A stretch of DNA of 64,000 nt, taken from assembly GCF_011751745.2 (NCBI RefSeq), contig NZ_CP061170.1:1860001-1924000 (forward strand). Direction: 5' to 3'. How positions within the stretch are numbered: position 1 is the stretch's first letter; each line of letters opens with the position of its first letter. The translations under genes and the position numbers were made by a program. This document shows, one piece after another, positions 1 through 64,000 of the stretch. Origin of the DNA: Paramicrobacterium fandaimingii. GTDB lineage: Bacteria; Actinomycetota; Actinomycetes; Actinomycetales; Microbacteriaceae. The notes beneath the pieces were generated by a model that did not search any database, was not told the origin of the DNA, and saw nothing but the letters and a program-made list of their open reading frames with translations.

Positions 1-1237
1 TGTCGCGCGCTTCTGCACCTCCGATACGGTAGCTGCCCTGGTATTCGAGAAACCGAACGAGAACGTTAGCGAGCGTGGTCTTTCCCGCTCCACTGCCGCC
101 GGTAATTATGACGGCCTCCCCCGGGCCGACATCGAGATTCACGTTCTTCACCGTGAGCGCGGATGAGCCTGGCCACGCCGCGGCGACGTTCTGCAGAGTC
201 AGACGCGTGCCACCGCACGGCGCAGATCGCGTCTCAGCATGGTTCTGCGCGGGAATCTCAGGCGGAAGACCATCGGGAACAAGAGACGCGAGCCTGTCGG
301 CACTTGACCGCACCGCTCGCCAATGGCTGAGTGCAACGGGCACCGTCCCCACAACTTCGAAGACGGCGAGCGGTACGAGCGCGACAACAGCGAATGTGGG
401 TCCGCCCACGCCCGCAGAGCTCACGAGCGGTGCACCGACGACGATGGCGCCCGCAACGGCCAGGCCCGCGCAGAGAGCAACCATCGCGGCACTGAGTCCG
501 AACCCGCGTGACCGGCGCAGAGCCGTGCGTGTCAGGTCGGAATCTGCCGCGGCGATGCGTTCTCGCGCAACGGGTTCGGCTCCGAAGTGCGACAGCACGG
601 CGAAGCCCTGCACATAATCGATGAGCGAACTGGTGAGAGCTGCTCGTTTTGGTGCGAGTGCGATCTCGGCCGCCCCTGCGAGCGAGGTGGTCATCCACGC
701 TCCTCCGGCACCGCACAGTACGAGCAGGCCAGCCAACACAATGGCCGCCGCGGGCGAGAGCAGCGCAGTTCCGGCGATCGTGATCACGCAGACCGTCACA
801 GCCACGACGATGGGCTGAACCACACGCAGCGAGAGGTTTTGCATTTCATCGATGTCGGAAACTATCGCATTCAAGAGCGACCCTCGAGAACGATTCGTGA
901 GCCCGGCCGGTGCGCGAGGGATCAGCCTGGTAAGCAGGTCAGTTCGCAAGGTTGCGAGCTGACGGAACACAGCATCGTGACTGTAGAGACGTTCGAGATA
1001 TCGAAAGACGGCTCGCGCGAGTGCAAACGCGCGAACGCCGACAGTGGCGATCGTGAGAAAGAGCACGGGCGGCTGCTCGGCCGCGCGCGCGATGAGCCAG
1101 GCGCTTGTCGCGAGCAGGGCCACGGCGCCGAGCCCCGTGGCAATTCCCGACAGCATCCCGGGCAGTGCCTGTCTGAAGCTCGGGAGTGCAGTGCGCAGGA
1201 TGCGGGTACGATCCCGTTCTGCGGTTCCGGCGCTCAT
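1..1237 (-). CDS. cydC: CydC, thiol-exporter ABC subunit (3' partial)
   Basis: The last gene of the cydABDC operon, read leftward; its C-terminal part lies outside the window and 412 codons are visible. It encodes a fused membrane-ATPase subunit that pairs with CydD; in E. coli the CydDC heterodimer exports cysteine and glutathione and is needed to assemble cytochrome bd. Hydrophobic segments fill the first 290 or so residues, followed by an ATPase domain with a Walker A motif (GGSGAGKTT). The ABC signature and Walker B lie beyond the edge. The ATG at 1237 overlaps the cydD stop as ATGA, indicating translational coupling. The exported thiol in an actinobacterium that probably makes mycothiol is unknown. 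Confidence 0.95.
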   Translation of the reverse strand, partial: MSAGTAERDRTRILRTALPSFRQALPGMLSGIATGLGAVALLATSAWLIARAAEQPPVLFLTIATVGVRAFALARAVFRYLERLYSHDAVFRQLATLRTDLLTRLIPRAPAGLTNRSRGSLLNAIVSDIDEMQNLSLRVVQPIVVAVTVCVITIAGTALLSPAAAIVLAGLLVLCGAGGAWMTTSLAGAAEIALAPKRAALTSSLIDYVQGFAVLSHFGAEPVARERIAAADSDLTRTALRRSRGFGLSAAMVALCAGLAVAGAIVVGAPLVSSAGVGGPTFAVVALVPLAVFEVVGTVPVALSHWRAVRSSADRLASLVPDGLPPEIPAQNHAETRSAPCGGTRLTLQNVAAAWPGSSALTVKNVNLDVGPGEAVIITGGSGAGKTTLANVLVRFLEYQGSYRIGGAEARD

Positions 1238-2868
1238 GCAACCACCTCCCGTGCGACATCGATCGACACATGCTCGTCTGCCCAGTCGAGCAGCGCGCGC
1301 TTGTGCGTAACGACGATCACGCACATGCCGCTCGCTGCGAGCCCGCGAATCCCGCGGGCAATGATCTGTTCTGTGCGCCGATCGAGTGCCGATGTCGGTT
1401 CGTCGAGAGCGATGATGCTCGCCGAGTTCGCCAACGCGCGGTAGTAGCAGCGGGCGAGACCGACACGTTGTGCCTGGCCTCCCGAGAGACCGGCTCCGGC
1501 AGCGCTAAGGGGAGCGTCAAGCTGAAGCTCACCGGCGCCCGCCAGGTGAAGCGCTCGCTCAGCGAGTCGCCGAGCGGGGGCAGAATCACCAAGCGTCACG
1601 TTGCTCAGTACCGTTCCCGATTGCAGCCCTGGGTGCTGAGGCGACCACGAAAGCCACGGTCGTCCGTGGGCGGGCGCGTTGCTGACGTCGACTCCTCCGA
1701 CGAATACCGTTCCCGTGAACGGAGTGAGTCCCGCAATCACCCCTATGAGCGTGGATTTTCCGGCACCGCTGGCGCCCGTCACCGCGGTGACGCTCCCGCG
1801 GCGAAAGCGTAGCCGCACATCATCAAGAACCGTGGTGTCGTCGCGCACCACAGTGACGCCGCTCAACTCGAGGTCACCCGAGGCTGCGACGGGCGCGCCA
1901 GCATCCGGTGTCGTCTGTGCCGAATCGAGAATCTCGAACGCATCCTGCGCGGCTTCAACGCCTTCGGCAGCGGCATGGAAATTTGCCCCAACCTGTCGGA
2001 TGGGGAAAAAGACCTCCGGTGCGAGAAGAAGCACGAAAAGACCAGTAAGCAGTGGCATGGTGCCATCGACGAGACGAAAGCCAATGGAGACCGCGAGCAG
2101 GGCAACTGACAAGCTCGCCATGAGCTCGAGCACAAAGCCAGAGAGGAACGACACCCGCAGCACCGACATCGTCGAATGACGATAATCAGCGGTGATCTGT
2201 CCCATGCGGGTGATCTGCCGCTTCTCGCGACCGAAGATCTTGAGGGTCGACAGACCTCCGACCACATCGATGAATGAACTGGACAGTCGGCTCAGGCCCT
2301 CCCACTGCCGGCGTTGAACTGTGCGGGTAGCAAGCCCGATCAGCACCATGAAGATCGGCACGATCGGAAGCGTCACGATAAGGGTCACGCCGGAGAGCCA
2401 GTCGTGCCAGAAGACAACAACCACGAGAAGTGGAACGGTAATGAGCGTTCGAATCAGCTGGGGAAGATAGCGGGCGAAATAATTGTCGAGCGCATCGAGA
2501 CCGTGACCGAGCAGCGTCGTGAGCGCTGCAGAGTTTCGGCGAGCAAGCCAATCGGCACCGAGACGCGGCAGAGCGTCGAGGATGCCCATGCGAAGTTCGC
2601 TCTTCGCACGGGCAGCCCCACGTGCGCCGATGACCTCAGTGCCCCAGGCAAGCAACGCACGCGTGAGGGCGAAGCCGGCAACGGCCCAGACCCCCTCAGC
2701 GATGCCAGCGAACGGCGCCCCGCCGATCACGCGCGTGATCGAGAGCGTTGCGAACCAGGCGAAGCCGATGATCGCGACGGTGTCAGCGAGAGCGACAATC
2801 GCACCGATCGTAAAGAACCCCCGTGACGAACGCGCGTAACGAAGCAGACGTGCGTCAAGCGGCCGCAT
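1234..2868 (-). CDS. cydD: CydD, thiol-exporter ABC subunit
   Basis: Membrane-ATPase half transporter of 544 residues and partner of CydC. A transmembrane domain of about 300 residues is followed by a nucleotide-binding domain with Walker A GASGAGKST, signature LSGGQAQR and Walker B IIALDEP. A longer reading frame starts at 2907, but the ATG at 2868 is preferred: it gives the usual short N-terminus (MRPLDARLLRYA), has an AGAGGCGG site upstream, and overlaps the cydB stop by only 14 bases. Third gene of cydABDC; required in model bacteria for haem insertion into cytochrome bd. Confidence 0.95.
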   Translation of the reverse strand: MRPLDARLLRYARSSRGFFTIGAIVALADTVAIIGFAWFATLSITRVIGGAPFAGIAEGVWAVAGFALTRALLAWGTEVIGARGAARAKSELRMGILDALPRLGADWLARRNSAALTTLLGHGLDALDNYFARYLPQLIRTLITVPLLVVVVFWHDWLSGVTLIVTLPIVPIFMVLIGLATRTVQRRQWEGLSRLSSSFIDVVGGLSTLKIFGREKRQITRMGQITADYRHSTMSVLRVSFLSGFVLELMASLSVALLAVSIGFRLVDGTMPLLTGLFVLLLAPEVFFPIRQVGANFHAAAEGVEAAQDAFEILDSAQTTPDAGAPVAASGDLELSGVTVVRDDTTVLDDVRLRFRRGSVTAVTGASGAGKSTLIGVIAGLTPFTGTVFVGGVDVSNAPAHGRPWLSWSPQHPGLQSGTVLSNVTLGDSAPARRLAERALHLAGAGELQLDAPLSAAGAGLSGGQAQRVGLARCYYRALANSASIIALDEPTSALDRRTEQIIARGIRGLAASGMCVIVVTHKRALLDWADEHVSIDVAREVVA

Positions 2869-3874
2869 GAGAATCCGCCTCTTCGGGAATGTGGGCGCGG
2901 GAAACACGCTTGCGAAAGACCCAGTACGTCCAGCCCTGGTAGAGCAGAATCAGGGGAACCGCGAGGAGAGCGATCCAGCTCATCACCTCGAGCGTGTACG
3001 CCGATGACGAGGCATTTTCGATGGTGAGACTGTTCGCCGAGTTGTTGATCGCGGGCATCACAGCCGGGAACAACGCGGTGAAAAGGGTGAGCACGGCGGC
3101 GGCGATCGTCGCTGCCATGCTCGTGAACGCGATTCCTTCTCGATTGAGCGCGTTGGCAATGAGGGCGCAGACAAGCAGGGCGGCCGCTGCGAGAGCCAGC
3201 ACGAACACCATCGGTGTGTTGTGATCAACCACGGTCCACGTGAGAAAGGCAACGGCGACCACGGCAGCAATCAGTCCGGCGCGCGCCGCAAGATGGCGCG
3301 CTCGGCCGCGAATCTCCCCCTCGGTCTTGAGGGCCACGAAGACAACGCCGTGCGTGAAGAACAGCATGAGCGTCGTCAGGCCTCCAAGCAGCGCATAAGG
3401 GGTGAGTAGGTCGAGGATGCTGCCAATGAAGTCGTGATTGGCATCAAGCGGAACACCGCGCACGATGTTGGCAAAGGCAACCCCCCATAGGAAGGCGGGA
3501 ACAGCGGATCCGACGATGATCATGGTGTCGAATCGGTGCTTCCACGATTTCTCAGGGCGCTGGTGCCGGTACTCGAATGAGACGCCCCGCAGAATCAAAG
3601 CGATGAGAATGAGCAGAAGCGGAAGGTAGAAGCCGCTGAACAGCGTGGCATACCACTCGGGGAATGCAGCGAAGAGCATTGCACCGGCAACGATGACCCA
3701 GGTCTCATTCAGATCCCAAACGGGCCCGATCGTGTTGATGAGCACTCGCCTGTCGGTGTCGTCCTTCCCTAAAAAGGGCAACGACATGCCGACGCCGAAG
3801 TCGAATCCATCGAGAACGAAATAGCCGATGAAGAATGCAGCGATGATCCAGAACCACACGAGCGTCAGATCCAT
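2855..3874 (-). CDS. cydB: Cytochrome bd ubiquinol/menaquinol oxidase subunit II
   Basis: Integral membrane subunit of 339 residues that pairs with CydA to form the cytochrome bd quinol oxidase, a high-affinity, proton-pump-free terminal oxidase. The N-terminus (WFWIIAAFFIGYFVLDGFDFG) and the segment with RRVLINTIGPVWDLNETW are hallmarks of CydB. About nine hydrophobic helices are apparent. It begins 8 bases after the cydA stop and overlaps cydD, so it is cotranscribed with both. Confidence 0.97.
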   Translation of the reverse strand: MDLTLVWFWIIAAFFIGYFVLDGFDFGVGMSLPFLGKDDTDRRVLINTIGPVWDLNETWVIVAGAMLFAAFPEWYATLFSGFYLPLLLILIALILRGVSFEYRHQRPEKSWKHRFDTMIIVGSAVPAFLWGVAFANIVRGVPLDANHDFIGSILDLLTPYALLGGLTTLMLFFTHGVVFVALKTEGEIRGRARHLAARAGLIAAVVAVAFLTWTVVDHNTPMVFVLALAAAALLVCALIANALNREGIAFTSMAATIAAAVLTLFTALFPAVMPAINNSANSLTIENASSSAYTLEVMSWIALLAVPLILLYQGWTYWVFRKRVSRAHIPEEADSHAAA

Positions 3875-3882
3875 GATCTCTC

Positions 3883-5295
3883 CTAATACACCGTCACCCG
3901 GGCGACGGGCTCGTCGTTGTCGTTCTCTGCAGTCTCGATCGGTTCGGGGCCGACGCGCACCGCCTTCAGAATCAGCCGGAACTCAACAACAGCCAACGTT
4001 CCGTACACGAGGGTGAATGCCACAAGCGACGTCAACACGGTGAGGCCGCTGACGCCGGGCGAGACTCCGTCTTCCGTTTTCAGCAGCCCGAAGACAAGCC
4101 ACGGCTGCCGCCCCATCTCGGTGAAGATCCAACCAACGCTCATTGCGAGCAGTGATGCGGGGAACGACCAGATCGCCGCCTTCCACACCCAGCGGTTCGT
4201 CGGCGTGCGCCCCTTCCGCGTCAGCCACAGTCCGACGACCGCGACGAGAATGTGCACCACGCCGAGACCAATCATCCACCGGAACGACCAGTACGTCACC
4301 CAGATGATCGGTGCGTAGTCTCCCGGACCATACATCGACTGGTAGGCAAGCTGAATGTCGTTGATCCCCTCGACAGTTCCGTCAAGAGAATGTGTGGAGA
4401 GGAGCGAAAGAAGATACGGCACACGAATGGAGAAGAGTTCGTGCACGCCGTCCGGAGTGCCGAGGGTAAATATCGAGAACGATGCATCGGCGCCGGATGC
4501 TGTCGTGTACAGCGCCTCAGCTGCCGCCATCTTCATGGGCTGAGCTTCGACCATCGCAAGGCTCAGCTGGTCGCCCATGAGTGCAGTGCCGGCTCCGGCG
4601 ATCAGCATCGTCCAGAGGCCGAATTTGAGCGCAGGACGCATCGTCTCGAGGTTCTGACCTCGTGCCAGGTGCCACGCCGCCACAGAGATGACGAGGCCCG
4701 CCGACACCATGAAACACGCGAAGATCGTGTGAGGGAATGCTGCAAGAGCAATCGGATTGGCAAGCAGCTCGCCGAGGCTCGTGAGTTCGGCTCGCCCCTT
4801 CTCTTCATTGATCGTGTAGGCAAGGGGATTCTGCATAAATGCATTCGCCGCAATGATGAAGTACGCGGACGCGATCGTTGCAACTGCGGTCACCCAGATT
4901 GTCGCCAGGTGAAGACCACGAGGAAGCCTGTCCCAGCCGAAGATCCAGAGGCCGATGAATGTGGCCTCGAGGAAAAACGCGAGCAGAGCTTCGAGAGCGA
5001 GCGGCGCACCGAACACGTCACCGACGAAACGGGAGTAGTCCGACCAGTTCATTCCGAACTGGAACTCCTGCACGATGCCCGTGACGACACCCATGGCGAA
5101 GTTGATCAGAAAGATCTTGCCGTAAAAGTGCGTCAGCTGCAGATAGTGCTGCTTTCCGGTTCGCACCCAGACCGTCTGAAAGAGGGCGACGATCGTCGCC
5201 AGGCCGATCGTCAGAGGAACGAACAGAAAGTGGTACAGCGTCGTCAGACCGAATTGCCACCGTGCGAGAACGAGAGGGTCGAGAAACTGCTCCAC
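3883..5295 (-). CDS. cydA: Cytochrome bd quinol oxidase subunit I
   Basis: Haem-carrying subunit, 470 residues from the GTG start chosen here. That GTG lies 7 bases after a GGGAGG site and yields MEQFLDPLVLARWQFG, aligning with known CydA N-termini; an upstream TTG at 5319 would place the site inside the gene. Visible functional residues: His22 in YHFLFVP (haem b595/d ligand region), the EALLAFFLEATF helix with two glutamates, PHTIFACF with the b558 histidine, the quinol-loop motif QPMKMAAAEA and GRQPW. The Q-loop is of the short type. First gene of cydABDC; upstream lie four palindromic operators shared with the divergent repressor gene. Confidence 0.97.
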   Translation of the reverse strand: MEQFLDPLVLARWQFGLTTLYHFLFVPLTIGLATIVALFQTVWVRTGKQHYLQLTHFYGKIFLINFAMGVVTGIVQEFQFGMNWSDYSRFVGDVFGAPLALEALLAFFLEATFIGLWIFGWDRLPRGLHLATIWVTAVATIASAYFIIAANAFMQNPLAYTINEEKGRAELTSLGELLANPIALAAFPHTIFACFMVSAGLVISVAAWHLARGQNLETMRPALKFGLWTMLIAGAGTALMGDQLSLAMVEAQPMKMAAAEALYTTASGADASFSIFTLGTPDGVHELFSIRVPYLLSLLSTHSLDGTVEGINDIQLAYQSMYGPGDYAPIIWVTYWSFRWMIGLGVVHILVAVVGLWLTRKGRTPTNRWVWKAAIWSFPASLLAMSVGWIFTEMGRQPWLVFGLLKTEDGVSPGVSGLTVLTSLVAFTLVYGTLAVVEFRLILKAVRVGPEPIETAENDNDEPVARVTVY

Positions 5296-5320
5296 CGGTG
5301 TACCTCCCAGAAGACTCAAG

Positions 5321-5408
5321 TTCTACGCGCCGTAGAACATTCACTTCTACACAGTGTAGAACACATTCTTCTACCCGACGTAGAGCAATGTTTCTACGCC
5401 ATGTAGAA
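5321..5408. promoter_or_regulatory. Four tandem 17-bp palindromic operators between cydA and the BlaI-type gene
   Basis: Four near-identical dyads follow TTCTAC-N5-GTAGAA: 5321-5337 (centre GCGCC), 5345-5361 (ACAGT), 5369-5385 (CCGAC; last base G instead of A) and 5392-5408 (GCCAT). Their centres are 24, 24 and 23 bp apart. The array lies in the divergent region between cydA and a BlaI/MecI-family repressor. BlaI/CopY proteins bind dyads built on TAC/GTA half-sites, so these are most likely its operators. The fourth dyad overlaps a candidate cydA -10 and abuts the repressor promoter, suggesting joint repression and autoregulation. Confidence 0.85.
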
Positions 5409-5419
5409 CCTTCCGTCAA
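5391..5419 (-). promoter_or_regulatory. Candidate cydA promoter
   Basis: On the minus strand, TTGACG (5419-5414) is separated by 17 bases from TAGAAA (5396-5391). The -10 hexamer lies within the fourth operator. This would give a 5' leader of roughly 90 bases carrying the other three operators. The -10 is weak, and each operator contains a similar TAGAA, so the real start could lie nearer the gene. Confidence 0.35.
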
Positions 5420-5426
5420 AACCACG

Positions 5427-5432
5427 TATCCT
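5427..5432 (+). promoter_or_regulatory. -10 element of the BlaI-type gene (leaderless)
   Basis: TATCCT ends six bases before the ATG at 5439, so transcription should start at or next to the start codon. There is no ribosome binding site. The matching -35 region falls on the fourth operator, consistent with autorepression. Confidence 0.6.
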
Positions 5433-5438
5433 AGAGTC

Positions 5439-5822
5439 ATGGCAACTCTTGGTGATCTTGAACGCTCGGTGATGGATGTGCTCTGGGCATCCGCTGAGCC
5501 GCTCAGCGCTGGTGATCTGAGGGACCGTCTCGTGACGTCCGGCACCGGTGAGGCGCAGCGACAGCTGGCAGCGACGACAGTCTTGACTGTACTCTCGCGC
5601 CTCGAGTCAAAGGGCTTCGTCTCCCGCAATCGTGCGCATCGCCCTCACCTCTATGAGTCCGTCACGACACGGGCAGACCACACAGCTGAGCTGATGCACG
5701 AGGTGCTTGGCTCATCACCCGACCGAGAGGCGGCGCTCGCTCGCTTCATCGGGCACGTCTCGCCGTCTGAGGCTGAGACGCTGCGCTCGCTGCTCGACCC
5801 CACGTCAATCCCGGCAAAATAA
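5439..5822 (+). CDS. BlaI/MecI/CopY-family transcriptional repressor
   Basis: Winged-helix repressor of 127 residues, starting MATLGDLERSVMDVLW, the typical BlaI/MecI opening. Helix-turn-helix in the first 75 residues (ATTVLTVLSRLESKGFV is the recognition helix and turn); the C-terminal part is the dimerisation domain that M56 proteases cleave in the beta-lactamase system. A longer frame runs in from upstream, but the ATG at 5439 matches the family and has a -10 six bases before it. It is divergent from cydABDC across four palindromes and followed 17 bases later by an M56 protease gene. Probable role: repressor of itself, the protease and cydABDC. Confidence 0.9.
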   Translation: MATLGDLERSVMDVLWASAEPLSAGDLRDRLVTSGTGEAQRQLAATTVLTVLSRLESKGFVSRNRAHRPHLYESVTTRADHTAELMHEVLGSSPDREAALARFIGHVSPSEAETLRSLLDPTSIPAK

Positions 5823-5839
5823 CCGTATTCGACAGTGCG

Positions 5840-6760
5840 ATGGTTGTAGCCTCTGCACTTCTCGCTGCGCTCGCATTCGCGCTTGCCTGGCCTGTGCCGA
5901 TCGTGCTCGCACGAGCGGACTGGCCGTCGCGGGCGCCCGCCATCGCCCTGGTGGTATGGCAGGCGATCGCCATAGCCGGTGTGCTCTCGACGATCGGCGC
6001 CTTCGGCACATTCGGTCTCTCCGGGATCGCCTCCACCGTTTCCGACGGACTCGTGATTCTTGCCTCTGCGGCGATGGACGGCTCAACCCCGAGTGGTCTG
6101 GGTACCGCGCACATTTTCGCACTCTGTTGCGCCGTGCTCTTTGCGGGGCACCTTCTGCTCAGCGTGCTGACGACAATTGTGCGCACAGAACGCGAGCGAC
6201 GGCGGCAACACGATCTCGTCACGCTTCTGAGCACCCCGACAAGCTCCATTCCCGGAACACGACTGCTGGAATACGCCGCCCCGGTCGCCTATTGCCTGCC
6301 CGGCGCATTTCGCACGGCCACGGTGCTGACCGATGGTCTTGTCAAGGCGCTCAGCACCGACGAAGTGAACGCCGTCATCTCCCACGAGCGCGCTCACCTG
6401 GCGCAGCAGCACCATCTGCTGCTTCTGGCGTTCAGGGCGTGGCGCAAGGCTCTCCCCTGGTTTCCGATCGCGACGAGGGCAAGCGACGCCGTCGGGCTCC
6501 TCGTCGAAATGCGCGCAGACGACACTGCGAGAGCCGAATACTCCGCGGATTCTCTTGTGTCCGCGATCATCACCGTCGCCACGGGCGGAGGTGGGTCTCC
6601 CGATGTCGGCGTAGCCGATGCAACGCCGCAGTCGGCTGCTCCCCGCGTGACACGACTGTTGACACAGCCTCACCCTCTACCCTCGTTTGCCGTTGTCGGC
6701 ATCCTTGGTGCATCGCTTGCCCTCGTGCTCGTTCCTCCCCTTCTCCTGCTCACAGCGTGA
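5840..6760 (+). CDS. Membrane metalloprotease, M56 (BlaR1-like) family
   Basis: Membrane protein of 306 residues with hydrophobic segments near residues 1-24, 32-56, 92-115 and 275-303. The zinc-protease motif HERAH is at 183-187 (within about one residue) with a downstream VEMRADD (glutamate near 223) as likely third ligand. M56 proteins such as BlaR1 and MecR1 cleave their cognate BlaI-type repressor. This one ends shortly after its last membrane segment and has no penicillin-binding sensor domain, so it is unlikely to sense beta-lactams in the manner of staphylococcal BlaR1. It follows the repressor gene by 17 bases and probably forms an operon with it. Confidence 0.85.
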   Translation: MVVASALLAALAFALAWPVPIVLARADWPSRAPAIALVVWQAIAIAGVLSTIGAFGTFGLSGIASTVSDGLVILASAAMDGSTPSGLGTAHIFALCCAVLFAGHLLLSVLTTIVRTERERRRQHDLVTLLSTPTSSIPGTRLLEYAAPVAYCLPGAFRTATVLTDGLVKALSTDEVNAVISHERAHLAQQHHLLLLAFRAWRKALPWFPIATRASDAVGLLVEMRADDTARAEYSADSLVSAIITVATGGGGSPDVGVADATPQSAAPRVTRLLTQPHPLPSFAVVGILGASLALVLVPPLLLLTA

Positions 6761-6776
6761 TGGACGTGTTGTGGTT

Positions 6777-6782
6777 TAGGCT
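6777..6782 (+). promoter_or_regulatory. -10 element of the DedA gene (leaderless)
   Basis: TAGGCT ends exactly six bases before the GTG at 6789; the intervening CTCAGG is a poor ribosome site. Consistent with a transcript starting at the start codon. Confidence 0.5.
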
Positions 6783-6788
6783 CTCAGG

Positions 6789-7514
6789 GTGAACGAGATT
6801 CTCGACAGCATTCTGGATGCTGTTCAGAGCGTTGACCCGGTACTGCGCACGCTCATCGCCGGGGTGGGCATCCTGCTCGAAACGAGCATCCTCATCGGGC
6901 TGATCGTTCCGGGCGATACCATCGTCATCGTCGCCGGCACCGGCATCGAAACCCCATTCCAGTTCATGGCGATGTACGTCGCCGTCGTCGTCGGTGCGCT
7001 CACGGGAGAAAGCATCGGGTTCGCCCTTGGCCGATACTTCGGCGACCACATCCGCCGCTCACGACTCGGAAAGCGAATCGGCGAGCACAACTGGCAGAAG
7101 GCCGAACGCTATCTCGAACGACGGGGCGGCATCGCTGTTTTTCTCTCCCGCTTTCTTCCCGTTCTGCATTCGCTCATTCCCTTGACCGTTGGCATGAGCA
7201 CGATGAGGTATCGCCGCTTTCTCGCGTGGACGATCCCAGCCTGCCTCATCTGGACCGGTGCCTACGTCTCCGTTGGATCAGCCGCAGCGGAGACATATCG
7301 AGAGCTCTCGCAACGCCTTCATTTCGCCGGCTACGTCTTCGTCGCCATCATCGCCCTGTTCTTGATCGTCGTCTGGGCCGTCAAGAAGATTCTTCACCGC
7401 ATCGAACGGCGCCACATGACGCGCTCCCAGGCTCAGGAGCCACCGTCAGATCGCAGCGACGACGACAACGTGACAGGATTGACTGATGCCCCGCACAGAG
7501 ATGAGTCAGCCTGA
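6789..7514 (+). CDS. DedA-family membrane protein
   Basis: Protein of 241 residues with a GTG start, belonging to the DedA/VTT family of membrane transporters linked to undecaprenyl-phosphate or phospholipid translocation. Signs: LIVPGDTIVIVAG near residue 40, the GxxxGxxxGRYFG loop (GESIGFALGRYFG), and the amphipathic FLSRFLPVLHSLIPLTVG with the conserved arginine and proline. Membrane segments at both ends and a charged C-terminal tail. The end overlaps the next gene by 29 bases, so the two may be cotranscribed. Confidence 0.85.
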   Translation: MNEILDSILDAVQSVDPVLRTLIAGVGILLETSILIGLIVPGDTIVIVAGTGIETPFQFMAMYVAVVVGALTGESIGFALGRYFGDHIRRSRLGKRIGEHNWQKAERYLERRGGIAVFLSRFLPVLHSLIPLTVGMSTMRYRRFLAWTIPACLIWTGAYVSVGSAAAETYRELSQRLHFAGYVFVAIIALFLIVVWAVKKILHRIERRHMTRSQAQEPPSDRSDDDNVTGLTDAPHRDESA

Positions 7515-8511
7515 ACCTCGGCGCATTCATCGTGCAGCCCGCCTCGACGATGCTTTCTTGGCGTGGCGTGCCCGACGCGCTATTCGGCGTGGGCTGAAAC
7601 CGACGGCCGTCACTTACGCCGGCTACGGTTCGACGACCTGGGTTCGGGTGCTCGGACGCGTGCTCTATACGCATCCTCATCGCGAAGACGAGGCGACGAG
7701 TCGCACCCGCGGCTGGCGCAGCTTCACCAGCATCCCCGTGGTCTCCAGCACCGCCACCGTCGAGATCGCGGGACGACAGTACGAGGTTGTGGCCGACCGG
7801 GGTGGGGTGATCGATGCGGTCATCTCGGCCGAACTTCCACCGGGGTGGCAGACAATCCGCATGTCAGCCCAGGGCTCCGACCCGGTCACGAGCGATGTCT
7901 ATATCGTTGACCCGGCAACGCGCATCGGCGTGATCTCTGATATCGACGACACGGTGATGGTCACGGCGCTGCCAAGACCGTTCGTCGCCGCATGGAACAC
8001 ATTTGTGCTCGACGAGCACGCTCGCACGCCGGTGCCGGGCATGGCTGTGCTTCTCGATCGGCTCTCGCGCATTCACGGAGGCTCCCCCGTCATCTATCTG
8101 TCCACGGGCGCGTGGAACGTCGCTCCGACACTTCGCCGATTTCTCTCGCGTCACCTCTACCCGTCCGGCGCGCTCCTTCTCACCGACTGGGGCCCGACCC
8201 ACGACCGCATTTTTCGAAGCGGCCGGGCTCACAAGCAAGAGAACCTTCGTCGCCTCGCTCAGGAATTTCCCGACATCAAGTGGATCCTTGTCGGCGATGA
8301 CGGGCAGCATGATGAGGAATTGTACGCAGATTTCGCCACAGAGCTCCCCGGCAATGTCTCGGCCGTCGCCATTCGTCAGCTCTCCCCCGGTGAGGCCGTT
8401 CTCGCTGGCGGACGCTCAAAACATGAGCAGTACGATTCCGGGCACACCTGGGTGTATGCACCCGACGGCGCGGGTCTCCTGAACGAACTCGACAACGTCA
8501 TTTCCGACTGA
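7486..8511 (+). CDS. App1-like phosphatase (DUF2183)
   Basis: Protein of 341 residues with a haloacid-dehalogenase-like catalytic motif DIDDT at 152-156. This matches the App1/DUF2183 family, whose yeast member is a phosphatidate phosphatase. The N-terminal half is a beta-rich domain; the C-terminal half carries the phosphatase core with LVGDDGQHD. No signal peptide or membrane segment. An alternative ATG exists at 7501; 7486 is used because CAGGA lies just before it. Overlap with the DedA gene suggests a shared transcript and perhaps a link to membrane lipids; the bacterial substrate is not known to me. Confidence 0.8.
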   Translation: MPRTEMSQPEPRRIHRAARLDDAFLAWRARRAIRRGLKPTAVTYAGYGSTTWVRVLGRVLYTHPHREDEATSRTRGWRSFTSIPVVSSTATVEIAGRQYEVVADRGGVIDAVISAELPPGWQTIRMSAQGSDPVTSDVYIVDPATRIGVISDIDDTVMVTALPRPFVAAWNTFVLDEHARTPVPGMAVLLDRLSRIHGGSPVIYLSTGAWNVAPTLRRFLSRHLYPSGALLLTDWGPTHDRIFRSGRAHKQENLRRLAQEFPDIKWILVGDDGQHDEELYADFATELPGNVSAVAIRQLSPGEAVLAGGRSKHEQYDSGHTWVYAPDGAGLLNELDNVISD

Positions 8512-8527
8512 CGTCGGACGGCTTCGA

Positions 8528-8533
8528 TACGCT
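8528..8533 (+). promoter_or_regulatory. -10 element of the HTH_42 gene (leaderless)
   Basis: TACGCT ends six bases before the ATG at 8540, the same geometry as several other genes here. Confidence 0.5.
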
Positions 8534-8539
8534 CGGAGC

Positions 8540-9667
8540 ATGACTGCAGAGCTCACGGCGGCACAACTTCGCCGCGCTCGATGGCACTCACTCGCGCTGA
8601 GCGGGGAGAGCATCGCCACGGCGCCGGCAGTCGTTGACCGTCTCGGCGCGTTGCAAGGCCAGGACCTGCCTGGCGTCTTGATCTCGCTCGCCATCCGGGC
8701 GAAGGGCACAACGGTTCACGACGCACGTCGGCATTTCGACGACGGAACGCTGGTGCGAGGGTGGCCCATGCGCGGCACACTTCACGTGCTGCGGGCAGAA
8801 GATCTTCTGCCGATGGCTGCGGTCACGCGCAAGCGTGTGCTGGGAGGAATGGCTGGCCAGGCACGGAGGCTGGACATCTCTCAGTCGACTATTTCTCGCG
8901 TCATCGATGCGGTGACCGACGTCCTCAGCGTTTCCGAGCCAGTCGGCCGCGCTGAGCTTCGTGAGATTGTCGTGCGCGCCCACGGGGGCGAGCCCGCCCG
9001 CGAGGTCGTCTCGCATCTGATTTATCAGTTGTGCACACGCGGCCTGATCTGCCACGGTCCTTTTCGCGGTGAGCAGCACCTCATCGTGCACACGGAATCG
9101 TGGCTGGGCGCGCACCCCGCTTCAGCCCGCGTCAGCAACCCCGACCTCGACGATTTTCTGGCTCAGATGCTGAAGCACTATGTGACGGGACATGGGCCAG
9201 TCTCTGAGGCAGACGCGGCGCGCTGGTTTGGATTGCCGCTTACGACGATCAGAGAAGCCCGCCTGTCTCTCGGCGAGCAACTTGTCACCGTGCTCACACC
9301 ATCAGGAGCGCAGTGGATGTCGACAACCGCAGAGACCGAGCGAATCCTCAGCTCGCTGAGCTGCCGGCCGCGAGTGCGACTTCTTCCCGGCTTCGACGAG
9401 TTCATGCTCGGGTACGCTGATCGGAGTTTTGCTGTGCCGGCGCACGCTCGTGACGAGATCGTTCCCGCGAAGAACGGAATGTTCCGTTCGACCGTCTGCG
9501 CCGGTGCGTCTGTCGTCGGCACGTGGTCAAAGGGAAAGCTCGGTGAGCAACTTCACGTGCAACCCTTCGCCGAACTTTCTGCGCATACGAAACAAGGCAT
9601 ACACACGGCTGCCCAAGAGATTGGGCGCGTCACGGGCAAACAGGTTTCGGTGCGGTTGCCCCATTAG
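8540..9667 (+). CDS. Winged-helix DNA-binding protein (HTH_42, YcaQ/AlkX-like)
   Basis: Protein of 375 residues. The opening (RRARWHSLAL ... LGALQGQDLPG), the middle (RGWPMRGTLHVL) and the late LLPGFDEFMLGYADRS are characteristic of the HTH_42 winged-helix family. Members include the DNA interstrand crosslink glycosylases AlkX/YcaQ; many actinobacterial members are uncharacterised. No catalytic assignment is possible from this sequence alone. It stands alone, with a candidate leaderless promoter. Confidence 0.75.
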   Translation: MTAELTAAQLRRARWHSLALSGESIATAPAVVDRLGALQGQDLPGVLISLAIRAKGTTVHDARRHFDDGTLVRGWPMRGTLHVLRAEDLLPMAAVTRKRVLGGMAGQARRLDISQSTISRVIDAVTDVLSVSEPVGRAELREIVVRAHGGEPAREVVSHLIYQLCTRGLICHGPFRGEQHLIVHTESWLGAHPASARVSNPDLDDFLAQMLKHYVTGHGPVSEADAARWFGLPLTTIREARLSLGEQLVTVLTPSGAQWMSTTAETERILSSLSCRPRVRLLPGFDEFMLGYADRSFAVPAHARDEIVPAKNGMFRSTVCAGASVVGTWSKGKLGEQLHVQPFAELSAHTKQGIHTAAQEIGRVTGKQVSVRLPH

Positions 9668-9670
9668 TCT
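9665..9670 (+). promoter_or_regulatory. -10 element of the FUSC-family gene (leaderless)
   Basis: TAGTCT, partly formed by the stop codon of the preceding gene, ends six bases before the ATG at 9677. No ribosome binding site is seen. Confidence 0.45.
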
Positions 9671-9676
9671 GAAGTA

Positions 9677-10726
9677 ATGAAACTCACCCGGCGCATCCAA
9701 GCCGCGAAGCGCACTCCGCTGCTTCAGGTTGTGAAGACGTCGGTCGCGGCGGTTCTCGCCTGGGTTGTCGCTGGCCTCGTTCTTCCTGTCGATCTTCCGA
9801 TCTTCGCCGCGATCGCCTCGCTCTTGGTGGTGCAGCCGAGCGTCAATCAGTCGTTCGGCAAGGCGGTCGAGCGAAGTGTCGGGGTCATTTCGGGTGTGGT
9901 GATTGCCACATTGTTGAGCCTTGCGTTCGGACCGTACACGTGGGTGGTCATGCTCGCGATCATCGTCGCTGTGCTTCTGTCGTGGGCGCTGCGCATGACA
10001 ACGGGAACGTCGAATCAGGTGGCCATCAGTGCCATGCTGGTACTCGCTCTCGGGGCGTCGTCCCCTGAGTACGCTGTCGATCGCATCGTCGAGACGCTCA
10101 TCGGTGCGGCCATCGGATTCATCGTGAACATTCTCATCGTTCCGCCCGTTTTGATCGCGCCCGTGCGCGAGAACGTCATTCTGCTCGGCAATGAACTGGC
10201 TGCGACTCTTGAGCGGCTCGCCCTCGCGCTCAGCGAACCGCAGTCGTCCGGCGATCGCGAACGAATCATGATCGAAGCTCGCTTGCTTCGGCCGATGAAG
10301 GATGCTGCGGTGACAGCAATCGAAGAGGGCGAAGATTCACTGTCGCTCAATCCTCGCAGATCAGCGCACAGGGACGATCTCAGGGAACTTCATGAGGTCA
10401 CCGACCGATTTGGGCCCGTCGTCACTCGCGTCATCGGAATGACACGAGCATTCCGCGACCATTACGACGAGACTCTCTACGACGAGCCGACACTGACGGC
10501 GATTGCCGATCAGCTGACCCGCGCAGCCCACGACCTTCGTCTCATCATGCGACCGTCGATTCCCGATCCTGAGCCGATGACGAGCGAGTTTCCTGCCCTC
10601 ACGGCGCCACTGCAGGTCAAACCGCCGCAGTCAACGCACTGGGTTCTGATCGGGTCGCTCATGGAAGATCTCCGGCGCATTCGCGAAGAGCTCCTCATTC
10701 CGTCCGAAGACGATCTCGACGAGTGA
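9677..10726 (+). CDS. FUSC-family membrane protein
   Basis: Protein of 349 residues. The N-terminal 150 residues form about six membrane helices and carry the FUSC signature (VKTSVAAVLAWVVAG, PIFAAIASLLVVQPS). The remaining 200 are a soluble, charged, probably helical cytoplasmic domain. FUSC proteins include aromatic-acid exporters such as AaeB, but substrates of this short single-domain type are unknown. The gene ends 11 bases from a convergent SEC-C gene. Confidence 0.75.
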   Translation: MKLTRRIQAAKRTPLLQVVKTSVAAVLAWVVAGLVLPVDLPIFAAIASLLVVQPSVNQSFGKAVERSVGVISGVVIATLLSLAFGPYTWVVMLAIIVAVLLSWALRMTTGTSNQVAISAMLVLALGASSPEYAVDRIVETLIGAAIGFIVNILIVPPVLIAPVRENVILLGNELAATLERLALALSEPQSSGDRERIMIEARLLRPMKDAAVTAIEEGEDSLSLNPRRSAHRDDLRELHEVTDRFGPVVTRVIGMTRAFRDHYDETLYDEPTLTAIADQLTRAAHDLRLIMRPSIPDPEPMTSEFPALTAPLQVKPPQSTHWVLIGSLMEDLRRIREELLIPSEDDLDE

Positions 10727-10737
10727 TCCAGGCGAGG

Positions 10738-11142
10738 TCACGACGCCGACGATTCACCGTCGACGTAGTACCAGCTACCGTTCTCGCGAACGAATGTGCT
10801 TTTCTCCTCCTGCCGACCACGGCCGTCTGCTGAACGGTACTGCGCAACGAAATGCACGGTTCCCTCTTCGTCGAACGGCCCACCTGCGCGCACCTCGAAG
10901 ATGTCAAGGCGTGTCCAGACAATGCCCGCATCTAGCGTGAGCGTGCTTGGTCGTGTCGTGCTGTGCCAGGTACGCAGAAGGTGCTCCGTGTTGCCGAGAA
11001 CAAACGCGGTGAAGCGCGACCGCATCAGCTGCACGGCTGTCGGTGCCGGCTTCCCTCCAGACAGGGCCGGGCCACAGCATCCGCTGAAAATGTCGCCGCT
11101 GCCGCACGGGCAGCGATCGTTGTCATCGACAACCGCATACAT
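10738..11142 (-). CDS. YchJ-family SEC-C motif protein
   Basis: Protein of 134 residues. A zinc-binding SEC-C motif sits at the N-terminus (CPCGSGDIFSGCCG, residues 12-25) and is followed by an NTF2-like fold ending in the family-typical SWYYVDG. This matches UPF0225/YchJ; function unknown. It lies 39 bases downstream of pabB on the same strand and may share its transcript. Confidence 0.8.
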   Translation of the reverse strand: MYAVVDDNDRCPCGSGDIFSGCCGPALSGGKPAPTAVQLMRSRFTAFVLGNTEHLLRTWHSTTRPSTLTLDAGIVWTRLDIFEVRAGGPFDEEGTVHFVAQYRSADGRGRQEEKSTFVRENGSWYYVDGESSAS

Positions 11143-11181
11143 AACGTGTCACCGCCTCCTCCAAACAGCTGTCCGTCGAGG

Positions 11182-12453
11182 CTACCTGCTCGTTTCCCTG
11201 TTCCATGCAGCCGGAACCTCTGCGCCGAGTGCGGCGAGTGGCGCGCGAGCCTTGACGGCGACCTCGCTGATCTCGAAGTCCGCGCGCGAGTCGATCGTCA
11301 AGCCTCCTCCCGCACCGACGTAGGCTTCGTCTGCGTCGATGACGACGCCACGGATCGTCATGGCCAGCTCCATTGCCCCGTCGTCTCCGATCCAACCGAA
11401 GCATCCCGAGTATGCGCCTCTGGGAGAGCCCTCAAGCGCGGAAAGAAGCTGCATGGCCCGTTCCTTTGGCGCACCGGTCATGGAACCCGCGGGAAATGCG
11501 GATGCCACGACGTCCTCTGCAGTTCTGCCGCTGGCAAGACGCCCCGTCACCTGGCTTACGAGCTGATGCACGTGAGCATGGGACTCCACGTCGAAGAGTC
11601 GAGCGACCTCGACGCTTCCTCGCTCGCATACGCGGCTCAGGTCGTTGCGCATGAGGTCGACGATCATCAGGTTTTCTGCGCGTTCTTTTGCATCGTGCTC
11701 GAGCTCCGTGGCGAGCTCGGCGTCTGTCTTCGCATCTCTTCCGCGCGGACGCGTGCCTTTGATCGGACTCGTCGAGAGAGCTCCGGATGCTGTCAGCTGC
11801 AGAAACTGCTCGGGCGACGATGCCACGAGTGCTCGTTCTCCTACTCTGATCAGGGCCGTGTACGGAGCATCCGCCTCTCGCATCTCGGCGTGCACCGCAC
11901 GCGGATCAACTGGCCCGTCAACGGTGAATCGCGTCGTGAGGCACAGTTGGTACGCATCACCCGATCTGATCGATTCGAGAGCGGACGCGATCATCGTCGC
12001 GTACTCATCGGGAGTGTGCCGGGCGCGTGCCTCTCGACGCACCGTTGCCGTGGGCCAGTGCGCGGCGGGACTCGGCGTATGAAGAGCTCGCTGAACCTCG
12101 AGCACCCAGGCCGCAATCTCGTCCTCTGGCGCGTGTGCCCACACAGCGCCTGTCGCATGGTCAACGCTGACGTAGCGAGAAACGCGCAGCCACGCAGAGG
12201 CTTCGCGCTCATATCCGTACCACCCGATCCAGCCGCCCGAAAAGCGGTGCTCTGCATCGTCGCAGAGAGAGGAACGTCCTGGCCACGGCTCACCCATGTC
12301 ACCGTCGGGAGAGCCGATTCCGAGAAGGCTGACACGGCCGATCGGGGATGCGGTGGTCAACCAGAAACCGAACCGATCGTCACCGACCAGTGTGTCGTAG
12401 AGAACATCGGCACGTTCGTGCTCCGCCGCAGCGAGCTGGCGCACCCCTGCCAT
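11182..12453 (-). CDS. pabB: Aminodeoxychorismate synthase component I
   Basis: Chorismate-using enzyme of 423 residues that makes 4-amino-4-deoxychorismate, the precursor of p-aminobenzoate in folate synthesis. The PIKGT motif contains the lysine nucleophile typical of PabB; anthranilate synthases have PIAGT. Further family motifs: LMIVDLMRNDLSRVC, GSMTGAPKERAM and the C-terminal GGGLTIDSRADFE. The frame opens at 12522, but the ATG at 12453 lies seven bases after AAGGAG and is preferred. No amidotransferase component (pabA) lies next to it, so that partner must be elsewhere. Confidence 0.88.
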   Translation of the reverse strand: MAGVRQLAAAEHERADVLYDTLVGDDRFGFWLTTASPIGRVSLLGIGSPDGDMGEPWPGRSSLCDDAEHRFSGGWIGWYGYEREASAWLRVSRYVSVDHATGAVWAHAPEDEIAAWVLEVQRALHTPSPAAHWPTATVRREARARHTPDEYATMIASALESIRSGDAYQLCLTTRFTVDGPVDPRAVHAEMREADAPYTALIRVGERALVASSPEQFLQLTASGALSTSPIKGTRPRGRDAKTDAELATELEHDAKERAENLMIVDLMRNDLSRVCERGSVEVARLFDVESHAHVHQLVSQVTGRLASGRTAEDVVASAFPAGSMTGAPKERAMQLLSALEGSPRGAYSGCFGWIGDDGAMELAMTIRGVVIDADEAYVGAGGGLTIDSRADFEISEVAVKARAPLAALGAEVPAAWNRETSR

Positions 12454-12567
12454 GGCGATGCTCCTTCTGCTCGACTCCTGTCGCCGATGCGACAACCGCC
12501 TTCCATTATGCCGTCTGGGCACAGCGAATCTTCACGCTCAACGCGAGTACGCCCCGAGCCGGCCACG

Positions 12568-14304
12568 TCATTCCGCGAGCTTGCCTTCATCTGACACGTC
12601 GTGCATCAGAGCCTTGATATCGGCCGACGTGTCGGGAATCTCCTCTCGGGTAATACCTCCCGTTGGTGACCACACGAGATTCACCTGCAGAGCTGGGTCG
12701 AGCTCTGGGTAATCACTGCGATTGTGGCAACCGCGCGTCTCGCGGCGTTCCAGCGCCGATTCGAGAGTGGCACGGGCGGCGACGCCAGAAGCCTTCAGAT
12801 CGAAGGCGTGGGCGAGGTCTTGGAATCCCGCGATGTCCGGGTGGATTCCCACATCTTCCATCCGCTCGTCAATCAGGTCGAGCTCCACGAGACCGGCGCG
12901 CAGGCCGTCCTCCGATCGCACGACACCACCGTGCTCGGTCATGGTATTGCGGATCGCTCGTTGCAGGGCGCGCACGTTTTCTCGCCCGTCGGCAACGAGC
13001 AGATCGTCGATCTCAGCCCGTGCTTCTGCGACGGCCGCCGCGGAGCGTCTCTGTGCGTGCAGGCCGGCGGAATGCTCGATCGCCGCATGGCCGACCAATC
13101 GACCATACACGAGCAGTTCGACCAACGAATTTCCGCCCAGACGATTTGCCCCGTGCAGCCCGCTTGATGCTTCGCCGATCGCGTAGAGCCCGTCAACGTC
13201 GGTACTGTGATCGTCAGAGCGAACCCAGACGCCGCCCATTGAATAGTGTGCCGTGGGCGCGATCTCGATCGGATCCGTCGTGATGTCGAGCATCTGCAAC
13301 TCCAGCATCGTCTGATAAACCCGCGGAAGTCTGGTCATAATTGTCTCGCGAGGCAGATGAGAGACGTCGAGCCAGACACCGCCGCTCGCGGTCCCCCTGC
13401 CCTCCTTGATCTCCGTGTAAGCGGCAAGCGCTACCCGGTCGCGCGTCGAGAGCTCCATCCGCTTCGGGTCGTACTCCGTCATGAAGCGATCCCCGAGGGC
13501 GTTGCGCAAAATGCCGCCCTCACCGCGTGCCGCTTCCGAAATCAGCGTTCCTGCCGCGTTCTCGGGCTCGATGATGCCAGACGGATGAAATTGCACGAGT
13601 TCCGGGTCGCGCAGGCGGGCGCCGGCTTCGACGGCGAGACGGAAAGAGTCCCCGGTGTTCTCATCTCGACGCGATGACGTGCGACGCCAGATGCGGGTGT
13701 GGCCTCCGGCGGCGAGAATAACGGCATCCGCGTGAATCACATAGCGCGTGCCGTCACGCTGATCAAATCCGTACGCCCCAAAGACGACGTTGTCTTGCAC
13801 GAGGATGCGGGTGATGTAGACGTGATCCACCATGGGCACGTCGAGCTGCTCGGCGCGCCGCACCAACGTGCGCTGAATCTCGAGTCCCGTGTAATCGCCG
13901 GCGAATGCCGTGCGCCGAAAAGTATGTGCACCGAAGAATCGCTGCGAGATGCGGCCGTCTTCCTCGCGGGCGAAGTTCATCCCCCACCGCTCCAGGTCGC
14001 GGATTCCGCGCTCGGCACCGCGGGTGACGACGTCGACCGTGTGCGGATTCGCGAGGAGGTAACTCTCGGTGATCGTGTCCGCGGCATGCTGTTGCCAGCT
14101 GTCATCGACGTCCATCGTGCCCAGCGCCGCGTTGATGCCACCTGCCGCAAGGGAGGTGTGTGCGTCGTTACGCGGACGCTTGCCGACAGCCAGCACGTCA
14201 ACGCCTTGTTCTGCCACCTCGATGGCGGCGCGCAGCCCGGAACCTCCCGTGCCAATAACCAAGACGGTCGTAGAAATCTGTCGTTCGCGTGTCGATGTGG
14301 CCAT
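12568..14304 (-). CDS. Orphan FrdA/SdhA-like flavoprotein
   Basis: FAD-dependent oxidoreductase of 578 residues from the fumarate reductase / succinate dehydrogenase / L-aspartate oxidase superfamily. FAD-binding GTGGSG at 18-23; His49 in AHTSLAAGG occupies the position to which SdhA/FrdA attach FAD covalently; QFHPSGI, HGANRLGGNS and RGCHNRSDYP are substrate-site motifs. No iron-sulphur or membrane-anchor gene is nearby. It could be a soluble fumarate reductase-like enzyme or an L-aspartate oxidase homologue; His49 argues mildly for the former. An in-frame GTG lies at 14313. Divergent from a LysR gene, its likely regulator. Confidence 0.8.
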   Translation of the reverse strand: MATSTRERQISTTVLVIGTGGSGLRAAIEVAEQGVDVLAVGKRPRNDAHTSLAAGGINAALGTMDVDDSWQQHAADTITESYLLANPHTVDVVTRGAERGIRDLERWGMNFAREEDGRISQRFFGAHTFRRTAFAGDYTGLEIQRTLVRRAEQLDVPMVDHVYITRILVQDNVVFGAYGFDQRDGTRYVIHADAVILAAGGHTRIWRRTSSRRDENTGDSFRLAVEAGARLRDPELVQFHPSGIIEPENAAGTLISEAARGEGGILRNALGDRFMTEYDPKRMELSTRDRVALAAYTEIKEGRGTASGGVWLDVSHLPRETIMTRLPRVYQTMLELQMLDITTDPIEIAPTAHYSMGGVWVRSDDHSTDVDGLYAIGEASSGLHGANRLGGNSLVELLVYGRLVGHAAIEHSAGLHAQRRSAAAVAEARAEIDDLLVADGRENVRALQRAIRNTMTEHGGVVRSEDGLRAGLVELDLIDERMEDVGIHPDIAGFQDLAHAFDLKASGVAARATLESALERRETRGCHNRSDYPELDPALQVNLVWSPTGGITREEIPDTSADIKALMHDVSDEGKLAE

Positions 14305-14367
14305 GCACTCCACGCTAGGAGGAAGCAGTCAATACCTCCAATGCATTATCCTGCTTCAACCGATGCA

Positions 14368-14378
14368 GATAGGCTATC
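14368..14378. promoter_or_regulatory. Palindrome and -10 region upstream of the LysR gene
   Basis: GATAGGCTATC is an 11-bp palindrome four bases before the LysR start. It contains TAGGCT (14370-14375), which ends six bases before the ATG and so looks like a leaderless -10. A second small palindrome AATGCATT is at 14340-14347. Both are candidate LysR sites controlling the divergent flavoprotein. Confidence 0.4.
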
Positions 14379-14381
14379 CAC

Positions 14382-15317
14382 ATGAATGTGGAGCAGCTTC
14401 GGGGATTCGTCGAAATCGCACGCCTCGGGCACTTCACCAGGGCCGCGGACGGCCTGCATCTGGCCCAACCCTCGCTCAGCCGGCAGATCGCCTCACTCGA
14501 ACGAGAGCTCGGTGCGAAACTCTTCCACCGAGCACACGGACATATCACCCTCACCGCCGCTGGCGAGCTGCTCATGCCGAGAGCGAAACGCATGCTCGCC
14601 GACGCCGACGCGATAACAAGCGAAATGGGTGAGCTTGCTGGACTCCAGCGCGGACGCGTTCGCCTGGGGGCGACACCGACCCTTTGCGTCAGTCTCGTGG
14701 CCGAGGCTCTGAACACCTTTCACGCCGAGCACCCCGGAATCGATCTGGAGATCACAGAGGGAGGGTCTCACCTGTTGATTGAGCAGCTCGCGGGTGGGAA
14801 CTTGGACATGGCCCTCATCACCGTGTCTGACGGACCACCGACCACTGGAGCCGCACTTTCACGCACACCATTGCTCACCGAGGAACTTGTCGTTGTGTCT
14901 TCTGCATCGCAGCCCGCCATTGCAGCTCCACACGGCATCGACATCGATCAGCTCGCGCAGATGCCGCTGATTGCGTTCCACGAGAGCTACGATCTGCGAG
15001 CAGCGACAGACCTCGCGTTCCGGTCAGCCGACCGTGCTCCCCGCATCGTCGTGGAAGGCGCAGAAATGGATGCCGTGCTGCGCTTCGTTGAGCGGGGCCT
15101 TGGCGTGGCTGTCGTCCCGGCAACGGTTCTGCTCGACCGACCGACACTACGATCAGCGCGTCTCTCGTCTCCCCTGCTCACGCGCACCATCAGCCTGGCG
15201 CGTCGCTCTGACGTCACGCCGACTCGAGCGGCAGCAGCGATGCGTGAGGTGATCATCGCCACGGGAGGTGAGCTTGTCGAACGCGCTCCGACGACCATCA
15301 GTCTCGTGAAGAGGTGA
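14382..15317 (+). CDS. LysR-family transcriptional regulator
   Basis: Protein of 311 residues. N-terminal winged helix (MNVEQLRGFVEIARLGHFTRAA ... AQPSLSRQIASLERELG, residues 1-58), then a two-lobed periplasmic-binding-like effector domain from about residue 90. LysR regulators usually control the divergent neighbour, here the FrdA-like flavoprotein 77 bases away, and respond to a small molecule that cannot be guessed from sequence. Confidence 0.92.
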   Translation: MNVEQLRGFVEIARLGHFTRAADGLHLAQPSLSRQIASLERELGAKLFHRAHGHITLTAAGELLMPRAKRMLADADAITSEMGELAGLQRGRVRLGATPTLCVSLVAEALNTFHAEHPGIDLEITEGGSHLLIEQLAGGNLDMALITVSDGPPTTGAALSRTPLLTEELVVVSSASQPAIAAPHGIDIDQLAQMPLIAFHESYDLRAATDLAFRSADRAPRIVVEGAEMDAVLRFVERGLGVAVVPATVLLDRPTLRSARLSSPLLTRTISLARRSDVTPTRAAAAMREVIIATGGELVERAPTTISLVKR

Positions 15318-15342
15318 TGAGTGGATGCCCAATAAGCAGTTT

Positions 15343-15418
15343 TGGTGGATCTGAGGGGACTCGAACCCCTGACCCCCTGCATGCCATGCAGGTGCGCTAC
15401 CAGCTGCGCCACAGACCC
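15343..15418 (-). tRNA. tRNA-Ala (anticodon GGC)
   Basis: A complete cloverleaf is visible on the minus strand: acceptor GGGTCTG pairs with CAGATCC, anticodon arm CCTGC-ATGGCAT-GCAGG with anticodon GGC, T-loop GTTCGAGTC, and an encoded CCA end. It lies downstream of rsfS on the same strand. Confidence 0.97.
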
Positions 15419-15503
15419 AGAATGTCGCCGAAGCAACTCCCCCACTCTACTACACGCTCACGCGCGATCAGAAATCGACGCGCTCCGCGCCCGGGTTCGC
15501 GAA

Positions 15504-15872
15504 CTACCGCGCGAGGGCCTCTTCAAGCGGAATGACGGGGCAGTCCTTCCAGAGCCGTTCGAGCGAATAATAGTCGCGCTCCTCTGGGTGGAAAACGTGC
15601 ACGACGGTATCACCAAAGTCAATGAGCGCCCAACGACCCTCGGCCGCACCTTCACGTCGTTTGACGCGCGTGCCAGCTTCACCGAGCTTGTCTTCCACAG
15701 CGTCGGCAATCGCGCTGACGTTGCGTTCGCTGCGCCCCGACATGATCAGAAAGGCATCTGCGAAGGGCAATTGCCCAGACACGTCGAGTGCGACGAGTTC
15801 TTCGGCACCTGCGCCGATGGCCGCCAGAGCGGCGAGCTGTACCTGTGCGCGTGTATCGTCAGTAGCTGTCAC
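15504..15872 (-). CDS. rsfS: Ribosome silencing factor
   Basis: Protein of 122 residues of the RsfS/Iojap family, which binds ribosomal protein L14 and blocks subunit joining when nutrients are scarce. Motifs: DVSGQLPFADAFLIMSG, RWALIDFGDTVVHVFHPEERDYYSLERLW. It follows nadD and a small membrane protein gene, the usual rsfS neighbourhood. It begins 28 bases after the upstream gene. Confidence 0.95.
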   Translation of the reverse strand: MTATDDTRAQVQLAALAAIGAGAEELVALDVSGQLPFADAFLIMSGRSERNVSAIADAVEDKLGEAGTRVKRREGAAEGRWALIDFGDTVVHVFHPEERDYYSLERLWKDCPVIPLEEALAR

Positions 15873-15900
15873 GTGGTCTGCGTATTCTTTCTCTCGATTG

Positions 15901-17007
15901 TCAGAACTGCCCGGTCATCAACCCGACGATCACCACGCCGATGACGGCTACACAGAGCACGCCAGCGGTGATTGCCAGAATCATGAGAAGTTTGGAGCTC
16001 GATGCTTTGGTCGGTGGAGTGATGACGTCGCGCGTGACCGCGTGAGTGCTGACAGCACGCGTCGCAGAAACGGGAGTGCCGGCCGTGGCCGGTGATTCGT
16101 GGCTGTTATCGCTGCCCGAGTCGATGTCCGAGTGCTCTGCGTTCGACTCGCGATCGCGGGCCTTCGACTTCGGGAGATCAACGGAACCGGTCACCATGAT
16201 CTCGCCTGTTCCCGGCGCAGGAGTTCGTGTCTGCCTACTCGGCATCCCAGGCAGTATGAGCACACTCGACGTCGTGAACACGTCTGAAGCGCGGGCTTCG
16301 GGCGCTACGAGTGTGTCGAACGCTTCCGCGGCCCGCTGAGGGGAATCTCCCGTGTTCCGTTGCCCGTCACCAAACGTTGGCGACAGCTTTGGCACGTCGT
16401 GAGCGAGTTCCGAGGCAGATTCCGACTTCTTCTCCGCTGCGGCCGGTGGCGTTACTGGCCCGGGCTTCTGAGGTTCTGCCGAATCGTTGCTCTTATCCTT
16501 TGCCTCAGTCTTCTTACGCCCGATTCCAAGCTTGGCGCCCTTCGACTTTTGTGGCGCCTGCTTCTCATCATCTGCGGAGGATGAGGCTGTCTTCGGCTTT
16601 GGCGCATCAGATACAGCCGGCGCAGAAGGCTCTTTCGGCGCAGAAGCTTGTTTCGCTGAATCAGCGTCCTCAGACGGTGGGATGACCGCCGTTGCCCCTG
16701 TCTCGGCCCGGAGGGCACGAAGCTCCCGACGTGTCAGTGGTCGTTCGCCAGAGGCTGTCTCGTCTTCGCTCCGAGGTGCCTGCGCGCCTGAATCATCGTT
16801 CTTTTCCGGCGTGATCTCCGTGGGCGTCTCCGGTGCCCTTGCTGCTGCGGTCGTTTCGGGTGGAGTCTCTGATTCGGGAGGAGTCTCGGACGATTCCGTC
16901 TCCGAGACAGGCTTCGATTGCAGAACGCTGTCTTGCGCCTGCTGTGCTCGCAGCCTCTCGCGTCGTTGTCGCCGTGAGAGTGGCTGCTCGTCTGAAAACG
17001 AGGTCAT
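15901..17007 (-). CDS. Disordered, tail-anchored membrane protein (unknown function)
   Basis: Protein of 368 residues lying between nadD and rsfS. Residues 1-330 are rich in Glu, Ser, Thr, Pro and Ala and look disordered. One membrane helix at the extreme C-terminus (about 340-364, [20 protein letters not shown]) leaves only a few residues beyond, so most of the protein should be cytoplasmic. A basic motif occurs twice: [12 protein letters not shown] at 9-20 and [11 protein letters not shown] at 90-100. The start overlaps the nadD stop as ATGA. I do not recognise a named family. Confidence 0.8.
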
Positions 17008-17603
17008 TCACTACTCCGATACAGATGATATTTCGTGATGTACTGCACGACACCATCCGGAACCAGATACCACACGGGATGCCCCCTGCTGACCCGGCTT
17101 CGGCAATCCGTCGACGAGATCGCAAGTGCCGGAACTTCCAACAAGCTTACGTGCTCCGTTGGCAATCCAGAAATGTTCAAGGTATGTCCCGGACGACTCA
17201 CAGCGACGAAATGTGCAAGCGAGAACAGCTCTGCGTGATCCTTCCAGCTGAAGATCTGAGCGATCGCATCGGCGCCCGTGATGAAAAAGAGGTCGGCATC
17301 GGGCCGCTGCGTCTTCAGGTCTTGGAGCGTGTCGATCGTGTACGTCTGCCCTGAACGGTCGATGTCGACGCGACTGACCGTGAATTGGGGGTTGGCTGCC
17401 GTCGCGATGACGGTCATCAAGTAGCGGTGCTCACTCTGGCTCACCTGAGATTTCTGCCACGGCTCACCCGTCGGAACGAAAATCACCTCGTCCAAATCGT
17501 ACGAGTGCGCGACTTCGCTGGCGGCAACCAAGTGCCCATGGTGAATGGGATCGAAAGTGCCGCCCATCACCCCGATGCGCGGACGGGCTGCAGTGGCTGT
17601 CAT
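17004..17603 (-). CDS. nadD: Nicotinate-nucleotide adenylyltransferase
   Basis: Enzyme of 199 residues converting nicotinate mononucleotide and ATP to deamido-NAD. Nucleotidyltransferase motif [12 protein letters not shown] near residues 14-25 and the C-terminal [10 protein letters not shown] correspond to the HxGH and SSTxxR motifs. The frame allows a GTG one codon earlier (17606). Part of the obg-proB-proA-nadD-rsfS operon. Confidence 0.95.
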
Positions 17604-17621
17604 CACGGCTTCACACCGTGC

Positions 17622-17840
17622 TTAATGATGCGTGTCAGCGTCTGGAGTGTCGTAGGTGTGCGCTGTGGGAGCGGAGCCGGTCTTGTGACTGTGTCGATTC
17701 GCGACGTCGCGGTACGTGAACGTGATCACGCCAAGAAAAAGGAAGACGACGATCGCGATCACGCCGAACATGACGCCCGGCATCGGCAGCTCATTCACCA
17801 CGTGCTCGGACTCGGCCATCAGGATCGTCGCAAACGACAT
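17622..17840 (-). CDS. Small single-pass membrane protein
   Basis: Protein of 72 residues with one membrane helix (about 23-43, GVMFGVIAIVVFLFLGVITF) and a hydrophilic, histidine-rich tail. It sits between proA and nadD with GGAGAGAAC before its ATG. Function unknown; the conserved operon setting and clear ribosome site argue that it is real. Confidence 0.75.
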   Translation of the reverse strand: MSFATILMAESEHVVNELPMPGVMFGVIAIVVFLFLGVITFTYRDVANRHSHKTGSAPTAHTYDTPDADTHH

Positions 17841-17888
17841 GTTCTCTCCGTTTCTTGCGGCTTATCGCCGACCCGACAAGTCTACAGG

Positions 17889-19154
17889 TCAGGCACGCAC
17901 TTGGCCGTCACCGCGAACAAGCCACTTCGTGCTTGTCAGTTCGGTGAGTCCCATGGGCCCGCGTGCATGGAGTTTCTGCGTGGAGATGCCCACTTCGGCA
18001 CCAAAGCCGAAGACGCCTCCATCGGTGAATCGTGTCGACGCGTTAACCATGACGACGGCGGAGTCTACGTGAGCGAGAAACCTCTCGGAGTTTCGCACGT
18101 TGTTCGTCACGATGGACTCTGTGTGGTGCGTTGAATATGCGGCAATATGGTCGATCGCTTCGTCGAGTGTGCCCACAATGCGCAGCCCCAGCGTCAGGTC
18201 CAGATGCTCGGTTGCCCACTCATCAGCTGCTGCTGGCTCGACGTTTGCTGAGAAATTCTGTGCTTCGGCATCACCACACACCGTCACGCCCGCTTGGCGA
18301 AGGGCATCGAGCAGGGCCGGAAGAATGCGAGGTACCGCATCTCGATGAATGAGAACAGTCTCCGCGGCATTGCAGACGCTGGGTCTGTGGGTCTTGGCGT
18401 TGAGAACAATGGACACGGCCATCGACTCGTCGGCATCGGCATCCACGTACACATGCACGACGCCGGCCCCGGTCTCAATCACGGGAACTGTCGATTCCGC
18501 GACGACGGTCTCGATGAGGCTCGCGCTTCCTCGAGGAACAAGCACATCGACGAGCCCGCGGGATCGCATGAGTTCTGCCGCGCCGTCGCGGCCAAAATCA
18601 TCGATCGTCTGAATGCTGTCAGCGGGCAGATCAGTGCTCTCGAGAGCCCCGCGAAGGGTTGCGACAAGCTGAGTGTTGCTGGCAATCGCCGCTGAGCCGC
18701 CGCGCAGCACAACCGCGTTCCCGCTGCGCAATGCCAATGCCGCAATGTCGACGGTGACGTTCGGACGCGCTTCGTAGATTGCTCCGACCACGCCGAACGG
18801 TACTCGCACCTGTTCGATTCGCATCCCGTTTGCCGCGGTGCTTCCACGCACCACCTGGCCGAGAGGATCACTCAAAGCAGCAATCTCTCGCACGGCGGCA
18901 GACAGTGCTGCGATGCGCTCACTGGTCAGCGTCAGTCTGTCGATGAGACCGTCAGCAAGCCCATTTTCCCGGCCTCTGGCGATGTCTGCGGCATTCGCGC
19001 TCAGTATCGCATCGGAGTCCCTGTCCAGAGCGACAGCAATCGTCTCAAGCGCAGACTCCCGTTCGGTGCCCGTCGTCACAGCGAGCGCCCTCGAAGAACG
19101 CCGAGCCGCCTCAAGTCGCTCGCGCACGGTGTTGAGAGGGGTAGCTTCGATCAT
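17889..19154 (-). CDS. proA: Glutamate-5-semialdehyde (gamma-glutamyl phosphate) reductase
   Basis: Enzyme of 421 residues reducing gamma-glutamyl phosphate with NADPH, the second step of proline synthesis. Typical ProA blocks: VPFGVVGAIYEARPNVTVD, ALRSGNAVVLRGG, and the catalytic cysteine in HRPSVCNAAETVLIH. It follows proB by 22 bases, so the first two proline enzymes are produced together. Confidence 0.97.
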   Translation of the reverse strand: MIEATPLNTVRERLEAARRSSRALAVTTGTERESALETIAVALDRDSDAILSANAADIARGRENGLADGLIDRLTLTSERIAALSAAVREIAALSDPLGQVVRGSTAANGMRIEQVRVPFGVVGAIYEARPNVTVDIAALALRSGNAVVLRGGSAAIASNTQLVATLRGALESTDLPADSIQTIDDFGRDGAAELMRSRGLVDVLVPRGSASLIETVVAESTVPVIETGAGVVHVYVDADADESMAVSIVLNAKTHRPSVCNAAETVLIHRDAVPRILPALLDALRQAGVTVCGDAEAQNFSANVEPAAADEWATEHLDLTLGLRIVGTLDEAIDHIAAYSTHHTESIVTNNVRNSERFLAHVDSAVVMVNASTRFTDGGVFGFGAEVGISTQKLHARGPMGLTELTSTKWLVRGDGQVRA

Positions 19155-19176
19155 TGTCTGATTCTAGCGGCGTGAC

Positions 19177-19965
19177 TCAGCTCGCATTCGATTGTGGCGA
19201 GAACCATGTCCCCACGTCGGCACCGCGCAGCGCCTCGCCGATCTGCGAAGCGGACGTGACAAGCACGCCGGTTCCGCGGCTTGCGGCGAGCCTCGCCGCA
19301 GAAACCTTGGTCGAGGCGCCTCCCGTCCCGACCCCGGTACGCGACGCTTCACCGAATTCCACTCCAGCAAGCTGATCCCCAGGCGAAACAATGCGAATGC
19401 GTTCCGCACCGGGTATCTCCGGTGGGCGCGTGTAGATGGCGTCGACATCGCTCAGCATCACCATGGCTTCGGCACCGATGAGCGTGGCCACGAGCGCCGC
19501 AAGACGGTCGTTGTCTCCGAAGCGGATCTCGTGCGTTGCTACCGTGTCGTTCTCGTTGACGATCGGGAGGATTCTCAGGCTCAGCAGCCGTTCCATCGCA
19601 CGCCTCGCATTGCTGCGCGAGTTCGGATCGTCGAGGTCACCAGCCGTCAGAAGGACTTGTCCGGAGACGATGCCATACCGGTCAAGGCTGTCCTGATATC
19701 GATAGACGAGCACATTCTGTCCGACGGCAGCAGCAGCCTGCTGCGTTGCAAGGTCTTCTGGGCGACTCTCGAGGCCTAAATACGGCATTCCAGTGGCGAT
19801 GGCGCCCGAGGAGACGAGAATCACTTCGATGCCGAGGGAGTGCGCCGTCGCCAAGGCATTGACAAGTGGCTCGACTTGTCCGCTATTGACTCCACTGATC
19901 GACGACGAGCCCACTTTTACGACAATGCGACGAGCGCTGCCGATCTCCGACTGCGAGGCGATCAT
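19177..19965 (-). CDS. proB: Glutamate 5-kinase, short form without PUA domain
   Basis: Enzyme of 262 residues phosphorylating glutamate in the first step of proline synthesis. Amino-acid-kinase fold: RIVVKVGSSSISG near the N-terminus, VSSGAIATGM, and NENDTVATHEIRFGDNDRLAA for substrate and ATP binding. E. coli ProB is about 367 residues with a C-terminal PUA domain, absent here. Its ATG overlaps the obg stop by one base (TGATG). Confidence 0.95.
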   Translation of the reverse strand: MIASQSEIGSARRIVVKVGSSSISGVNSGQVEPLVNALATAHSLGIEVILVSSGAIATGMPYLGLESRPEDLATQQAAAAVGQNVLVYRYQDSLDRYGIVSGQVLLTAGDLDDPNSRSNARRAMERLLSLRILPIVNENDTVATHEIRFGDNDRLAALVATLIGAEAMVMLSDVDAIYTRPPEIPGAERIRIVSPGDQLAGVEFGEASRTGVGTGGASTKVSAARLAASRGTGVLVTSASQIGEALRGADVGTWFSPQSNAS

Positions 19966-21476
19966 CAGTCCTGCTGGTCCTCAGACCACAGCCCAGCTTC
20001 ACGTTCGCTCTCAAGCTGCTCTCGGGCTTCCGCCTTCGCGTCCATCCGATCGTAGTAAGCGTCTCTGCGCTGTTCCCTCGTCGGGCGCACATTCTGATCG
20101 AAGCGCGGATCAGTGCCACGTGGCGATGTCATCAGCTCGGCTGCGGACGTGAGGGTCGGCTCCCAATCGAATACGACACCCTTACCAGGCCCGATCACGA
20201 CGGTCGAGCCTGCCAATGCGCCGGCTTTGAAGAGTGCGTCCTCGATGCCGATCTTTGCGATCCTGTCGGCAAGATAACCCACAGCTTCGTCGTTCGTGAA
20301 GTCTGTCTGCTGCACCCACCGCTCGGGTTTCGCTCCGAGAATCCGGTAGACATTGCCGTAGGTGCCGCCTTCGACCACGATGTCGAATGGCTTCCTATTC
20401 ACTGGCTTGGGCATCACGATGATGCGCGGCGCCTGCTCCTCGAGTTCTTGCATCCGATCGCGGTGCTCCTGCACGAGCGCACCGAGTGCGAATGTCAGCG
20501 ACCGAAGGCCCTCATGACTCGCCGTGGAAATCTCAAAGACGCGATAGCCTCGTTCTTCAAGTTCGGGGCGAACGAACTCAGCGAGCTCGCGTGCCTCTGG
20601 CACGTCCACCTTATTGAGTGCAACGAGCTGCGGCCGCTCCAGCAGCGGAACTTGCCCGTCAGGAACAGGGTACGCGGCCAACTCCCTCTCGATCACATCG
20701 AGATCAGTCACTGGGTCACGGCCGGGTTCTAGCGTCGCGCAGTCGACAACATGAAGCAGTGCCGCGCATCTCTCGACGTGCCTCAGAAACTCGAGGCCAA
20801 GGCCCTTTCCGCCGCTTGCGCCCTCGATCAGCCCCGGAACATCAGCGACCGTGTATCGGTACTGCCCTGCCTGGACAACACCAAGATTGGGATGAAGCGT
20901 CGTGAACGGATAATCGGCGATCTTCGGCTTTGCCGCGGAGATCGCGGCGATCAGGCTGGACTTTCCCGCGGAGGGAAAGCCGACGAATGCAACATCGGCG
21001 ATCGTCTTGAGCTCGAGGACGATGTCCCCCGACTGACCGGGAGTTCCGAGAAGCGCGAAACCGGGTGCCTTGCGCTTCGTCGACGCCAGCGCTGAGTTGC
21101 CCAGCCCCCCGTAGCCGCCCTCGGCGATGACGTATCTCGTGCCTGGCTCCGTCAGATCGATCAGGGTCTCACTGTTGTCGTTCTTGACAACCGTTCCCAC
21201 AGGAACGGACAGAACCAGCTCCTCGCCCGCCGCGCCGTGGCGGTAATCGCCCATGCCGAACCCGCCGTTCTCCGACATCCGATGCGGCGAGCGGTGGTAC
21301 GGCAGCAGCGTCGTAACCTGCGGATCGGCAAGCAAAACGATGTCGCCGCCGTTTCCGCCGTTTCCGCCGTCCGGGCCGGCGAGCGGCTTGAACTTCTCGC
21401 GGCGCACAGACACACAGCCGTTGCCGCCTTTGCCCGCACTCACGTGCAGTGTCACGCGATCGACGAATGTCGTCAC
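19965..21476 (-). CDS. obg: Obg GTPase
   Basis: Ribosome-associated GTPase of 503 residues acting in large-subunit maturation and growth control. Glycine-rich Obg fold at residues 1-160 ([12 protein letters not shown]), G domain with G1 GFPSAGKSS and G4 NKVD, and a C-terminal OCT domain including [12 protein letters not shown], as in Gram-positive Obg. GTG start after GGAGGGCGCT. Separated from rpmA by a strong hairpin. Confidence 0.97.
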
Positions 21477-21521
21477 AGCGCCCTCCTCGAGTTCTTCCGC
21501 TTCAATGGTGCCGGAAATAGG

Positions 21522-21549
21522 ACAGGGGCGGGCAAATGCCCGCCCCTGT
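21522..21549. terminator. Hairpin between rpmA and obg
   Basis: ACAGGGGCGGGCA and TGCCCGCCCCTGT form a 13-base-pair stem with a two-base loop. It lies just after rpmA and before obg, with no marked T-run, so it may act as a partial terminator lowering obg expression relative to the ribosomal proteins. Confidence 0.75.
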
Positions 21550-21566
21550 TGTGAACCTGTCTTCGA

Positions 21567-21824
21567 CTACGCGTCGACCGTCACGATGTTGACGACCTTG
21601 CGGCCACCCTTGTTTCCGAATTCAACTGATCCGTTCGACAGCGCGAACAGCGTGTCGTCGCCACCGCGACCGACGTTGGCGCCGGGGTGGAAGTGAGTGC
21701 CACGCTGACGAACGATGATCTCGCCTGCGTTGACGCTCTGCCCTCCGAAGCGCTTCACACCGAGGCGCTGGGCGTTCGAGTCGCGACCGTTGCGAGTAGA
21801 ACTCGCACCCTTCTTGTGTGCCAT
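21567..21824 (-). CDS. rpmA: 50S ribosomal protein L27
   Basis: Protein of 85 residues; [22 protein letters not shown] is the conserved L27 N-terminus reaching the peptidyl-transferase centre. No N-terminal extension of the type removed by a protease in Firmicutes. It follows rplU by 20 bases. Confidence 0.98.
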
Positions 21825-21844
21825 CTCGTTATCTCCTCGATGCC

Positions 21845-22153
21845 TTACTTGATTCCGGTGACCTTGACGCGCGTAAGCTCCTGACGGTGCCCCTGACGCT
21901 TCTTGTAACCGGTCTTGTTCTTGAACTTCTGAATGTGGATCTTCGGCCCGCGCAGATCTCCGAGCACCTCAGCGGTGACGGTGACCTTCGCGAGTGACTT
22001 CTGATCTGTGGTGACCTTGTCACCGTCAACCAGAAGCACTGCGGCAAGCTCGACATTGCCGTTCTTGTCTGCCTGAATACGATCCAACGTCACGATGGTG
22101 CCGACTTCGACCTTCTCCTGCCGACCACCGGCGCGCACAACTGCGTAAACCAC
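21845..22153 (-). CDS. rplU: 50S ribosomal protein L21
   Basis: Protein of 102 residues with the L21 pattern [16 protein letters not shown] and [19 protein letters not shown] start; the ribosome site is weak (AGTAGG about 8 bases upstream). The leader carries a small hairpin GGAGC-TTTT-GCTCC (22188-22175 on the minus strand) that could bear on expression. Confidence 0.97.
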
Positions 22154-22345
22154 TTGGAATACCTACTTCTCTGAGGAGCAAAAGCTCCGCTTGTCTGTCA
22201 AAGGAAAAGTCACTGCTCCAGACATACCCAGCGGGAAAAGAGGTGTGCCTGTCAGAAAACCATGTGGCGACACGGGGATAAGCCAGTCACCAACGATCGA
22301 GTTTACTTCATTGCACGGAGTTTCGACAAATGAAGCGCTCGCGTG

Positions 22346-22361
22346 TTCCTAGAATTAGGAA
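22346..22361. promoter_or_regulatory. Inverted repeat over the -10 of the DUF4031 gene
   Basis: TTCCTA-GAAT-TAGGAA is a perfect 6-bp inverted repeat ending two bases before the ATG at 22364. It embeds TAGAAT (22350-22355), a good -10 eight bases before the start codon. A protein bound here would block the promoter. Confidence 0.45.
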
Positions 22362-22363
22362 TC

Positions 22364-22627
22364 ATGACCATCTTGATTGACCCGCCACTGTGGCCAGCAC
22401 ACGGAACGGTGTGGTCCCACCTGGTCAGTGACAGCTCAATCGCCGAGCTTCACGCCTTCGCGTCGTCTGCTGGACTGCCGTCGCGGAGCTTCGATCGAGA
22501 CCACTACGACGTGCCTGCTTCGCGCCACGATGATCTCGTTGTCGCTGGCGCGTTGCCTGTCACGGCAAATGAACTCACGCGCCGGCTCATCGCCAGCGGC
22601 CTCCGCGTCAGAGCACGCGACCGCTGA
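22364..22627 (+). CDS. DUF4031 domain protein
   Basis: Protein of 87 residues matching DUF4031: TILIDPPLWPAHGTVWSHLVSD and DRDHYDVPASRHDDLVVAGA are the typical conserved blocks. Function unknown. The ATG at 22364 matches family N-termini better than the frame opening at 22343. It converges on the RNase E gene with a 9-base gap. Confidence 0.8.
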   Translation: MTILIDPPLWPAHGTVWSHLVSDSSIAELHAFASSAGLPSRSFDRDHYDVPASRHDDLVVAGALPVTANELTRRLIASGLRVRARDR

Positions 22628-22636
22628 CGACGGACG

Positions 22637-24892
22637 TTACGCTTCGGACGAGTCGGCGGCGTCGCTCGTTGAGACAGGCGTCCCCGTGAGGGCTGCTGTC
22701 GTTACGCGGCGCGAGCGATTGCGGCCCTGTCCTGGCTTCTTCGGCTCGGGAAGCGAATCGAGTACAGATCCGAGAAGATCCTCGGCCTCGCGCTTGTCGA
22801 TGTGGCGTGACGCAGGCTGCGCAGGCTCAATGGGAATATCGAGAATCTCGACAGAGCTCCCCTGTTCTGCAGCATCCGTGACTGCCGGTTTCTCCGGCTC
22901 TGGTGTGCCTTCTGCAATGCTCGCTGGCTTCTCAGCCGAGTCTGCATCGGGGTGAATCGTGCTCGCGGCAATCTGGGAGAGCGCCTTCTTGGCGTCGTCC
23001 GTAATTGAGTGAGCGGCACCCGCTGACTTCTGCGGGCTGTGCCCACCGCTGGTGCCGTTGCCCCCGTGGGAGCCCCCGCCGTTGCCGCGACGCTTCCGCC
23101 CGCCATTGTCAGAGCCAGACTGACGGTGCTTCGACACGGGCTCGTGATGCACGACGACGCCGCGACCTGCGCACGCGTCGCAGGCTTCGCTGAACGTCTC
23201 GAGAAGCCCGAGACCGAGCTTCTTGCGAGTCATCTGCACAAGACCGAGAGAGGTGACCTCAGCGACCTGGTGCTTCGTGCGGTCGCGACTGAGGCACTCG
23301 ACGAGGCGGCGCAGAACGAGGTCGCGGTTCGACTCAAGTACCATGTCGATGAAGTCAACGACGATAATGCCGCCAATGTCGCGAAGTCGGAGCTGACGAA
23401 CGATTTCTTCCGCAGCCTCGAGGTTGTTCTTCGTGACCGTCTCCTCGAGATTGCCCCCAGATCCCACGAACTTACCCGTGTTCACGTCGACGACGGTCAT
23501 GGCCTCGGTGCGGTCGATGACAAGGGATCCGCCGCTAGGCAGCCACACCTTGCGGTCGAGCGCCTTCTCAATCTGCTCGGTGATGCGGTACTCGTCGAAG
23601 ACATCCTTGCCGCCGTCGTACGTCTCAACACGCTCGAGCAGGTCTGGAGCGACCTGGCTCAGATACTTCTCGATCGTCTGTTTCGCGTCGGAGCCGGCAA
23701 TCACCATGTTGTGGAAGTCCTCGTTGAAGACATCTCGAACAATCTTGATGAGAAGATCGGGCTCGGAATGAAGGAGCGCTGGGGCCTGCCCGTTCTCCAC
23801 CTGCTTCTGAATCGATTCCCACTGGGCGGTGAGTCGATTCACGTCTCGCGTGAGCTGTTCTTCCGTGGCGCCCTCGGCCGCCGTTCTGACGATCACGCCT
23901 GCGTTCTCAGGCAGAATCGCCTTGAGAATCTTCTTGAGGCGCGCTCGCTCCGTGTCGGGCAGTTTGCGCGAGATGCCATTCATCGATCCGTTTGGCACGT
24001 AAACGAGATAGCGCCCGGGCAACGACACTTGGCTCGTCAGACGCGCACCTTTGTGCCCAACAGGATCCTTCGTCACCTGCACGAGAACCTTGTCCCCCGG
24101 CTTGAGCGCCAGTTCGATGCGGCGCGGCTGGTTTCCCGTCTCAACGGAGTCCCAGTCGACCTCACCCGAATACAGAACGGCGTTGCGTCCACGGCCGATG
24201 TCGACGAACGCCGCCTCCATGCTCGGAAGCACGTTCTGCACCTTACCGAGATAGACGTTTCCGATGAGCGAAGATTCCTGCGAACGCGCAACGTAATGCT
24301 CGGCGAGAACATCGTCCTCAAGCACGCCGATCTGAATGCGGCCGCTCTTCGAGCGCACGATCATCTTGCGATCGACGGACTCCCTGCGTGCCAAAAACTC
24401 GGCCTCGGTGACAACAGTGCGGCGGCGACCAGCGTCACGACCGTCACGTCGTCTCTGCTTCTTCGCTTCAAGCCGCGTCGAGCCCTTGACCTTCTGCGGT
24501 TCCGTAATCGGCTCGGGCTCATTTTGAGACGGCCCATCGCTGTCACCGCTTCTGCGACGGCGCGACCGCCGACGAGAATTTCCATCGTCACCCGAGTCGC
24601 GATCGTCCAACTTCGGCAGCGGCGGCAGAGGGGTGATATCGGGCGCCTTAAAGAGGAGCTGTGTTGACGGGACAGCCACAGCAGCCGTCTTCTCTGCTGG
24701 CACTTCGGCGCCCGTCACGCCCGTCGTTGAGGCGTCACCGCCCGCACTGTGGTCTATATCTGCTTCGCTGGGCTCCCCGGGGGCATCCGTGCTCACAGTC
24801 TCTTCTGCCGGTTCGACCTTCTGTGTCTCTGTCGTGTCAATTGGCTCGTCGACGGGGTCAACGGCATTTGTCGTGTTCTCTTTTTCCACCAT
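22637..24892 (-). CDS. rne: Ribonuclease E/G
   Basis: Endoribonuclease of 751 residues for mRNA decay and rRNA processing. The first 170 or so residues are acidic, then Arg-rich and disordered; an S1 RNA-binding segment follows (NVYLGKVQNVLPSMEAAFVDIG); the catalytic DNase-I-like part contains DVNTGKFVG and IIVVDFIDM with metal-binding aspartates; the zinc link is CDACAGRG; a glycine-rich basic tail ends the protein. The ATG at 24892 has GAGGAG ten bases before it. Its leader of over 200 bases contains three hairpins. Confidence 0.93.
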   Translation of the reverse strand: MVEKENTTNAVDPVDEPIDTTETQKVEPAEETVSTDAPGEPSEADIDHSAGGDASTTGVTGAEVPAEKTAAVAVPSTQLLFKAPDITPLPPLPKLDDRDSGDDGNSRRRSRRRRSGDSDGPSQNEPEPITEPQKVKGSTRLEAKKQRRRDGRDAGRRRTVVTEAEFLARRESVDRKMIVRSKSGRIQIGVLEDDVLAEHYVARSQESSLIGNVYLGKVQNVLPSMEAAFVDIGRGRNAVLYSGEVDWDSVETGNQPRRIELALKPGDKVLVQVTKDPVGHKGARLTSQVSLPGRYLVYVPNGSMNGISRKLPDTERARLKKILKAILPENAGVIVRTAAEGATEEQLTRDVNRLTAQWESIQKQVENGQAPALLHSEPDLLIKIVRDVFNEDFHNMVIAGSDAKQTIEKYLSQVAPDLLERVETYDGGKDVFDEYRITEQIEKALDRKVWLPSGGSLVIDRTEAMTVVDVNTGKFVGSGGNLEETVTKNNLEAAEEIVRQLRLRDIGGIIVVDFIDMVLESNRDLVLRRLVECLSRDRTKHQVAEVTSLGLVQMTRKKLGLGLLETFSEACDACAGRGVVVHHEPVSKHRQSGSDNGGRKRRGNGGGSHGGNGTSGGHSPQKSAGAAHSITDDAKKALSQIAASTIHPDADSAEKPASIAEGTPEPEKPAVTDAAEQGSSVEILDIPIEPAQPASRHIDKREAEDLLGSVLDSLPEPKKPGQGRNRSRRVTTAALTGTPVSTSDAADSSEA

Positions 24893-25025
24893 CTCTGGTG
24901 CACTCCTCGACCGGACGGACAGCCGCGCCATCCATCCGGGAACTCTCAAAGGGAAGATGCGCCTCAGCGAACTCCTCCACACTCCTGTTGATCGCGATCG
25001 GCTTGACGCACTCATCGCGAACCCT

Positions 25026-25108
25026 CGGTCACTCCGACCGAATTACAACACTGGGCAGTCTGTGCCCAATAAGCCTTTATCTGCCGGGAGGCGAAGCGCG
25101 GTTCGCCT
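25026..25108 (-). promoter_or_regulatory. Structured 5' leader of rne: three hairpins
   Basis: Three short perfect inverted repeats lie in the 298-base gap upstream of rne: 25089-25108 (7-bp arms AGGCGAA/TTCGCCT), 25052-25068 (6-bp TGGGCA/TGCCCA) and 25026-25040 (5-bp CGGTC/GACCG). A GATAAT hexamer at 25126-25121 on the minus strand could be the promoter -10, giving a leader of about 220 bases. In E. coli, RNase E controls its own mRNA through leader hairpins; a similar role is possible here. Confidence 0.5.
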
Positions 25109-25177
25109 GACGACTGTGCCATTATCGCACGTTACCCCGCGATCCGCCTCATGCGCTCTCGACACAGCGGCCTGTGC

Positions 25178-25183
25178 CATAAT
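25178..25183 (+). promoter_or_regulatory. -10 element of the VKOR-like gene (leaderless)
   Basis: CATAAT ends seven bases before the GTG at 25191, with no ribosome site between. Confidence 0.5.
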
Positions 25184-25190
25184 CCCGAAC

Positions 25191-25799
25191 GTGAACGTTT
25201 CGCGCGATGCACCCCCTGACGACGCCCGTCCGATTCCTCTGGCAATCTTTCTCATCGTTGCCGGCATCGTGGGATGGATTGCCGCATTCGCGCTCACACT
25301 CGACAAATTCGCCCAACTTGAGAATCCCGATGCGAAGCTCGGCTGTGATTTCAACATCCTCGTCGGCTGCAGCACGAACTTGGCATCTGAACAGGGAGCC
25401 GTCTTCGGGTTTCCCAATCCGATCATCGGTCTGGCCTGCTGGGTCGTCCCCATCGTGCTCGGCGTCGCGTTGCTTTCCGGAGCACGATTTCCTCGATGGT
25501 TCTGGCTCCTGACGTGGGCCGGATTTCTCGGTGGCGTGTGCCTTGTCGCCTGGTTCATCACGCAGAGCATCTACGTCATAAGCTCACTCTGCCCCTGGTG
25601 CATGCTCACGTGGTCCGTCACGATTCCGTCGTTTCTCGCCGTCACCTTCCATGTACTGAAAATCGGCGGCTTCGGACCGCGACTGAAGGCGTTGGGTGTG
25701 ACACTGTCGGGCTGGACGCCTCTCATCACACTCCTGGCGTACGTTCTCATCGCGGTTCTCGCGCAGACACGGCTCGACGTCATCGGCTCCCTGTTCTAG
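25191..25799 (+). CDS. Vitamin K epoxide reductase (VKOR) family protein
   Basis: Membrane protein of 202 residues with about five helices. Four cysteines expected of VKOR are present: loop pair C52 and C60 (GCDFNILVGC) and the redox pair C134-C137 (CPWC). In actinobacteria VKOR replaces DsbB, using quinone to reoxidise a DsbA-like thiol oxidase and so supporting disulphide formation in exported proteins. The frame is open far upstream, but the GTG at 25191 gives the right N-terminus. Confidence 0.9.
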   Translation: MNVSRDAPPDDARPIPLAIFLIVAGIVGWIAAFALTLDKFAQLENPDAKLGCDFNILVGCSTNLASEQGAVFGFPNPIIGLACWVVPIVLGVALLSGARFPRWFWLLTWAGFLGGVCLVAWFITQSIYVISSLCPWCMLTWSVTIPSFLAVTFHVLKIGGFGPRLKALGVTLSGWTPLITLLAYVLIAVLAQTRLDVIGSLF

Positions 25800-25819
25800 C
25801 CGGTCAGCCGCAGACAAAA

Positions 25820-25849
25820 GGGCCGCACCCCTGGAAAGTGGAGCGGCCC
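25820..25849. terminator. Bidirectional hairpin between VKOR and ndk
   Basis: GGGCCGC and GCGGCCC pair around a 16-base loop, flanked by AAAA on the left and TCTT on the right, between two convergent genes. This is the layout of a two-way terminator. Confidence 0.65.
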
Positions 25850-25862
25850 CTCTTCTGATGCG

Positions 25863-26279
25863 CTAGCTGAACCAGAGCCTCAGTTCACGTTCGGCAGACT
25901 CTGGGCTGTCTGAGCCATGAACGAGGTTCTGCTGCACAGCGAGACCCCAATCGCGACCCAGGTCTCCCCGAACGGTACCGGGCGCCGCATTTGTGGGATC
26001 GGTTGCGCCTGCAAGCGATCGGAAACCCTCGATCACCCTGTCGCCTGCCACACGCAGGGCAACCACGGGACCAGACATCATAAACTCGACGAGCGGTTCG
26101 TAGAACGGCTTGCCCTCGTGCTCTGCGTAGTGAGCGGCGAGAACCTCTCTGTCTGCCGGCACCATGCGGATATCGACAAGTGAATATCCCTTTGCCTCAA
26201 TGCGACGGAGGATCTCGCCGGTGAGGTTGCGCGCCACCCCATCCGGCTTCACCAGAACAAGTGTCTCTTCAACAGCCAT
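25863..26279 (-). CDS. ndk: Nucleoside diphosphate kinase
   Basis: Enzyme of 138 residues exchanging phosphate between nucleoside tri- and diphosphates. The phospho-accepting His121 sits in NLVHGSDS; ETLVLVKPDGV at the N-terminus is typical. Last gene of the ileS-folC-DUF4233-ndk operon; it starts directly after the DUF4233 stop. Confidence 0.97.
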   Translation of the reverse strand: MAVEETLVLVKPDGVARNLTGEILRRIEAKGYSLVDIRMVPADREVLAAHYAEHEGKPFYEPLVEFMMSGPVVALRVAGDRVIEGFRSLAGATDPTNAAPGTVRGDLGRDWGLAVQQNLVHGSDSPESAERELRLWFS

Positions 26280-26636
26280 TTAGCTTTCTCCTGCCTCGAA
26301 CCTGTGGTTCTTCTCTCTGTCAATCCGTGTGCCGACGACCATGCAGTAAATCCACATGATCAGAAACAACCCGCCGACAACGTACATCAGGGGCATCACG
26401 ATGCCGGTAGCAACGATAACGCCTTGGAGCACCCAGCCGCAGACGATGCCCCAGCGAAATCTCAGAACCGGAATCACAGCGACCATCAAAACACAGAGGA
26501 TGCCGCCGGCGACGAACGCCGTCACAGGATCCACCGCGTCCAGCCCGTAGGCAACGAGCGTGGCGAGAAAGACGATCAGCAGCTCGGCGCTGAAGACAAT
26601 AGAGCCGAGGGTCGCCCTGACCCCTCCTCGCCTCAA
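26280..26636 (-). CDS. DUF4233 membrane protein
   Basis: Protein of 118 residues with three to four membrane helices, matching the DUF4233 family usually found between folC and ndk in actinobacteria. The TTG start at 26636 overlaps the folC stop (TTGA), the best start available because the frame has no ATG or GTG near the conserved beginning ([19 protein letters not shown]). Function unknown. Confidence 0.8.
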   Translation of the reverse strand: MRRGGVRATLGSIVFSAELLIVFLATLVAYGLDAVDPVTAFVAGGILCVLMVAVIPVLRFRWGIVCGWVLQGVIVATGIVMPLMYVVGGLFLIMWIYCMVVGTRIDREKNHRFEAGES

Positions 26637-28000
26637 GACCAGTCCCGATCCTCGACGACGAGCAGAGCCTCGCCGGCGAGAATGACCGAACCGGCAACGA
26701 CGACAACACGCCCGGGCTCTTCCCCAGCCCATTCGCGGGCGACGCTGAGCGACTCATCAACACTGTCGTACGAGAGCACCGGCTTGTCTGGATCACTGCG
26801 CAGCACCTCCGCTGCGAGATCCTCGGCGTCACGAGCACGTTCGGACTCGACCTGTGTGGTGAACACGCGTTCCGCGAGAGGCAGCAGCTGACTCAGCATG
26901 CCTCGAGCATCCTTGTCGTCAAGCACACCGATCACGAGGGCAACGTGGTCACTGTCGAAGTAGCGCTCGAGCGCCTCTGCGAGGGAGCGCGCACCGTGCG
27001 GGTTGTGTGCTGCGTCGATGATGATCGTTGGCTGCGTTGCTGCGAGCTCAAGGCGACCGGGGGTCGTTGCCTCGCCAAGGCCTTGGGCAAGCACGTCAGC
27101 GTCGAGAGGAACTGCGCCATCGCCGAGGAAGGTCTCACAGACGGCGATGGCCAATGCGGCATTGTGGCCCTGATGGTCTCCGAAGACCGGAAGGAACTGA
27201 CTTTCGTAGGCTGCCGCACGGCCCTGCACGGTGATGAGCTGTCCGCCCACGGCGACAATGTCACTCGAGAGGACGAAGTCGCGATTCTCCAGGACCAGGG
27301 GCGCTCCAACGCTCGCCGCGGCCTGCTCGATTTTCGCCAACGCCGCCGAGACCTGCACGGCCGAAACCACACGCGATCCCGGCTTGATGATCCCTGCCTT
27401 TGTCGAGGCGATCTCCGCGATCGTTCCCCCGAGAGTCGCGCTGTGGTCCATATCGATCGGCGTGAACACCGCCACCGAGGCATCTGCCACGTTTGTCGAA
27501 TCCCACTCGCCGCCCATTCCCACCTCGACGATGGCGACGTCGACGGGAGCCTCTGCGAAGCACGCGAACGCGAGCGCCGTGAGCGCCTCAAAGAAGGTCA
27601 GACGCACATCGCCCGCCTCCTGCAGTTCCGCGTCGACCATCTCGACGTAAGGTTTGATGTCGTGCCAGTTCTCGACGAGCTTCTCGTCTGAGAGCGGTTC
27701 ACCGTCAATCGTGATTCGCTCATTGAAGACACGCAGATGCGGACTCGTGAAAAGTCCGGTGCGCAATCCATGCACGCGAAGAATGCTCTCAATGAACCGA
27801 GACGTGCTGCTCTTGCCGTTAGTGCCCGTGAGGTGAATCACGGGGCACGCTCGTTGCGGATCACCCAGCAGTTCAACAACACGGCGCGTCGGGTCGAGGC
27901 GCGGGCGAGGCCGGCCCTCCCCCGTGCGTGCGAAAAGCTCAGCGATGACATCCGCTGCAGCCGCAGCGAACCCGGCGCTTCCGACGACTGGCTCAGACAT
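26633..28000 (-). CDS. folC: Folylpolyglutamate / dihydrofolate synthase
   Basis: ATP-dependent ligase of 455 residues that adds glutamate to folates and, in bifunctional forms, to dihydropteroate. Mur-ligase fold: P-loop [26 protein letters not shown], and [16 protein letters not shown]. The ATG at 28000 follows a perfect AAGGAGGCAC and overlaps the ileS stop by eight bases. Together with pabB elsewhere in the window it serves folate metabolism. Confidence 0.96.
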
Positions 28001-31000
28001 GTGCCTCCTTGACTCGACTGACGGCGATTGTGACGCGGCCGACATTGGCGAAATCGCCACCCGCAACCGATTGAGTGTGCTCTGGCTCGTGGCGAGCTCG
28101 TGACCTCGAGACATCAGTCTCGCCGAGATCCTTCTCGATGTGCACGTCGAAGGAGACGGCAAGCGTCTCGGCCGCAAGGCTGACAGCGGTGACCCGCCTG
28201 ACGGCGTCGGCGTCTGACTCGTTCTCGAAGACGAGATCGAGTCTGATTCGATCACTGACGTCGAAGCCCGCTGCCTTCCGCGTGTCCTGCACCGCACGCA
28301 CCATATCGCGGACGAGACCTTCGGCCTCAAGCTCCACCGATGTTGTCGTGTCCAGCAGCACAAATCCCGACTCCGAGAGCAGCCCGAGCGCGGTGCCCTC
28401 GCCAGCATCCGCGGTCTCAAGCACGAGGCCGTACTCGCCCTCGGCGAGTTCGATGCCTCCGGCCGTCACAACACCGCCGGCCTCAGCCCAATCACCCGTC
28501 TTCGCCGCCTTGATCACCTGCTGCACGTTCTTGCCGAGCCGGGGCCCCGCTGCACGCGCATTGACCGTCAAACGCGAAGTGATGCCGAACTCGACGGCGC
28601 TTGAATCCGTGAGGGAGACGAGCCTGATGCTCTTGACGTTGAGCTCGTCGCGCAGAATATCTTCGAATGGCCTCAACGCATCGGCGAGCGGAGTGACCAC
28701 GGTGAGCTCGGCGAGCGGAAGCCGAACCCGGCGCCCCGCCTGCTTGCGCAGAGCCTGCCCAACAGAGCTGATCTCGCGCACGCGATCCATAGCGGCGACG
28801 AGTTCAGCATCGGCCGGGTAGTTCTCGGCATCGGGCCAGTCTGTGAGGTGCACGCTCCGATCACCGGTCAGACCCTTCCAGATCTTCTCGGTGACGAGCG
28901 GCAGCATGGGCGCGGCAACCCGACAGAGCGCTTCGAGCACCGTGTACAGCGTGTCGAACGCCTCTCGCCCTGTGCCGTCAGCCTGCACACCCGTCCAGAA
29001 CCGATCGCGAGATCGTCTCACGTACCAGTTGGTGAGCACGTCGGCGAAATCACGCAGCGAGTTCGACGCGAGCGTCGAATCGAAGGTGTCGAGATCCGCC
29101 GTCACGCTCTCAACGAGCTGGCGGAGCTTGGCAAGAATGTACCGGTCAAGGACATCGTCCGAATCGGTTCTCACTTCTGCCTCGTAACCGCCATCGATAG
29201 CCGTGTTGGCGTACAGGGAGAAGAAGTACCAGGTGTTCCACAGCGGGAGGAGAAGCTGCCTGACGCCCTCGCGGATTCCCGCTTCGGTCACGACGAGGTT
29301 TCCTCCGCGAAGCACAGAGCTCGACATGAGGAACCAGCGCATCGCGTCGGACCCATCGCGATCGAACACCTCGTTCACATCGGGGTAATTGCGCAGCGAC
29401 TTCGACATCTTCTGTCCGTCGCTTCCGAGCACGATGCCGTGGCTCACGACATTCTTGAACGCGGGCCTGTCAAAGAGCGCCGTTGAGAGCACGTGAAGAA
29501 GGTAGAACCACCCACGCGTCTGGCCGATGTATTCAACGATGAAGTCAGCAGGATTGTGCGTATCGAACCACTCGCCGTTCTCGAACGGGTAGTGCACTTG
29601 CGCGTAGGGCATCGATCCTGAGTCGAACCACACGTCAAACACATCTTCGATGCGCCGCATGGTCGACTTTCCGGTCGGATCATCAGGATTCGGCCTGGTC
29701 AGTTCGTCGATGTACGGACGGTGCAGGTCTGAGGGACGCACACCGAAGTCGCGCTCCAACTCATCGAGAGACCCGTACACGTCAACGCGCGGAAACTCCG
29801 GGTCGTCGCTCTTCCATACCGGAATCGGCGATCCCCAGTAGCGGTTGCGGCTGATCGACCAGTCACGGGCGTTCGCTATCCATTTGCCGAATTGGCCGTC
29901 CTTGACGTTCTCGGGCACCCAGTTGATCTCCTGGTTGACCTCGACCATGCGGTCGCGAAACTCGGAGACGCGGACGAACCAGCTCGATACAGCCTTGTAG
30001 ATGAGCGGATTGCGGCACCGCCAGCAGTGCGGGTACGAGTGAACGTAGCTAGCCTGCCTGAGCACACGCCCGTTATCGCGCAGCATCCGAGCCAGTGTCT
30101 TGTTTGCCTCGGACCAGAGCTCGCCAGAGACGTCCGCGGCGCTGGACAGGAACGTGCCCGCATCATCGACCGAGAGAATCACGGGGATGCCGGCGGCTTC
30201 ACAGACTCGCTGGTCGTCTTCACCGTAGGCGGGCGCCTGGTGCACGATTCCCGTGCCGTCTGTCGTCGTCACGTAGTCATCGACGAGGATCTGCCATGCA
30301 TTCTCGGTGTGCCAGGTTTCGACGTCAGCGTAGTAGTCGAAGAGACGCTCGTAGGTCACTCCCTCGAGATCACTTCCCGCAATCGTGCGCAGAACAGCGT
30401 CTCGCGCGGCTTCCGGCGAGTCGTAGCCGAGTTCCTTCGCGTGCGCTCCAACCAGCTCGGAGGCCAACAGGTAGCTCTGCGATTCCTGGGCATCATCGCG
30501 TGTCGAACTCAGGTCTGCCGCGCCGTTCGGACCAGAGGGAACCACCGCATACTCGATTGCAGGCCCGACAACGAGCGCGAGGTTCGTGGGAAGAGTCCAC
30601 GGCGTCGTCGTCCATGCAAGTGCCTTCACGCCGACGAGACCGAGCGCGTCGGCCTTCGTTCCCGTCAGAGGGAAGGTCACCGTCAGCGTCTGGTCCTGGC
30701 GGTCCTTGTACACGTCGTCGTCCATGCGAAGCTCGTGGTTCGACAGCGGGGTCTGGTCGCGCCAGCAATAGGGCAGCACGCGGTACCCCTCATAGGCAAG
30801 GCCCTTGTCGTGCAGCGTCTTGAACGCCCACAGAACACTCTCCATGAATGTGATGTCAAGCGTCTTGTAGTCGTTCTCAAAGTCAACCCATCGGGCCTGG
30901 CGTGTGACGTACTCCTGCCATTCGCCCGTGTAGTGAAGAACCGATGAGCGCGCGGCCTCATTGAACGCCCCGATACCCATCTCCTCGATCTGGGACTTAT

Positions 31001-31349
31001 CGGTGATGCCCAGCTGGCGTTCCGCCTCAAGCTCGGCAGGCAGACCGTGAGTGTCCCAGCCGAATCGTCGATGAACCTGCTTACCGCGCATTGTCTGGAA
31101 GCGCGGAAACACGTCCTTTGCGTATCCGGTGAGCAGGTGCCCGTAGTGCGGAAGGCCGTTGGCGAAGGGCGGGCCGTCGTAGAAGACCCACTCAGCCGCA
31201 CCCTCTCGCTGCTGAATGGATGCAGCGAACGTGCCGTCCTTCTCCCAGAAGTCGAGCACAGAGAGTTCGACGTCTGGGAATGACGGTGAGGGCGTCACTC
31301 CGAACGCGGCGCCCGTGTGTGTTGTGTCGTCTGACTTGGGGTACGGCAT
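27993..31349 (-). CDS. ileS: Isoleucyl-tRNA synthetase
   Basis: Class I synthetase of 1118 residues charging tRNA-Ile, with an editing domain. HIGH box is HYGH ([12 protein letters not shown]), KMSKS box is intact ([12 protein letters not shown]), and WCFxDS-type [11 protein letters not shown] is present. Length and sequence resemble the larger, eukaryote-like IleRS form common in actinobacteria. The ATG at 31349 has AGGAG just upstream and is preferred to the frame opening at 31391, because the T-box leader occupies that region. Heads an operon with folC, DUF4233 and ndk. Confidence 0.97.
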
Positions 31350-31540
31350 ATCGCTCCTGGCAGGTCTGATGTTCTCCTGCGAGGGCGGCAACGCCGCGGT
31401 ACCACCTCACTTGCCCGATCTCTCGAGCCACTCATTCTTTGGCGATGACGGGCCAGCCCCGTTCGGTTCTACTAGGCACACGTGCTGTTCTTCCGAAGAC
31501 TCCCCGGTGATGCCCGGATCGCTGTCGATGGTGCAAGTCT
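31350..31540 (-). promoter_or_regulatory. T-box riboswitch upstream of ileS
   Basis: The minus strand carries the T-box core GAGGTGGTACCGCGG (31408-31394), whose bulge pairs with the uncharged tRNA 3' end. Further 5' is a specifier stem with an ATC isoleucine codon (31511-31509) between GATCCGGGC and CACCGGGG, followed by the CTTCGGAAGAACA segment. The short distance to ileS and the AGGAG site just before the ATG, with no obvious terminator T-run, suggest the translational type of actinobacterial ileS T-boxes. Confidence 0.93.
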
Positions 31541-31583
31541 AACGGTTCGCGCCCGTGTGGTGTGAGCGGATGCACCACGTTCG

Positions 31584-32177
31584 TTAAAAGTACGGTGCGA
31601 ACCCGGTGACGATGGGGGCGATGGCTTCACGAACATATGCATCGAGCGAGCCGCGACCGACGCCGTCGCCTGCCCACCGCGCCGCCGCTGTGGCAGCGGC
31701 CGCCGTCACAGCACCCGCGACCGTTGCTCCGTGCGCATTCGCACCGCTCCGACCGCGGATGAACGAGGAGATCATCTCGGTGACGGCAAGCAGCCGCACC
31801 ATTCCTGAGCTCAGCAGCACGTCGCGCGTGCCCATGAGGTCGACCTGGGTCAGTGCCCACGGAACCCGATGAGACGGATGCTCCGAGGCCACCCTCGTGA
31901 GCGCAGCCTCGACATCATCAAGAACGTTCCCGTTGGCAGAACGAGAACTGAGGATGCCGCCGAGCGCGCTGACCGTCTCATCTAGATCGACCCAAAGCAC
32001 GTCGCTCTTCGACGAAAAATAATTGAAGAAGGTGTTGCGGCTGACTCCGGCACGATTCGCAATGTCGTCGATCGTCGTGCCTTCGTACGTCTGCTCGAGG
32101 AACAGCTCAGCAGCTGCTTCCTCAAGCATCCGTCGAGACGACCTCCGCGGCCGACCTACGCGCTGTTTTTCAGCCAT
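31584..32177 (-). CDS. TetR/AcrR-family transcriptional regulator
   Basis: Regulator of 197 residues. The helix-turn-helix lies at about residues 13-58 (MLEEAAAELFLEQTYEGTTIDDIANRAGVSRNTFFNYFSSKSDVL written in part here), followed by a ligand-binding helical domain that varies between members. Target unknown; neighbours are an acyltransferase gene upstream and ileS downstream, neither an obvious partner. Confidence 0.9.
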   Translation of the reverse strand: MAEKQRVGRPRRSSRRMLEEAAAELFLEQTYEGTTIDDIANRAGVSRNTFFNYFSSKSDVLWVDLDETVSALGGILSSRSANGNVLDDVEAALTRVASEHPSHRVPWALTQVDLMGTRDVLLSSGMVRLLAVTEMISSFIRGRSGANAHGATVAGAVTAAAATAAARWAGDGVGRGSLDAYVREAIAPIVTGFAPYF

Positions 32178-32230
32178 CCTGGCCCCAACACATCACTCCG
32201 CTATTCTGCCATAGTGCTCGGCTGCGGCCC

Positions 32231-32255
32231 GAGCGAAAGAGTCGCTTTTTCGCTC
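32231..32255. terminator. Hairpin after the acyltransferase gene
   Basis: GAGCGAAA and TTTCGCTC form an eight-base-pair stem with a nine-base loop, touching the acyltransferase stop codon. A T-run is lacking on the minus strand, so termination is likely but unproven. Confidence 0.5.
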
Positions 32256-34360
32256 TAGCTCGCGTCGGCTTCGACAACCTCATCGATCTTGTCGCCGAAC
32301 GGAACGGCGAGGGTCGATGAGTACACCCAGCTGATGTGGTGTGTGTCTCGGAAAGCAAGCACTCCTCCGATGACGGGCGGACACTCGCCATCCACGATGA
32401 AGTAGCCGCTCATATCGATCAGCGATACGCGGGAGTCTGAGGTCTCGTTCGCGGCCTCGGCAAGCGGGTCCTCACCGAACGCGTCATCTTCTGAGGCCGC
32501 GCACTCGGTAGCGGCGCGCTTGCCATTTACCGTCACGCATCCGAGAACGTCGCTGCTCATTCTGGGCGTGTCACGAACGGCGATGACGCTTGTGATGTTG
32601 TCGGGCAATTCGCTCCAGCGCTCCTCGTAAGCCGAGATCGCCGTGTCTTGCCACGACTCTCCCGCCGCAGGCTCAATCGGGTTCGACGACTTGGCCGCCG
32701 TCACGATGGTATCGATCTCCGAGTGTTCGTCGAGATAATCCATCGCCTCGTCGTTCCAGGTGCTGCACGTCTCCACGAGCGTCGCCACCTCAGCATCCGA
32801 TTTCTCCGGCTCGTCTCGCGGAACACCGATGAAGGGGCATGATGCCTTCGTCAGCACTGTGACGTGCCACTCTCTCTTCTCCGCTGTCATCGACATCGCG
32901 CTCAGCCACTGCTCGGCGTGAGAATCACCGACGAGAGCGATGACGTGATCGGCATCCTCTTCGTCGACGCCGTATTCACACACCTTGAGCTCATCGTCTC
33001 TGGTGTTGGTGATGCACCGCTCCGGTGACTTGTCGACGAGAGCCGGGTCGGGCACGGCGGCCGTATCGGGTTCGACCACGCAGTCGGAGCCTGGTTCAAG
33101 CGCAGCGCCGCCAAAACACGGGTCCTGGTTTGCGACGAGTGTCTCGAGCTTCTTCTGACTCACCTTCACCTGTTGGTCTGCAGCGCCGACGCCCGTGAAG
33201 GTGACAGCGACAACAGCGCCCATTGCCGCTGCCGTGGCAACGAACGTGAGACGCGGACGCCACGAAGACGTCAGCCCGATGCGCACCGGATCCTCAATCC
33301 AGTTCTTCGATGCCCATGCCAGCGCCAGCGTAATCGCGGTGATGACGAGGAGGTCAATACCGGTGAGCGCCCGCTTCAGAACAAACGGGGCAAGAATCAC
33401 CAGGGGAAAATGCCAGAGGTACACACTGTACGAGACGTCTCCAAGCCACTGCACCGGTCGCACAGCGAGAAGGCCGCGTGGCGACCATGCGGTGACCGGG
33501 TCGTGGGCAATGATCACGGCGATCGTCGCGAGAACGGGGAGCAGCGCCGTGTACCCGGGAAACGGGGTCTCCCCCGTGTAGACCACGGCGCTCACGAAGA
33601 TGCCGCCAATGCCGAGCCAGGCCATTCCGCTGCGGATGTGCGCGGGTATCGCCTCGAAGAAAGCCGGTCGCGAGACGACGGCAAGGGCAGTCAGACCGCC
33701 GAGCGCGAATTCCCAGGCACGTGTCGTCGTAACGAAGTATGCGGCGGAGGGGTCGAAAGCCGTTTGCCACACGGACCAGCCAAACGAGAGCACGGCGACG
33801 ACGCCGATGGTGATTCCGATTGCACGGTGCGGGTGGGTACTGCGCCGTCGCGAAGCGATCCACAACGCAGCGACCATCAGAAGCGGCCACAGAATGTAGA
33901 ACTGCTCCTCCGTTGACAGTGACCAGTAGTGCTGCACCGGGGAGGCCTGGGCCTCTGCCGCCATATAGTCAACGGCCTGATCGGCGAGCACCCAGTTCTG
34001 CCCGTACAACGCTGACGCCGCCACCTGATTGAGAAAGCTCGGCTTGAACCCCGTTGGCACAATCATCCAGACGGCGCCAACAGTGAGCACAAGCACGAGC
34101 AGTGCGGCTGGCAGCAGCCGTCGCGCACGGCGCGCCCAGAAACGGGGCAGATCGACCCTTGAACTCGTGTCGATTTCGCGCAGAAGATGCGCCGTGATCA
34201 GAAACCCAGAGATCACGAAAAAGACGTCAACCCCGACGTAACCGCCGGGCAACGCGGCCGGGACGAAGTGGAAAACCACAACAATGCCTACGGCAACGGC
34301 CCGCAGGCCCTGTATATCGGTCCGCACTCCGGTCGTGCGTCCGCTCGTCTTCTGAGACAT
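32255..34360 (-). CDS. Acyltransferase 3 fused to an SGNH domain (OafA-like)
   Basis: Membrane protein of 701 residues. The first 400 residues have ten or so helices with acyltransferase-3 motifs (DIQGLRAVAV, VVFHF, GYVGVDVFFVISGFLIT, RRARRLLPAALLV, YWSLSTEEQFYILWP). An extracytoplasmic SGNH domain follows, with its nucleophile block VALVGDSHAEQW. Such fusions O-acetylate cell-surface polysaccharides. The ATG at 34360 follows GGTGA; another ATG at 34378 is possible. No polysaccharide gene cluster is adjacent. Confidence 0.9.
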   Translation of the reverse strand: MSQKTSGRTTGVRTDIQGLRAVAVGIVVVFHFVPAALPGGYVGVDVFFVISGFLITAHLLREIDTSSRVDLPRFWARRARRLLPAALLVLVLTVGAVWMIVPTGFKPSFLNQVAASALYGQNWVLADQAVDYMAAEAQASPVQHYWSLSTEEQFYILWPLLMVAALWIASRRRSTHPHRAIGITIGVVAVLSFGWSVWQTAFDPSAAYFVTTTRAWEFALGGLTALAVVSRPAFFEAIPAHIRSGMAWLGIGGIFVSAVVYTGETPFPGYTALLPVLATIAVIIAHDPVTAWSPRGLLAVRPVQWLGDVSYSVYLWHFPLVILAPFVLKRALTGIDLLVITAITLALAWASKNWIEDPVRIGLTSSWRPRLTFVATAAAMGAVVAVTFTGVGAADQQVKVSQKKLETLVANQDPCFGGAALEPGSDCVVEPDTAAVPDPALVDKSPERCITNTRDDELKVCEYGVDEEDADHVIALVGDSHAEQWLSAMSMTAEKREWHVTVLTKASCPFIGVPRDEPEKSDAEVATLVETCSTWNDEAMDYLDEHSEIDTIVTAAKSSNPIEPAAGESWQDTAISAYEERWSELPDNITSVIAVRDTPRMSSDVLGCVTVNGKRAATECAASEDDAFGEDPLAEAANETSDSRVSLIDMSGYFIVDGECPPVIGGVLAFRDTHHISWVYSSTLAVPFGDKIDEVVEADAS

Positions 34361-34481
34361 GAGTGGATCACCAGCCATTCGTCGACTACCCCCACTTTAG
34401 GGGTCAACTGTGCCGACGATGCTCAGAGAGCATTCAGGAAGTGCTCGCATTCCGTGCAGTGGCGCCGGGAGGCTACGATGG

Positions 34482-34516
34482 GTGAACACACTTTCCAGGC
34501 ACGTTCACACGGTGCC
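34482..34516 (+). promoter_or_regulatory. Two overlapping hairpins in the valS leader
   Basis: GTGAAC (34482-34487) can pair with GTTCAC (34503-34508), or GGCAC (34498-34502) with GTGCC (34512-34516). The two stems cannot form together because the arms interleave. TACGAT at about 34474-34479 may be the promoter. No T-box core is present, so if this is regulatory it works differently from the ileS leader. Confidence 0.25.
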
Positions 34517-34542
34517 GTCTATATCGAATCGGAGATACGACG

Positions 34543-37119
34543 ATGACTACTGTTCCCGACAAGCCAGCGCTCGAGGGGCTCGAAGAGACCTGGGCGTCCG
34601 CCTGGGAGACGAGCGGCACCTACCGATTCGACAGAACAGCCGCTGCAGGGGGCGGGCGTGCGTGCGTCTACTCGATCGACACACCACCTCCGACAGCATC
34701 CGGATCTCTCCACATCGGGCACGTGTTCAGTTACACCCACACCGATGTCATCGCGCGCTTCCAGCGCATGTCGGGGAAGAACGTTTTCTATCCGATGGGG
34801 TGGGACGACAACGGGTTGCCGACCGAGCGCCGTGTGCAGAATTACTATGGCGTGCGTTGCGACCCGTCACTCCCCTACGACGCAGACTTCGTGCCGCCAC
34901 ACAACGGCGACGGAAAGAGCATCAAAGCGGCCGACCAGCAGCCGATCTCACGCCGCAACTTCATCGAGCTCTGCGAGAAGCTGACCGTTGACGATGAAAA
35001 GCAGTTCGAAGACGTGTGGCGCAGGCTCGGTCTCTCCGTTGACTGGTCGCAGAGCTATCGCACGATCGGTGACGAATCGCTCGCCATCAGCCAGCGAGCG
35101 TTCCTGAACAGCCTGCAGCGCGGCGAAGCGTATCAGGCGATGGCACCAACGCTCTGGGACATCACCTTCCGCACAGCCGTGGCGCAAGCGGAGCTGGAAG
35201 ACAAAGACCAGCCCGGAACGTACCATCGACTTTCATTCCACCGGCCAGACGGCGGAACGATTGAAATCGAGACGACGCGCCCTGAGCTGCTTCCCGCGTG
35301 TGTGGCCCTCGTCGCACACCCGGATGACGAGCGGTTCAAGCCGTACTTTGGCACAACGGTGACCACCCCGGTGTTCGGCGTGGAGGTGCCCGTGCTCGCA
35401 CACCACCTTGCCCAGCCAGACAAGGGCGCTGGAATCGCCATGATCTGCACGTTCGGTGACATCACTGACGTTGTGTGGTGGCGCGAGCTCAACCTGCCGA
35501 ACCGCGCCATCATCGGTTTCGACGGACGCATCATCGACGAGACCCCCGACGCGATCACGACGCAGCACGGGCGCGATGCCTTTGCCGAGCTCATCGGCAA
35601 GACGGTGTTCTCCGCCAAGAAGGAGGTCGTTCGCCAGCTCACAGAGTCCGGCGACCTCATCGGTGAACCGAAGCAGATCACCCACCCCGTGAAGTTCTTC
35701 GAGAAGGGCGACAAACCGCTCGAGATCGTCTCCACACGGCAGTGGTACATCGCGAACGGCGCGCGCGACGAAAAGCTCAAGGCTCGGCTTCTCGAGCTCG
35801 GCGCTGAGCTGAATTGGCACCCCGACTTCATGCGCGTGCGTTACGAGAACTGGGTCGGTGGGCTCAGCGGCGACTGGCTGGTCTCACGCCAGCGCTTCTT
35901 CGGCGTGCCGATTCCTCTGTGGTACCCGCTCAATGACCAGGGAGAGGCGGACTACGACTCCCCCATCGCGGCGGGTATCGCTGCCCTTCCCGTTGATCCG
36001 TCAAGCGATGCTGCGCCCGGATTCGACGAGTCGCAGCGGGGCGAACCCGGTGGTTTCATCGGTGAAGTTGACGTGCTCGACACATGGGCGACATCCTCGC
36101 TCACTCCTCAGATCGCTGGCGGCTGGGAGCGCGACCCCGAGCTGTGGAGCCTTGTTCGCCCGTATGACCTGCGCCCCCAGGGCCAGGACATCATTCGAAC
36201 CTGGCTGTTCTCGACAATGCTGCGCTCCGTGCTCGAAGACAACGAGAAGCCGTGGATGCATGCAGCAATTTCCGGTTTCATCGTCGACCCCGACCGCAAG
36301 AAGATGTCGAAGTCGAAGGGCAACGTTGTCACGCCTGCCGACATGCTCGTGACGCACGGCTCAGACGCCGTGCGCTACTGGGCAGCGTCTTCTCGCCTTG
36401 GCACGGATGCCGCGTTTGACCCGCAGAACCCGACGCAGATCAAGATCGGCCGGCGTCTGGCCATCAAGATTCTCAACGCATCGAAGTTCATTCTGGGATT
36501 CGAAGGGACGGATGCTGTTGAGGTGACCGAACCGCTCGACAGAAGCATGCTGGCCACGCTCAAGCGCGTGACCGCGGAGGCATCCTCGGCACTCGAGTCG
36601 TACGATCACGCTCGTGCCCTTGAAGTGACAGAGAGCTTCTTCTGGACATTCTGTGACGATTACCTCGAGTTGGTGAAGGAGCGTGCGTACGACACCTCCA
36701 ATCCGGCGAGGGCGTCCGCCGTCTCGGCACTTCGGCAGGCGCTTGCGACGCTGCTGCGCTTGTTTGCCCCTTTCGTGCCGTTCGCAACGGAGGAGGCCTG
36801 GTCCTGGTGGAACGAGGGCTCGGTGCATCGTGCCCCGTGGCCAACGGCGGATGAGTTGGCGGTCAACGGCGACGAAGATATTCTGACGCTCACGGGTACG
36901 GCGCTTATCGGAATTCGCCGCGCCAAGACTGATGCCAAGGTGTCTCAAAAGGTCGCTGTCGAGCGTGCCACGATTGCGGCCCCGTCCGAGAAGATCTCCT
37001 CGCTTGAAGCCGCCGGCGCAGACCTCGCAGCTGTCGGCCGCATCGCCGACCTCACGTTCACAGCCGGTGATGACATCGCCGTCACCGAAATCGTGCTGGC
37101 GCCGTCCGCCGAGGCATAG
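34543..37119 (+). CDS. valS: Valyl-tRNA synthetase (short form)
   Basis: Class I synthetase of 858 residues charging tRNA-Val, with an editing domain. HIGH box in GSLHIGHVFSYTHTD, KMSKS in KKMSKSKGN, and a WATSSLTPQ editing/catalytic segment. It lacks the C-terminal coiled-coil arm of typical bacterial ValRS (E. coli 951 residues) and contains a YYGVRCDPSLPYDADF insert, resembling the archaeal-like form. GGAG lies nine bases before the ATG. Confidence 0.95.
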   Translation: MTTVPDKPALEGLEETWASAWETSGTYRFDRTAAAGGGRACVYSIDTPPPTASGSLHIGHVFSYTHTDVIARFQRMSGKNVFYPMGWDDNGLPTERRVQNYYGVRCDPSLPYDADFVPPHNGDGKSIKAADQQPISRRNFIELCEKLTVDDEKQFEDVWRRLGLSVDWSQSYRTIGDESLAISQRAFLNSLQRGEAYQAMAPTLWDITFRTAVAQAELEDKDQPGTYHRLSFHRPDGGTIEIETTRPELLPACVALVAHPDDERFKPYFGTTVTTPVFGVEVPVLAHHLAQPDKGAGIAMICTFGDITDVVWWRELNLPNRAIIGFDGRIIDETPDAITTQHGRDAFAELIGKTVFSAKKEVVRQLTESGDLIGEPKQITHPVKFFEKGDKPLEIVSTRQWYIANGARDEKLKARLLELGAELNWHPDFMRVRYENWVGGLSGDWLVSRQRFFGVPIPLWYPLNDQGEADYDSPIAAGIAALPVDPSSDAAPGFDESQRGEPGGFIGEVDVLDTWATSSLTPQIAGGWERDPELWSLVRPYDLRPQGQDIIRTWLFSTMLRSVLEDNEKPWMHAAISGFIVDPDRKKMSKSKGNVVTPADMLVTHGSDAVRYWAASSRLGTDAAFDPQNPTQIKIGRRLAIKILNASKFILGFEGTDAVEVTEPLDRSMLATLKRVTAEASSALESYDHARALEVTESFFWTFCDDYLELVKERAYDTSNPARASAVSALRQALATLLRLFAPFVPFATEEAWSWWNEGSVHRAPWPTADELAVNGDEDILTLTGTALIGIRRAKTDAKVSQKVAVERATIAAPSEKISSLEAAGADLAAVGRIADLTFTAGDDIAVTEIVLAPSAEA

Positions 37120-37127
37120 GAGAGCAT

Positions 37128-37388
37128 ATGCAGTTAGGGAAGCGTTGGGCCGTCGGCGCCGATGTTCCAGCGGATCTGCCGCCCGTCGTCGCGAGCGCCA
37201 TTCGCGACGTCGAGGCGGAGCTTCGCGCCGACGCCGTGCCCGTCGAGTCGTGGGCGTGGACGCTCACCTGGTTAGAGCGGCGCCCTGTTGTCGAACTCGA
37301 CGATGGAACCGTTGTCACGTACAACAGCGCTGAAGACACGGCGACCGTCCGTCAAGATACAGACACGGGCGAGAACGACGACTATTAA
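37128..37388 (+). CDS. Hypothetical protein downstream of valS
   Basis: Protein of 86 residues, soluble, acidic at the end. GGAGAGCAT before the ATG and an 8-base gap after valS indicate cotranscription. No family recognised. Its TAA overlaps the convergent methyltransferase stop: both stops share the palindrome TTAA. Confidence 0.75.
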   Translation: MQLGKRWAVGADVPADLPPVVASAIRDVEAELRADAVPVESWAWTLTWLERRPVVELDDGTVVTYNSAEDTATVRQDTDTGENDDY

Positions 37389-38215
37389 GCCGTTGGCGCA
37401 GGCGCCGCTTCTTTGCGCGCAATGACCTCGCCGTGCGGGATAGCAAACCAGCCGCTCTCGTCACGCGCCCACTTTCGCCACGCGCGTGACATGGAGTGGA
37501 GGTCGTCAGCCTGCGCAGCTCCAGACTCCACGGCCATCACGGCAAAGTGCGAGTCGGTGGCGCGTTCTGCCCAGGCGCTTCCCCAGCTCTCGCGCTCGTC
37601 TTCAGCCGAGTAGCACCACACGGATGCCGATGACGCCACGATTGTCGCGCCCGCGTGCAGCGCGATTGCCCGGAGCCGTCTGCCGATATCGGGATCACCG
37701 TGCGCATACCGCGCGGCGGACAGGTACGTGGAGCGCCAGCTATCGAGTCCTTCGCTATCGGGATACCACACGGTGCCCGAATAGATCGCATCGCGCACAG
37801 CGACGAGTCCTCCCGGTTTGACAACTCGAAGCATCTCGGCCATCACTCTGCTCGGGTCTGAAACATGCTGCAAAACCTGGTGTGCGTGCACGAGATCGAA
37901 CGTATCGTCGGGCGAATCGATCTCGTAGCCGCTTCCGGTGTCGAATTCCACGTTCTCGATGCCCTGCGACTCCGCGAGGCCTGTGGCGCGCTCGGCCATC
38001 GTCGGTTCCACGTCTATGCCGCGCACCAGGCCAGGATGGACTCTGCGGGCGAGGTCGACAGTGATCGTCCCCGGACCGCTTCCCACATCGAGAACCCGCA
38101 TTCCTCGCGAGAGATGCGGAATGAGATACGCCGCGGAGTCCTCCACCGTGCGTCGGGCATGCGAACGAACAACACTCTCGTGATGCCCGTGAACATAAGG
38201 GTCATGTGCGCTCAT
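37385..38215 (-). CDS. Class I SAM-dependent methyltransferase
   Basis: Protein of 276 residues of the UbiE/Methyltransf_11 type. SAM-binding motif I VLDVGSGPGTITVDLA around residues 41-56, acidic loop GIDVEPTM, then DLVHAHQVLQHVSDP and VVKPGGLVAVRD. The methyl acceptor is unknown; UbiE-like proteins are often over-annotated as quinone methylases. It is monocistronic, with a candidate leaderless promoter. Confidence 0.88.
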   Translation of the reverse strand: MSAHDPYVHGHHESVVRSHARRTVEDSAAYLIPHLSRGMRVLDVGSGPGTITVDLARRVHPGLVRGIDVEPTMAERATGLAESQGIENVEFDTGSGYEIDSPDDTFDLVHAHQVLQHVSDPSRVMAEMLRVVKPGGLVAVRDAIYSGTVWYPDSEGLDSWRSTYLSAARYAHGDPDIGRRLRAIALHAGATIVASSASVWCYSAEDERESWGSAWAERATDSHFAVMAVESGAAQADDLHSMSRAWRKWARDESGWFAIPHGEVIARKEAAPAPTA

Positions 38216-38221
38216 GCACCA

Positions 38222-38227
38222 AGGCTA
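38222..38227 (-). promoter_or_regulatory. -10 element of the methyltransferase gene (leaderless)
   Basis: On the minus strand TAGCCT ends six bases before the ATG at 38215, with no ribosome site between. Confidence 0.5.
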
Positions 38228-38278
38228 CTCGCGTCGCACGTGACGCCTCGCCACCGCGGCAGCGACCGCGTGCGACGG

Positions 38279-39547
38279 CTAGGCGGACTTCTCGCGTCGA
38301 TGTGCCTCGAAGATCGGCTCCGCTCCATCGGTGACCGACTCTCGAGTGATGATCACTCGAGAGATGTTGTCACTTGATGGCACGTCGAACATGATCGGCC
38401 CGAGCACGTCTTCCAGAATCGCCCGGAGTCCACGCGCTCCGGTCTTGCGCTCAACAGCAAGATCGGCGATCGCCTCGAGTGCGTCTCGCTCAAACTCGAG
38501 TTCGACTCCATCGAGCTCGAACATCCGCTCAAACTGCTTGACGAGAGCGTTGCGAGGCTCCGTCAAGATCTGCATGAGCGCATGCTGGTCGAGCGAGGTC
38601 ACTGTCGTCAGCACCGGCAGTCGACCGATAAACTCAGGAATGAGACCGAACTTGTGAAGGTCTTCGGGAAGCACTTCGCTGAACAGGTCAGCGTTGTCGT
38701 CTTGCGAATGCAAGGGCGCACCGAAGCCGATTCCGCGCTTGCCCGCACGCGATGACACGATGTCTTCGAGCCCAGCAAATGCTCCAGCCACGATGAAGAG
38801 AACGTTCGTCGTGTCAATCTGGATGAATTCCTGATGCGGATGCTTCCGGCCGCCCTGCGGCGGAACCGAGGCAACCGTACCCTCGAGAATCTTCAAAAGC
38901 GCCTGCTGCACGCCCTCGCCAGACACATCTCGCGTGATCGACGGGTTCTCGGCCTTTCGCGCGATCTTGTCGATCTCATCGATGTAGATAATTCCCGTCT
39001 CGGCACGCTTGACGTCATAATCCGCAGCCTGCAAAAGTTTGAGCAGAATGTTCTCGACATCCTCACCCACATAGCCCGCTTCAGTGAGCGCTGTCGCGTC
39101 GGCGACAGCGAACGGAACGTTGAGCTGCTTCGCGAGCGTCTGCGCAAGATATGTCTTACCGCACCCTGTCGGCCCCACCATCAAAATGTTGCTCTTGGCG
39201 ATCTCGACATCGTCGTTCATGCTGTCGGCGCTGGTCAGCGTCGTGCGTGCCTTGACTCGCTTGTAGTGGTTATACACCGCCACAGCGAGGGAACGCTTGG
39301 CTGGTTCTTGCCCGATCACGTACTCTTCAAGGAAGTCGAAGATCTCGCGCGGTTTGGGCAGCTCGAACTCGCCCGTCGCCGACTCGCCTGCTTCGGCGAG
39401 ACGTTCCTCAATGATTTCGTTGCAGAGCTCAACGCACTCATCGCAGATATAGACCCCTGGGCCCGCGATCAGCTGCTGAACCTGCTTCTGGCTCTTGCCG
39501 CAGAAGGAGCACTTCAGCAGGTCGGCACTCTCACCGATTCGCGCCAT
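38279..39547 (-). CDS. clpX: ATP-dependent protease ATPase subunit ClpX
   Basis: AAA+ unfoldase of 422 residues that feeds substrates to ClpP. N-terminal four-cysteine zinc domain (C13, C16, C35, C38), Walker [12 protein letters not shown], Walker [10 protein letters not shown], and the ClpP-docking loop RGIGFGAP. It follows clpP2 downstream on the same strand, but a hairpin separates them. A GAGGAGGCA site precedes the ATG. Confidence 0.98.
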
Positions 39548-39642
39548 TGGCGTGCCTCCTCAATTGGATGCTGTGCATGTAACGAGCCTAACCTCTTCGA
39601 CCGACATCGCACGCGAACTGTGTCGCGTGTGTGTCATACGAA

Positions 39643-39676
39643 GAAACGGCGACAGGCGAGCGCCCACCGCCGTTTC
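39643..39676. terminator. Hairpin between clpP2 and clpX
   Basis: GAAACGGCG and CGCCGTTTC form a nine-base-pair stem; the loop holds a smaller GGCG/CGCC stem. On the minus strand it is followed by TTCTTCGT. It lies 15 bases after clpP2 and could terminate or attenuate before clpX. Confidence 0.65.
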
Positions 39677-39690
39677 TCATGATCACACTT

Positions 39691-40359
39691 CTACGGCGTC
39701 AGCGCCGCGGGCGCATTCTTCCGACTGGTGAGCACCTGATCGATCAAACCGTACTCAAGCGCTTCCTCGGCCGACAGAATCTTGTCGCGGTCGATATCAG
39801 TGTGCACCTGCTCCTGCGAGCGGTTCGAATGACGGGCAAGCGTCTCCTCAAGCCAGGTACGCATCCGCATGATCTCTGCTGCCTGAATCTCGATGTCTGA
39901 GGCCTGGCCCTGGCCCGCCTCACCGACGGCGGGCTGGTGAATGAGAATACGGGCGTTGGGAAGCGCGAGGCGCCGGCCCGGAGATCCCGCAGCCGTCAGT
40001 ACGGCCGCCGCCGACGCAGCCTGACCGAGCACGACGGTCTGAACGTGCGGCCTGATGTACTGCATGGTGTCGTAGATTGCCGTCATCGCGGTGAATGACC
40101 CGCCAGGCGAATTGATGTACATCACGATCTCGCGGTCGGGATCCATGCTCTCGAGCACAAGGAGTTGAGCCATGATGTCGTCAGCCGACGCGTCGTCGAC
40201 CTGCACGCCGAGAAAGATGATGCGGTCTTCGAACAGCTTCGCGTATGGGTCTTGACGCTTGTAACCGTAGGCGGTGCGCTCCTCGAAACTCGGCAGAATA
40301 TAGCGCGAGCTCGGCATCTGCAGGGAGCGACCTGCCGCTTCAAATGTGGGAGTCTGCAT
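39691..40359 (-). CDS. clpP2: ATP-dependent Clp protease proteolytic subunit 2
   Basis: Serine protease subunit of 222 residues. Catalytic Ser116 in GQAASAAAVLTAAG, His141 in LIHQPAVG; the N-terminal stretch (MPSSRYILPSFEERTAYG) is typical of actinobacterial ClpP2. The frame opens further upstream inside clpP1, but the ATG at 40359 with AGAGGACGAC before it is the true start. In actinobacteria ClpP1 and ClpP2 form a mixed complex. Confidence 0.96.
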   Translation of the reverse strand: MQTPTFEAAGRSLQMPSSRYILPSFEERTAYGYKRQDPYAKLFEDRIIFLGVQVDDASADDIMAQLLVLESMDPDREIVMYINSPGGSFTAMTAIYDTMQYIRPHVQTVVLGQAASAAAVLTAAGSPGRRLALPNARILIHQPAVGEAGQGQASDIEIQAAEIMRMRTWLEETLARHSNRSQEQVHTDIDRDKILSAEEALEYGLIDQVLTSRKNAPAALTP

Positions 40360-40378
40360 TATTGTCGTCCTCTTCTGA

Positions 40379-40972
40379 CTACTTCTGAGAGCTGTCGGTT
40401 CCGCCGCCGCCGGCCACGTCGGTTGCCGACGCGCGGATGTGGTCGACGAATCCGTATTCGAGTGCCTGATCCGCGGTGAACCAGCGATCGCGGTCGCCGT
40501 CCTTGTCGATCTGCTCAACGCTCTTGCCGGTCTGAGATGCAGTGATCTCTGCGAGACGGCGCTTCATGTCGAGGATCAGCTGAGCCTGGGTCTGCACGTC
40601 GCTCGCGGTTCCGCCAAAGCCACCGTGAGGCTGGTGAAGCAGAACACGGGCGTTCGGCGTGATGTACCGCTTACCCTTCGTTCCGCTTGTCAGCAACAGC
40701 TGACCCATTGACGCTGCCATCCCGATTCCCACTGTCACGATGTCGTTCGGCACATACTGCATGGTGTCGTAGATTGCCATGCCAGCAGTGATCGAACCAC
40801 CGGGCGAGTTGATATACAGGAAGATGTCGCGCTTCGGGTCATCGGCGGCGAGCAAGAGAATCTTCGCGCAGATCTCATTGGCGTTCTCGTCGCGCACTTC
40901 TGAACCAAGCCAGATGATGCGGTCTTTCAGAAGCTGGTCAAAAACACTCTGGGCCACAAGGGGCTCTGCCAT
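40379..40972 (-). CDS. clpP1: ATP-dependent Clp protease proteolytic subunit 1
   Basis: Serine protease subunit of 197 residues. Catalytic Ser88 ([11 protein letters not shown]) and His113 (LLHQPHGG); C-terminal Gly/Ser-rich tail. Starting at the ATG at 40972 with GGAGCGCGAC upstream rather than at the frame opening at 41038. It precedes clpP2 by 19 bases. Confidence 0.96.
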
Positions 40973-41069
40973 GTCGCGCTCCGTTTCGTTATCGCTACAG
41001 TACGAATCTAGTGGAGAAGAGGTCTGCACCCGGGTCATGTTCGCCGTGGGCAGATCATCCCTTCCGACA

Positions 41070-41108
41070 GGAACGGGGCCGGGACCTTTCGGTTCCCGGC
41101 CCCGTTCC
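41070..41108. terminator. Strong hairpin between tig and clpP1
   Basis: GGAACGGGGCCGGGACC and GGTTCCCGGCCCCGTTCC pair along 17 bases with one bulge and a TTTC loop. It lies 15 bases after tig. The stem is very G+C-rich but lacks a T-run; it probably separates tig from the clp genes. Confidence 0.75.
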
Positions 41109-41122
41109 CAGAACGATGGTTC

Positions 41123-42472
41123 TTACATCTCTTCGTCAGATGCAGGAGCTTCCTCGGCATCCGATGCCTCGTCGTCAGCCTCAGGAGCGTCGTCCTCGGC
41201 AGGCGGGAGGAACCCTGTCAGATCGACAGCAGCGCCGGCCGTGTCAACGATCTCAGACTTGCCGAGAACCACGGCGATCGCCTTGTTGCGAGCAACCTCG
41301 CCAACCATCTGCGGGATCTGACCGTTCTCATCGAGAACCTTGATGAACTCGCCCGGCTCCATGCCGTACTGCGACGCGCCCTGGATCAGGTACTGGGTGA
41401 GCTCTTCCTGGCTCACCTGCACGTTCTCCTTTTCGACGATTGCGTCGAGAAGCAGCTGGGTGCGGAAGGTCTTCTCGCTCGACTCGCTCACCTCTGCGCG
41501 GTGCTCGTCGTCTTCAAGGCGACCCTCACTCTCAAGGTGACGCTCCACCTCAGCGTCGATGAGGTTCTGGGAAACCGGAATCTCGACAGCGTCGAGCAGA
41601 AGATCCACTGCCTTCGTGCGGGCCTCGGTTCCCTGCCCGAATGTCTTCTGGCTCTTCACCTGCTCGACGAGGCTCTCGCGAAGTTCGCCGATGGTGTCGA
41701 ACTCGCTGGCAATCTGCGCGAAGTCGTCATCGGCCTCGGGGAGTTCGCGCTCCTTGACGGCGCTGACCGTCACGGCAACTTCGGCGTTCTCACCCTGGTG
41801 CTCGCCACCGAGAAGCGGCGACGAGAAAGTCGTGCTCTCACCGGCTGTGAGGGAATCTACGGCCTCATCCATGCCTTCAAGGAGCTCGCCTGAACCAACC
41901 TCATACGAAACGCCGCTTGCGGAATCGACTTCTTCGCCATCGATCGTCGCTGACAGGTCAATCTGCACGAAGTCACCCGTCTTCGCGGGGCGGTCGACAG
42001 AAACGAGTGTGCCGAACCGTGTCCTGAGCTCATCGAGAGAGGTGTCGATGTCGGCATCGGTTACCTCTGCAGGCTCCACCTCGACCTTGAGACCCTCGTA
42101 TTCGGGAATCTCGAACTCGGGACGAACGTCAACCTCGACGCTGACGATCAGATCGCCAGAGAAGTCCTTGTCGCTCGGCCACTCTGTGACGTCAGCCTCG
42201 GGACGGCCGAGGGTCTTGATATCCTCTTCGGCAACAGCCTTGCGATAAATCTCATCGAGGCCTTCACTGACCGCCTGCTCGATAACCGCACCCTTGCCGA
42301 CACGCTGATCAATGATCGCCGGGGGAACCTTGCCCTTGCGGAAGCCGGGGATCGAGATCTGCTCCGCGATCGCCGAGTAGGCGCTGGTGATGCTTGGCTT
42401 GAGCTCCTCGGGGGGAACCGAGATAGTGAGCTTCACCCGGGTCGGGTTCAGCTTTTCGACCGTGGTCTTCAC
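41123..42472 (-). CDS. tig: Trigger factor chaperone
   Basis: Ribosome-bound chaperone of 449 residues. Ribosome-binding N-terminus including the signature [10 protein letters not shown], a peptidyl-prolyl isomerase domain near residues 150-240 ([14 protein letters not shown]), helical C-terminal arms, and an acidic tail rich in Glu, Asp and Ala. GTG start ten bases after AGGAGAAC. Confidence 0.97.
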
Positions 42473-42523
42473 GATTATGCGTTCTCCTGTGATTTGGATT
42501 CTTACCTCGAACGAGGACGTACG

Positions 42524-42601
42524 TGGTCGGGGCGACAGGATTCGAACCTGCGACCTCCCGCTCCCAAAGCGGGCGCTCTAGCCAAGCTGAGCTACGCCCC
42601 G
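42524..42601 (-). tRNA. tRNA-Pro (anticodon TGG)
   Basis: Complete cloverleaf on the minus strand: acceptor CGGGGCG pairs with CGCCCCG, anticodon arm CCCGC-TTTGGGA-GCGGG, T-loop GTTCGAATC, encoded CCA. A TAGAAT at 42667-42662 with TTGAGC upstream (15-base spacing, somewhat short) may be its promoter. Confidence 0.97.
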
Positions 42602-42792
42602 GCGCAAACGAACCGGATGTGGACCTTCACCAAGGCATAAGCAGGCGAATTGACCTCAAGCATTCTACTGTACTTCGTTCGGGCTCAATTACCGCATCGG
42701 ACGAGATGAGACCACGGCGTTGAACCTCGACAGCGACATCAGTGTACGCGAGATCGTGAAACGTGTACTACGATATTCGAGTGCCCCGGCAT

Positions 42793-42866
42793 GGGGATGT
42801 AGCTCAATGGTAGAGCCTCAGTCTTCCAAACTGATGGTGCGAGTTCGATTCTCGTCATCCCCTCCA
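42793..42866 (+). tRNA. tRNA-Gly (anticodon TCC)
   Basis: Complete cloverleaf: acceptor GGGGATG pairs with CATCCCC, anticodon arm TCAGT-CTTCCAA-ACTGA, T-loop GTTCGATTC, encoded CCA. The 191 bases separating it from tRNA-Pro hold only promoter-like sequence for the two tRNAs; I see no gene there. Confidence 0.97.
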
Positions 42867-42927
42867 TGTAACACCGTTCGACGTGCGGTCAGCGACACCA
42901 CATCACCGGCGACAGGAGCAGGCAGGC

Positions 42928-43113
42928 ATGAAGCTTCCGCGTCTCGAGAAGATCTGGACCGTCGCTGGCGTCGTCTGTTTTCTCGTCGGAGGCGTTCTGC
43001 TCGGAATCGGTCGGTTCGGACCGGGAACGATGCTCATGATCGCCTGCGTCGTCTGCCTCGGCTCGGCGATGGGTGCTCATCGCCGTCGCCTCAAGCGCAT
43101 CGAAAAGAACTAG
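42928..43113 (+). CDS. Small two-helix membrane protein
   Basis: Protein of 61 residues with two membrane helices (about 10-28 and 32-47) and a basic end (HRRRLKRIEKN). AGGAG six bases before the ATG supports expression. No family recognised. It follows tRNA-Gly by 61 bases and converges on the carbonic-anhydrase-like gene. Confidence 0.7.
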   Translation: MKLPRLEKIWTVAGVVCFLVGGVLLGIGRFGPGTMLMIACVVCLGSAMGAHRRRLKRIEKN

Positions 43114-43120
43114 GCAGTCC

Positions 43121-43651
43121 TCACCGTGCGCTGTGAAGGCGCGCGTTGCCAACATAGTGCTCGGCATTCGCGCGAATCGAGGCAATTTCGTCGTCAGTGA
43201 GCTCTCGTCGGACTTTCGCAGGCACACCCGCGACAAGCGAGCCAGACGGCACAACCGTTCCTCCGAGCACGACGGCACCGCCCGCAATGAGAACCTCGTC
43301 GCCGATGACGGCGCCGCTCAGAACGACAGCGCCCATTCCCACGAGGACAGTGTCTCCGATTGTGCACCCGTGCACCACGGCGTTGTGTCCGACAGATACG
43401 TCGTCACCGATGACGGTCGGTGACCCCGCATCCACATGCACGGCGACACCGTCTTGAAGGTTGCTGCGCGCACCGATCGAAATGGAGTCGGAGTCGCCGC
43501 GAAGAACGGCGTTGTACCAGACTCCCGAGTCTTCGCCCAGCGTCACATTTCCGACAACCTTCGCACCGGGTGCGACGAATGCCGTCTCGGCGATAGTCGG
43601 GCCAGGACCATTCGGCAGTGAGATTACGGATGCTGGATCGCTGATCGTCAT
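43121..43651 (-). CDS. Gamma-carbonic anhydrase-like hexapeptide-repeat protein
   Basis: Protein of 176 residues built of left-handed beta-helix repeats (IGDDVSVGHNAVVHG, IGDTVLVGMGAVVL and others). Three histidines at the gamma-carbonic anhydrase metal positions are visible: H72 (VAVHVD), H89 and H94 (GHNAVVHG). Members may hydrate carbon dioxide or serve as acyl-transfer-like proteins; activity is not assured. Leaderless-type promoter just upstream. Confidence 0.88.
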   Translation of the reverse strand: MTISDPASVISLPNGPGPTIAETAFVAPGAKVVGNVTLGEDSGVWYNAVLRGDSDSISIGARSNLQDGVAVHVDAGSPTVIGDDVSVGHNAVVHGCTIGDTVLVGMGAVVLSGAVIGDEVLIAGGAVVLGGTVVPSGSLVAGVPAKVRRELTDDEIASIRANAEHYVGNARLHSAR

Positions 43652-43657
43652 GCTTCC

Positions 43658-43663
43658 AGGGTA
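43658..43663 (-). promoter_or_regulatory. -10 element of the gamma-carbonic anhydrase-like gene (leaderless)
   Basis: On the minus strand TACCCT ends six bases before the ATG at 43651. Confidence 0.45.
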
Positions 43664-43757
43664 GTTGCTGTCACGGCCCCCCTTCGTTTCTCCATCCGGA
43701 TCTCGTTCGACGGCGCGCGGGCCGCGGGCGCGCCGACTTCTCCGCCATCATTGAGGT

Positions 43758-46700
43758 ATGACACGAGACGCGCGGCCGGGGATGCCCCAGGCGCTGCGTC
43801 GTCGGCGCATGGCGACCCTCGTCGGCAGTGTGGGCGTCTCGCTCTCCTCCTGCGCGCTGATCCTCGTGCTCGCCACACTGGTACCTCCGATCTGGCACAT
43901 TCCACTCAGCCTCGCGTTCGCCGGCGGAGTTACCTTCGCGGTTCGCGCCGCAACGCGCGCCGGGCGCCGCGCGTTTGCCGCCGTTGCCGTGCTCGCATCG
44001 CTTCTCCCCCTGGTCTTCAGCCAATGGAGCCTGCGACTGGGAGACGTCGACGTTGTCTCTGCTGTTCCCGTCTGGACGTTCATCGCTGCGATAAACGGAG
44101 TGCTCGCCGTGCTGCTTCTCGCGGCAGCCCACTTCACCACGTCGCGCACGTACACGACCCTGAGCGCGCTCGCCGCCGCCGTCGCGCTTCTGGGCATCGG
44201 CATCTCGCTCTTTCCCTTCGCGGCAGCGGAGTCACGCGCATGGGTAGGGACGCTTCTCGTCGCCTACGCCAGCGCGGCTTGGCCGCTGTTTCGGCATTCT
44301 CGATCAACTCGCGTCACTGTGAGAGCGCTGGCCGCCCTGGCGTGCCTGCTCGTTCTGGCGCTTGCCGCGACAACCTGGCCCCGCCTCACGTGGGGAACAT
44401 CTCTGGCGTTTCTGATCACGGCAGGGGCGTTCGCACTTCATCTCTTCTTGTCTCCTGTCGCGACAACAGAACGCGACGGCGCAGCGCCGAAGACGATGCC
44501 GATCCAGGTGGTGAACGACAGACCAGCACTCGCTCGTGAGCTCGGGGCCTGGAAGACAGCAGCGGCGGTGGGCCTTGGACTTGCCGTTGCGGGTGCCGCG
44601 GCGGCACCCGCCGTTCACTTCGCCTCGTTCGCACGCCAGATCGACGTCGTCGCCTGCCTCACCGCCGTGGGTGCGATTGCCCTCGCGACTGTCGCCTGGC
44701 GATTTCAGTACCACCGCAGCGCGCCTGGACTTCGCGTCGCGGGCCTTGTCACCCTCGTTGTCTGCGCGTTGACTGTCGTTCCTGCACTGGGAATCGGCGT
44801 GATCGAAACGGGGTCACGCATTGCCGTGCCGAACTTCTCGGTGTCAGCGGTCAGCGAGCACACATTGGTGTACCCAGACGTCAGTCCGTACATCTGGATC
44901 AGTCCCGCGGTGCTCACCATTGCAACGGCCGTGACGCTTCACCTGTGGGGACGCCTCGGCGTATTCAGCTGGCTTCCGCTTGCCCTCGGGGGCGTGACGC
45001 TCCTTATCGCCCACGCCACAGCGCCGACGATCGTCGCGTCCGTGCTCTCCTCGTGCGTACTCGCTGTGTCCGCGACGGCGCTTTTCATCGTGCTGCGCCC
45101 ACGTCGTGGCCGCCGAGTCGCGCTGATCACGCTTGCTTTCCTCGGCTCAGCCTCATCATTCGTCGTCGGCGGAAACAGCGCCGACGTCTGGCCGGTTGCG
45201 GCGGTCGTCGCCGTCGCGAGCCTCGGTGCCCTGAGGGCGGCAATTCCGCGACGCATCGGGCGCACGGACCGAGGCGCGATCGGCCCGGCGATCACGGCAT
45301 CCCTTGTGATCTTTCTGATCTTCACTGCCCGGTGGATTCCGCTGTGGCTGCCGGATCTCTTCGCGGAGCCGGCAGCGGCATCCGCTCTGGCCACCGTCGT
45401 CGCAGCTTCGGCGGTCCTCGTTGTCACCGCCGTTCTCGGGCGCCGGCTCCCGGCGACCGAAGCAGCAGCGATGTCTGTGCTCTCGTCCCTCGCGGCGGTG
45501 ATCGGCATCGGCAGCCTCGCAACGCTGTCGATCCAGACGGCGGAACGCGATCTTGTCTTCGCACTGGCCTGCGTTCTCGTCGCCGAGCTCTCATGGCAGG
45601 TCTCGCGGAGCGAGAAGCACAGCGTCGCTCGATACGTGACCGCGGTGCTCACTCCCCCCACTGCGGTGCTGCTCGCTGTCGAGTCCTGGCGTCACTTCGG
45701 CCCCGCGATCTGGGGTGCTCCCGAGCTCTTGGCCGTCAGCATCTCCGTGCTTCTCGCCGGGGTGGGAATTCTGCTCTTTCGCGACACCCCCTCGCCCCGG
45801 GGCGAGCCACGCTCCCATCCGGCGCGCCTCGGCTGGGATTCCGCCATTGCCCTGACATCAATCGTCACCGTGCCCGCCGCACTGACGACGAGTGAGTTCG
45901 GTGCGTTGAACCTCGTCATGCTCGGAGTGCTTCCTGTGCTTTTCTCCTTGGGGGAAGGCTCGATCAGCCGCGGCTCGCGTCGACGCAGAAACCTCGTCTG
46001 GGCGTGCATCCCACCGTTTGCCGGCGCCATTTGGCTGACACTCGCCTCACGGGGCGCCAACGGCGTCGAGCTCTATGCACTCGCCATGGCGATGCTGGTC
46101 TGCGCAGCTCTCGCAGTTGTCGCCTCCCGTCGCCCCGCTCCCCATACTCCGGTACCTCCCGGACGAAACCTCCTGACCATCGGCTCGCTCGCGATATTTC
46201 TCGTTCCCTCCATTGCGGTGAGCCAGAGCGGACCGACAGGCCAAGCCCTTCTCGTTCTGCTCATGGCAACGGTTCTCGCGTGCCTCGGCGCCTTTCTGCC
46301 TCCCCTCATCCGCGGCATCCACCTCGCTCTCTGGCTCTGGACCGCAGGTCTGCTCACCGCGGCATTCACAACAGGCATCCGCTCGTTCGCTCTTGTCGCG
46401 CGGGTCACAGACAGGTTCGACGAACTTCTCACGTGGAGCCTCGGCGGCGCAGCGCTGCTGACGATCTTCGCCGCACTCTGGCTGCGCATGGAGCAGCCGC
46501 AGGCGAGGCCGGCCTTTGCCGCTCTCGCCAGCGCTCCCCTGCTGTTGTCCCTGCCTTTTGCCAATATCGTCGCCGTCGCAGAGGCACCATGGTGGATGCT
46601 CGTGATCGTCGCGCTGGGAACAACCGGGTTTTTGGCGTACCCCCTCGCTCGCGGCTCTCGAGCACACGCTCTCGTCAGCTGGATGGCGACGCTCGGCACC

Positions 46701-47165
46701 GCTTTTCTCGCCGTCGGCACGATCACGGGTGGCCACACCGCCGTCGAGTTCATTTCGGTTCCCGCAGGGCTCCTCGCCGTCGCCGTCAATCTGAGGGTTC
46801 TGCATGCAGACGCACAGGCAACCTCGTGGCGAACCCTCGGCATACCGCTCGGGGTGATCATTCTCCCCAGTCTTCTGCAGAGCCTTACCGAACCGGCGCC
46901 CATCCGCATCGCCTGGCTTGTTGTCTGCATTTCTGCGACAGCTGCGTTCGGCGTTGTGACCAGACTCAAAGCCCCGATCATCGCCGCGAGCATTGCCGCT
47001 GTCATCATTATCCTGACGCTCGCGTGGCCCGCAATCACTGCTGTCGTCCCGGGCTGGACTGCTGTGCTCGCCGTCGCCGCGCTCCTGGCCATCGCCGCGG
47101 TGGTTGCGCATCTGCCGAGTATGCCGTTTGCGCGTGCTCTGCGCAGTGTCGCCCAGCTGCGCTGA
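43758..47165 (+). CDS. Very large polytopic membrane protein (unknown function)
   Basis: Protein of 1135 residues, almost wholly hydrophobic, with about thirty or more candidate membrane helices separated by short Arg/His loops and no sizeable soluble domain. No catalytic motif, transporter signature or repeat unit could be recognised. It resembles in overall character the large integral membrane proteins with SCO7613-type C-termini found in actinobacteria, but I cannot confirm membership. CATCAT ends six bases before the ATG. Several long antisense frames occur within it and are taken as shadows. Confidence 0.8.
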   Translation: MTRDARPGMPQALRRRRMATLVGSVGVSLSSCALILVLATLVPPIWHIPLSLAFAGGVTFAVRAATRAGRRAFAAVAVLASLLPLVFSQWSLRLGDVDVVSAVPVWTFIAAINGVLAVLLLAAAHFTTSRTYTTLSALAAAVALLGIGISLFPFAAAESRAWVGTLLVAYASAAWPLFRHSRSTRVTVRALAALACLLVLALAATTWPRLTWGTSLAFLITAGAFALHLFLSPVATTERDGAAPKTMPIQVVNDRPALARELGAWKTAAAVGLGLAVAGAAAAPAVHFASFARQIDVVACLTAVGAIALATVAWRFQYHRSAPGLRVAGLVTLVVCALTVVPALGIGVIETGSRIAVPNFSVSAVSEHTLVYPDVSPYIWISPAVLTIATAVTLHLWGRLGVFSWLPLALGGVTLLIAHATAPTIVASVLSSCVLAVSATALFIVLRPRRGRRVALITLAFLGSASSFVVGGNSADVWPVAAVVAVASLGALRAAIPRRIGRTDRGAIGPAITASLVIFLIFTARWIPLWLPDLFAEPAAASALATVVAASAVLVVTAVLGRRLPATEAAAMSVLSSLAAVIGIGSLATLSIQTAERDLVFALACVLVAELSWQVSRSEKHSVARYVTAVLTPPTAVLLAVESWRHFGPAIWGAPELLAVSISVLLAGVGILLFRDTPSPRGEPRSHPARLGWDSAIALTSIVTVPAALTTSEFGALNLVMLGVLPVLFSLGEGSISRGSRRRRNLVWACIPPFAGAIWLTLASRGANGVELYALAMAMLVCAALAVVASRRPAPHTPVPPGRNLLTIGSLAIFLVPSIAVSQSGPTGQALLVLLMATVLACLGAFLPPLIRGIHLALWLWTAGLLTAAFTTGIRSFALVARVTDRFDELLTWSLGGAALLTIFAALWLRMEQPQARPAFAALASAPLLLSLPFANIVAVAEAPWWMLVIVALGTTGFLAYPLARGSRAHALVSWMATLGTAFLAVGTITGGHTAVEFISVPAGLLAVAVNLRVLHADAQATSWRTLGIPLGVIILPSLLQSLTEPAPIRIAWLVVCISATAAFGVVTRLKAPIIAASIAAVIIILTLAWPAITAVVPGWTAVLAVAALLAIAAVVAHLPSMPFARALRSVAQLR

Positions 47166-47169
47166 CAAC

Positions 47170-47188
47170 ACAGGTGTGCCTCACCTCA
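47170..47188. promoter_or_regulatory. Possible IdeR/DtxR iron box upstream of dps
   Basis: The 19-base site centred on AGGTGTGCCTCACCT matches the IdeR/DtxR consensus (TTAGGTTAGCCTAACCTAA) at 13 of 19 positions and is itself a dyad (AGGTG-N5-CACCT). It overlaps a second dyad, CTCACCT-CAGGA-AGGTGAG (47180-47198), which may instead be a terminator for the preceding gene. Confidence 0.45.
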
Positions 47189-47267
47189 GGAAGGTGAGCC
47201 ATCGCTTGCTTGCGGAATATCTTGAGCGCAGTAACGTTGAATTCATCAAGAGAAGAAGAGGGACGGT

Positions 47268-47753
47268 ATGGCTACTTCACAGACTGAGAAACTCACAAAT
47301 GTCAATCCCGATGTCGCGTCGGGCACAGCGCAGTTCCTTTCGCCGCTGGTCATCGACCTCGAGGCTCTCGTCGTCAATGGCAAGCAGGCGCACTGGCACG
47401 TGAGAGGCCACAACTTCATCGGCGTGCACGAACTCCTCGACACGCTTGTTGCGGACGCACAGCAGTGGGCTGATCTCGCTGCGGAGCGTGTCGTCGCTCT
47501 GGGGCTTCCCGTCGACTCGCGACTCGCCACGGTGGCGTCACAGACATCGGTTCCCGCGCTCAGCGCCGGCTTCCGCCAGTCTGAAGACACGATCGTCGAG
47601 GTGGTTGCCATGCTCGATGCGGCGATCCACACAGCTCGCACGGCCGTCGATGAGCTCGACGAGATCGACCTCAACAGCCAAGACGTCGCTGTCGAGATTG
47701 TTCGCGGACTCGAGAAGGACCGCTGGCTGCTCCTCGCGCACATCGCGAAGTAG
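47268..47753 (+). CDS. dps: Dps-family ferritin-like protein
   Basis: Protein of 161 residues that should form a 12-subunit shell storing iron and protecting DNA from oxidants. Ferroxidase residues are present in HWHVRGHNFIGVHELLDTL and DAQQWADLAAERV. AGAGGGACGG precedes the ATG. An iron-box-like site about 80 bases upstream suggests iron control; a strong two-way terminator follows. Confidence 0.95.
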   Translation: MATSQTEKLTNVNPDVASGTAQFLSPLVIDLEALVVNGKQAHWHVRGHNFIGVHELLDTLVADAQQWADLAAERVVALGLPVDSRLATVASQTSVPALSAGFRQSEDTIVEVVAMLDAAIHTARTAVDELDEIDLNSQDVAVEIVRGLEKDRWLLLAHIAK

Positions 47754-47764
47754 CCTCGCACAAA

Positions 47765-47806
47765 GCGAAAAGGGGCCGGATGCGTTCGCATCCGGTCCCT
47801 TTTCGC
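47765..47806. terminator. Bidirectional terminator between dps and the amidohydrolase
   Basis: GCGAAAAGGG(G)CCGGATGCG pairs with CGCATCCGG(T)CCCTTTTCGC, a stem of about 18 pairs with a tiny loop. Runs of A on the left and T on the right within the stem base make it effective on both strands between convergent genes. Confidence 0.9.
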
Positions 47807-47815
47807 ACTCGTCGG

Positions 47816-49315
47816 CTAGAGCGCCCGGTGCGTCCATCGACCGTTGAGGATCGTGCCGCCCACCACCATCGCCCGCAGCTGCTCGGCGCTCGCCTCACAC
47901 GGGTCGCCGTCGAGAATCGCGAGGTCTGCCGTGTCGCCGATGCGGGGGGTGAGCCTTCCGTTGGGGACGGATGCTGCGAGAGCCTCCCGCGTGCCGATCG
48001 ACTGCTCTGCGTGCCATGGGTCCTTTCCGTCTCGCGCACGAGAGACGGCGGCAGCGACAGCAGCCCACGGATCAAGCGGAGCGACGGGCGCATCGGAGCC
48101 GAAGGCGAGCCTCACGCCCTCGTCAAGGAAGCTGCGCATCATGAATGAACGTTCTGTGCGCCCACGCCAGTACGCGTCGGCGATCTCGCGATCATCCATG
48201 GCGTGTTCCGGTTGCACACTTGCCGCGATACCGAGCTGCGCCATGCGTGAGACATCGCCTGGGCGCATCAACTGCGCATGTTCGATGGTTCCTGACGCAC
48301 CCGACTCCTCGTAGGCCGTGAGGGCGAGCGCGTTCGCCTGGTCTCCGATGGCGTGAACCGCACAGTCGATTCCCGCTGACGTCGCCGAACTCATGAGCGA
48401 TGTCAGGTCGGCAGGCTGAATGTTCAGCTTCCCGTTTCCCGAATCACCTCCCGAATACGCGTCGTCGCAGTACGCGGTTCGGGTGTTGAGCGAGCCATCG
48501 GTGATGATCTTGAACGGTCCGACGCTGACGAGGCCGTGCGTGTGCGGAACGATGAAACCCGATTGCAGTCGCTCCTCGATCGCGCGCTCGAGGTGCTGGG
48601 CATAGATCCCAAACGACACACGCAGATGGGTGCACCCTTCTTGCGTGCGCCGCTCCCAGACGTCCTTGTTCCACGCCATCTCCATGTCGGTGATGCCCGT
48701 GACTCCCCGTGCCGCGGCTGCCCGCGCCGCCTCATCTGCCCAGACGTCCGACACCGACTCGGGTATCTCGTCGAGCTGCCCCTGCACGGCGAAGGCGGCG
48801 TCCTCGGTGAGCAATCCGCCGTGATCTGACGTGAATCCGAAGCGTCGCAGGGCTGCCGTGTTCAGCCAGACTGCATGCAGATCTGCAGACATCAGCACAA
48901 CCGGAATGTCCCGAACGACAGCATCCAGCAGCTCCGCGGTTGGCCGATCGACCCACAGTGCATCGCGAAAGCCGACCCCGACAAGCGGACCGTCACGGTG
49001 CTCTCGTGCAGCGTGACCGATCAGCGTCGCCGTCTCGGCCGCGCTTTGGGCCGCCGTCAGATCGACCCGTTTGCTCGTGATCGACCAGAGAGTGAAGTGC
49101 ACGTGGTGATCCCAGAGCCCCGGCATCACGACCCGACCGTCCAGATCGACGGGTTCGCCCGCGGCAGGTCGGCTGCCCGCCGGCCGAATGTCAGTGATGA
49201 CAGCATCCGTCAGTTCAATGTCGACAGCATGCGGGGCGTCGATCAGACGGGCACGCGTGAGCGTCTGCACGTTTCCCAGCCCAGGGTGCGCGGCACGAAG
49301 GCGAAATGTGGTCAC
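47816..49315 (-). CDS. Amidohydrolase (YtcJ-like)
   Basis: Metal-dependent hydrolase of 499 residues of the amidohydrolase-3/YtcJ group. Metal-site motif WDHHVHF, later AIGDQANALAL, and AFGSDAPVAPLDPW with the catalytic aspartate. Substrate unknown; relatives act on N-substituted amides or formamides. The GTG at 49315 is chosen: GAGAGAGAA precedes it and it begins ten bases after the upstream nei-like gene, whereas the frame opening at 49378 would overlap that gene. Confidence 0.85.
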   Translation of the reverse strand: MTTFRLRAAHPGLGNVQTLTRARLIDAPHAVDIELTDAVITDIRPAGSRPAAGEPVDLDGRVVMPGLWDHHVHFTLWSITSKRVDLTAAQSAAETATLIGHAAREHRDGPLVGVGFRDALWVDRPTAELLDAVVRDIPVVLMSADLHAVWLNTAALRRFGFTSDHGGLLTEDAAFAVQGQLDEIPESVSDVWADEAARAAAARGVTGITDMEMAWNKDVWERRTQEGCTHLRVSFGIYAQHLERAIEERLQSGFIVPHTHGLVSVGPFKIITDGSLNTRTAYCDDAYSGGDSGNGKLNIQPADLTSLMSSATSAGIDCAVHAIGDQANALALTAYEESGASGTIEHAQLMRPGDVSRMAQLGIAASVQPEHAMDDREIADAYWRGRTERSFMMRSFLDEGVRLAFGSDAPVAPLDPWAAVAAAVSRARDGKDPWHAEQSIGTREALAASVPNGRLTPRIGDTADLAILDGDPCEASAEQLRAMVVGGTILNGRWTHRAL

Positions 49316-49325
49316 GGATTCTCTC

Positions 49326-50321
49326 TCAGCGTTGGCAGACCGGGCACCAATAGAGCTTGCGCGCGGCCATCTCCTCAAGAATGATGTTCGTTCCGCAGAC
49401 TCGGCACGGAAGGCCCTCCCGTTTGTACACCCAGTGACGGTCGTCGCGGTTCGCCATGGCGAGTGTGTATGCCTCGCCCGTGAGTCCGTCCATCGTCATC
49501 ATCTGGCCCGTTTCGATGCCGATGCGCAGCAACCTCACCCAGTCCTGCCAGATGCCGCGCACGGTCTCTTCCGGCACCGAGCGCCCGGGAGCGTGCGGGT
49601 CGACACCCGCTCGGAAGAGCAGCTCCGCCCGGTATACGTTCCCGATTCCGCTCACAACCGCCTGATCCATCAACAGGAGGCCGATGCGCGTCGGCTTGCG
49701 CCTGACCACCTCGGTGAACCTGTCTTCGGCTGCCGTCGAGTCATCATGCATCGGATCGGGCCCAAGCTTTGCGATCGTCTCATCGATCTCGCAACCCGTG
49801 CGAATCTCGCAGGCGGTCGGCCCGCGAAGATCTGCAACCGTGCGGTCAGTGAGCAAGCGCAGCCGCACCGCGCCGATCGGCGCGGGCGGAAACGACTCCC
49901 ACTCCACGTCGGTGTCGCCCTTCGTCTGCTCGGACATGCGCACGCGCGCCTTGCGCGGCGCCCCGATGCTCGACAGCGAGTTCTCCCCCGCGTTGTCGAG
50001 AACCTCAAGCGCCATGTCTGTCCCACGCTGGTTCGTCTGCCCCATTCGCCCGTTCGCCGAGGCGATCGTCCTGTCGACGGCGATCTCACCCGCGAAGTCC
50101 CACGCGCCGTACATGCCGAGGTGCACGCGCAGCCACGTATCGTCGCCGAAGTCAGCGAACATCTGCTTTCCCACGGCGAAGACCGTCTGCAGCTCGCGGC
50201 CATCGAGAACCGACGCGCCCTCCGCAAATCGTCCTTGCGGAGAGGATGCCGCAACGCGGTGACCCGCAAAGTTGCGTGCGAACTGGCGGGCGATGCGATG
50301 AACCGAATGGCCCTCGGGCAT
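49326..50321 (-). CDS. Fpg/Nei-family DNA glycosylase
   Basis: Base-excision repair enzyme of 331 residues. N-terminal MPEGH supplies the catalytic proline (after Met removal) and glutamate; a helix-two-turn-helix (QAVVSGIGNVYRAELLF) and a C-terminal zinc finger (CRVCGTNI ... WCPVCQR) follow. Sequence is closer to actinobacterial Nei-like proteins than to Fpg/MutM. The start overlaps the rpiB stop by one base. Confidence 0.92.
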   Translation of the reverse strand: MPEGHSVHRIARQFARNFAGHRVAASSPQGRFAEGASVLDGRELQTVFAVGKQMFADFGDDTWLRVHLGMYGAWDFAGEIAVDRTIASANGRMGQTNQRGTDMALEVLDNAGENSLSSIGAPRKARVRMSEQTKGDTDVEWESFPPAPIGAVRLRLLTDRTVADLRGPTACEIRTGCEIDETIAKLGPDPMHDDSTAAEDRFTEVVRRKPTRIGLLLMDQAVVSGIGNVYRAELLFRAGVDPHAPGRSVPEETVRGIWQDWVRLLRIGIETGQMMTMDGLTGEAYTLAMANRDDRHWVYKREGLPCRVCGTNIILEEMAARKLYWCPVCQR

Positions 50322-50809
50322 CAGTGATCGACGCCCTTTCCCACGATGTCGCCGGTCTGCTCGTACTCGGCGATCTGGGCAATGCGACGCACGTGGCGCT
50401 CGTCACCGCTGAACGGGTGGGCGACGAACGCATCGATGAAGGCGATCACGTCGTCGTAGCTGTGCTGTCGAGCACCGATGGAGATGACGTTCGCGTCGTT
50501 GTGGTCACGAGCGAGTTCGGCAGTCGACAGGTTCCACACGAGCGCGGCGCGCACACCCTCAACCTTGTTCGCGGCAATCTGCTCTCCGTTGCCCGAGCCT
50601 CCGAAGACGACGCCGAGCGCCTCCGTGCCTGCGCGACGATCGGCGACAACGGCCTGCCCGGCGTTGATGCAGAACGCCGGGTAGTCATCGAGCGGGTCGT
50701 ATTCCGTTGGGCCGTGATTCACCACGACGTGACCTTTGTCGGTGAGATAATCCTGCAGCTTGCGGCTGAACTCAAGCCCCGCGTGGTCTGTGGCGATGTG
50801 AATGCGCAT
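50321..50809 (-). CDS. rpiB: Ribose-5-phosphate isomerase B
   Basis: Isomerase of 162 residues linking ribulose- and ribose-5-phosphate. ATDHAGLEFS at the N-terminus and VFGGSGNGEQIAANKVEGVRAA in the active site. As in the mycobacterial enzyme the catalytic cysteine of E. coli RpiB is missing and a glutamate (E76) is placed to act instead. CAGGAT ends six bases before the ATG, another leaderless-like arrangement. First gene of rpiB-nei-amidohydrolase. Confidence 0.95.
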   Translation of the reverse strand: MRIHIATDHAGLEFSRKLQDYLTDKGHVVVNHGPTEYDPLDDYPAFCINAGQAVVADRRAGTEALGVVFGGSGNGEQIAANKVEGVRAALVWNLSTAELARDHNDANVISIGARQHSYDDVIAFIDAFVAHPFSGDERHVRRIAQIAEYEQTGDIVGKGVDH

Positions 50810-50829
50810 ATCCCTATCCTGCCGTGCGG

Positions 50830-51444
50830 TCAGTCGAATTGGGGCTCGGCCGTGCGCGAACGCTTGAGTTCGAAGAAGCCGGGATAGGATGCCGCGGCGA
50901 CGACGCCGTCCCAGAGCGCCACAGCCTGCTCGCCCTTCGGCGCAGGAGAGATCACCGGACCAAAGAATGCGACGTCGTCGATGGCGATCACCGGTGTTCC
51001 CACGTCTTGTCCCACACGAGTGATTCCGTCGAAGTGAGACGCACGCATCTGCTCGTCGTACTCGTCGCTATCGGCGTAGCGCGCCAACGTCGCATCGAGG
51101 CCCAGCTCGTCGAGGGCCTCCGCGATGACCGCATCCGCGTCCGTGCGCTCGCCCGGGTGAATGCGGGTGCCCAGCGCGTCGTAAAGCGGCTTCACGTGCT
51201 CCTGCCCCGCGAGCTGCGCGACAGCGGTGACGAGCCGTGTGTATTTGAGAGCACGAGGGAAGAACGCACGATAGTCGTCAGAGACGTCGTTGTCTTCGTT
51301 CAGCACAGCAAGGCTCATCACGTGCCATGTCACGTCGATGTCTCGCTGTCGCGACACCTCGTCGACCCATCGAGACGTCATCCATGCCCAAGGGCACGAA
51401 GGATCGAACCAAAAATCCACCATTGTTGACGTTGAAGCACTCAT
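50830..51444 (-). CDS. Mycothiol-dependent nitroreductase homologue (Rv2466c-like, DsbA family)
   Basis: Thioredoxin-fold protein of 204 residues. WFDPSCPWAWMTSRW carries a CxxA-type active site (C17-P-W-A20), as in Mycobacterium tuberculosis Rv2466c, which uses mycothiol to reduce nitro compounds. The C-terminal VGTPVIAIDDVAFFGPVISP is the usual cis-proline block. Its presence implies a mycothiol-producing host. Physiological substrate unknown. Confidence 0.85.
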   Translation of the reverse strand: MSASTSTMVDFWFDPSCPWAWMTSRWVDEVSRQRDIDVTWHVMSLAVLNEDNDVSDDYRAFFPRALKYTRLVTAVAQLAGQEHVKPLYDALGTRIHPGERTDADAVIAEALDELGLDATLARYADSDEYDEQMRASHFDGITRVGQDVGTPVIAIDDVAFFGPVISPAPKGEQAVALWDGVVAAASYPGFFELKRSRTAEPQFD

Positions 51445-51450
51445 GCCCTC

Positions 51451-51456
51451 AGCCTA
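51451..51456 (-). promoter_or_regulatory. -10 element of the Rv2466c-like gene (leaderless)
   Basis: On the minus strand TAGGCT ends six bases before the ATG at 51444. Confidence 0.5.
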
Positions 51457-51521
51457 TGACACGAGCGGCGGCAGTACGCTTGTTCGTTGGACACGATCCA
51501 CGCAATCGAATAGGAGCATCC

Positions 51522-54062
51522 GTGCCAGGAGAAAACCTCACTCATGATGAGGCACGCACCCGCAAGAACCTCATCCAGACGCACACCTACGCCGTCGCAC
51601 TCGACCTCACACAGGGACCAGACGTCTTCCGCAGCACCACGACAGTTCGCTTCAGTGCCGAAGCAGGCTCGTCGACGTTCATCGATGCCCTGACGGCGAC
51701 GGTGCATTCAATCACCCTGAACGGCAGCGATGTTTCCGCATCGGCTGCAGATGGCGCCCGCATCGCCCTCGACGATCTCCGCGACGAGAACGAACTCGTC
51801 GTCGACGCCGACATGCGCTACACCAACACCGGCGAGGGACTGCACAGGTTTGTCGACCCTGTCGACGGCGAGGTGTACCTATACAGCCAGTTCGAGGTCC
51901 CCGACTCTCGACGGGTCTTCGCTGTCTTCGAGCAGCCCGATCTGAAGGCGGAGTTCCAGTTCACCGTCACCGCACCATCGGCATGGCAGATCGTCTCGAA
52001 TTCGCCCACGCCAGAGCCTGTGCCGGTGAGCGACGGCGTCGCGCGATGGGAGTTCACGCCCACACCGACCATTTCGAGCTACATCACGGCCCTCATCGCC
52101 GGACCTTACGCATCGGTACGCAGCAAGCTGACCAGCAGCGATGGACGCACGATTCCGCTGGGCCTCTTCGCCCGCAAGAGCCTCTTCGAGTACCTCGACG
52201 CCGACTACATCTTCGAGAAGACGCGCCAGGGCTTTGCGTTCTACGAGCAGAAGTTCAACCGTGCATACCCCTTCGAGAAGTACGACCAGCTTTTTGTTCC
52301 CGAGTTCAATGCGGGCGCGATGGAGAATGCCGGTGCTGTGACGTTCCTCGAGAGCTACGTGTTCCGTTCAAAGGTGACGGATGCCATCAGGGAGCGCCGT
52401 GTGGTCACGATTCTGCACGAACTTGCCCACATGTGGTTCGGCGATCTCGTCACGATGACCTGGTGGAATGATCTCTGGCTGAACGAGTCCTTCGCCGAGT
52501 GGGCGTCAACAATCGCCACGGCGCAAGCCACCGAGTGGACCGAGGCCTGGACCACCTTCCAGGCAATGGAGAAGAGCTGGGCGTACAAGCAAGATCAGCT
52601 GCCCTCGACGCACCCCGTCGTAGCAACGATCAACGATCTCGAAGACGTTCAGGTGAACTTCGACGGCATCACGTACGCGAAGGGCGGCTCGGTTCTGAAG
52701 CAGCTCGTCGCGTGGGTCGGCGAGGAAGCGTTCTTCGCGGGAGTTTCGGCGTACTTCGCCAAGCACGCCTTCGGCAACACCGAACTGCGCGACCTGCTGT
52801 CAGAGCTCGAGACGGCGAGCGGGCGCGATCTCACCGAGTGGTCGACGAAGTGGCTTGAGACCGCCGGAGTCAACACGCTGCACCCCGAGGTCACCGTCGA
52901 TTCGGAGGGCACGATCACGTCCTTCTCCATTCGGCAGACGGCGCCAGCCGATTACCCGACGCTTCGCCCGCACCGCCTCGCCGTCGGCTTCTACACCCTC
53001 GATGATGGCCGTCTCGTGCGCACCGATCGCTTCGAGCTGGACATCGACGGTGAACGCACGCCGGTTGCCGAGATCGTCGGCCGTGCGCGCCCCGATCTGA
53101 TTCTGCTCAACGACGATGATCTCGCCTACGCAAAGATCAGACTTGACGAGGAGTCGCTTCGCGTGGCGATGGAGCATCTGTCGACAATCGAAAATCCCCT
53201 TGCCCGCGCGCTGGTGTGGGGGTCTGTGTGGGACGCAACTCGGGATGCCGAGACGGCAGCGAGCGACTACGTCGACCTGGTGCTGGGAAACATCGCAGCC
53301 GAGACCGAGTCGACAACGCTCAGGACGACGCTGAACCAGTTGGTTCTCGCGGCCGGGCAGTATGTCGCTCCTGAGCGCCAAGCCAGCACGCTCGAGCGGG
53401 TCGCCGATGAGCTGTGGGGCCTTGCTCAGCAAGCCACGCCAGGGAGCGACGCGCAGTTCCAGTTTGTGAAGTTCTTCGCCTCTGCGGCATCCACACCCAC
53501 CCAGCTGGAGACGATCGCAGCGCTGCGCGCTGGTGCAATCACGCTCAACGGCCTCGAGATCGACACCGACCTTGAGTGGGAGTTGCTCGTCGCACGTGCC
53601 GCAGGGGACCAGGCGACCGTAGCCGATATCGATGCAGCGCTCGAACGGGACAGCACGGCCTCTGGTCAGCAGTTCGCCGCTCAGGCGCGTGCCGCACGCC
53701 CGAGCAGCGCAGACAAGAACGCCGCCTGGTCGCTGATCATCGACGACGATTCTCTGCCCAACACACTCGTCGCCTACACGGCTCTCGGGTTCCGCCGCGC
53801 TCAGGACACAACAGTGCTGACGGAATTTGTCGACCGCTACTTCGACGTTCTCCTCGATATCTGGAACAGCCGCACCTACAAGATCGCGGAACACGTTGCC
53901 GTTGGACTGTACCCGTCCTCGCTCGCAAACGCGCATCTGCGCGATGCAACAGCAGCGTGGCTCGACACGCACAGCGAGCCCGCCGCTCTTCGACGCCTCG
54001 TTGTGGAGAACCTGGCTGGTGTGGAGCGCGCGCTCGCCGCGCAAGAGAGAGATGCTCGCTGA
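51522..54062 (+). CDS. pepN: Aminopeptidase N (M1 family)
   Basis: Zinc aminopeptidase of 846 residues that trims N-terminal residues from peptides. GAMEN motif (AGAMENAGAVTF), zinc site HELAH at 299-303 with the downstream NESFAEW glutamate. C-terminal helical domain typical of ERAP1-like regions. The GTG at 51522 follows TAGGAGCATCC and is preferred to the frame opening at 51327, which lies inside the opposite gene. Confidence 0.96.
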   Translation: MPGENLTHDEARTRKNLIQTHTYAVALDLTQGPDVFRSTTTVRFSAEAGSSTFIDALTATVHSITLNGSDVSASAADGARIALDDLRDENELVVDADMRYTNTGEGLHRFVDPVDGEVYLYSQFEVPDSRRVFAVFEQPDLKAEFQFTVTAPSAWQIVSNSPTPEPVPVSDGVARWEFTPTPTISSYITALIAGPYASVRSKLTSSDGRTIPLGLFARKSLFEYLDADYIFEKTRQGFAFYEQKFNRAYPFEKYDQLFVPEFNAGAMENAGAVTFLESYVFRSKVTDAIRERRVVTILHELAHMWFGDLVTMTWWNDLWLNESFAEWASTIATAQATEWTEAWTTFQAMEKSWAYKQDQLPSTHPVVATINDLEDVQVNFDGITYAKGGSVLKQLVAWVGEEAFFAGVSAYFAKHAFGNTELRDLLSELETASGRDLTEWSTKWLETAGVNTLHPEVTVDSEGTITSFSIRQTAPADYPTLRPHRLAVGFYTLDDGRLVRTDRFELDIDGERTPVAEIVGRARPDLILLNDDDLAYAKIRLDEESLRVAMEHLSTIENPLARALVWGSVWDATRDAETAASDYVDLVLGNIAAETESTTLRTTLNQLVLAAGQYVAPERQASTLERVADELWGLAQQATPGSDAQFQFVKFFASAASTPTQLETIAALRAGAITLNGLEIDTDLEWELLVARAAGDQATVADIDAALERDSTASGQQFAAQARAARPSSADKNAAWSLIIDDDSLPNTLVAYTALGFRRAQDTTVLTEFVDRYFDVLLDIWNSRTYKIAEHVAVGLYPSSLANAHLRDATAAWLDTHSEPAALRRLVVENLAGVERALAAQERDAR

Positions 54063-54072
54063 CAGCGTTGAA

Positions 54073-54109
54073 CACCTCGGGCTCCGCACATTGTGCGGAG
54101 CTCGAGGTG
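54073..54109. terminator. Hairpin after pepN
   Basis: CACCTCGGGCTCCGCACA pairs with TGTGCGGAGC-TCGAGGTG, a stem of about 17 pairs ten bases after the pepN stop, followed by CTTTC. Confidence 0.8.
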
Positions 54110-54137
54110 CTTTCAGGCACAGTCGAGTTCTCGTGGA

Positions 54138-54143
54138 TACACT
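54138..54143 (+). promoter_or_regulatory. -10 element of the mscS gene (leaderless)
   Basis: TACACT ends six bases before the GTG at 54150; no ribosome site is present. Confidence 0.55.
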
Positions 54144-54149
54144 CACAAC

Positions 54150-55157
54150 GTGATCACCACTGATTTCACGTCGTCTCTGGATGACTTTCTGAACACCCCT
54201 CTCGGCACGCTCACTCATGTCGTCGTCATCATCGGGGTGGCGATCGGCGTGGCCTGGCTGCTCCACATCGTCATTCGGCGCTCAGTCGTCTCGATCGTCA
54301 GCGGAGTCAAGCGGGGGCGCGGTGTCGATGACACGCAGGCACTCGCCGTGTCGCCGTTGGCGGCCGTGCGCGTCGTTCAGCGCACGCGCACGCTGGGCAC
54401 CGTGCTTTCCAACATCGTCAACGTCGTCATTGTCGTGATCGCGGTGCTCCTCATCGTTCACGTCGTCTCCCCCGGCATCCTGAGCTCTTTCGCCCTGTTG
54501 TCTGCTGCCGTCGGCGCCGGTCTCGGATTCGGCGCGCAGAACATCGTGAAAGACGTACTGAACGGCATTTTCATGGTGATCGAAGACCAGCTCGGCGTGG
54601 GCGACGTCGTCGACGTTGGGTTTGCAACGGGCGTCGTCGAGAAAGTGGGCATCCGCGTAACGCAGGTGCGGGATGTCAACGGAGTGCTGTGGTTTGTGCG
54701 CAACGGCGAGGTGTTGCGCGTCGGAAATATGTCTCAAGGCTGGTCTCGGCTCATCATCGACCTCGCGATTCCTCTCGACGCCGATTTCGACGCGGTCAAG
54801 CAGCAGCTTCTCGATGCAGCGAGGGCGCTCGCTGACGAGCCGAAGTGGAGACCGCACTTTCTCGATGCTCCCGAAGTATGGGGCATGGAATCCGTCTCGG
54901 ACGAGGCGATCGTTCTTCGTCTCGTTGCGAAGACGCGCACGTCGTCGAAGGACGACGTCGGACGCGAACTTCGCTCGCGCTTCAAAGTCGTTCTCGATGG
55001 CCTCGGAATCGTCCCGCTCTCACTGGAGACCGTGATTCTGGCAGGGTGGGAAGGCGCGGGCAGCGTGGGCGGAGCGCGTCCGCCGAAGACGAAGCCCGTC
55101 ATCGTCAACCCGTCGAAACTCGGCAAGAAGAAGCGCGTTCCGAAGGGAGAACGATGA
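54150..55157 (+). CDS. Small-conductance mechanosensitive channel (MscS family)
   Basis: Membrane channel of 335 residues. Three membrane helices; the pore helix and following beta domain show GAGLGFGAQNIVKDVLNGIFMVIEDQ, then VGDVVDV and VRNGEVLRVGNMSQ. C-terminal basic tail (KLGKKKRVPKGER). It protects against osmotic downshock. GTG start; the frame is open upstream into the pepN terminator. Its stop overlaps the globin start as ATGA. Confidence 0.93.
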   Translation: MITTDFTSSLDDFLNTPLGTLTHVVVIIGVAIGVAWLLHIVIRRSVVSIVSGVKRGRGVDDTQALAVSPLAAVRVVQRTRTLGTVLSNIVNVVIVVIAVLLIVHVVSPGILSSFALLSAAVGAGLGFGAQNIVKDVLNGIFMVIEDQLGVGDVVDVGFATGVVEKVGIRVTQVRDVNGVLWFVRNGEVLRVGNMSQGWSRLIIDLAIPLDADFDAVKQQLLDAARALADEPKWRPHFLDAPEVWGMESVSDEAIVLRLVAKTRTSSKDDVGRELRSRFKVVLDGLGIVPLSLETVILAGWEGAGSVGGARPPKTKPVIVNPSKLGKKKRVPKGER

Positions 55158-55546
55158 CCGACGGAAACGTCACAACGTTTTACGACCAGATCGGCGGGCA
55201 CGACACCTTCCAGAAGCTGGTGCACGAATTCTACCGAGGCGTCGCGAGCGATCCCGAGCTCACGGCGATGTATCCCGAAGAAGACCTCGGCCCGGCCGAA
55301 GATCGGCTGAGGATGTTCCTCGAGCAATATTGGGGCGGCCCCACCACCTACAGCGACACGCGCGGGCATCCTCGACTTCGCATGCGACACGTACCGTACA
55401 AGGTGAACCCCGAAGCGCGAGACCGCTGGCTGCGGCATATGCGCACTGCGGTCGAGTCACTCGAACTCGCGCCGATCCACGAGGCGACGCTATGGGACTA
55501 TCTTGAGAGAGCAGCGCATGCTCTCGTGAACACGTTCGAGGACTGA
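55154..55546 (+). CDS. glbO: Group II truncated haemoglobin
   Basis: Haem protein of 130 residues. Group II features: Tyr27 (B10, FYR), proximal His79 in RMRHVPYKV, and Trp92 (G8, RDRWLRHM). In mycobacteria GlbO interacts with membranes and is linked to oxygen or peroxide handling. Its ATG overlaps the mscS stop, so the two proteins are made together. Confidence 0.94.
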   Translation: MTDGNVTTFYDQIGGHDTFQKLVHEFYRGVASDPELTAMYPEEDLGPAEDRLRMFLEQYWGGPTTYSDTRGHPRLRMRHVPYKVNPEARDRWLRHMRTAVESLELAPIHEATLWDYLERAAHALVNTFED

Positions 55547-55574
55547 CTGCCGTCGCGACGAAGGAGCCGCCCTG

Positions 55575-57233
55575 ATGCCCGATCACTCATATGACGCCAT
55601 CGTCGTCGGGGCAGGGCTGGCTGGCCTTGTCGCCACAGCAGAGCTCGCTGATGCCGGTCGCCGCGTCGCGGTTCTCGATCAAGAGCCGCCCAGTTCCTTT
55701 GGCGGTCAGGCGTGGTGGTCTTTCGGAGGGCTCTTTCTCGTTGACTCTCCAGAACAGCGCAGAATGGGAATCACCGACTCCGTCGACCTCGCGTGGCAGG
55801 ACTGGGAAGGAACAGCCGGGTTCGATCGCGATGAAGACAACTGGGCGAAGCGCTGGGCTCGTGCCTACGTCGACTTCGCAGCAGGCGAGAAGCGCTCGTG
55901 GCTGAAGGCACAGGGCATTTCGCTGTTTCCCGTCGTTGGCTGGGCTGAGCGCGGGTCAGGCGCGGCTTTTGGGCATGGAAACTCGGTGCCGCGCTTCCAC
56001 ATCACCTGGGGAACGGGCCCCGGAGTTCTCGATCCTTTCGTTCGACGCGTCGAGGCAGCGCGTGACGCTGGCCGTGTCGACGTGCTCACTCGACACCGTG
56101 TCGACAAGCTGACGCTGACGGACGGCCGCGTCACCGGGGTGTCCGGCAGCATCTTGGCCGACGACCCTGTGCCGCGCGGCGTCACAAGTTCACGCGACGT
56201 GGTTGGGCAGTTCGAGCTGTCGTCCGAGTCGGTTCTGATGAGCACAGGCGGAATCGGCGGCAACTTCGACCTCGTACGCAAAAACTGGCCAGACAGACTC
56301 GGGCCGGTGCCCCGAAGCATGCTCACCGGAGTTCCTGCCCACGTGGATGGCCGTGGGCTCGCCATTGCAGAGAGCGCAGGCGGGCGCGTCGTCAATGCCG
56401 ATCGCATGTGGCACTACACCGAGGGGATCACCAACTGGAACCCCGTCTGGCCCGAACACGGAATCCGGATTCTCCCCGGACCCTCGTCTCTGTGGCTTGA
56501 CCCAACGGGTGTGCGCCTCCCGGCCCCGCTGTTCCCCGGGTTCGACACACTCGGCACCCTCACGCATCTCACTCGAGGCGGGTTCGATCATTCGTGGTTT
56601 GTTCTGACCCAGCGAATCATCGAGAAGGAATATGCGCTGTCCGGCAGTGAACAGAATCCAGATCTGACGGGCAAAGACATCAGGATGCTCCTGAGCAGAA
56701 TCGCACCGGGAGCACCCGGCCCGGTCGAAGCGTTCAAGCAGCACGGCGACGATTTCGTCGTCGCCGATGACCTCGAGTCGCTTCTTGACGGCATGGCCGC
56801 GCTCGATACCGACGGCCAGCTTGATCGAGGCCGAGTTCGGCGCGAGATCGAGTGGCGCGACAGTCAACTCGACAACAGCTTCTCCAAAGACGCTCAGATC
56901 ACGGCGATGCACGGCGCACGCTCGTACCGCGGAGACAAGCTTCTTCGCGCCGCTCCCCCGCACAAGCTACTCGATTCGAAGGCCGGACCGCTCATTGCTG
57001 TCAAACTGCATCTGCTGACGCGCAAAACGCTCGGCGGCCTGCAGACCGACCTCAGCGGGCGCGTTCTTTCGGCATCAGGAGAACCGGTTCCCGGTCTCTA
57101 TGCCGCGGGCGAGGCATCCGGGTTCGGCGGGGGCGGACTGCACGGGTACCGCGCCCTTGAAGGAACGTTTCTCGGCGGCTGCCTGTTCTCTGGGCGCACA
57201 GCGGGGCGAGCAATGGCCGCAGCGTCCGCGTAA
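55575..57233 (+). CDS. FAD-binding dehydrogenase (FrdA/KstD-like)
   Basis: Flavoprotein of 552 residues. N-terminal FAD site VVGAGLAGLVATAELA with DQEPPSSFGGQAWWSFGG, and C-terminal GLYAAGEASGFGGGGLHGYRALEG. It belongs to the predicted FAD-dependent oxidoreductases related to 3-ketosteroid dehydrogenases and fumarate reductases; substrate unknown. It starts 28 bases after glbO with AAGGAG upstream, so it is probably in the mscS-glbO operon. Confidence 0.85.
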   Translation: MPDHSYDAIVVGAGLAGLVATAELADAGRRVAVLDQEPPSSFGGQAWWSFGGLFLVDSPEQRRMGITDSVDLAWQDWEGTAGFDRDEDNWAKRWARAYVDFAAGEKRSWLKAQGISLFPVVGWAERGSGAAFGHGNSVPRFHITWGTGPGVLDPFVRRVEAARDAGRVDVLTRHRVDKLTLTDGRVTGVSGSILADDPVPRGVTSSRDVVGQFELSSESVLMSTGGIGGNFDLVRKNWPDRLGPVPRSMLTGVPAHVDGRGLAIAESAGGRVVNADRMWHYTEGITNWNPVWPEHGIRILPGPSSLWLDPTGVRLPAPLFPGFDTLGTLTHLTRGGFDHSWFVLTQRIIEKEYALSGSEQNPDLTGKDIRMLLSRIAPGAPGPVEAFKQHGDDFVVADDLESLLDGMAALDTDGQLDRGRVRREIEWRDSQLDNSFSKDAQITAMHGARSYRGDKLLRAAPPHKLLDSKAGPLIAVKLHLLTRKTLGGLQTDLSGRVLSASGEPVPGLYAAGEASGFGGGGLHGYRALEGTFLGGCLFSGRTAGRAMAAASA

Positions 57234-57235
57234 CG

Positions 57236-57880
57236 TCAGCGCCGACGCACGAGTACGTGGCCGCGGCGCAGACTCAAGCGAAGCCAGTTGCCCGACTGCA
57301 GCACGCGAGCGTTCTCGGGTTCTGCCACAAACCCCAGGCTGTCTGCGGCAAAAGCCGCTCCGGCCGGAAGCTCAGGCACCTGCGGGATGTCTCCACTCCA
57401 GACAGACGATCTGATGCGCTGCACGACAGGGTCACCAGCGTCGCGGGGCAGGTCCGCAGCGATGCGCTGAGCGCCGTCGCGTGCAACCCTCGAGAGCACG
57501 TCGACATGAATTGAGGCTATTTCGGCCCACCCCGACCGCGGAGGAGCGATCCCCGTCCACGGTGCCTGCACCTCTGACGGCGGCATCGACAGCTGCGCCG
57601 AGCCTGTTCCGGCAAGTCGCGCGATCCGTTCGCTGACGGAATCAGGGTTGACCGTGCGATCGAAGGTCACACCACTGTTCTCAGCGTAGGTACGCAGACC
57701 AAGGATCGTGGCGCTCTGATCGAGAATGCCTCGAGCATAGAGCACGGGCGCATAGACGGCGAGCACCCCGCCCGAAGCGAGAAAACGCACGGCATCCGGG
57801 TCGACCCGCTTCGCTCGGCCCACAAAGGTGCCGAGGTCCGACACCGCGTCGAAATCGCTCAAGGTGAATGTCTCAGTCAT
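57236..57880 (-). CDS. Conserved hypothetical protein
   Basis: Soluble protein of 214 residues without recognised motifs, signal or membrane helix. AGGAGCAG lies just before its ATG. It ends two bases from the convergent flavoprotein stop. It resembles actinobacterial proteins of unknown function, but I cannot place it in a family. Confidence 0.75.
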   Translation of the reverse strand: MTETFTLSDFDAVSDLGTFVGRAKRVDPDAVRFLASGGVLAVYAPVLYARGILDQSATILGLRTYAENSGVTFDRTVNPDSVSERIARLAGTGSAQLSMPPSEVQAPWTGIAPPRSGWAEIASIHVDVLSRVARDGAQRIAADLPRDAGDPVVQRIRSSVWSGDIPQVPELPAGAAFAADSLGFVAEPENARVLQSGNWLRLSLRRGHVLVRRR

Positions 57881-57935
57881 CTGCTCCTAAACTTATCTCA
57901 CGCCGCAGCCGTCGGCAGCATCGTGAGGAGAAGCG

Positions 57936-58805
57936 TTGTCAGACCCCATTGACTCTTTGCTCGGAGCCCTTGATCTCGCCGATACCGGCGCTCGCACCAA
58001 TGAAGATATTTTCACCGGCCCCTCTCAATGGATGCCGCAGGGGCGCGTCTTCGGTGGGCAGGTTCTTGCGCAGTCAATCATCGCTGCCGGAAGAACGGTT
58101 CCAGACGACCGTTTCATCCACTCGATGCACGGCTATTTTCTGCGTCCGGGCGATGTCGACCTCCCTCTCACGTTCGCCGTTGACCGCATCCATGATGGGC
58201 GTTCCTTCATGACGCGGCGTACGCAGGCATACCAGAAGGGCATGCCCATTCTGTCGATGATCGCGTCGTTCCAAGACGAGGATGCCGGCCTCGACCACGC
58301 GGCGTCAATGCCTGACGCGCCAGATCCTGACGATCTTCCCAGCGACACCGATATTCTCGGATCGATCGATGATCCGCGTGCGCGCGCCTGGTCTGCTGAC
58401 CGCCCATTTGAGATTCGGCACGCGTCCGAGCCGATCTACCTTGCGGCGCCTGCCGAGAGCTCCTCGGATCAGATGCTGTGGCTGCGTGCGAAGAGACCGC
58501 TTCCCGACGACAGGCGACTTCACCAGGCCGCTCTTGCCTACGCGAGCGACTACACGCTGCTCGAGCCGATCCTGCGCAGCCACGGTCTGAGCTGGCTCAC
58601 ACCGGGCCTCAAGGTGGCGAGCCTCGACCACGCGATGTGGTGGCATCGTGCGGCACGCGTCGACGAGTGGCTGCTGTACGTGCAGCAGTCACCGAGCGCC
58701 ACAGGCGGGCGCGGACTGACGCAGGGCCGCTTCTATTCTCGTGACGGTGCGCTCATTGCTTCGGTTGCCCAAGAGGGGATGGTGCGGGTTCCCCGCGAGT
58801 CCTGA
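57936..58805 (+). CDS. tesB: Acyl-CoA thioesterase II
   Basis: Double-hotdog thioesterase of 289 residues that hydrolyses acyl-CoA. TesB blocks: GRVFGGQVLAQSIIAA, HSMHGYFLRPGD, DGRSFMTRRTQA, and DHAMWWHR near the end. TTG start after GAGGAGAAGCG. Its neighbour on the opposite strand is another thioesterase gene. Confidence 0.93.
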   Translation: MSDPIDSLLGALDLADTGARTNEDIFTGPSQWMPQGRVFGGQVLAQSIIAAGRTVPDDRFIHSMHGYFLRPGDVDLPLTFAVDRIHDGRSFMTRRTQAYQKGMPILSMIASFQDEDAGLDHAASMPDAPDPDDLPSDTDILGSIDDPRARAWSADRPFEIRHASEPIYLAAPAESSSDQMLWLRAKRPLPDDRRLHQAALAYASDYTLLEPILRSHGLSWLTPGLKVASLDHAMWWHRAARVDEWLLYVQQSPSATGGRGLTQGRFYSRDGALIASVAQEGMVRVPRES

Positions 58806-58813
58806 GCTCGCGG

Positions 58814-59284
58814 CTACCGCCGACCGGTGAAGGTCACGGGCGCTTCTGCGTAGCGCTCCCATGCTCGACGTTCGTCGTCGCGGATGCGTCGGGGAGAACC
58901 AGACGAGGCATCAACGAGCACGATCGTGCTCGCGGCGCAGGCGGCCGGAGCAGCGTCATCGTCCTGTGTGAACACCTCATAGTGCACATCGAGACTGGCT
59001 CCGCCGAGCCGGCCGATCCACAGCTGAATGTCCAGCGGGGCACGCTGGTACGGAATCGGCTTTCGATATTCGACCTCGTGACGTGCCACGAGCGTGAGCG
59101 TCTCAGACCCGGGCTCGGCTTCGATCAGGGCCATTCCCTGATCGATGCCGTCGCCCTCGTCCTTGCTGCGCCAGAACACTCGCACGCGAGCTTCCTCGAG
59201 TACCCGGAGCAACTCCACATTGTTGACGTGGTTGTAGGCGTCGAGGTCTCCCCAGCGGAGATGCACCGGAGCGTGAACGCGCAT
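58814..59284 (-). CDS. Single-hotdog acyl-CoA thioesterase
   Basis: Protein of 156 residues of the 4-hydroxybenzoyl-CoA thioesterase / FadM type. HLRWGDLDAYNHVNNVELLRVLEEAR holds the catalytic aspartate; the final part includes VEYRKPI. Its ATG overlaps the ettA stop by one base (TGATG), so it is cotranslated with ettA; the frame opening at 59392 is ignored. Confidence 0.9.
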   Translation of the reverse strand: MRVHAPVHLRWGDLDAYNHVNNVELLRVLEEARVRVFWRSKDEGDGIDQGMALIEAEPGSETLTLVARHEVEYRKPIPYQRAPLDIQLWIGRLGGASLDVHYEVFTQDDDAAPAACAASTIVLVDASSGSPRRIRDDERRAWERYAEAPVTFTGRR

Positions 59285-60966
59285 CAGTCTCGCGTCAGCT
59301 TGCGGTACGTCGAGCGGTGAGGCTTCGCCGCATCTGCTCCAAGACGTTCCACCTTGTTCTGCTCGTATGCCTCGAAGTTCCCCTCGAACCAATACCAGTT
59401 TGCGGGGTTCTCGTCCGTTCCCTCGTACGACAGAATGTGCGTTGCGATCCGGTCGAGGAACCAGCGATCGTGTGTGACGACCACGGCGCAGCCGGGAAAT
59501 TCGAGGAGCGCGTTCTCCAGGCTCGAGAGCGTCTCGACGTCCAGGTCGTTCGTCGGCTCGTCGAGCAGCAGGAGGTTGCCGCCTTGCTTCAGCGTCAGCG
59601 CGAGATTCAGACGGTTGCGCTCACCGCCCGACAGCACTCCGGCACGCTTCTGCTGATCTGGTCCCTTGAAACCGAAGGTGGAGACATAGGCGCGCGACGG
59701 GATCTCGGTGTTTCCGACCTGAATGTAGTCGAGGCCATCTGAGACGACTTCCCAGAGTGTCTTGTTCGGGTCGATTCCGCCCCTGCTCTGGTCAACATAT
59801 GAAATCTTCACCGAATCGCCGACCTTGAGGTCGCCGCCGTCGAGCGGCTCGAACCCGACGATTGTCTTGAACAAGGTGGTCTTGCCGACGCCGTTGGGGC
59901 CGATGACACCGACGATGCCGTTGCGCGGCAGCGAGAACGACAGACCGTCGATCAGAACACGTTCGCCGAATCCCTTTTCCAGGTTGCGAGCCTCGATGAC
60001 CGTCTGGCCGAGCCTCGGACCGGCAGGAATCTGAATCTCTTCGAAGTCGAGCTTTCGCGTCTTCTCCGCCGCCGCAGCCATTTCCTCGTATCGGGCGAGG
60101 CGCGCCTTCGACTTCGCCTGCCGACCCTTGGTATTGGACCGCACCCAGTCGAGTTCTTCAGAGAGGCGCTTTGCCAGCTTTGCGTCCTTCTTGCCCTGCA
60201 CAGCGAGACGATCGCGCTTCTTCTCGAGATACGTCGAGTAGTTGCCCTCGTAGGGATAGAGGTGTCCTCTGTCGACCTCGGCGATCCACTCGGCGACGTG
60301 GTCAAGAAAGTATCGATCGTGAGTGACGGCGAGCACAGCGCCCGGATACTGGGCAAGATGCTGCTCGAGCCACAGCACGCTTTCGGCGTCAAGGTGGTTT
60401 GTCGGCTCGTCAAGCAGAAGCAGGTCTGGCTTCTGAAGGAGCAGCTTGCACAGTGCGACGCGTCGCTTTTCTCCACCGGAAAGCACGCTCACCGTCGTGT
60501 CAGAGGGCGGGCAGCGCAGCGCGTCCATTGCCTGTTCAAGCTGCGAGTCGAGATCCCACGCATCGGCGGCGTCAATCTGCTCTTGCAGCTTGCCCATTTC
60601 AGCGAGGAGGGTGTCGAAGTCTGCATCGGGCTCAGCCATCGCTGCCGAGATCTCGTTGAAACGATCGACCTTGACTTTGATCTCGCCAAGACCGTCTTGA
60701 ACGTTCTCGAGAACAGTACGGTCTTCGTCCAGCTCCGGCTCCTGCATGAGAATGCCAACGCTGTACCCGGGGCTGAGCTTCGCCTCGCCGTTGCTCGGCG
60801 TGTCGAGGCCTGCCATGATCTTGAGGATCGTCGATTTTCCGGCGCCGTTCGGGCCGACAACGCCGATCTTCGCTCCGGGGAGGAAGGCCATCGTGACGTC
60901 GTCGAGAATAACCTTGTCCCCGACTGCTTTGCGTGCGCGGACCATCGAGTAAATGTATTCGGCCAC
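59284..60966 (-). CDS. ettA: EttA-type ABC-F translation factor
   Basis: Energy-dependent translational throttle protein of 560 residues. Two ATP-binding domains without membrane segments: Walker A GPNGAGKSTI and GPNGVGKTTL, signatures LSGGEKRRVAL and LSGGERNRLNL. The arm and linker regions lie between them. In E. coli EttA binds the ribosomal E site and gates elongation by ATP level. GTG start after AGGGAAAAG. Confidence 0.95.
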   Translation of the reverse strand: MAEYIYSMVRARKAVGDKVILDDVTMAFLPGAKIGVVGPNGAGKSTILKIMAGLDTPSNGEAKLSPGYSVGILMQEPELDEDRTVLENVQDGLGEIKVKVDRFNEISAAMAEPDADFDTLLAEMGKLQEQIDAADAWDLDSQLEQAMDALRCPPSDTTVSVLSGGEKRRVALCKLLLQKPDLLLLDEPTNHLDAESVLWLEQHLAQYPGAVLAVTHDRYFLDHVAEWIAEVDRGHLYPYEGNYSTYLEKKRDRLAVQGKKDAKLAKRLSEELDWVRSNTKGRQAKSKARLARYEEMAAAAEKTRKLDFEEIQIPAGPRLGQTVIEARNLEKGFGERVLIDGLSFSLPRNGIVGVIGPNGVGKTTLFKTIVGFEPLDGGDLKVGDSVKISYVDQSRGGIDPNKTLWEVVSDGLDYIQVGNTEIPSRAYVSTFGFKGPDQQKRAGVLSGGERNRLNLALTLKQGGNLLLLDEPTNDLDVETLSSLENALLEFPGCAVVVTHDRWFLDRIATHILSYEGTDENPANWYWFEGNFEAYEQNKVERLGADAAKPHRSTYRKLTRD

Positions 60967-61159
60967 TCTTTTCCCTACACTGCTTTCATGTCCGTGAGAC
61001 CGCGAGCGGTCTTCTGGGCTGGTATCGCGTCAAACTGCCTGTTCACGCGGTACGACGACCACCGAGCGGTGCCGTCACGGGCACGCGGTGCGTCGTCGCC
61101 ACCTTCGAGGATAACGTGTCAGCCTGCGAGTCGGCGACCCGGACCGCAGACGCGCCGCG

Positions 61160-61639
61160 CTACCCGATCGCACGGGTGTTGCCGACGAGGCATGTGCCCG
61201 CGTCGAGCATGTTCATCACGACCGAATGGTAGCCACCGACGGCTTCGCCATTCTGACCGATCAGACACTTGTCCTTCCAACGCACCGAAAACTGGATGGA
61301 CTCTGCGCGATTGCCAACGGTGGAGTAGTCCTCCGTCGCCTCCATCGCCGACTTTTCGAACCCGGCCTCGACAAGGGCATCGATGAAGTCCATGCCAAGG
61401 GCATCGGGGTTATCGGCGATCACCTTTTCGTTGACGGCATCGAAGAAGTCGAGGTTGTCCCCTGCCGACCCCTCGGGATCGAGAGTCGGCTGCGCTGTCG
61501 CCGTCGGAGCGCTCGCCTCGTCGCTTGGCGATCCCGTTGGCTGCGCTGTCGACTCGGCTGCCGGCGCGCATCCGGAGAGTCCCAACGTCAGAAGCAGCAT
61601 TACGCCGAGTGCCCCGAGCAGTGCCGTCGTCCGAGCCAC
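61160..61639 (-). CDS. Lipoprotein (DUF6993-like)
   Basis: Protein of 159 residues. Signal peptide with lipobox LGLSGC (cysteine near residue 24), then a Thr/Pro/Ser-rich linker and a compact domain with two cysteines (DKCLIGQN, DAGTCLVG) likely to form a disulphide. GTG start seven bases after GGAGG, which decides against the frame opening at 61741. Function unknown. It follows the ssb paralogue by 70 bases. Between it and ettA (60967-61159) I see only a small AGACCGC/GCGGTCT hairpin (about 61003-61020). Confidence 0.8.
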   Translation of the reverse strand: MARTTALLGALGVMLLLTLGLSGCAPAAESTAQPTGSPSDEASAPTATAQPTLDPEGSAGDNLDFFDAVNEKVIADNPDALGMDFIDALVEAGFEKSAMEATEDYSTVGNRAESIQFSVRWKDKCLIGQNGEAVGGYHSVVMNMLDAGTCLVGNTRAIG

Positions 61640-61709
61640 GTTCCGCCTCCGGTTCCGGCGACAGAAAGCCGCCGGAACCGATTGTAGAAGATCACGCTCT
61701 GCGCCTCCG

Positions 61710-62234
61710 TCACGCCGCGTCGACATCCTCGGTGCCGACACTCACAGCAGGCCAACCGTTATGAAAGCTTTCGCCCGCTGTTTCAATAAGCCCCGCCCGT
61801 TCTTCTGCTGCCGCGCCTGTCTGATCTGCGTGTGCCTCAACATCGACGGGCCCGGCTTCTGCCTCGACGGCGTCGCCCGTGTCGTTGTGCTTGCGGAATG
61901 TCGTGGTTCCCCAGGTGAGGTCGTGCCCGACCGACGTTGCGTCGATGTCGATCGTCATCCCCTTACCCGCTTGGTTCGACCATTCTCTGAGCCGAACTCG
62001 CCCGGTGACAACGACGCGATCTCCCTTGCGAACACTCGCCGCGACGTTCTTGCCGAGGTACCGGTACGCGCCGACCGAGTACCAGTTCGTTCCGTACTCC
62101 GTCCAGGCTCCCGTCTGTTTGTCATACCGTCGCAGGCTCGTCGCCAGGCGAAAATTGCAGACGGGTGTGCCCGCGGCATCTCCCAAATGCGGAGTGGTTC
62201 CGACAACTCCGGTGACAGTGATCGTATCGGCCAT
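61710..62234 (-). CDS. ssb: Single-stranded DNA-binding protein, paralogue without acidic tip
   Basis: Protein of 174 residues with an OB-fold at 1-110 (TITVTGVVGTTPHLG, NFRLATS, WYSVGAYRYLGKNVAASVRKGDRVVVTGRV). The C-terminus ends VSVGTEDVDAA and lacks the DDDIPF-like acidic tip through which main SSB recruits replication partners. It is therefore probably a second SSB, comparable to SsbB of Streptomyces, rather than the replicative one near rpsF/rpsR. GAGAGGAGC precedes the ATG; the leader carries two hairpins. Confidence 0.88.
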   Translation of the reverse strand: MADTITVTGVVGTTPHLGDAAGTPVCNFRLATSLRRYDKQTGAWTEYGTNWYSVGAYRYLGKNVAASVRKGDRVVVTGRVRLREWSNQAGKGMTIDIDATSVGHDLTWGTTTFRKHNDTGDAVEAEAGPVDVEAHADQTGAAAEERAGLIETAGESFHNGWPAVSVGTEDVDAA

Positions 62235-62253
62235 GATTGCTCCTCTCGATAGT

Positions 62254-62318
62254 GCACCGCCCCCGTGGGCGGTGCGACTCCGAAGACGACGCTCGTGCCG
62301 GATCAGTCGTCTCCGGAG
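62254..62318 (-). promoter_or_regulatory. Two adjacent hairpins in the ssb leader
   Basis: A perfect nine-base-pair stem with a four-base loop (62254-62275, arms GCACCGCCC/GGGCGGTGC) lies 20 bases before the ssb ATG. Immediately upstream is a 13-base-pair stem with one mismatch and a 15-base loop (62278-62318, arms CTCCGAAGACGAC/GTCGTCTCCGGAG). Neither is followed by a T-run. Candidate structured leader, attenuator or small RNA. Confidence 0.5.
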
Positions 62319-62462
62319 CCGTTCATCGAGTGTCGCCTGCATGCACTGGGCACGCTGATGTCTCTGTGAAAACTGTGCATCGTCGTGCACTGGCCTGCTG
62401 CTGTGGACGACTGTTCGGCGTGCACACGTCGAGGATTCGTCATCTGGTTCCTGAGGAGTCAG

Positions 62463-62468
62463 TAGCAT
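62463..62468 (+). promoter_or_regulatory. -10 element of the aldo/keto reductase gene (leaderless)
   Basis: TAGCAT ends six bases before the ATG at 62475. Confidence 0.5.
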
Positions 62469-62474
62469 GACGTC

Positions 62475-63482
62475 ATGACATTCATCGCCGACGAGTCCCG
62501 GTACGATTCCATGCGCTATCGACGGGCAGGCAACTCCGGCCTGCGCCTTCCCGAGCTTTCACTGGGGCTGTGGCATAACTTCGGTGATGAGCGGCCGATT
62601 GAGACGCAGAGAGCCATCGTTCGGCGGGCGTTCGATCTCGGAGTAACGCATTTCGACCTCGCGAACAATTACGGGCCGCCTGCCGGAAGCGCCGAAAGCA
62701 ACTTCGGGCACATTCTCGCGACAGATCTGGCCGCCTATCGCGACGAGATCATCATTTCAAGCAAAGCCGGCTATTACATGTGGCCGGGGCCGTACGGCGA
62801 ATGGGGGTCGAGAAAGAACCTGCTCGCGTCCCTGGATCGCAGTCTCCGTCGGCTCGGAGTCGACTACGTCGATGTCTTCTATTCGCACCGTCCCGACCCT
62901 GAAACGCCCATTGAAGAGACAATGGGTGCTCTGGCCTCGGCCGTTCACGCGGGTAAGGCACTGTACGTCGGCATTTCCAACTATTCGCCGGAGCAAACGG
63001 ATGCCGCTGCGGCGGCGCTCGCCGAGCACAAGGTTCCCCTCGTGCTGCACCAGCCCTCGTACAGCATGTTCAATCGCCATGTCGAGCACGGCCTGTTTCC
63101 CGTGCTCGATCGCACGGGGAGCGGCTGCGTCGTCTTTTCTCCGCTCTCGCAGGGGCTGCTCACGAACCGTTATCTCGACGGCAGCATTCCGTCAGACTCG
63201 CGCGCAGCCACGAGCCCGTTCCTCTCTGCCGACCGCATAGACGAGACATATCTCGTGCGTGCCCGCGCCCTCGACGACATCGCTTCGGCACGCGGGCAGA
63301 GTCTCGCGCAACTCGCCTTGTCATGGATTCTGCGGCAGAGCAATGTCACGTCGGCCGTAATCGGGGCTTCCTCGGTCTCACAGCTGGAGCAGAACATCGC
63401 GGCGCTCGATACTCCAGCGCTCACAAATGCGGAGATTTCCGCCATCGAGCCCTTCGCTGTCGACGGAACGGGAAAGGGGTGA
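62475..63482 (+). CDS. Aldo/keto reductase (YghZ/Gpr-like)
   Basis: NADPH-dependent reductase of 335 residues. The catalytic tyrosine is in LANNYGPPAGSAE, lysine in SSKAGYYMWPGPYG, histidine in YSHRPDPETPIEET. Closest known relatives are E. coli YghZ (L-glyceraldehyde-3-phosphate reductase) and potassium-channel beta-subunit-like proteins. Probable role: reduction of reactive aldehydes. Confidence 0.9.
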   Translation: MTFIADESRYDSMRYRRAGNSGLRLPELSLGLWHNFGDERPIETQRAIVRRAFDLGVTHFDLANNYGPPAGSAESNFGHILATDLAAYRDEIIISSKAGYYMWPGPYGEWGSRKNLLASLDRSLRRLGVDYVDVFYSHRPDPETPIEETMGALASAVHAGKALYVGISNYSPEQTDAAAAALAEHKVPLVLHQPSYSMFNRHVEHGLFPVLDRTGSGCVVFSPLSQGLLTNRYLDGSIPSDSRAATSPFLSADRIDETYLVRARALDDIASARGQSLAQLALSWILRQSNVTSAVIGASSVSQLEQNIAALDTPALTNAEISAIEPFAVDGTGKG

Positions 63483-63564
63483 CCATCTTCCTCTGAATGT
63501 CGGTGGCTGCCGCTAGCTTGGCACACACACGCAGCACAGGCCGGCCGAGACATTGGGAGGAAAC

Positions 63565-63789
63565 ATGCAGACGATACGTGCACGCGGACGTCACGCTGAG
63601 ACGATTCGCATCAACGATTACCTGTGGCGCGTCATCGCCTCTGATGGTTTCGTCTTTGGACACGTCGAGCGTGTGCTGACTCGGGAGGGCGACCGCTTCG
63701 AGGCGAAGCGGTACCAGCTCGCAGCGGCACGGTTTATCGCGGTCGGGCGTTTCTGGAACTTCGCCGATGCTGTCGACTCACTTCGATAG
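63565..63789 (+). CDS. Small hypothetical protein
   Basis: Protein of 74 residues, basic, soluble, with GGGAGGAAAC directly before its ATG. No family recognised (QTIRARGRHAETIRINDYLW). It lies between the aldo/keto reductase and a membrane gene. Confidence 0.7.
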   Translation: MQTIRARGRHAETIRINDYLWRVIASDGFVFGHVERVLTREGDRFEAKRYQLAAARFIAVGRFWNFADAVDSLR

Positions 63790-63862
63790 GGATAGCTGAG
63801 TTTTCAGAACCGCCACGGCATGGCGCCCCGCTGTGGAGGCTTGCTCGGGTTATCGTTCGAGC

Positions 63863-64000
63863 ATGAACTGGTGGAACGATTTCATCTCGTGGCTCACGGC
63901 CTCTGACGCGCAGTCGACGCTCTTCATGGCTGTCGTCATCGGCGTCTCGATCATCATCTCGGGTCTCATCGCCGCGGGAATCGGGCGGGCCGGAATCAAG
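63863..64000 (+). CDS. Membrane protein, 5' fragment cut by window edge
   Basis: Forty-six codons are visible (MNWWNDFISWLTASDAQSTL and onward) with one membrane helix (FMAVVIGVSIIISGLIAAGI). TATCGT (63851-63856) ends six bases before the ATG, again resembling a leaderless promoter. Too little remains to name a family. Confidence 0.6.
   Translation, partial: MNWWNDFISWLTASDAQSTLFMAVVIGVSIIISGLIAAGIGRAGIK

Follow-up and report, generated by a model that had tools for sequence, protein, structure and literature searches.

Here we report a locus of Paramicrobacterium fandaimingii in which the genes of a cytochrome bd oxidase and a BlaI-type repressor diverge from a shared array of inverted repeats. 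We consider it likely that this cydABDC-blaI arrangement is the core of a BlaI/M56-like respiratory regulon, in which the repeats are predicted BlaI operators and repression would be relieved by a protease encoded beside the repressor. The array, the linkage of the genes, the association of the motif with the repressor and the identities of the other target genes are computed here, and the protease is predicted by modelling to adopt a BlaR1-like fold.

Gene organization of the locus

Within the window, that is, the whole stretch of 64,000 nucleotides that was analysed, the bd oxidase genes lie on the minus strand and comprise cydA (3883..5295; subunit I; PF01654, E 2.2e-158), cydB (2855..3874; subunit II; PF02322, TIGR00203), cydD (1234..2907; TIGR02857) and cydC (2..1324; TIGR02868), the last being truncated by the window edge. 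The blaI-type repressor gene is encoded on the plus strand (5439..5822; PF03965, E 4e-20), and these Pfam and NCBIfam calls bear out the position given to the array in the preliminary description, between cydABDC and a BlaI/MecI-type gene. The repressor has 127 residues and no cysteine, its Penicillinase_R domain (PF03965) covers residues 4-120 with 72.7 bits against a cut-off of 22.6, and its nearest solved structure is 2g9w (E 4.8e-15), which we take to be M. tuberculosis BlaI.

The next gene on the plus strand (5840..6760) encodes a BlaR1-like membrane zinc protease of 306 residues, with HExxH at residues 182-186 followed by E223 and D227; as in the BlaR1/MecR1 (M56) group, the HExxH...E metalloprotease signature falls within a transmembrane domain. 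VIA-align ranked BlaR1 first for the predicted fold, the model matching BlaR1 residues 1-289, and Foldseek alone returned no match at E<=0.001 (best Ste24p, 3.4e-3; BlaR1, 8.7e-3). The original designation of this product as an M56 protease is sustained by the HExxH motif and the BlaR1-like predicted fold but not by Pfam, which places it in Peptidase_M48 rather than M56. A C-terminal penicillin-binding sensor domain is absent from the protein as judged by its length of 306 residues, by Pfam and by the structural match, which stops at BlaR1 residue 289.

Two further features of this part of the locus were observed. Cys152 of the protease, located on an AYCLP strand approximately 30 residues ahead of HExxH, is kept in 25 of 26 aligned relatives (alignment A2, which omits L018, identical to the protein of the window, as well as L037, L039, L040 and L044) and is a candidate redox-sensitive residue. 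A gene for a VTT/DedA membrane protein (6789-7514) comes after the protease gene, a position that is kept within the genus and by three further relatives.

The predicted operator array between cydA and blaI

Reading of the sequence and a motif scan both identify four dyads of the form TTCTAC-N5-GTAGAA within 5321..5408, three of them exact and one with a single mismatch, none being assigned to a strand. Dyad 1 (5321..5337; TTCTACGCGCCGTAGAA), the predicted cydA-proximal operator, and dyad 2 (5345..5361; TTCTACACAGTGTAGAA) are exact, dyad 3 (5369..5385; TTCTACCCGACGTAGAG) departs from the motif only in its last base, G, and dyad 4 (5392..5408; TTCTACGCCATGTAGAA) is again exact. Their centres are 24, 24 and 23 bp apart, as first described, corresponding to 2.29, 2.29 and 2.19 turns at 10.5 bp per turn; since 23-24 bp is no whole number of turns, same-face stacking of neighbouring dyads is not implied. 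The array takes up 88 of the 143 bp that separate the cydA start (5295) from the blaI start (5439). Dyad 1 lies 26 bp ahead of the cydA start, and a dyad occurs within 3 bp of its position relative to blaI in four other genomes of the genus.

On the opposite side of the array, a probable -10 element of blaI, TATCCT (5427..5432, plus strand), is found 6 nt ahead of the ATG in all five genus genomes examined. This conserved placement suggests a leaderless blaI mRNA, with dyad 4 overlapping the stretch where a -35 element would be expected. Neither a terminator nor, in a sigma-70 consensus scan, a standard sigma-70 promoter was found in 5100-5900.

Allowing up to three mismatches, the window holds 17 matches to the motif against a shuffle mean of 8.1 (shuffle maximum 15); the 13 of these outside the array all carry three mismatches, and only the four sites of the array carry fewer. 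Across the genome (3.62 Mb, one contig) there are seven exact sites, three in the array and four elsewhere, versus none for a control pattern read backward. At up to two mismatches the motif has 74 sites genome-wide versus 155 for the backward control; because the control is then the commoner of the two, weak matches are by themselves meaningless, and only strong sites were used in the analysis of wider targets. Chance inverted repeats were ruled out as an explanation by the window scan, the genome counts and the conserved gaps in relatives.

Conservation across related genomes

Taking a BlaI match of E 7.7e-30 or better as close, 28 of 99 genomes are carriers, that of the window included, and all 28 have a divergent cydA and a downstream protease gene. 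Once all loci had been put in one orientation, the 28 cydA-blaI gaps yielded 73 dyads at 0-1 mismatch, where shuffled sequence averaged 0.007: no dyad in one gap, one in one, two in 12, three in eight and four in six. The gaps with four dyads are those of L035 and of all five members of the window's genus, and two or three per gap is the usual number elsewhere. Neighbouring dyads are separated by 21-26 bp in 37 of 46 cases, most commonly by 24 bp (14/46), and this near-constant spacing, a property read from sequence, suggests a geometric constraint. Absence of the array ahead of cydA in relatives with both genes had been named in the preliminary description as an outcome that would speak against its reading; 27 of the 28 carriers have a gap dyad with 0-1 mismatch, the sole exception being G065 (locus L045).

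We also examined named loci, taking the best 80 of 560, which are the closest ones and derive from Arthrobacter, Pseudarthrobacter, Cryobacterium, Mycetocola, Subtercola and others, with species that may overlap with the 99 genomes. In these best 80 of 560, cydA is divergent in 78, the protease gene and at least one dyad (up to two mismatches) are each present in 80, and the modal dyad distance is again 24 bp (45/139). The nearest named relative among the matches listed is Microbacterium sp. MPKO10, whose BlaI is 86% identical. An Arthrobacter-like cydA-blaI-protease locus also turned up under the name Vibrio cholerae strain 35D (L250, WNZI01000013.1), probably through a mislabelled or contaminated assembly. 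A separate observation concerns CydA itself, of which two lineages adjoin the blaI module, one at least 73% identical to that of the window and the other about 42-60% identical over two pieces. To judge from these sequences, the presence of two CydA lineages beside the module suggests displacement or transfer of one part.

The exact motif is carried by 26 of the 28 close-BlaI genomes and by 3 of the 71 others (Fisher 2.5e-18, with relatedness ignored). Of the two carriers that lack it, G052 has two sites with one mismatch and G065 none; among the three non-carriers with the motif, the site of G091 adjoins that genome's own more distant BlaI-protease pair. cydA occurs in 84 of the 99 genomes, including all 28 carriers, and 56 genomes have cydA without a close BlaI. 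Repressors of the BlaI/MecI family bind inverted repeats with TAC/GTA cores, and at the level of sequence the dyads with a TAC-N5-GTA core adjoin blaI and co-occur with blaI across genomes. The scan of this genome and its relatives that had been proposed at the outset has in this way yielded a small set of exact sites and a motif that tracks close BlaI.

Predicted target operons outside cyd

Exact sites outside cyd are found in 15 of the 28 carriers, the other 13 having none. All of these non-cyd sites were fetched (51 sites at 49 loci; L142-L144, from three genomes without a close BlaI, were excluded), and with a home-made gene caller 47 of the 51 sites fell clear of any called gene, and at 47 of the 49 loci a gene began no more than 300 bp away. 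Target genes were assigned with Pfam/NCBIfam, from blast matches to annotated genes and, for a few, from likeness to a tested relative.

Respiratory-type targets, a category drawn after the genes had been seen, account for 30 of the 49 loci and for 15 of the 31 outside the window's genus. They include pta at six loci (at one as the second gene), atpB at five, resA-ccdA (cytochrome c maturation) at four, and a nirK-like operon at four, whose second gene is the nitrite reductase-like one, scoring under its NCBIfam cut-off. hemQ-like genes of the chlorite dismutase family are found at three loci (with ferrochelatase next, as tested in one), flavohaemoglobin-type genes at three, cytochrome c oxidase subunit II at two, and ctaG, narK-like/molybdopterin genes and qcrC at one each; a one-mismatch site is also found ahead of the COX3 gene that precedes qcrC. 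The other 19 loci are without evident respiratory link, and among them are an ArsR-type regulator (three loci), a pyridoxamine-oxidase-like gene (two), MarR, PdxS-like, adenosine deaminase, pyrophosphatase, CopC and Usp genes and unknowns, as well as L116, where the site is within a called gene, and L117, which has no start within 300 bp. The ArsR-type regulator (L146:3198-3836) has several C-terminal Cys, an exact dyad upstream in three genus genomes and a cytochrome b561-like gene nearby, and may represent a second-tier regulator.

In the genome of the window an exact site lies ahead of atpB, and predicted operators precede both bd oxidase and ATP synthase genes, as in the mycobacterial-type respiratory BlaI regulon. 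The preliminary description had presented the locus as a switch for the high-affinity terminal oxidase; the array common to cydA and blaI and the BlaR1-like protease next to it agree with this, but the description proves too narrow, as other respiratory operons carry the motif.

Comparative promoter tests

A matrix built from the cyd arrays only was run upstream of atpB, ctaC, hemE and the PGM-resA operon, four operons that were chosen since a carrier had shown a match, with a cut-off of 10 that was set after looking at the data. Scores above 10 were obtained in 4 of 15 carriers versus 0 of 15 non-carriers both for atpB (Mann-Whitney p 0.085) and for ctaC (Mann-Whitney p 0.065), each being weak alone. 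hemE gave 5 of 15 carriers versus 0 of 11 non-carriers; at a cut-off of 5 the counts are 5/15 and 1/11 (p 0.17), the one non-carrier (6.4) dropping out at 10. Only the PGM-resA operon is significant alone, with 8 of 15 carriers versus 0 of 11 non-carriers (p 0.004).

Pooling the four operons at scores above 10 gave 21/60 with BlaI versus 0/52 without (p 2.8e-7), in tests that are non-independent, the genomes and operons being related. The count with BlaI becomes 15/54 (p 1.3e-5) on removal of the pairs that had prompted the choice of operons, 11/46 (p 1.2e-4) outside the window's own genus, and 8/43 (p 1.2e-3) under both restrictions. The window's genome thereby gains a hemA/hemE site (TTCTATGCCGTGTAGAA) and a site ahead of the operon reaching resA and ccdA (CTCTACAGAACGTAGAC). 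Of the other four genomes of the genus, two have a site like the former and two lack one, and the latter is identical in all five. A universal regulon was rejected: the cyd site alone is near-universal, and the atpB and ctaC sites are patchy.

Operator sequence and BlaI residues 45 and 49

Among loci that combine a Tyr45/Met49 BlaI with a TAC-core operator, seven (L294-L298, L046 and L047) have TACTAC and/or TACGAC arms, and an eighth, L299, has TACTAC in one arm of a less symmetric site. None of the 27 aligned close carriers has Tyr45, the residue there being A, V, L, P or I. At position 49, Leu is found in 25 of them and His in two, and 26 of the 27 have a TTCTAC gap dyad, the exception being L045. 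TTCTAC-type sites are also present in the distant lineages L293 (Met45) and L144 (Gln45). No operator was found at Tyr45 loci such as L300, L309, L311, L315, L319 and L320, and L313, L316 and L317 show only weak GAC/GTC sites. Among the distant loci of the phylum, L293-L320, a crude scan found TCTAC-type dyads in L293 only, and the helix motif was not recognised in 12 of the 28. A pairing of Tyr45/Met49 with TACTAC/TACGAC half-sites, and of other residues at position 45 with TTCTAC, is thus predicted from few independent events.

Sequence comparison also hints that the respiratory link of BlaI predates this operator. By blast, the distant phylum members L300, L311, L317 and L299 have BlaI-type genes no more than 1.5 kb away from genes resembling resA/ccdA or cydA.

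Proposed mechanism

In the mechanism that we propose, BlaI dimers on the dyads would block both the divergent cydABDC promoter and the promoter of blaI itself. As dyad 4 probably lies on the blaI -35 region and dyad 1 is positioned close ahead of cydA, bound BlaI would repress both, and its binding at its own promoter would result in autoregulation. With the same dyad at other operons, BlaI would govern a respiratory regulon that has cydABDC-blaI-protease as its only near-universal member. The adjoining protease, probably co-transcribed with blaI and devoid of a beta-lactam sensor domain, would cleave BlaI upon a membrane or respiratory signal, and this cleavage would derepress the whole target set. 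BlaI binding, any cooperativity along the array as put forward in the preliminary description, repression, co-transcription, cleavage and the signal are the steps that we infer.

Phe103 of BlaI is present in all 28 aligned sequences (alignment A1, comprising 27 close carriers and the more distant L046, with L037 and L047 left out) and lines up with Phe102 of S. aureus BlaI, which is given in the accessible text of PMC9834060 as the P1' residue of cleavage at N101-F102. This alignment fits cleavage by the neighbouring protease, although conservation of the Phe may alternatively serve the dimer core. At P1, where S. aureus BlaI has Asn, 26 of the 28 carry Arg.

A more far-reaching reading, which we offer tentatively and would not yet call probable, casts the BlaI-protease pair of Micrococcales as the master switch for their aerobic energy metabolism. 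In this view the sensorless protease would read the respiratory, redox or membrane-energy state via its membrane domain (perhaps through Cys152) and destroy BlaI, raising bd oxidase, bcc-aa3, ATP synthase, haem synthesis and cytochrome c assembly together, and a change at BlaI residues 45/49 would have shifted operator preference from one to the other of TACTAC and TTCTAC.

Alternative explanations

The family origin of the pair and the predicted BlaR1-like fold of the protease, its nearest, would also suit a response to cell-wall or beta-lactam stress like that of classical BlaI-BlaR1, with the respiration genes as downstream output only. In the available parts of PMC5473688, M. tuberculosis BlaI represses blaC, and amoxicillin-clavulanate raises the expression of blaI-blaR and cydAB. 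We nevertheless regard this as unlikely for the present locus, where the protease lacks the sensor domain (306 residues, matching BlaR1 residues 1-289) and no beta-lactamase was found among those neighbours of exact dyads that received an annotation.

It is less probable still that BlaI acts locally only, regulating cydABDC and its own gene, with the other sites incidental or belonging to other regulators, as the 13 of 28 carriers without an exact site outside cyd might suggest. The positioning of non-cyd sites near gene starts (within 300 bp at 47 of 49 loci), the recurrence of the same operons across different families, and a resA-operon site that is identical in five genus genomes and absent in 11 of 11 non-carriers all argue instead for a wider BlaI regulon.

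Release by copper status rather than proteolysis, as expected of a metal-sensing CopY-type repressor, would accommodate the copper-protein targets (nitrite reductase-like, cytochrome c oxidase subunit II), the copper-handling CopC and the location of a second BlaI gene near a CopD-like gene, and the repressor shows a weak CopY_TcrY match. This we consider very improbable: CopY requires a Cys hook, the BlaI protein has no cysteine, and the cytochrome bd, ATP synthase and haem-synthesis targets contain no copper. CopY identity itself was rejected on the score (25 bits against a cut-off of 121.95) and the lack of Cys. The second BlaI gene (L377:3849-5046, at approximately 3.16 Mb) is followed by an unclassified membrane protein gene and lies beside the CopD-like gene, which scores under its NCBIfam cut-off; it possibly belongs to a separate copper-related circuit. 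That another regulator, such as this second BlaI, owns the array is likewise very improbable, as no dyad with up to two mismatches occurs in 8.5 kb around its gene and the motif follows the cyd-linked BlaI across the 99 genomes.

Significance and comparison with known systems

The proteolysis-relieved respiratory regulon proposed here bears on how this repressor family is viewed. BlaI/BlaR1 are known as regulators of antibiotic resistance; if our reading is true, their relatives here coordinate the respiratory chain, and resistance circuits would be one special application of a design that is older or arose in parallel. The signal of a sensorless BlaR-type protease becomes testable in harmless soil bacteria, where operator, targets and repressor sit together, and the coupling between residues 45/49 and the operator offers a direct test of BlaI DNA choice.

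Respiratory targets of BlaI are already known from mycobacteria. In the accessible parts of the respective papers, mycobacterial BlaI binds the bd-oxidase and ATP synthase promoters, mycobacterial BlaR is without an extracellular sensor, and the signal of sensorless BlaR-type proteases is open in mycobacteria (PMC5473688); BlaI is named as a regulator of the atp operon (PMC5874750); its overexpression in M. smegmatis lowers transcription of the atp-operon gene, with binding by EMSA, and it represses Rv1303 of that operon (PMC12565901); and atp genes are predicted members of its regulon (PMC7924339). All four cite Sala 2009. The inclusion of ATP synthase in the mycobacterial BlaI regulon, put forward in the preliminary description, is thereby confirmed at second hand (PMC5473688, PMC5874750). 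The accessible portions of the open-licence literature, preprints excluded, yielded no study of the TTCTAC motif or of a BlaI regulon in Micrococcales, and the available text of one Micrococcales paper, matched via 'blaIII', names no BlaI respiratory regulation (PMC10581053). Within that literature, as far as it was accessible, the cydA-linked array with conserved spacing, the extended Micrococcales target set and the coupling of operator to residue are new.

The closest parallel is BlaI-BlaR (Rv1846c-Rv1845c) of M. tuberculosis, which shares the bd-oxidase and ATP synthase promoters and whose repressor is represented by the closest solved homologue, 2g9w. In contrast to that system, blaI here diverges from cydA across a gap that commonly holds two to four predicted operators. 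The target set also takes in resA-ccdA, hemA/hemE, hemQ-like, ctaC, qcrC, nirK-like, flavohaemoglobin and pta genes, some of which mycobacteria may share. The sites of family f22, which we guess to be mycobacteria-like, have arms TACGAC and TACTAC, versus TTCTAC here. Unlike BlaI-BlaR1 and MecI-MecR1 of S. aureus, the present pair lacks a penicillin-binding sensor domain and has predicted respiratory targets, and its recognition-helix region reads TTVLTVL versus the staphylococcal KTIRTLIT.

Similar gene sets are also governed by regulators of other kinds. HrrSA is a two-component system whose proteins are unrelated to the BlaI-protease pair, and the fold and operator of Rex are unrelated to those of BlaI. 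Rex of Streptomyces resembles the present system in controlling aerobic metabolism genes, cydA and hemA being frequent terms in the accessible text of PMC5355995, and differs from BlaI in being an NADH-responsive repressor (PMC5355995). Like HrrSA of Corynebacterium glutamicum, as described in the available part of PMC7337898, the regulon proposed here would place haem and terminal oxidase genes under a single regulator.
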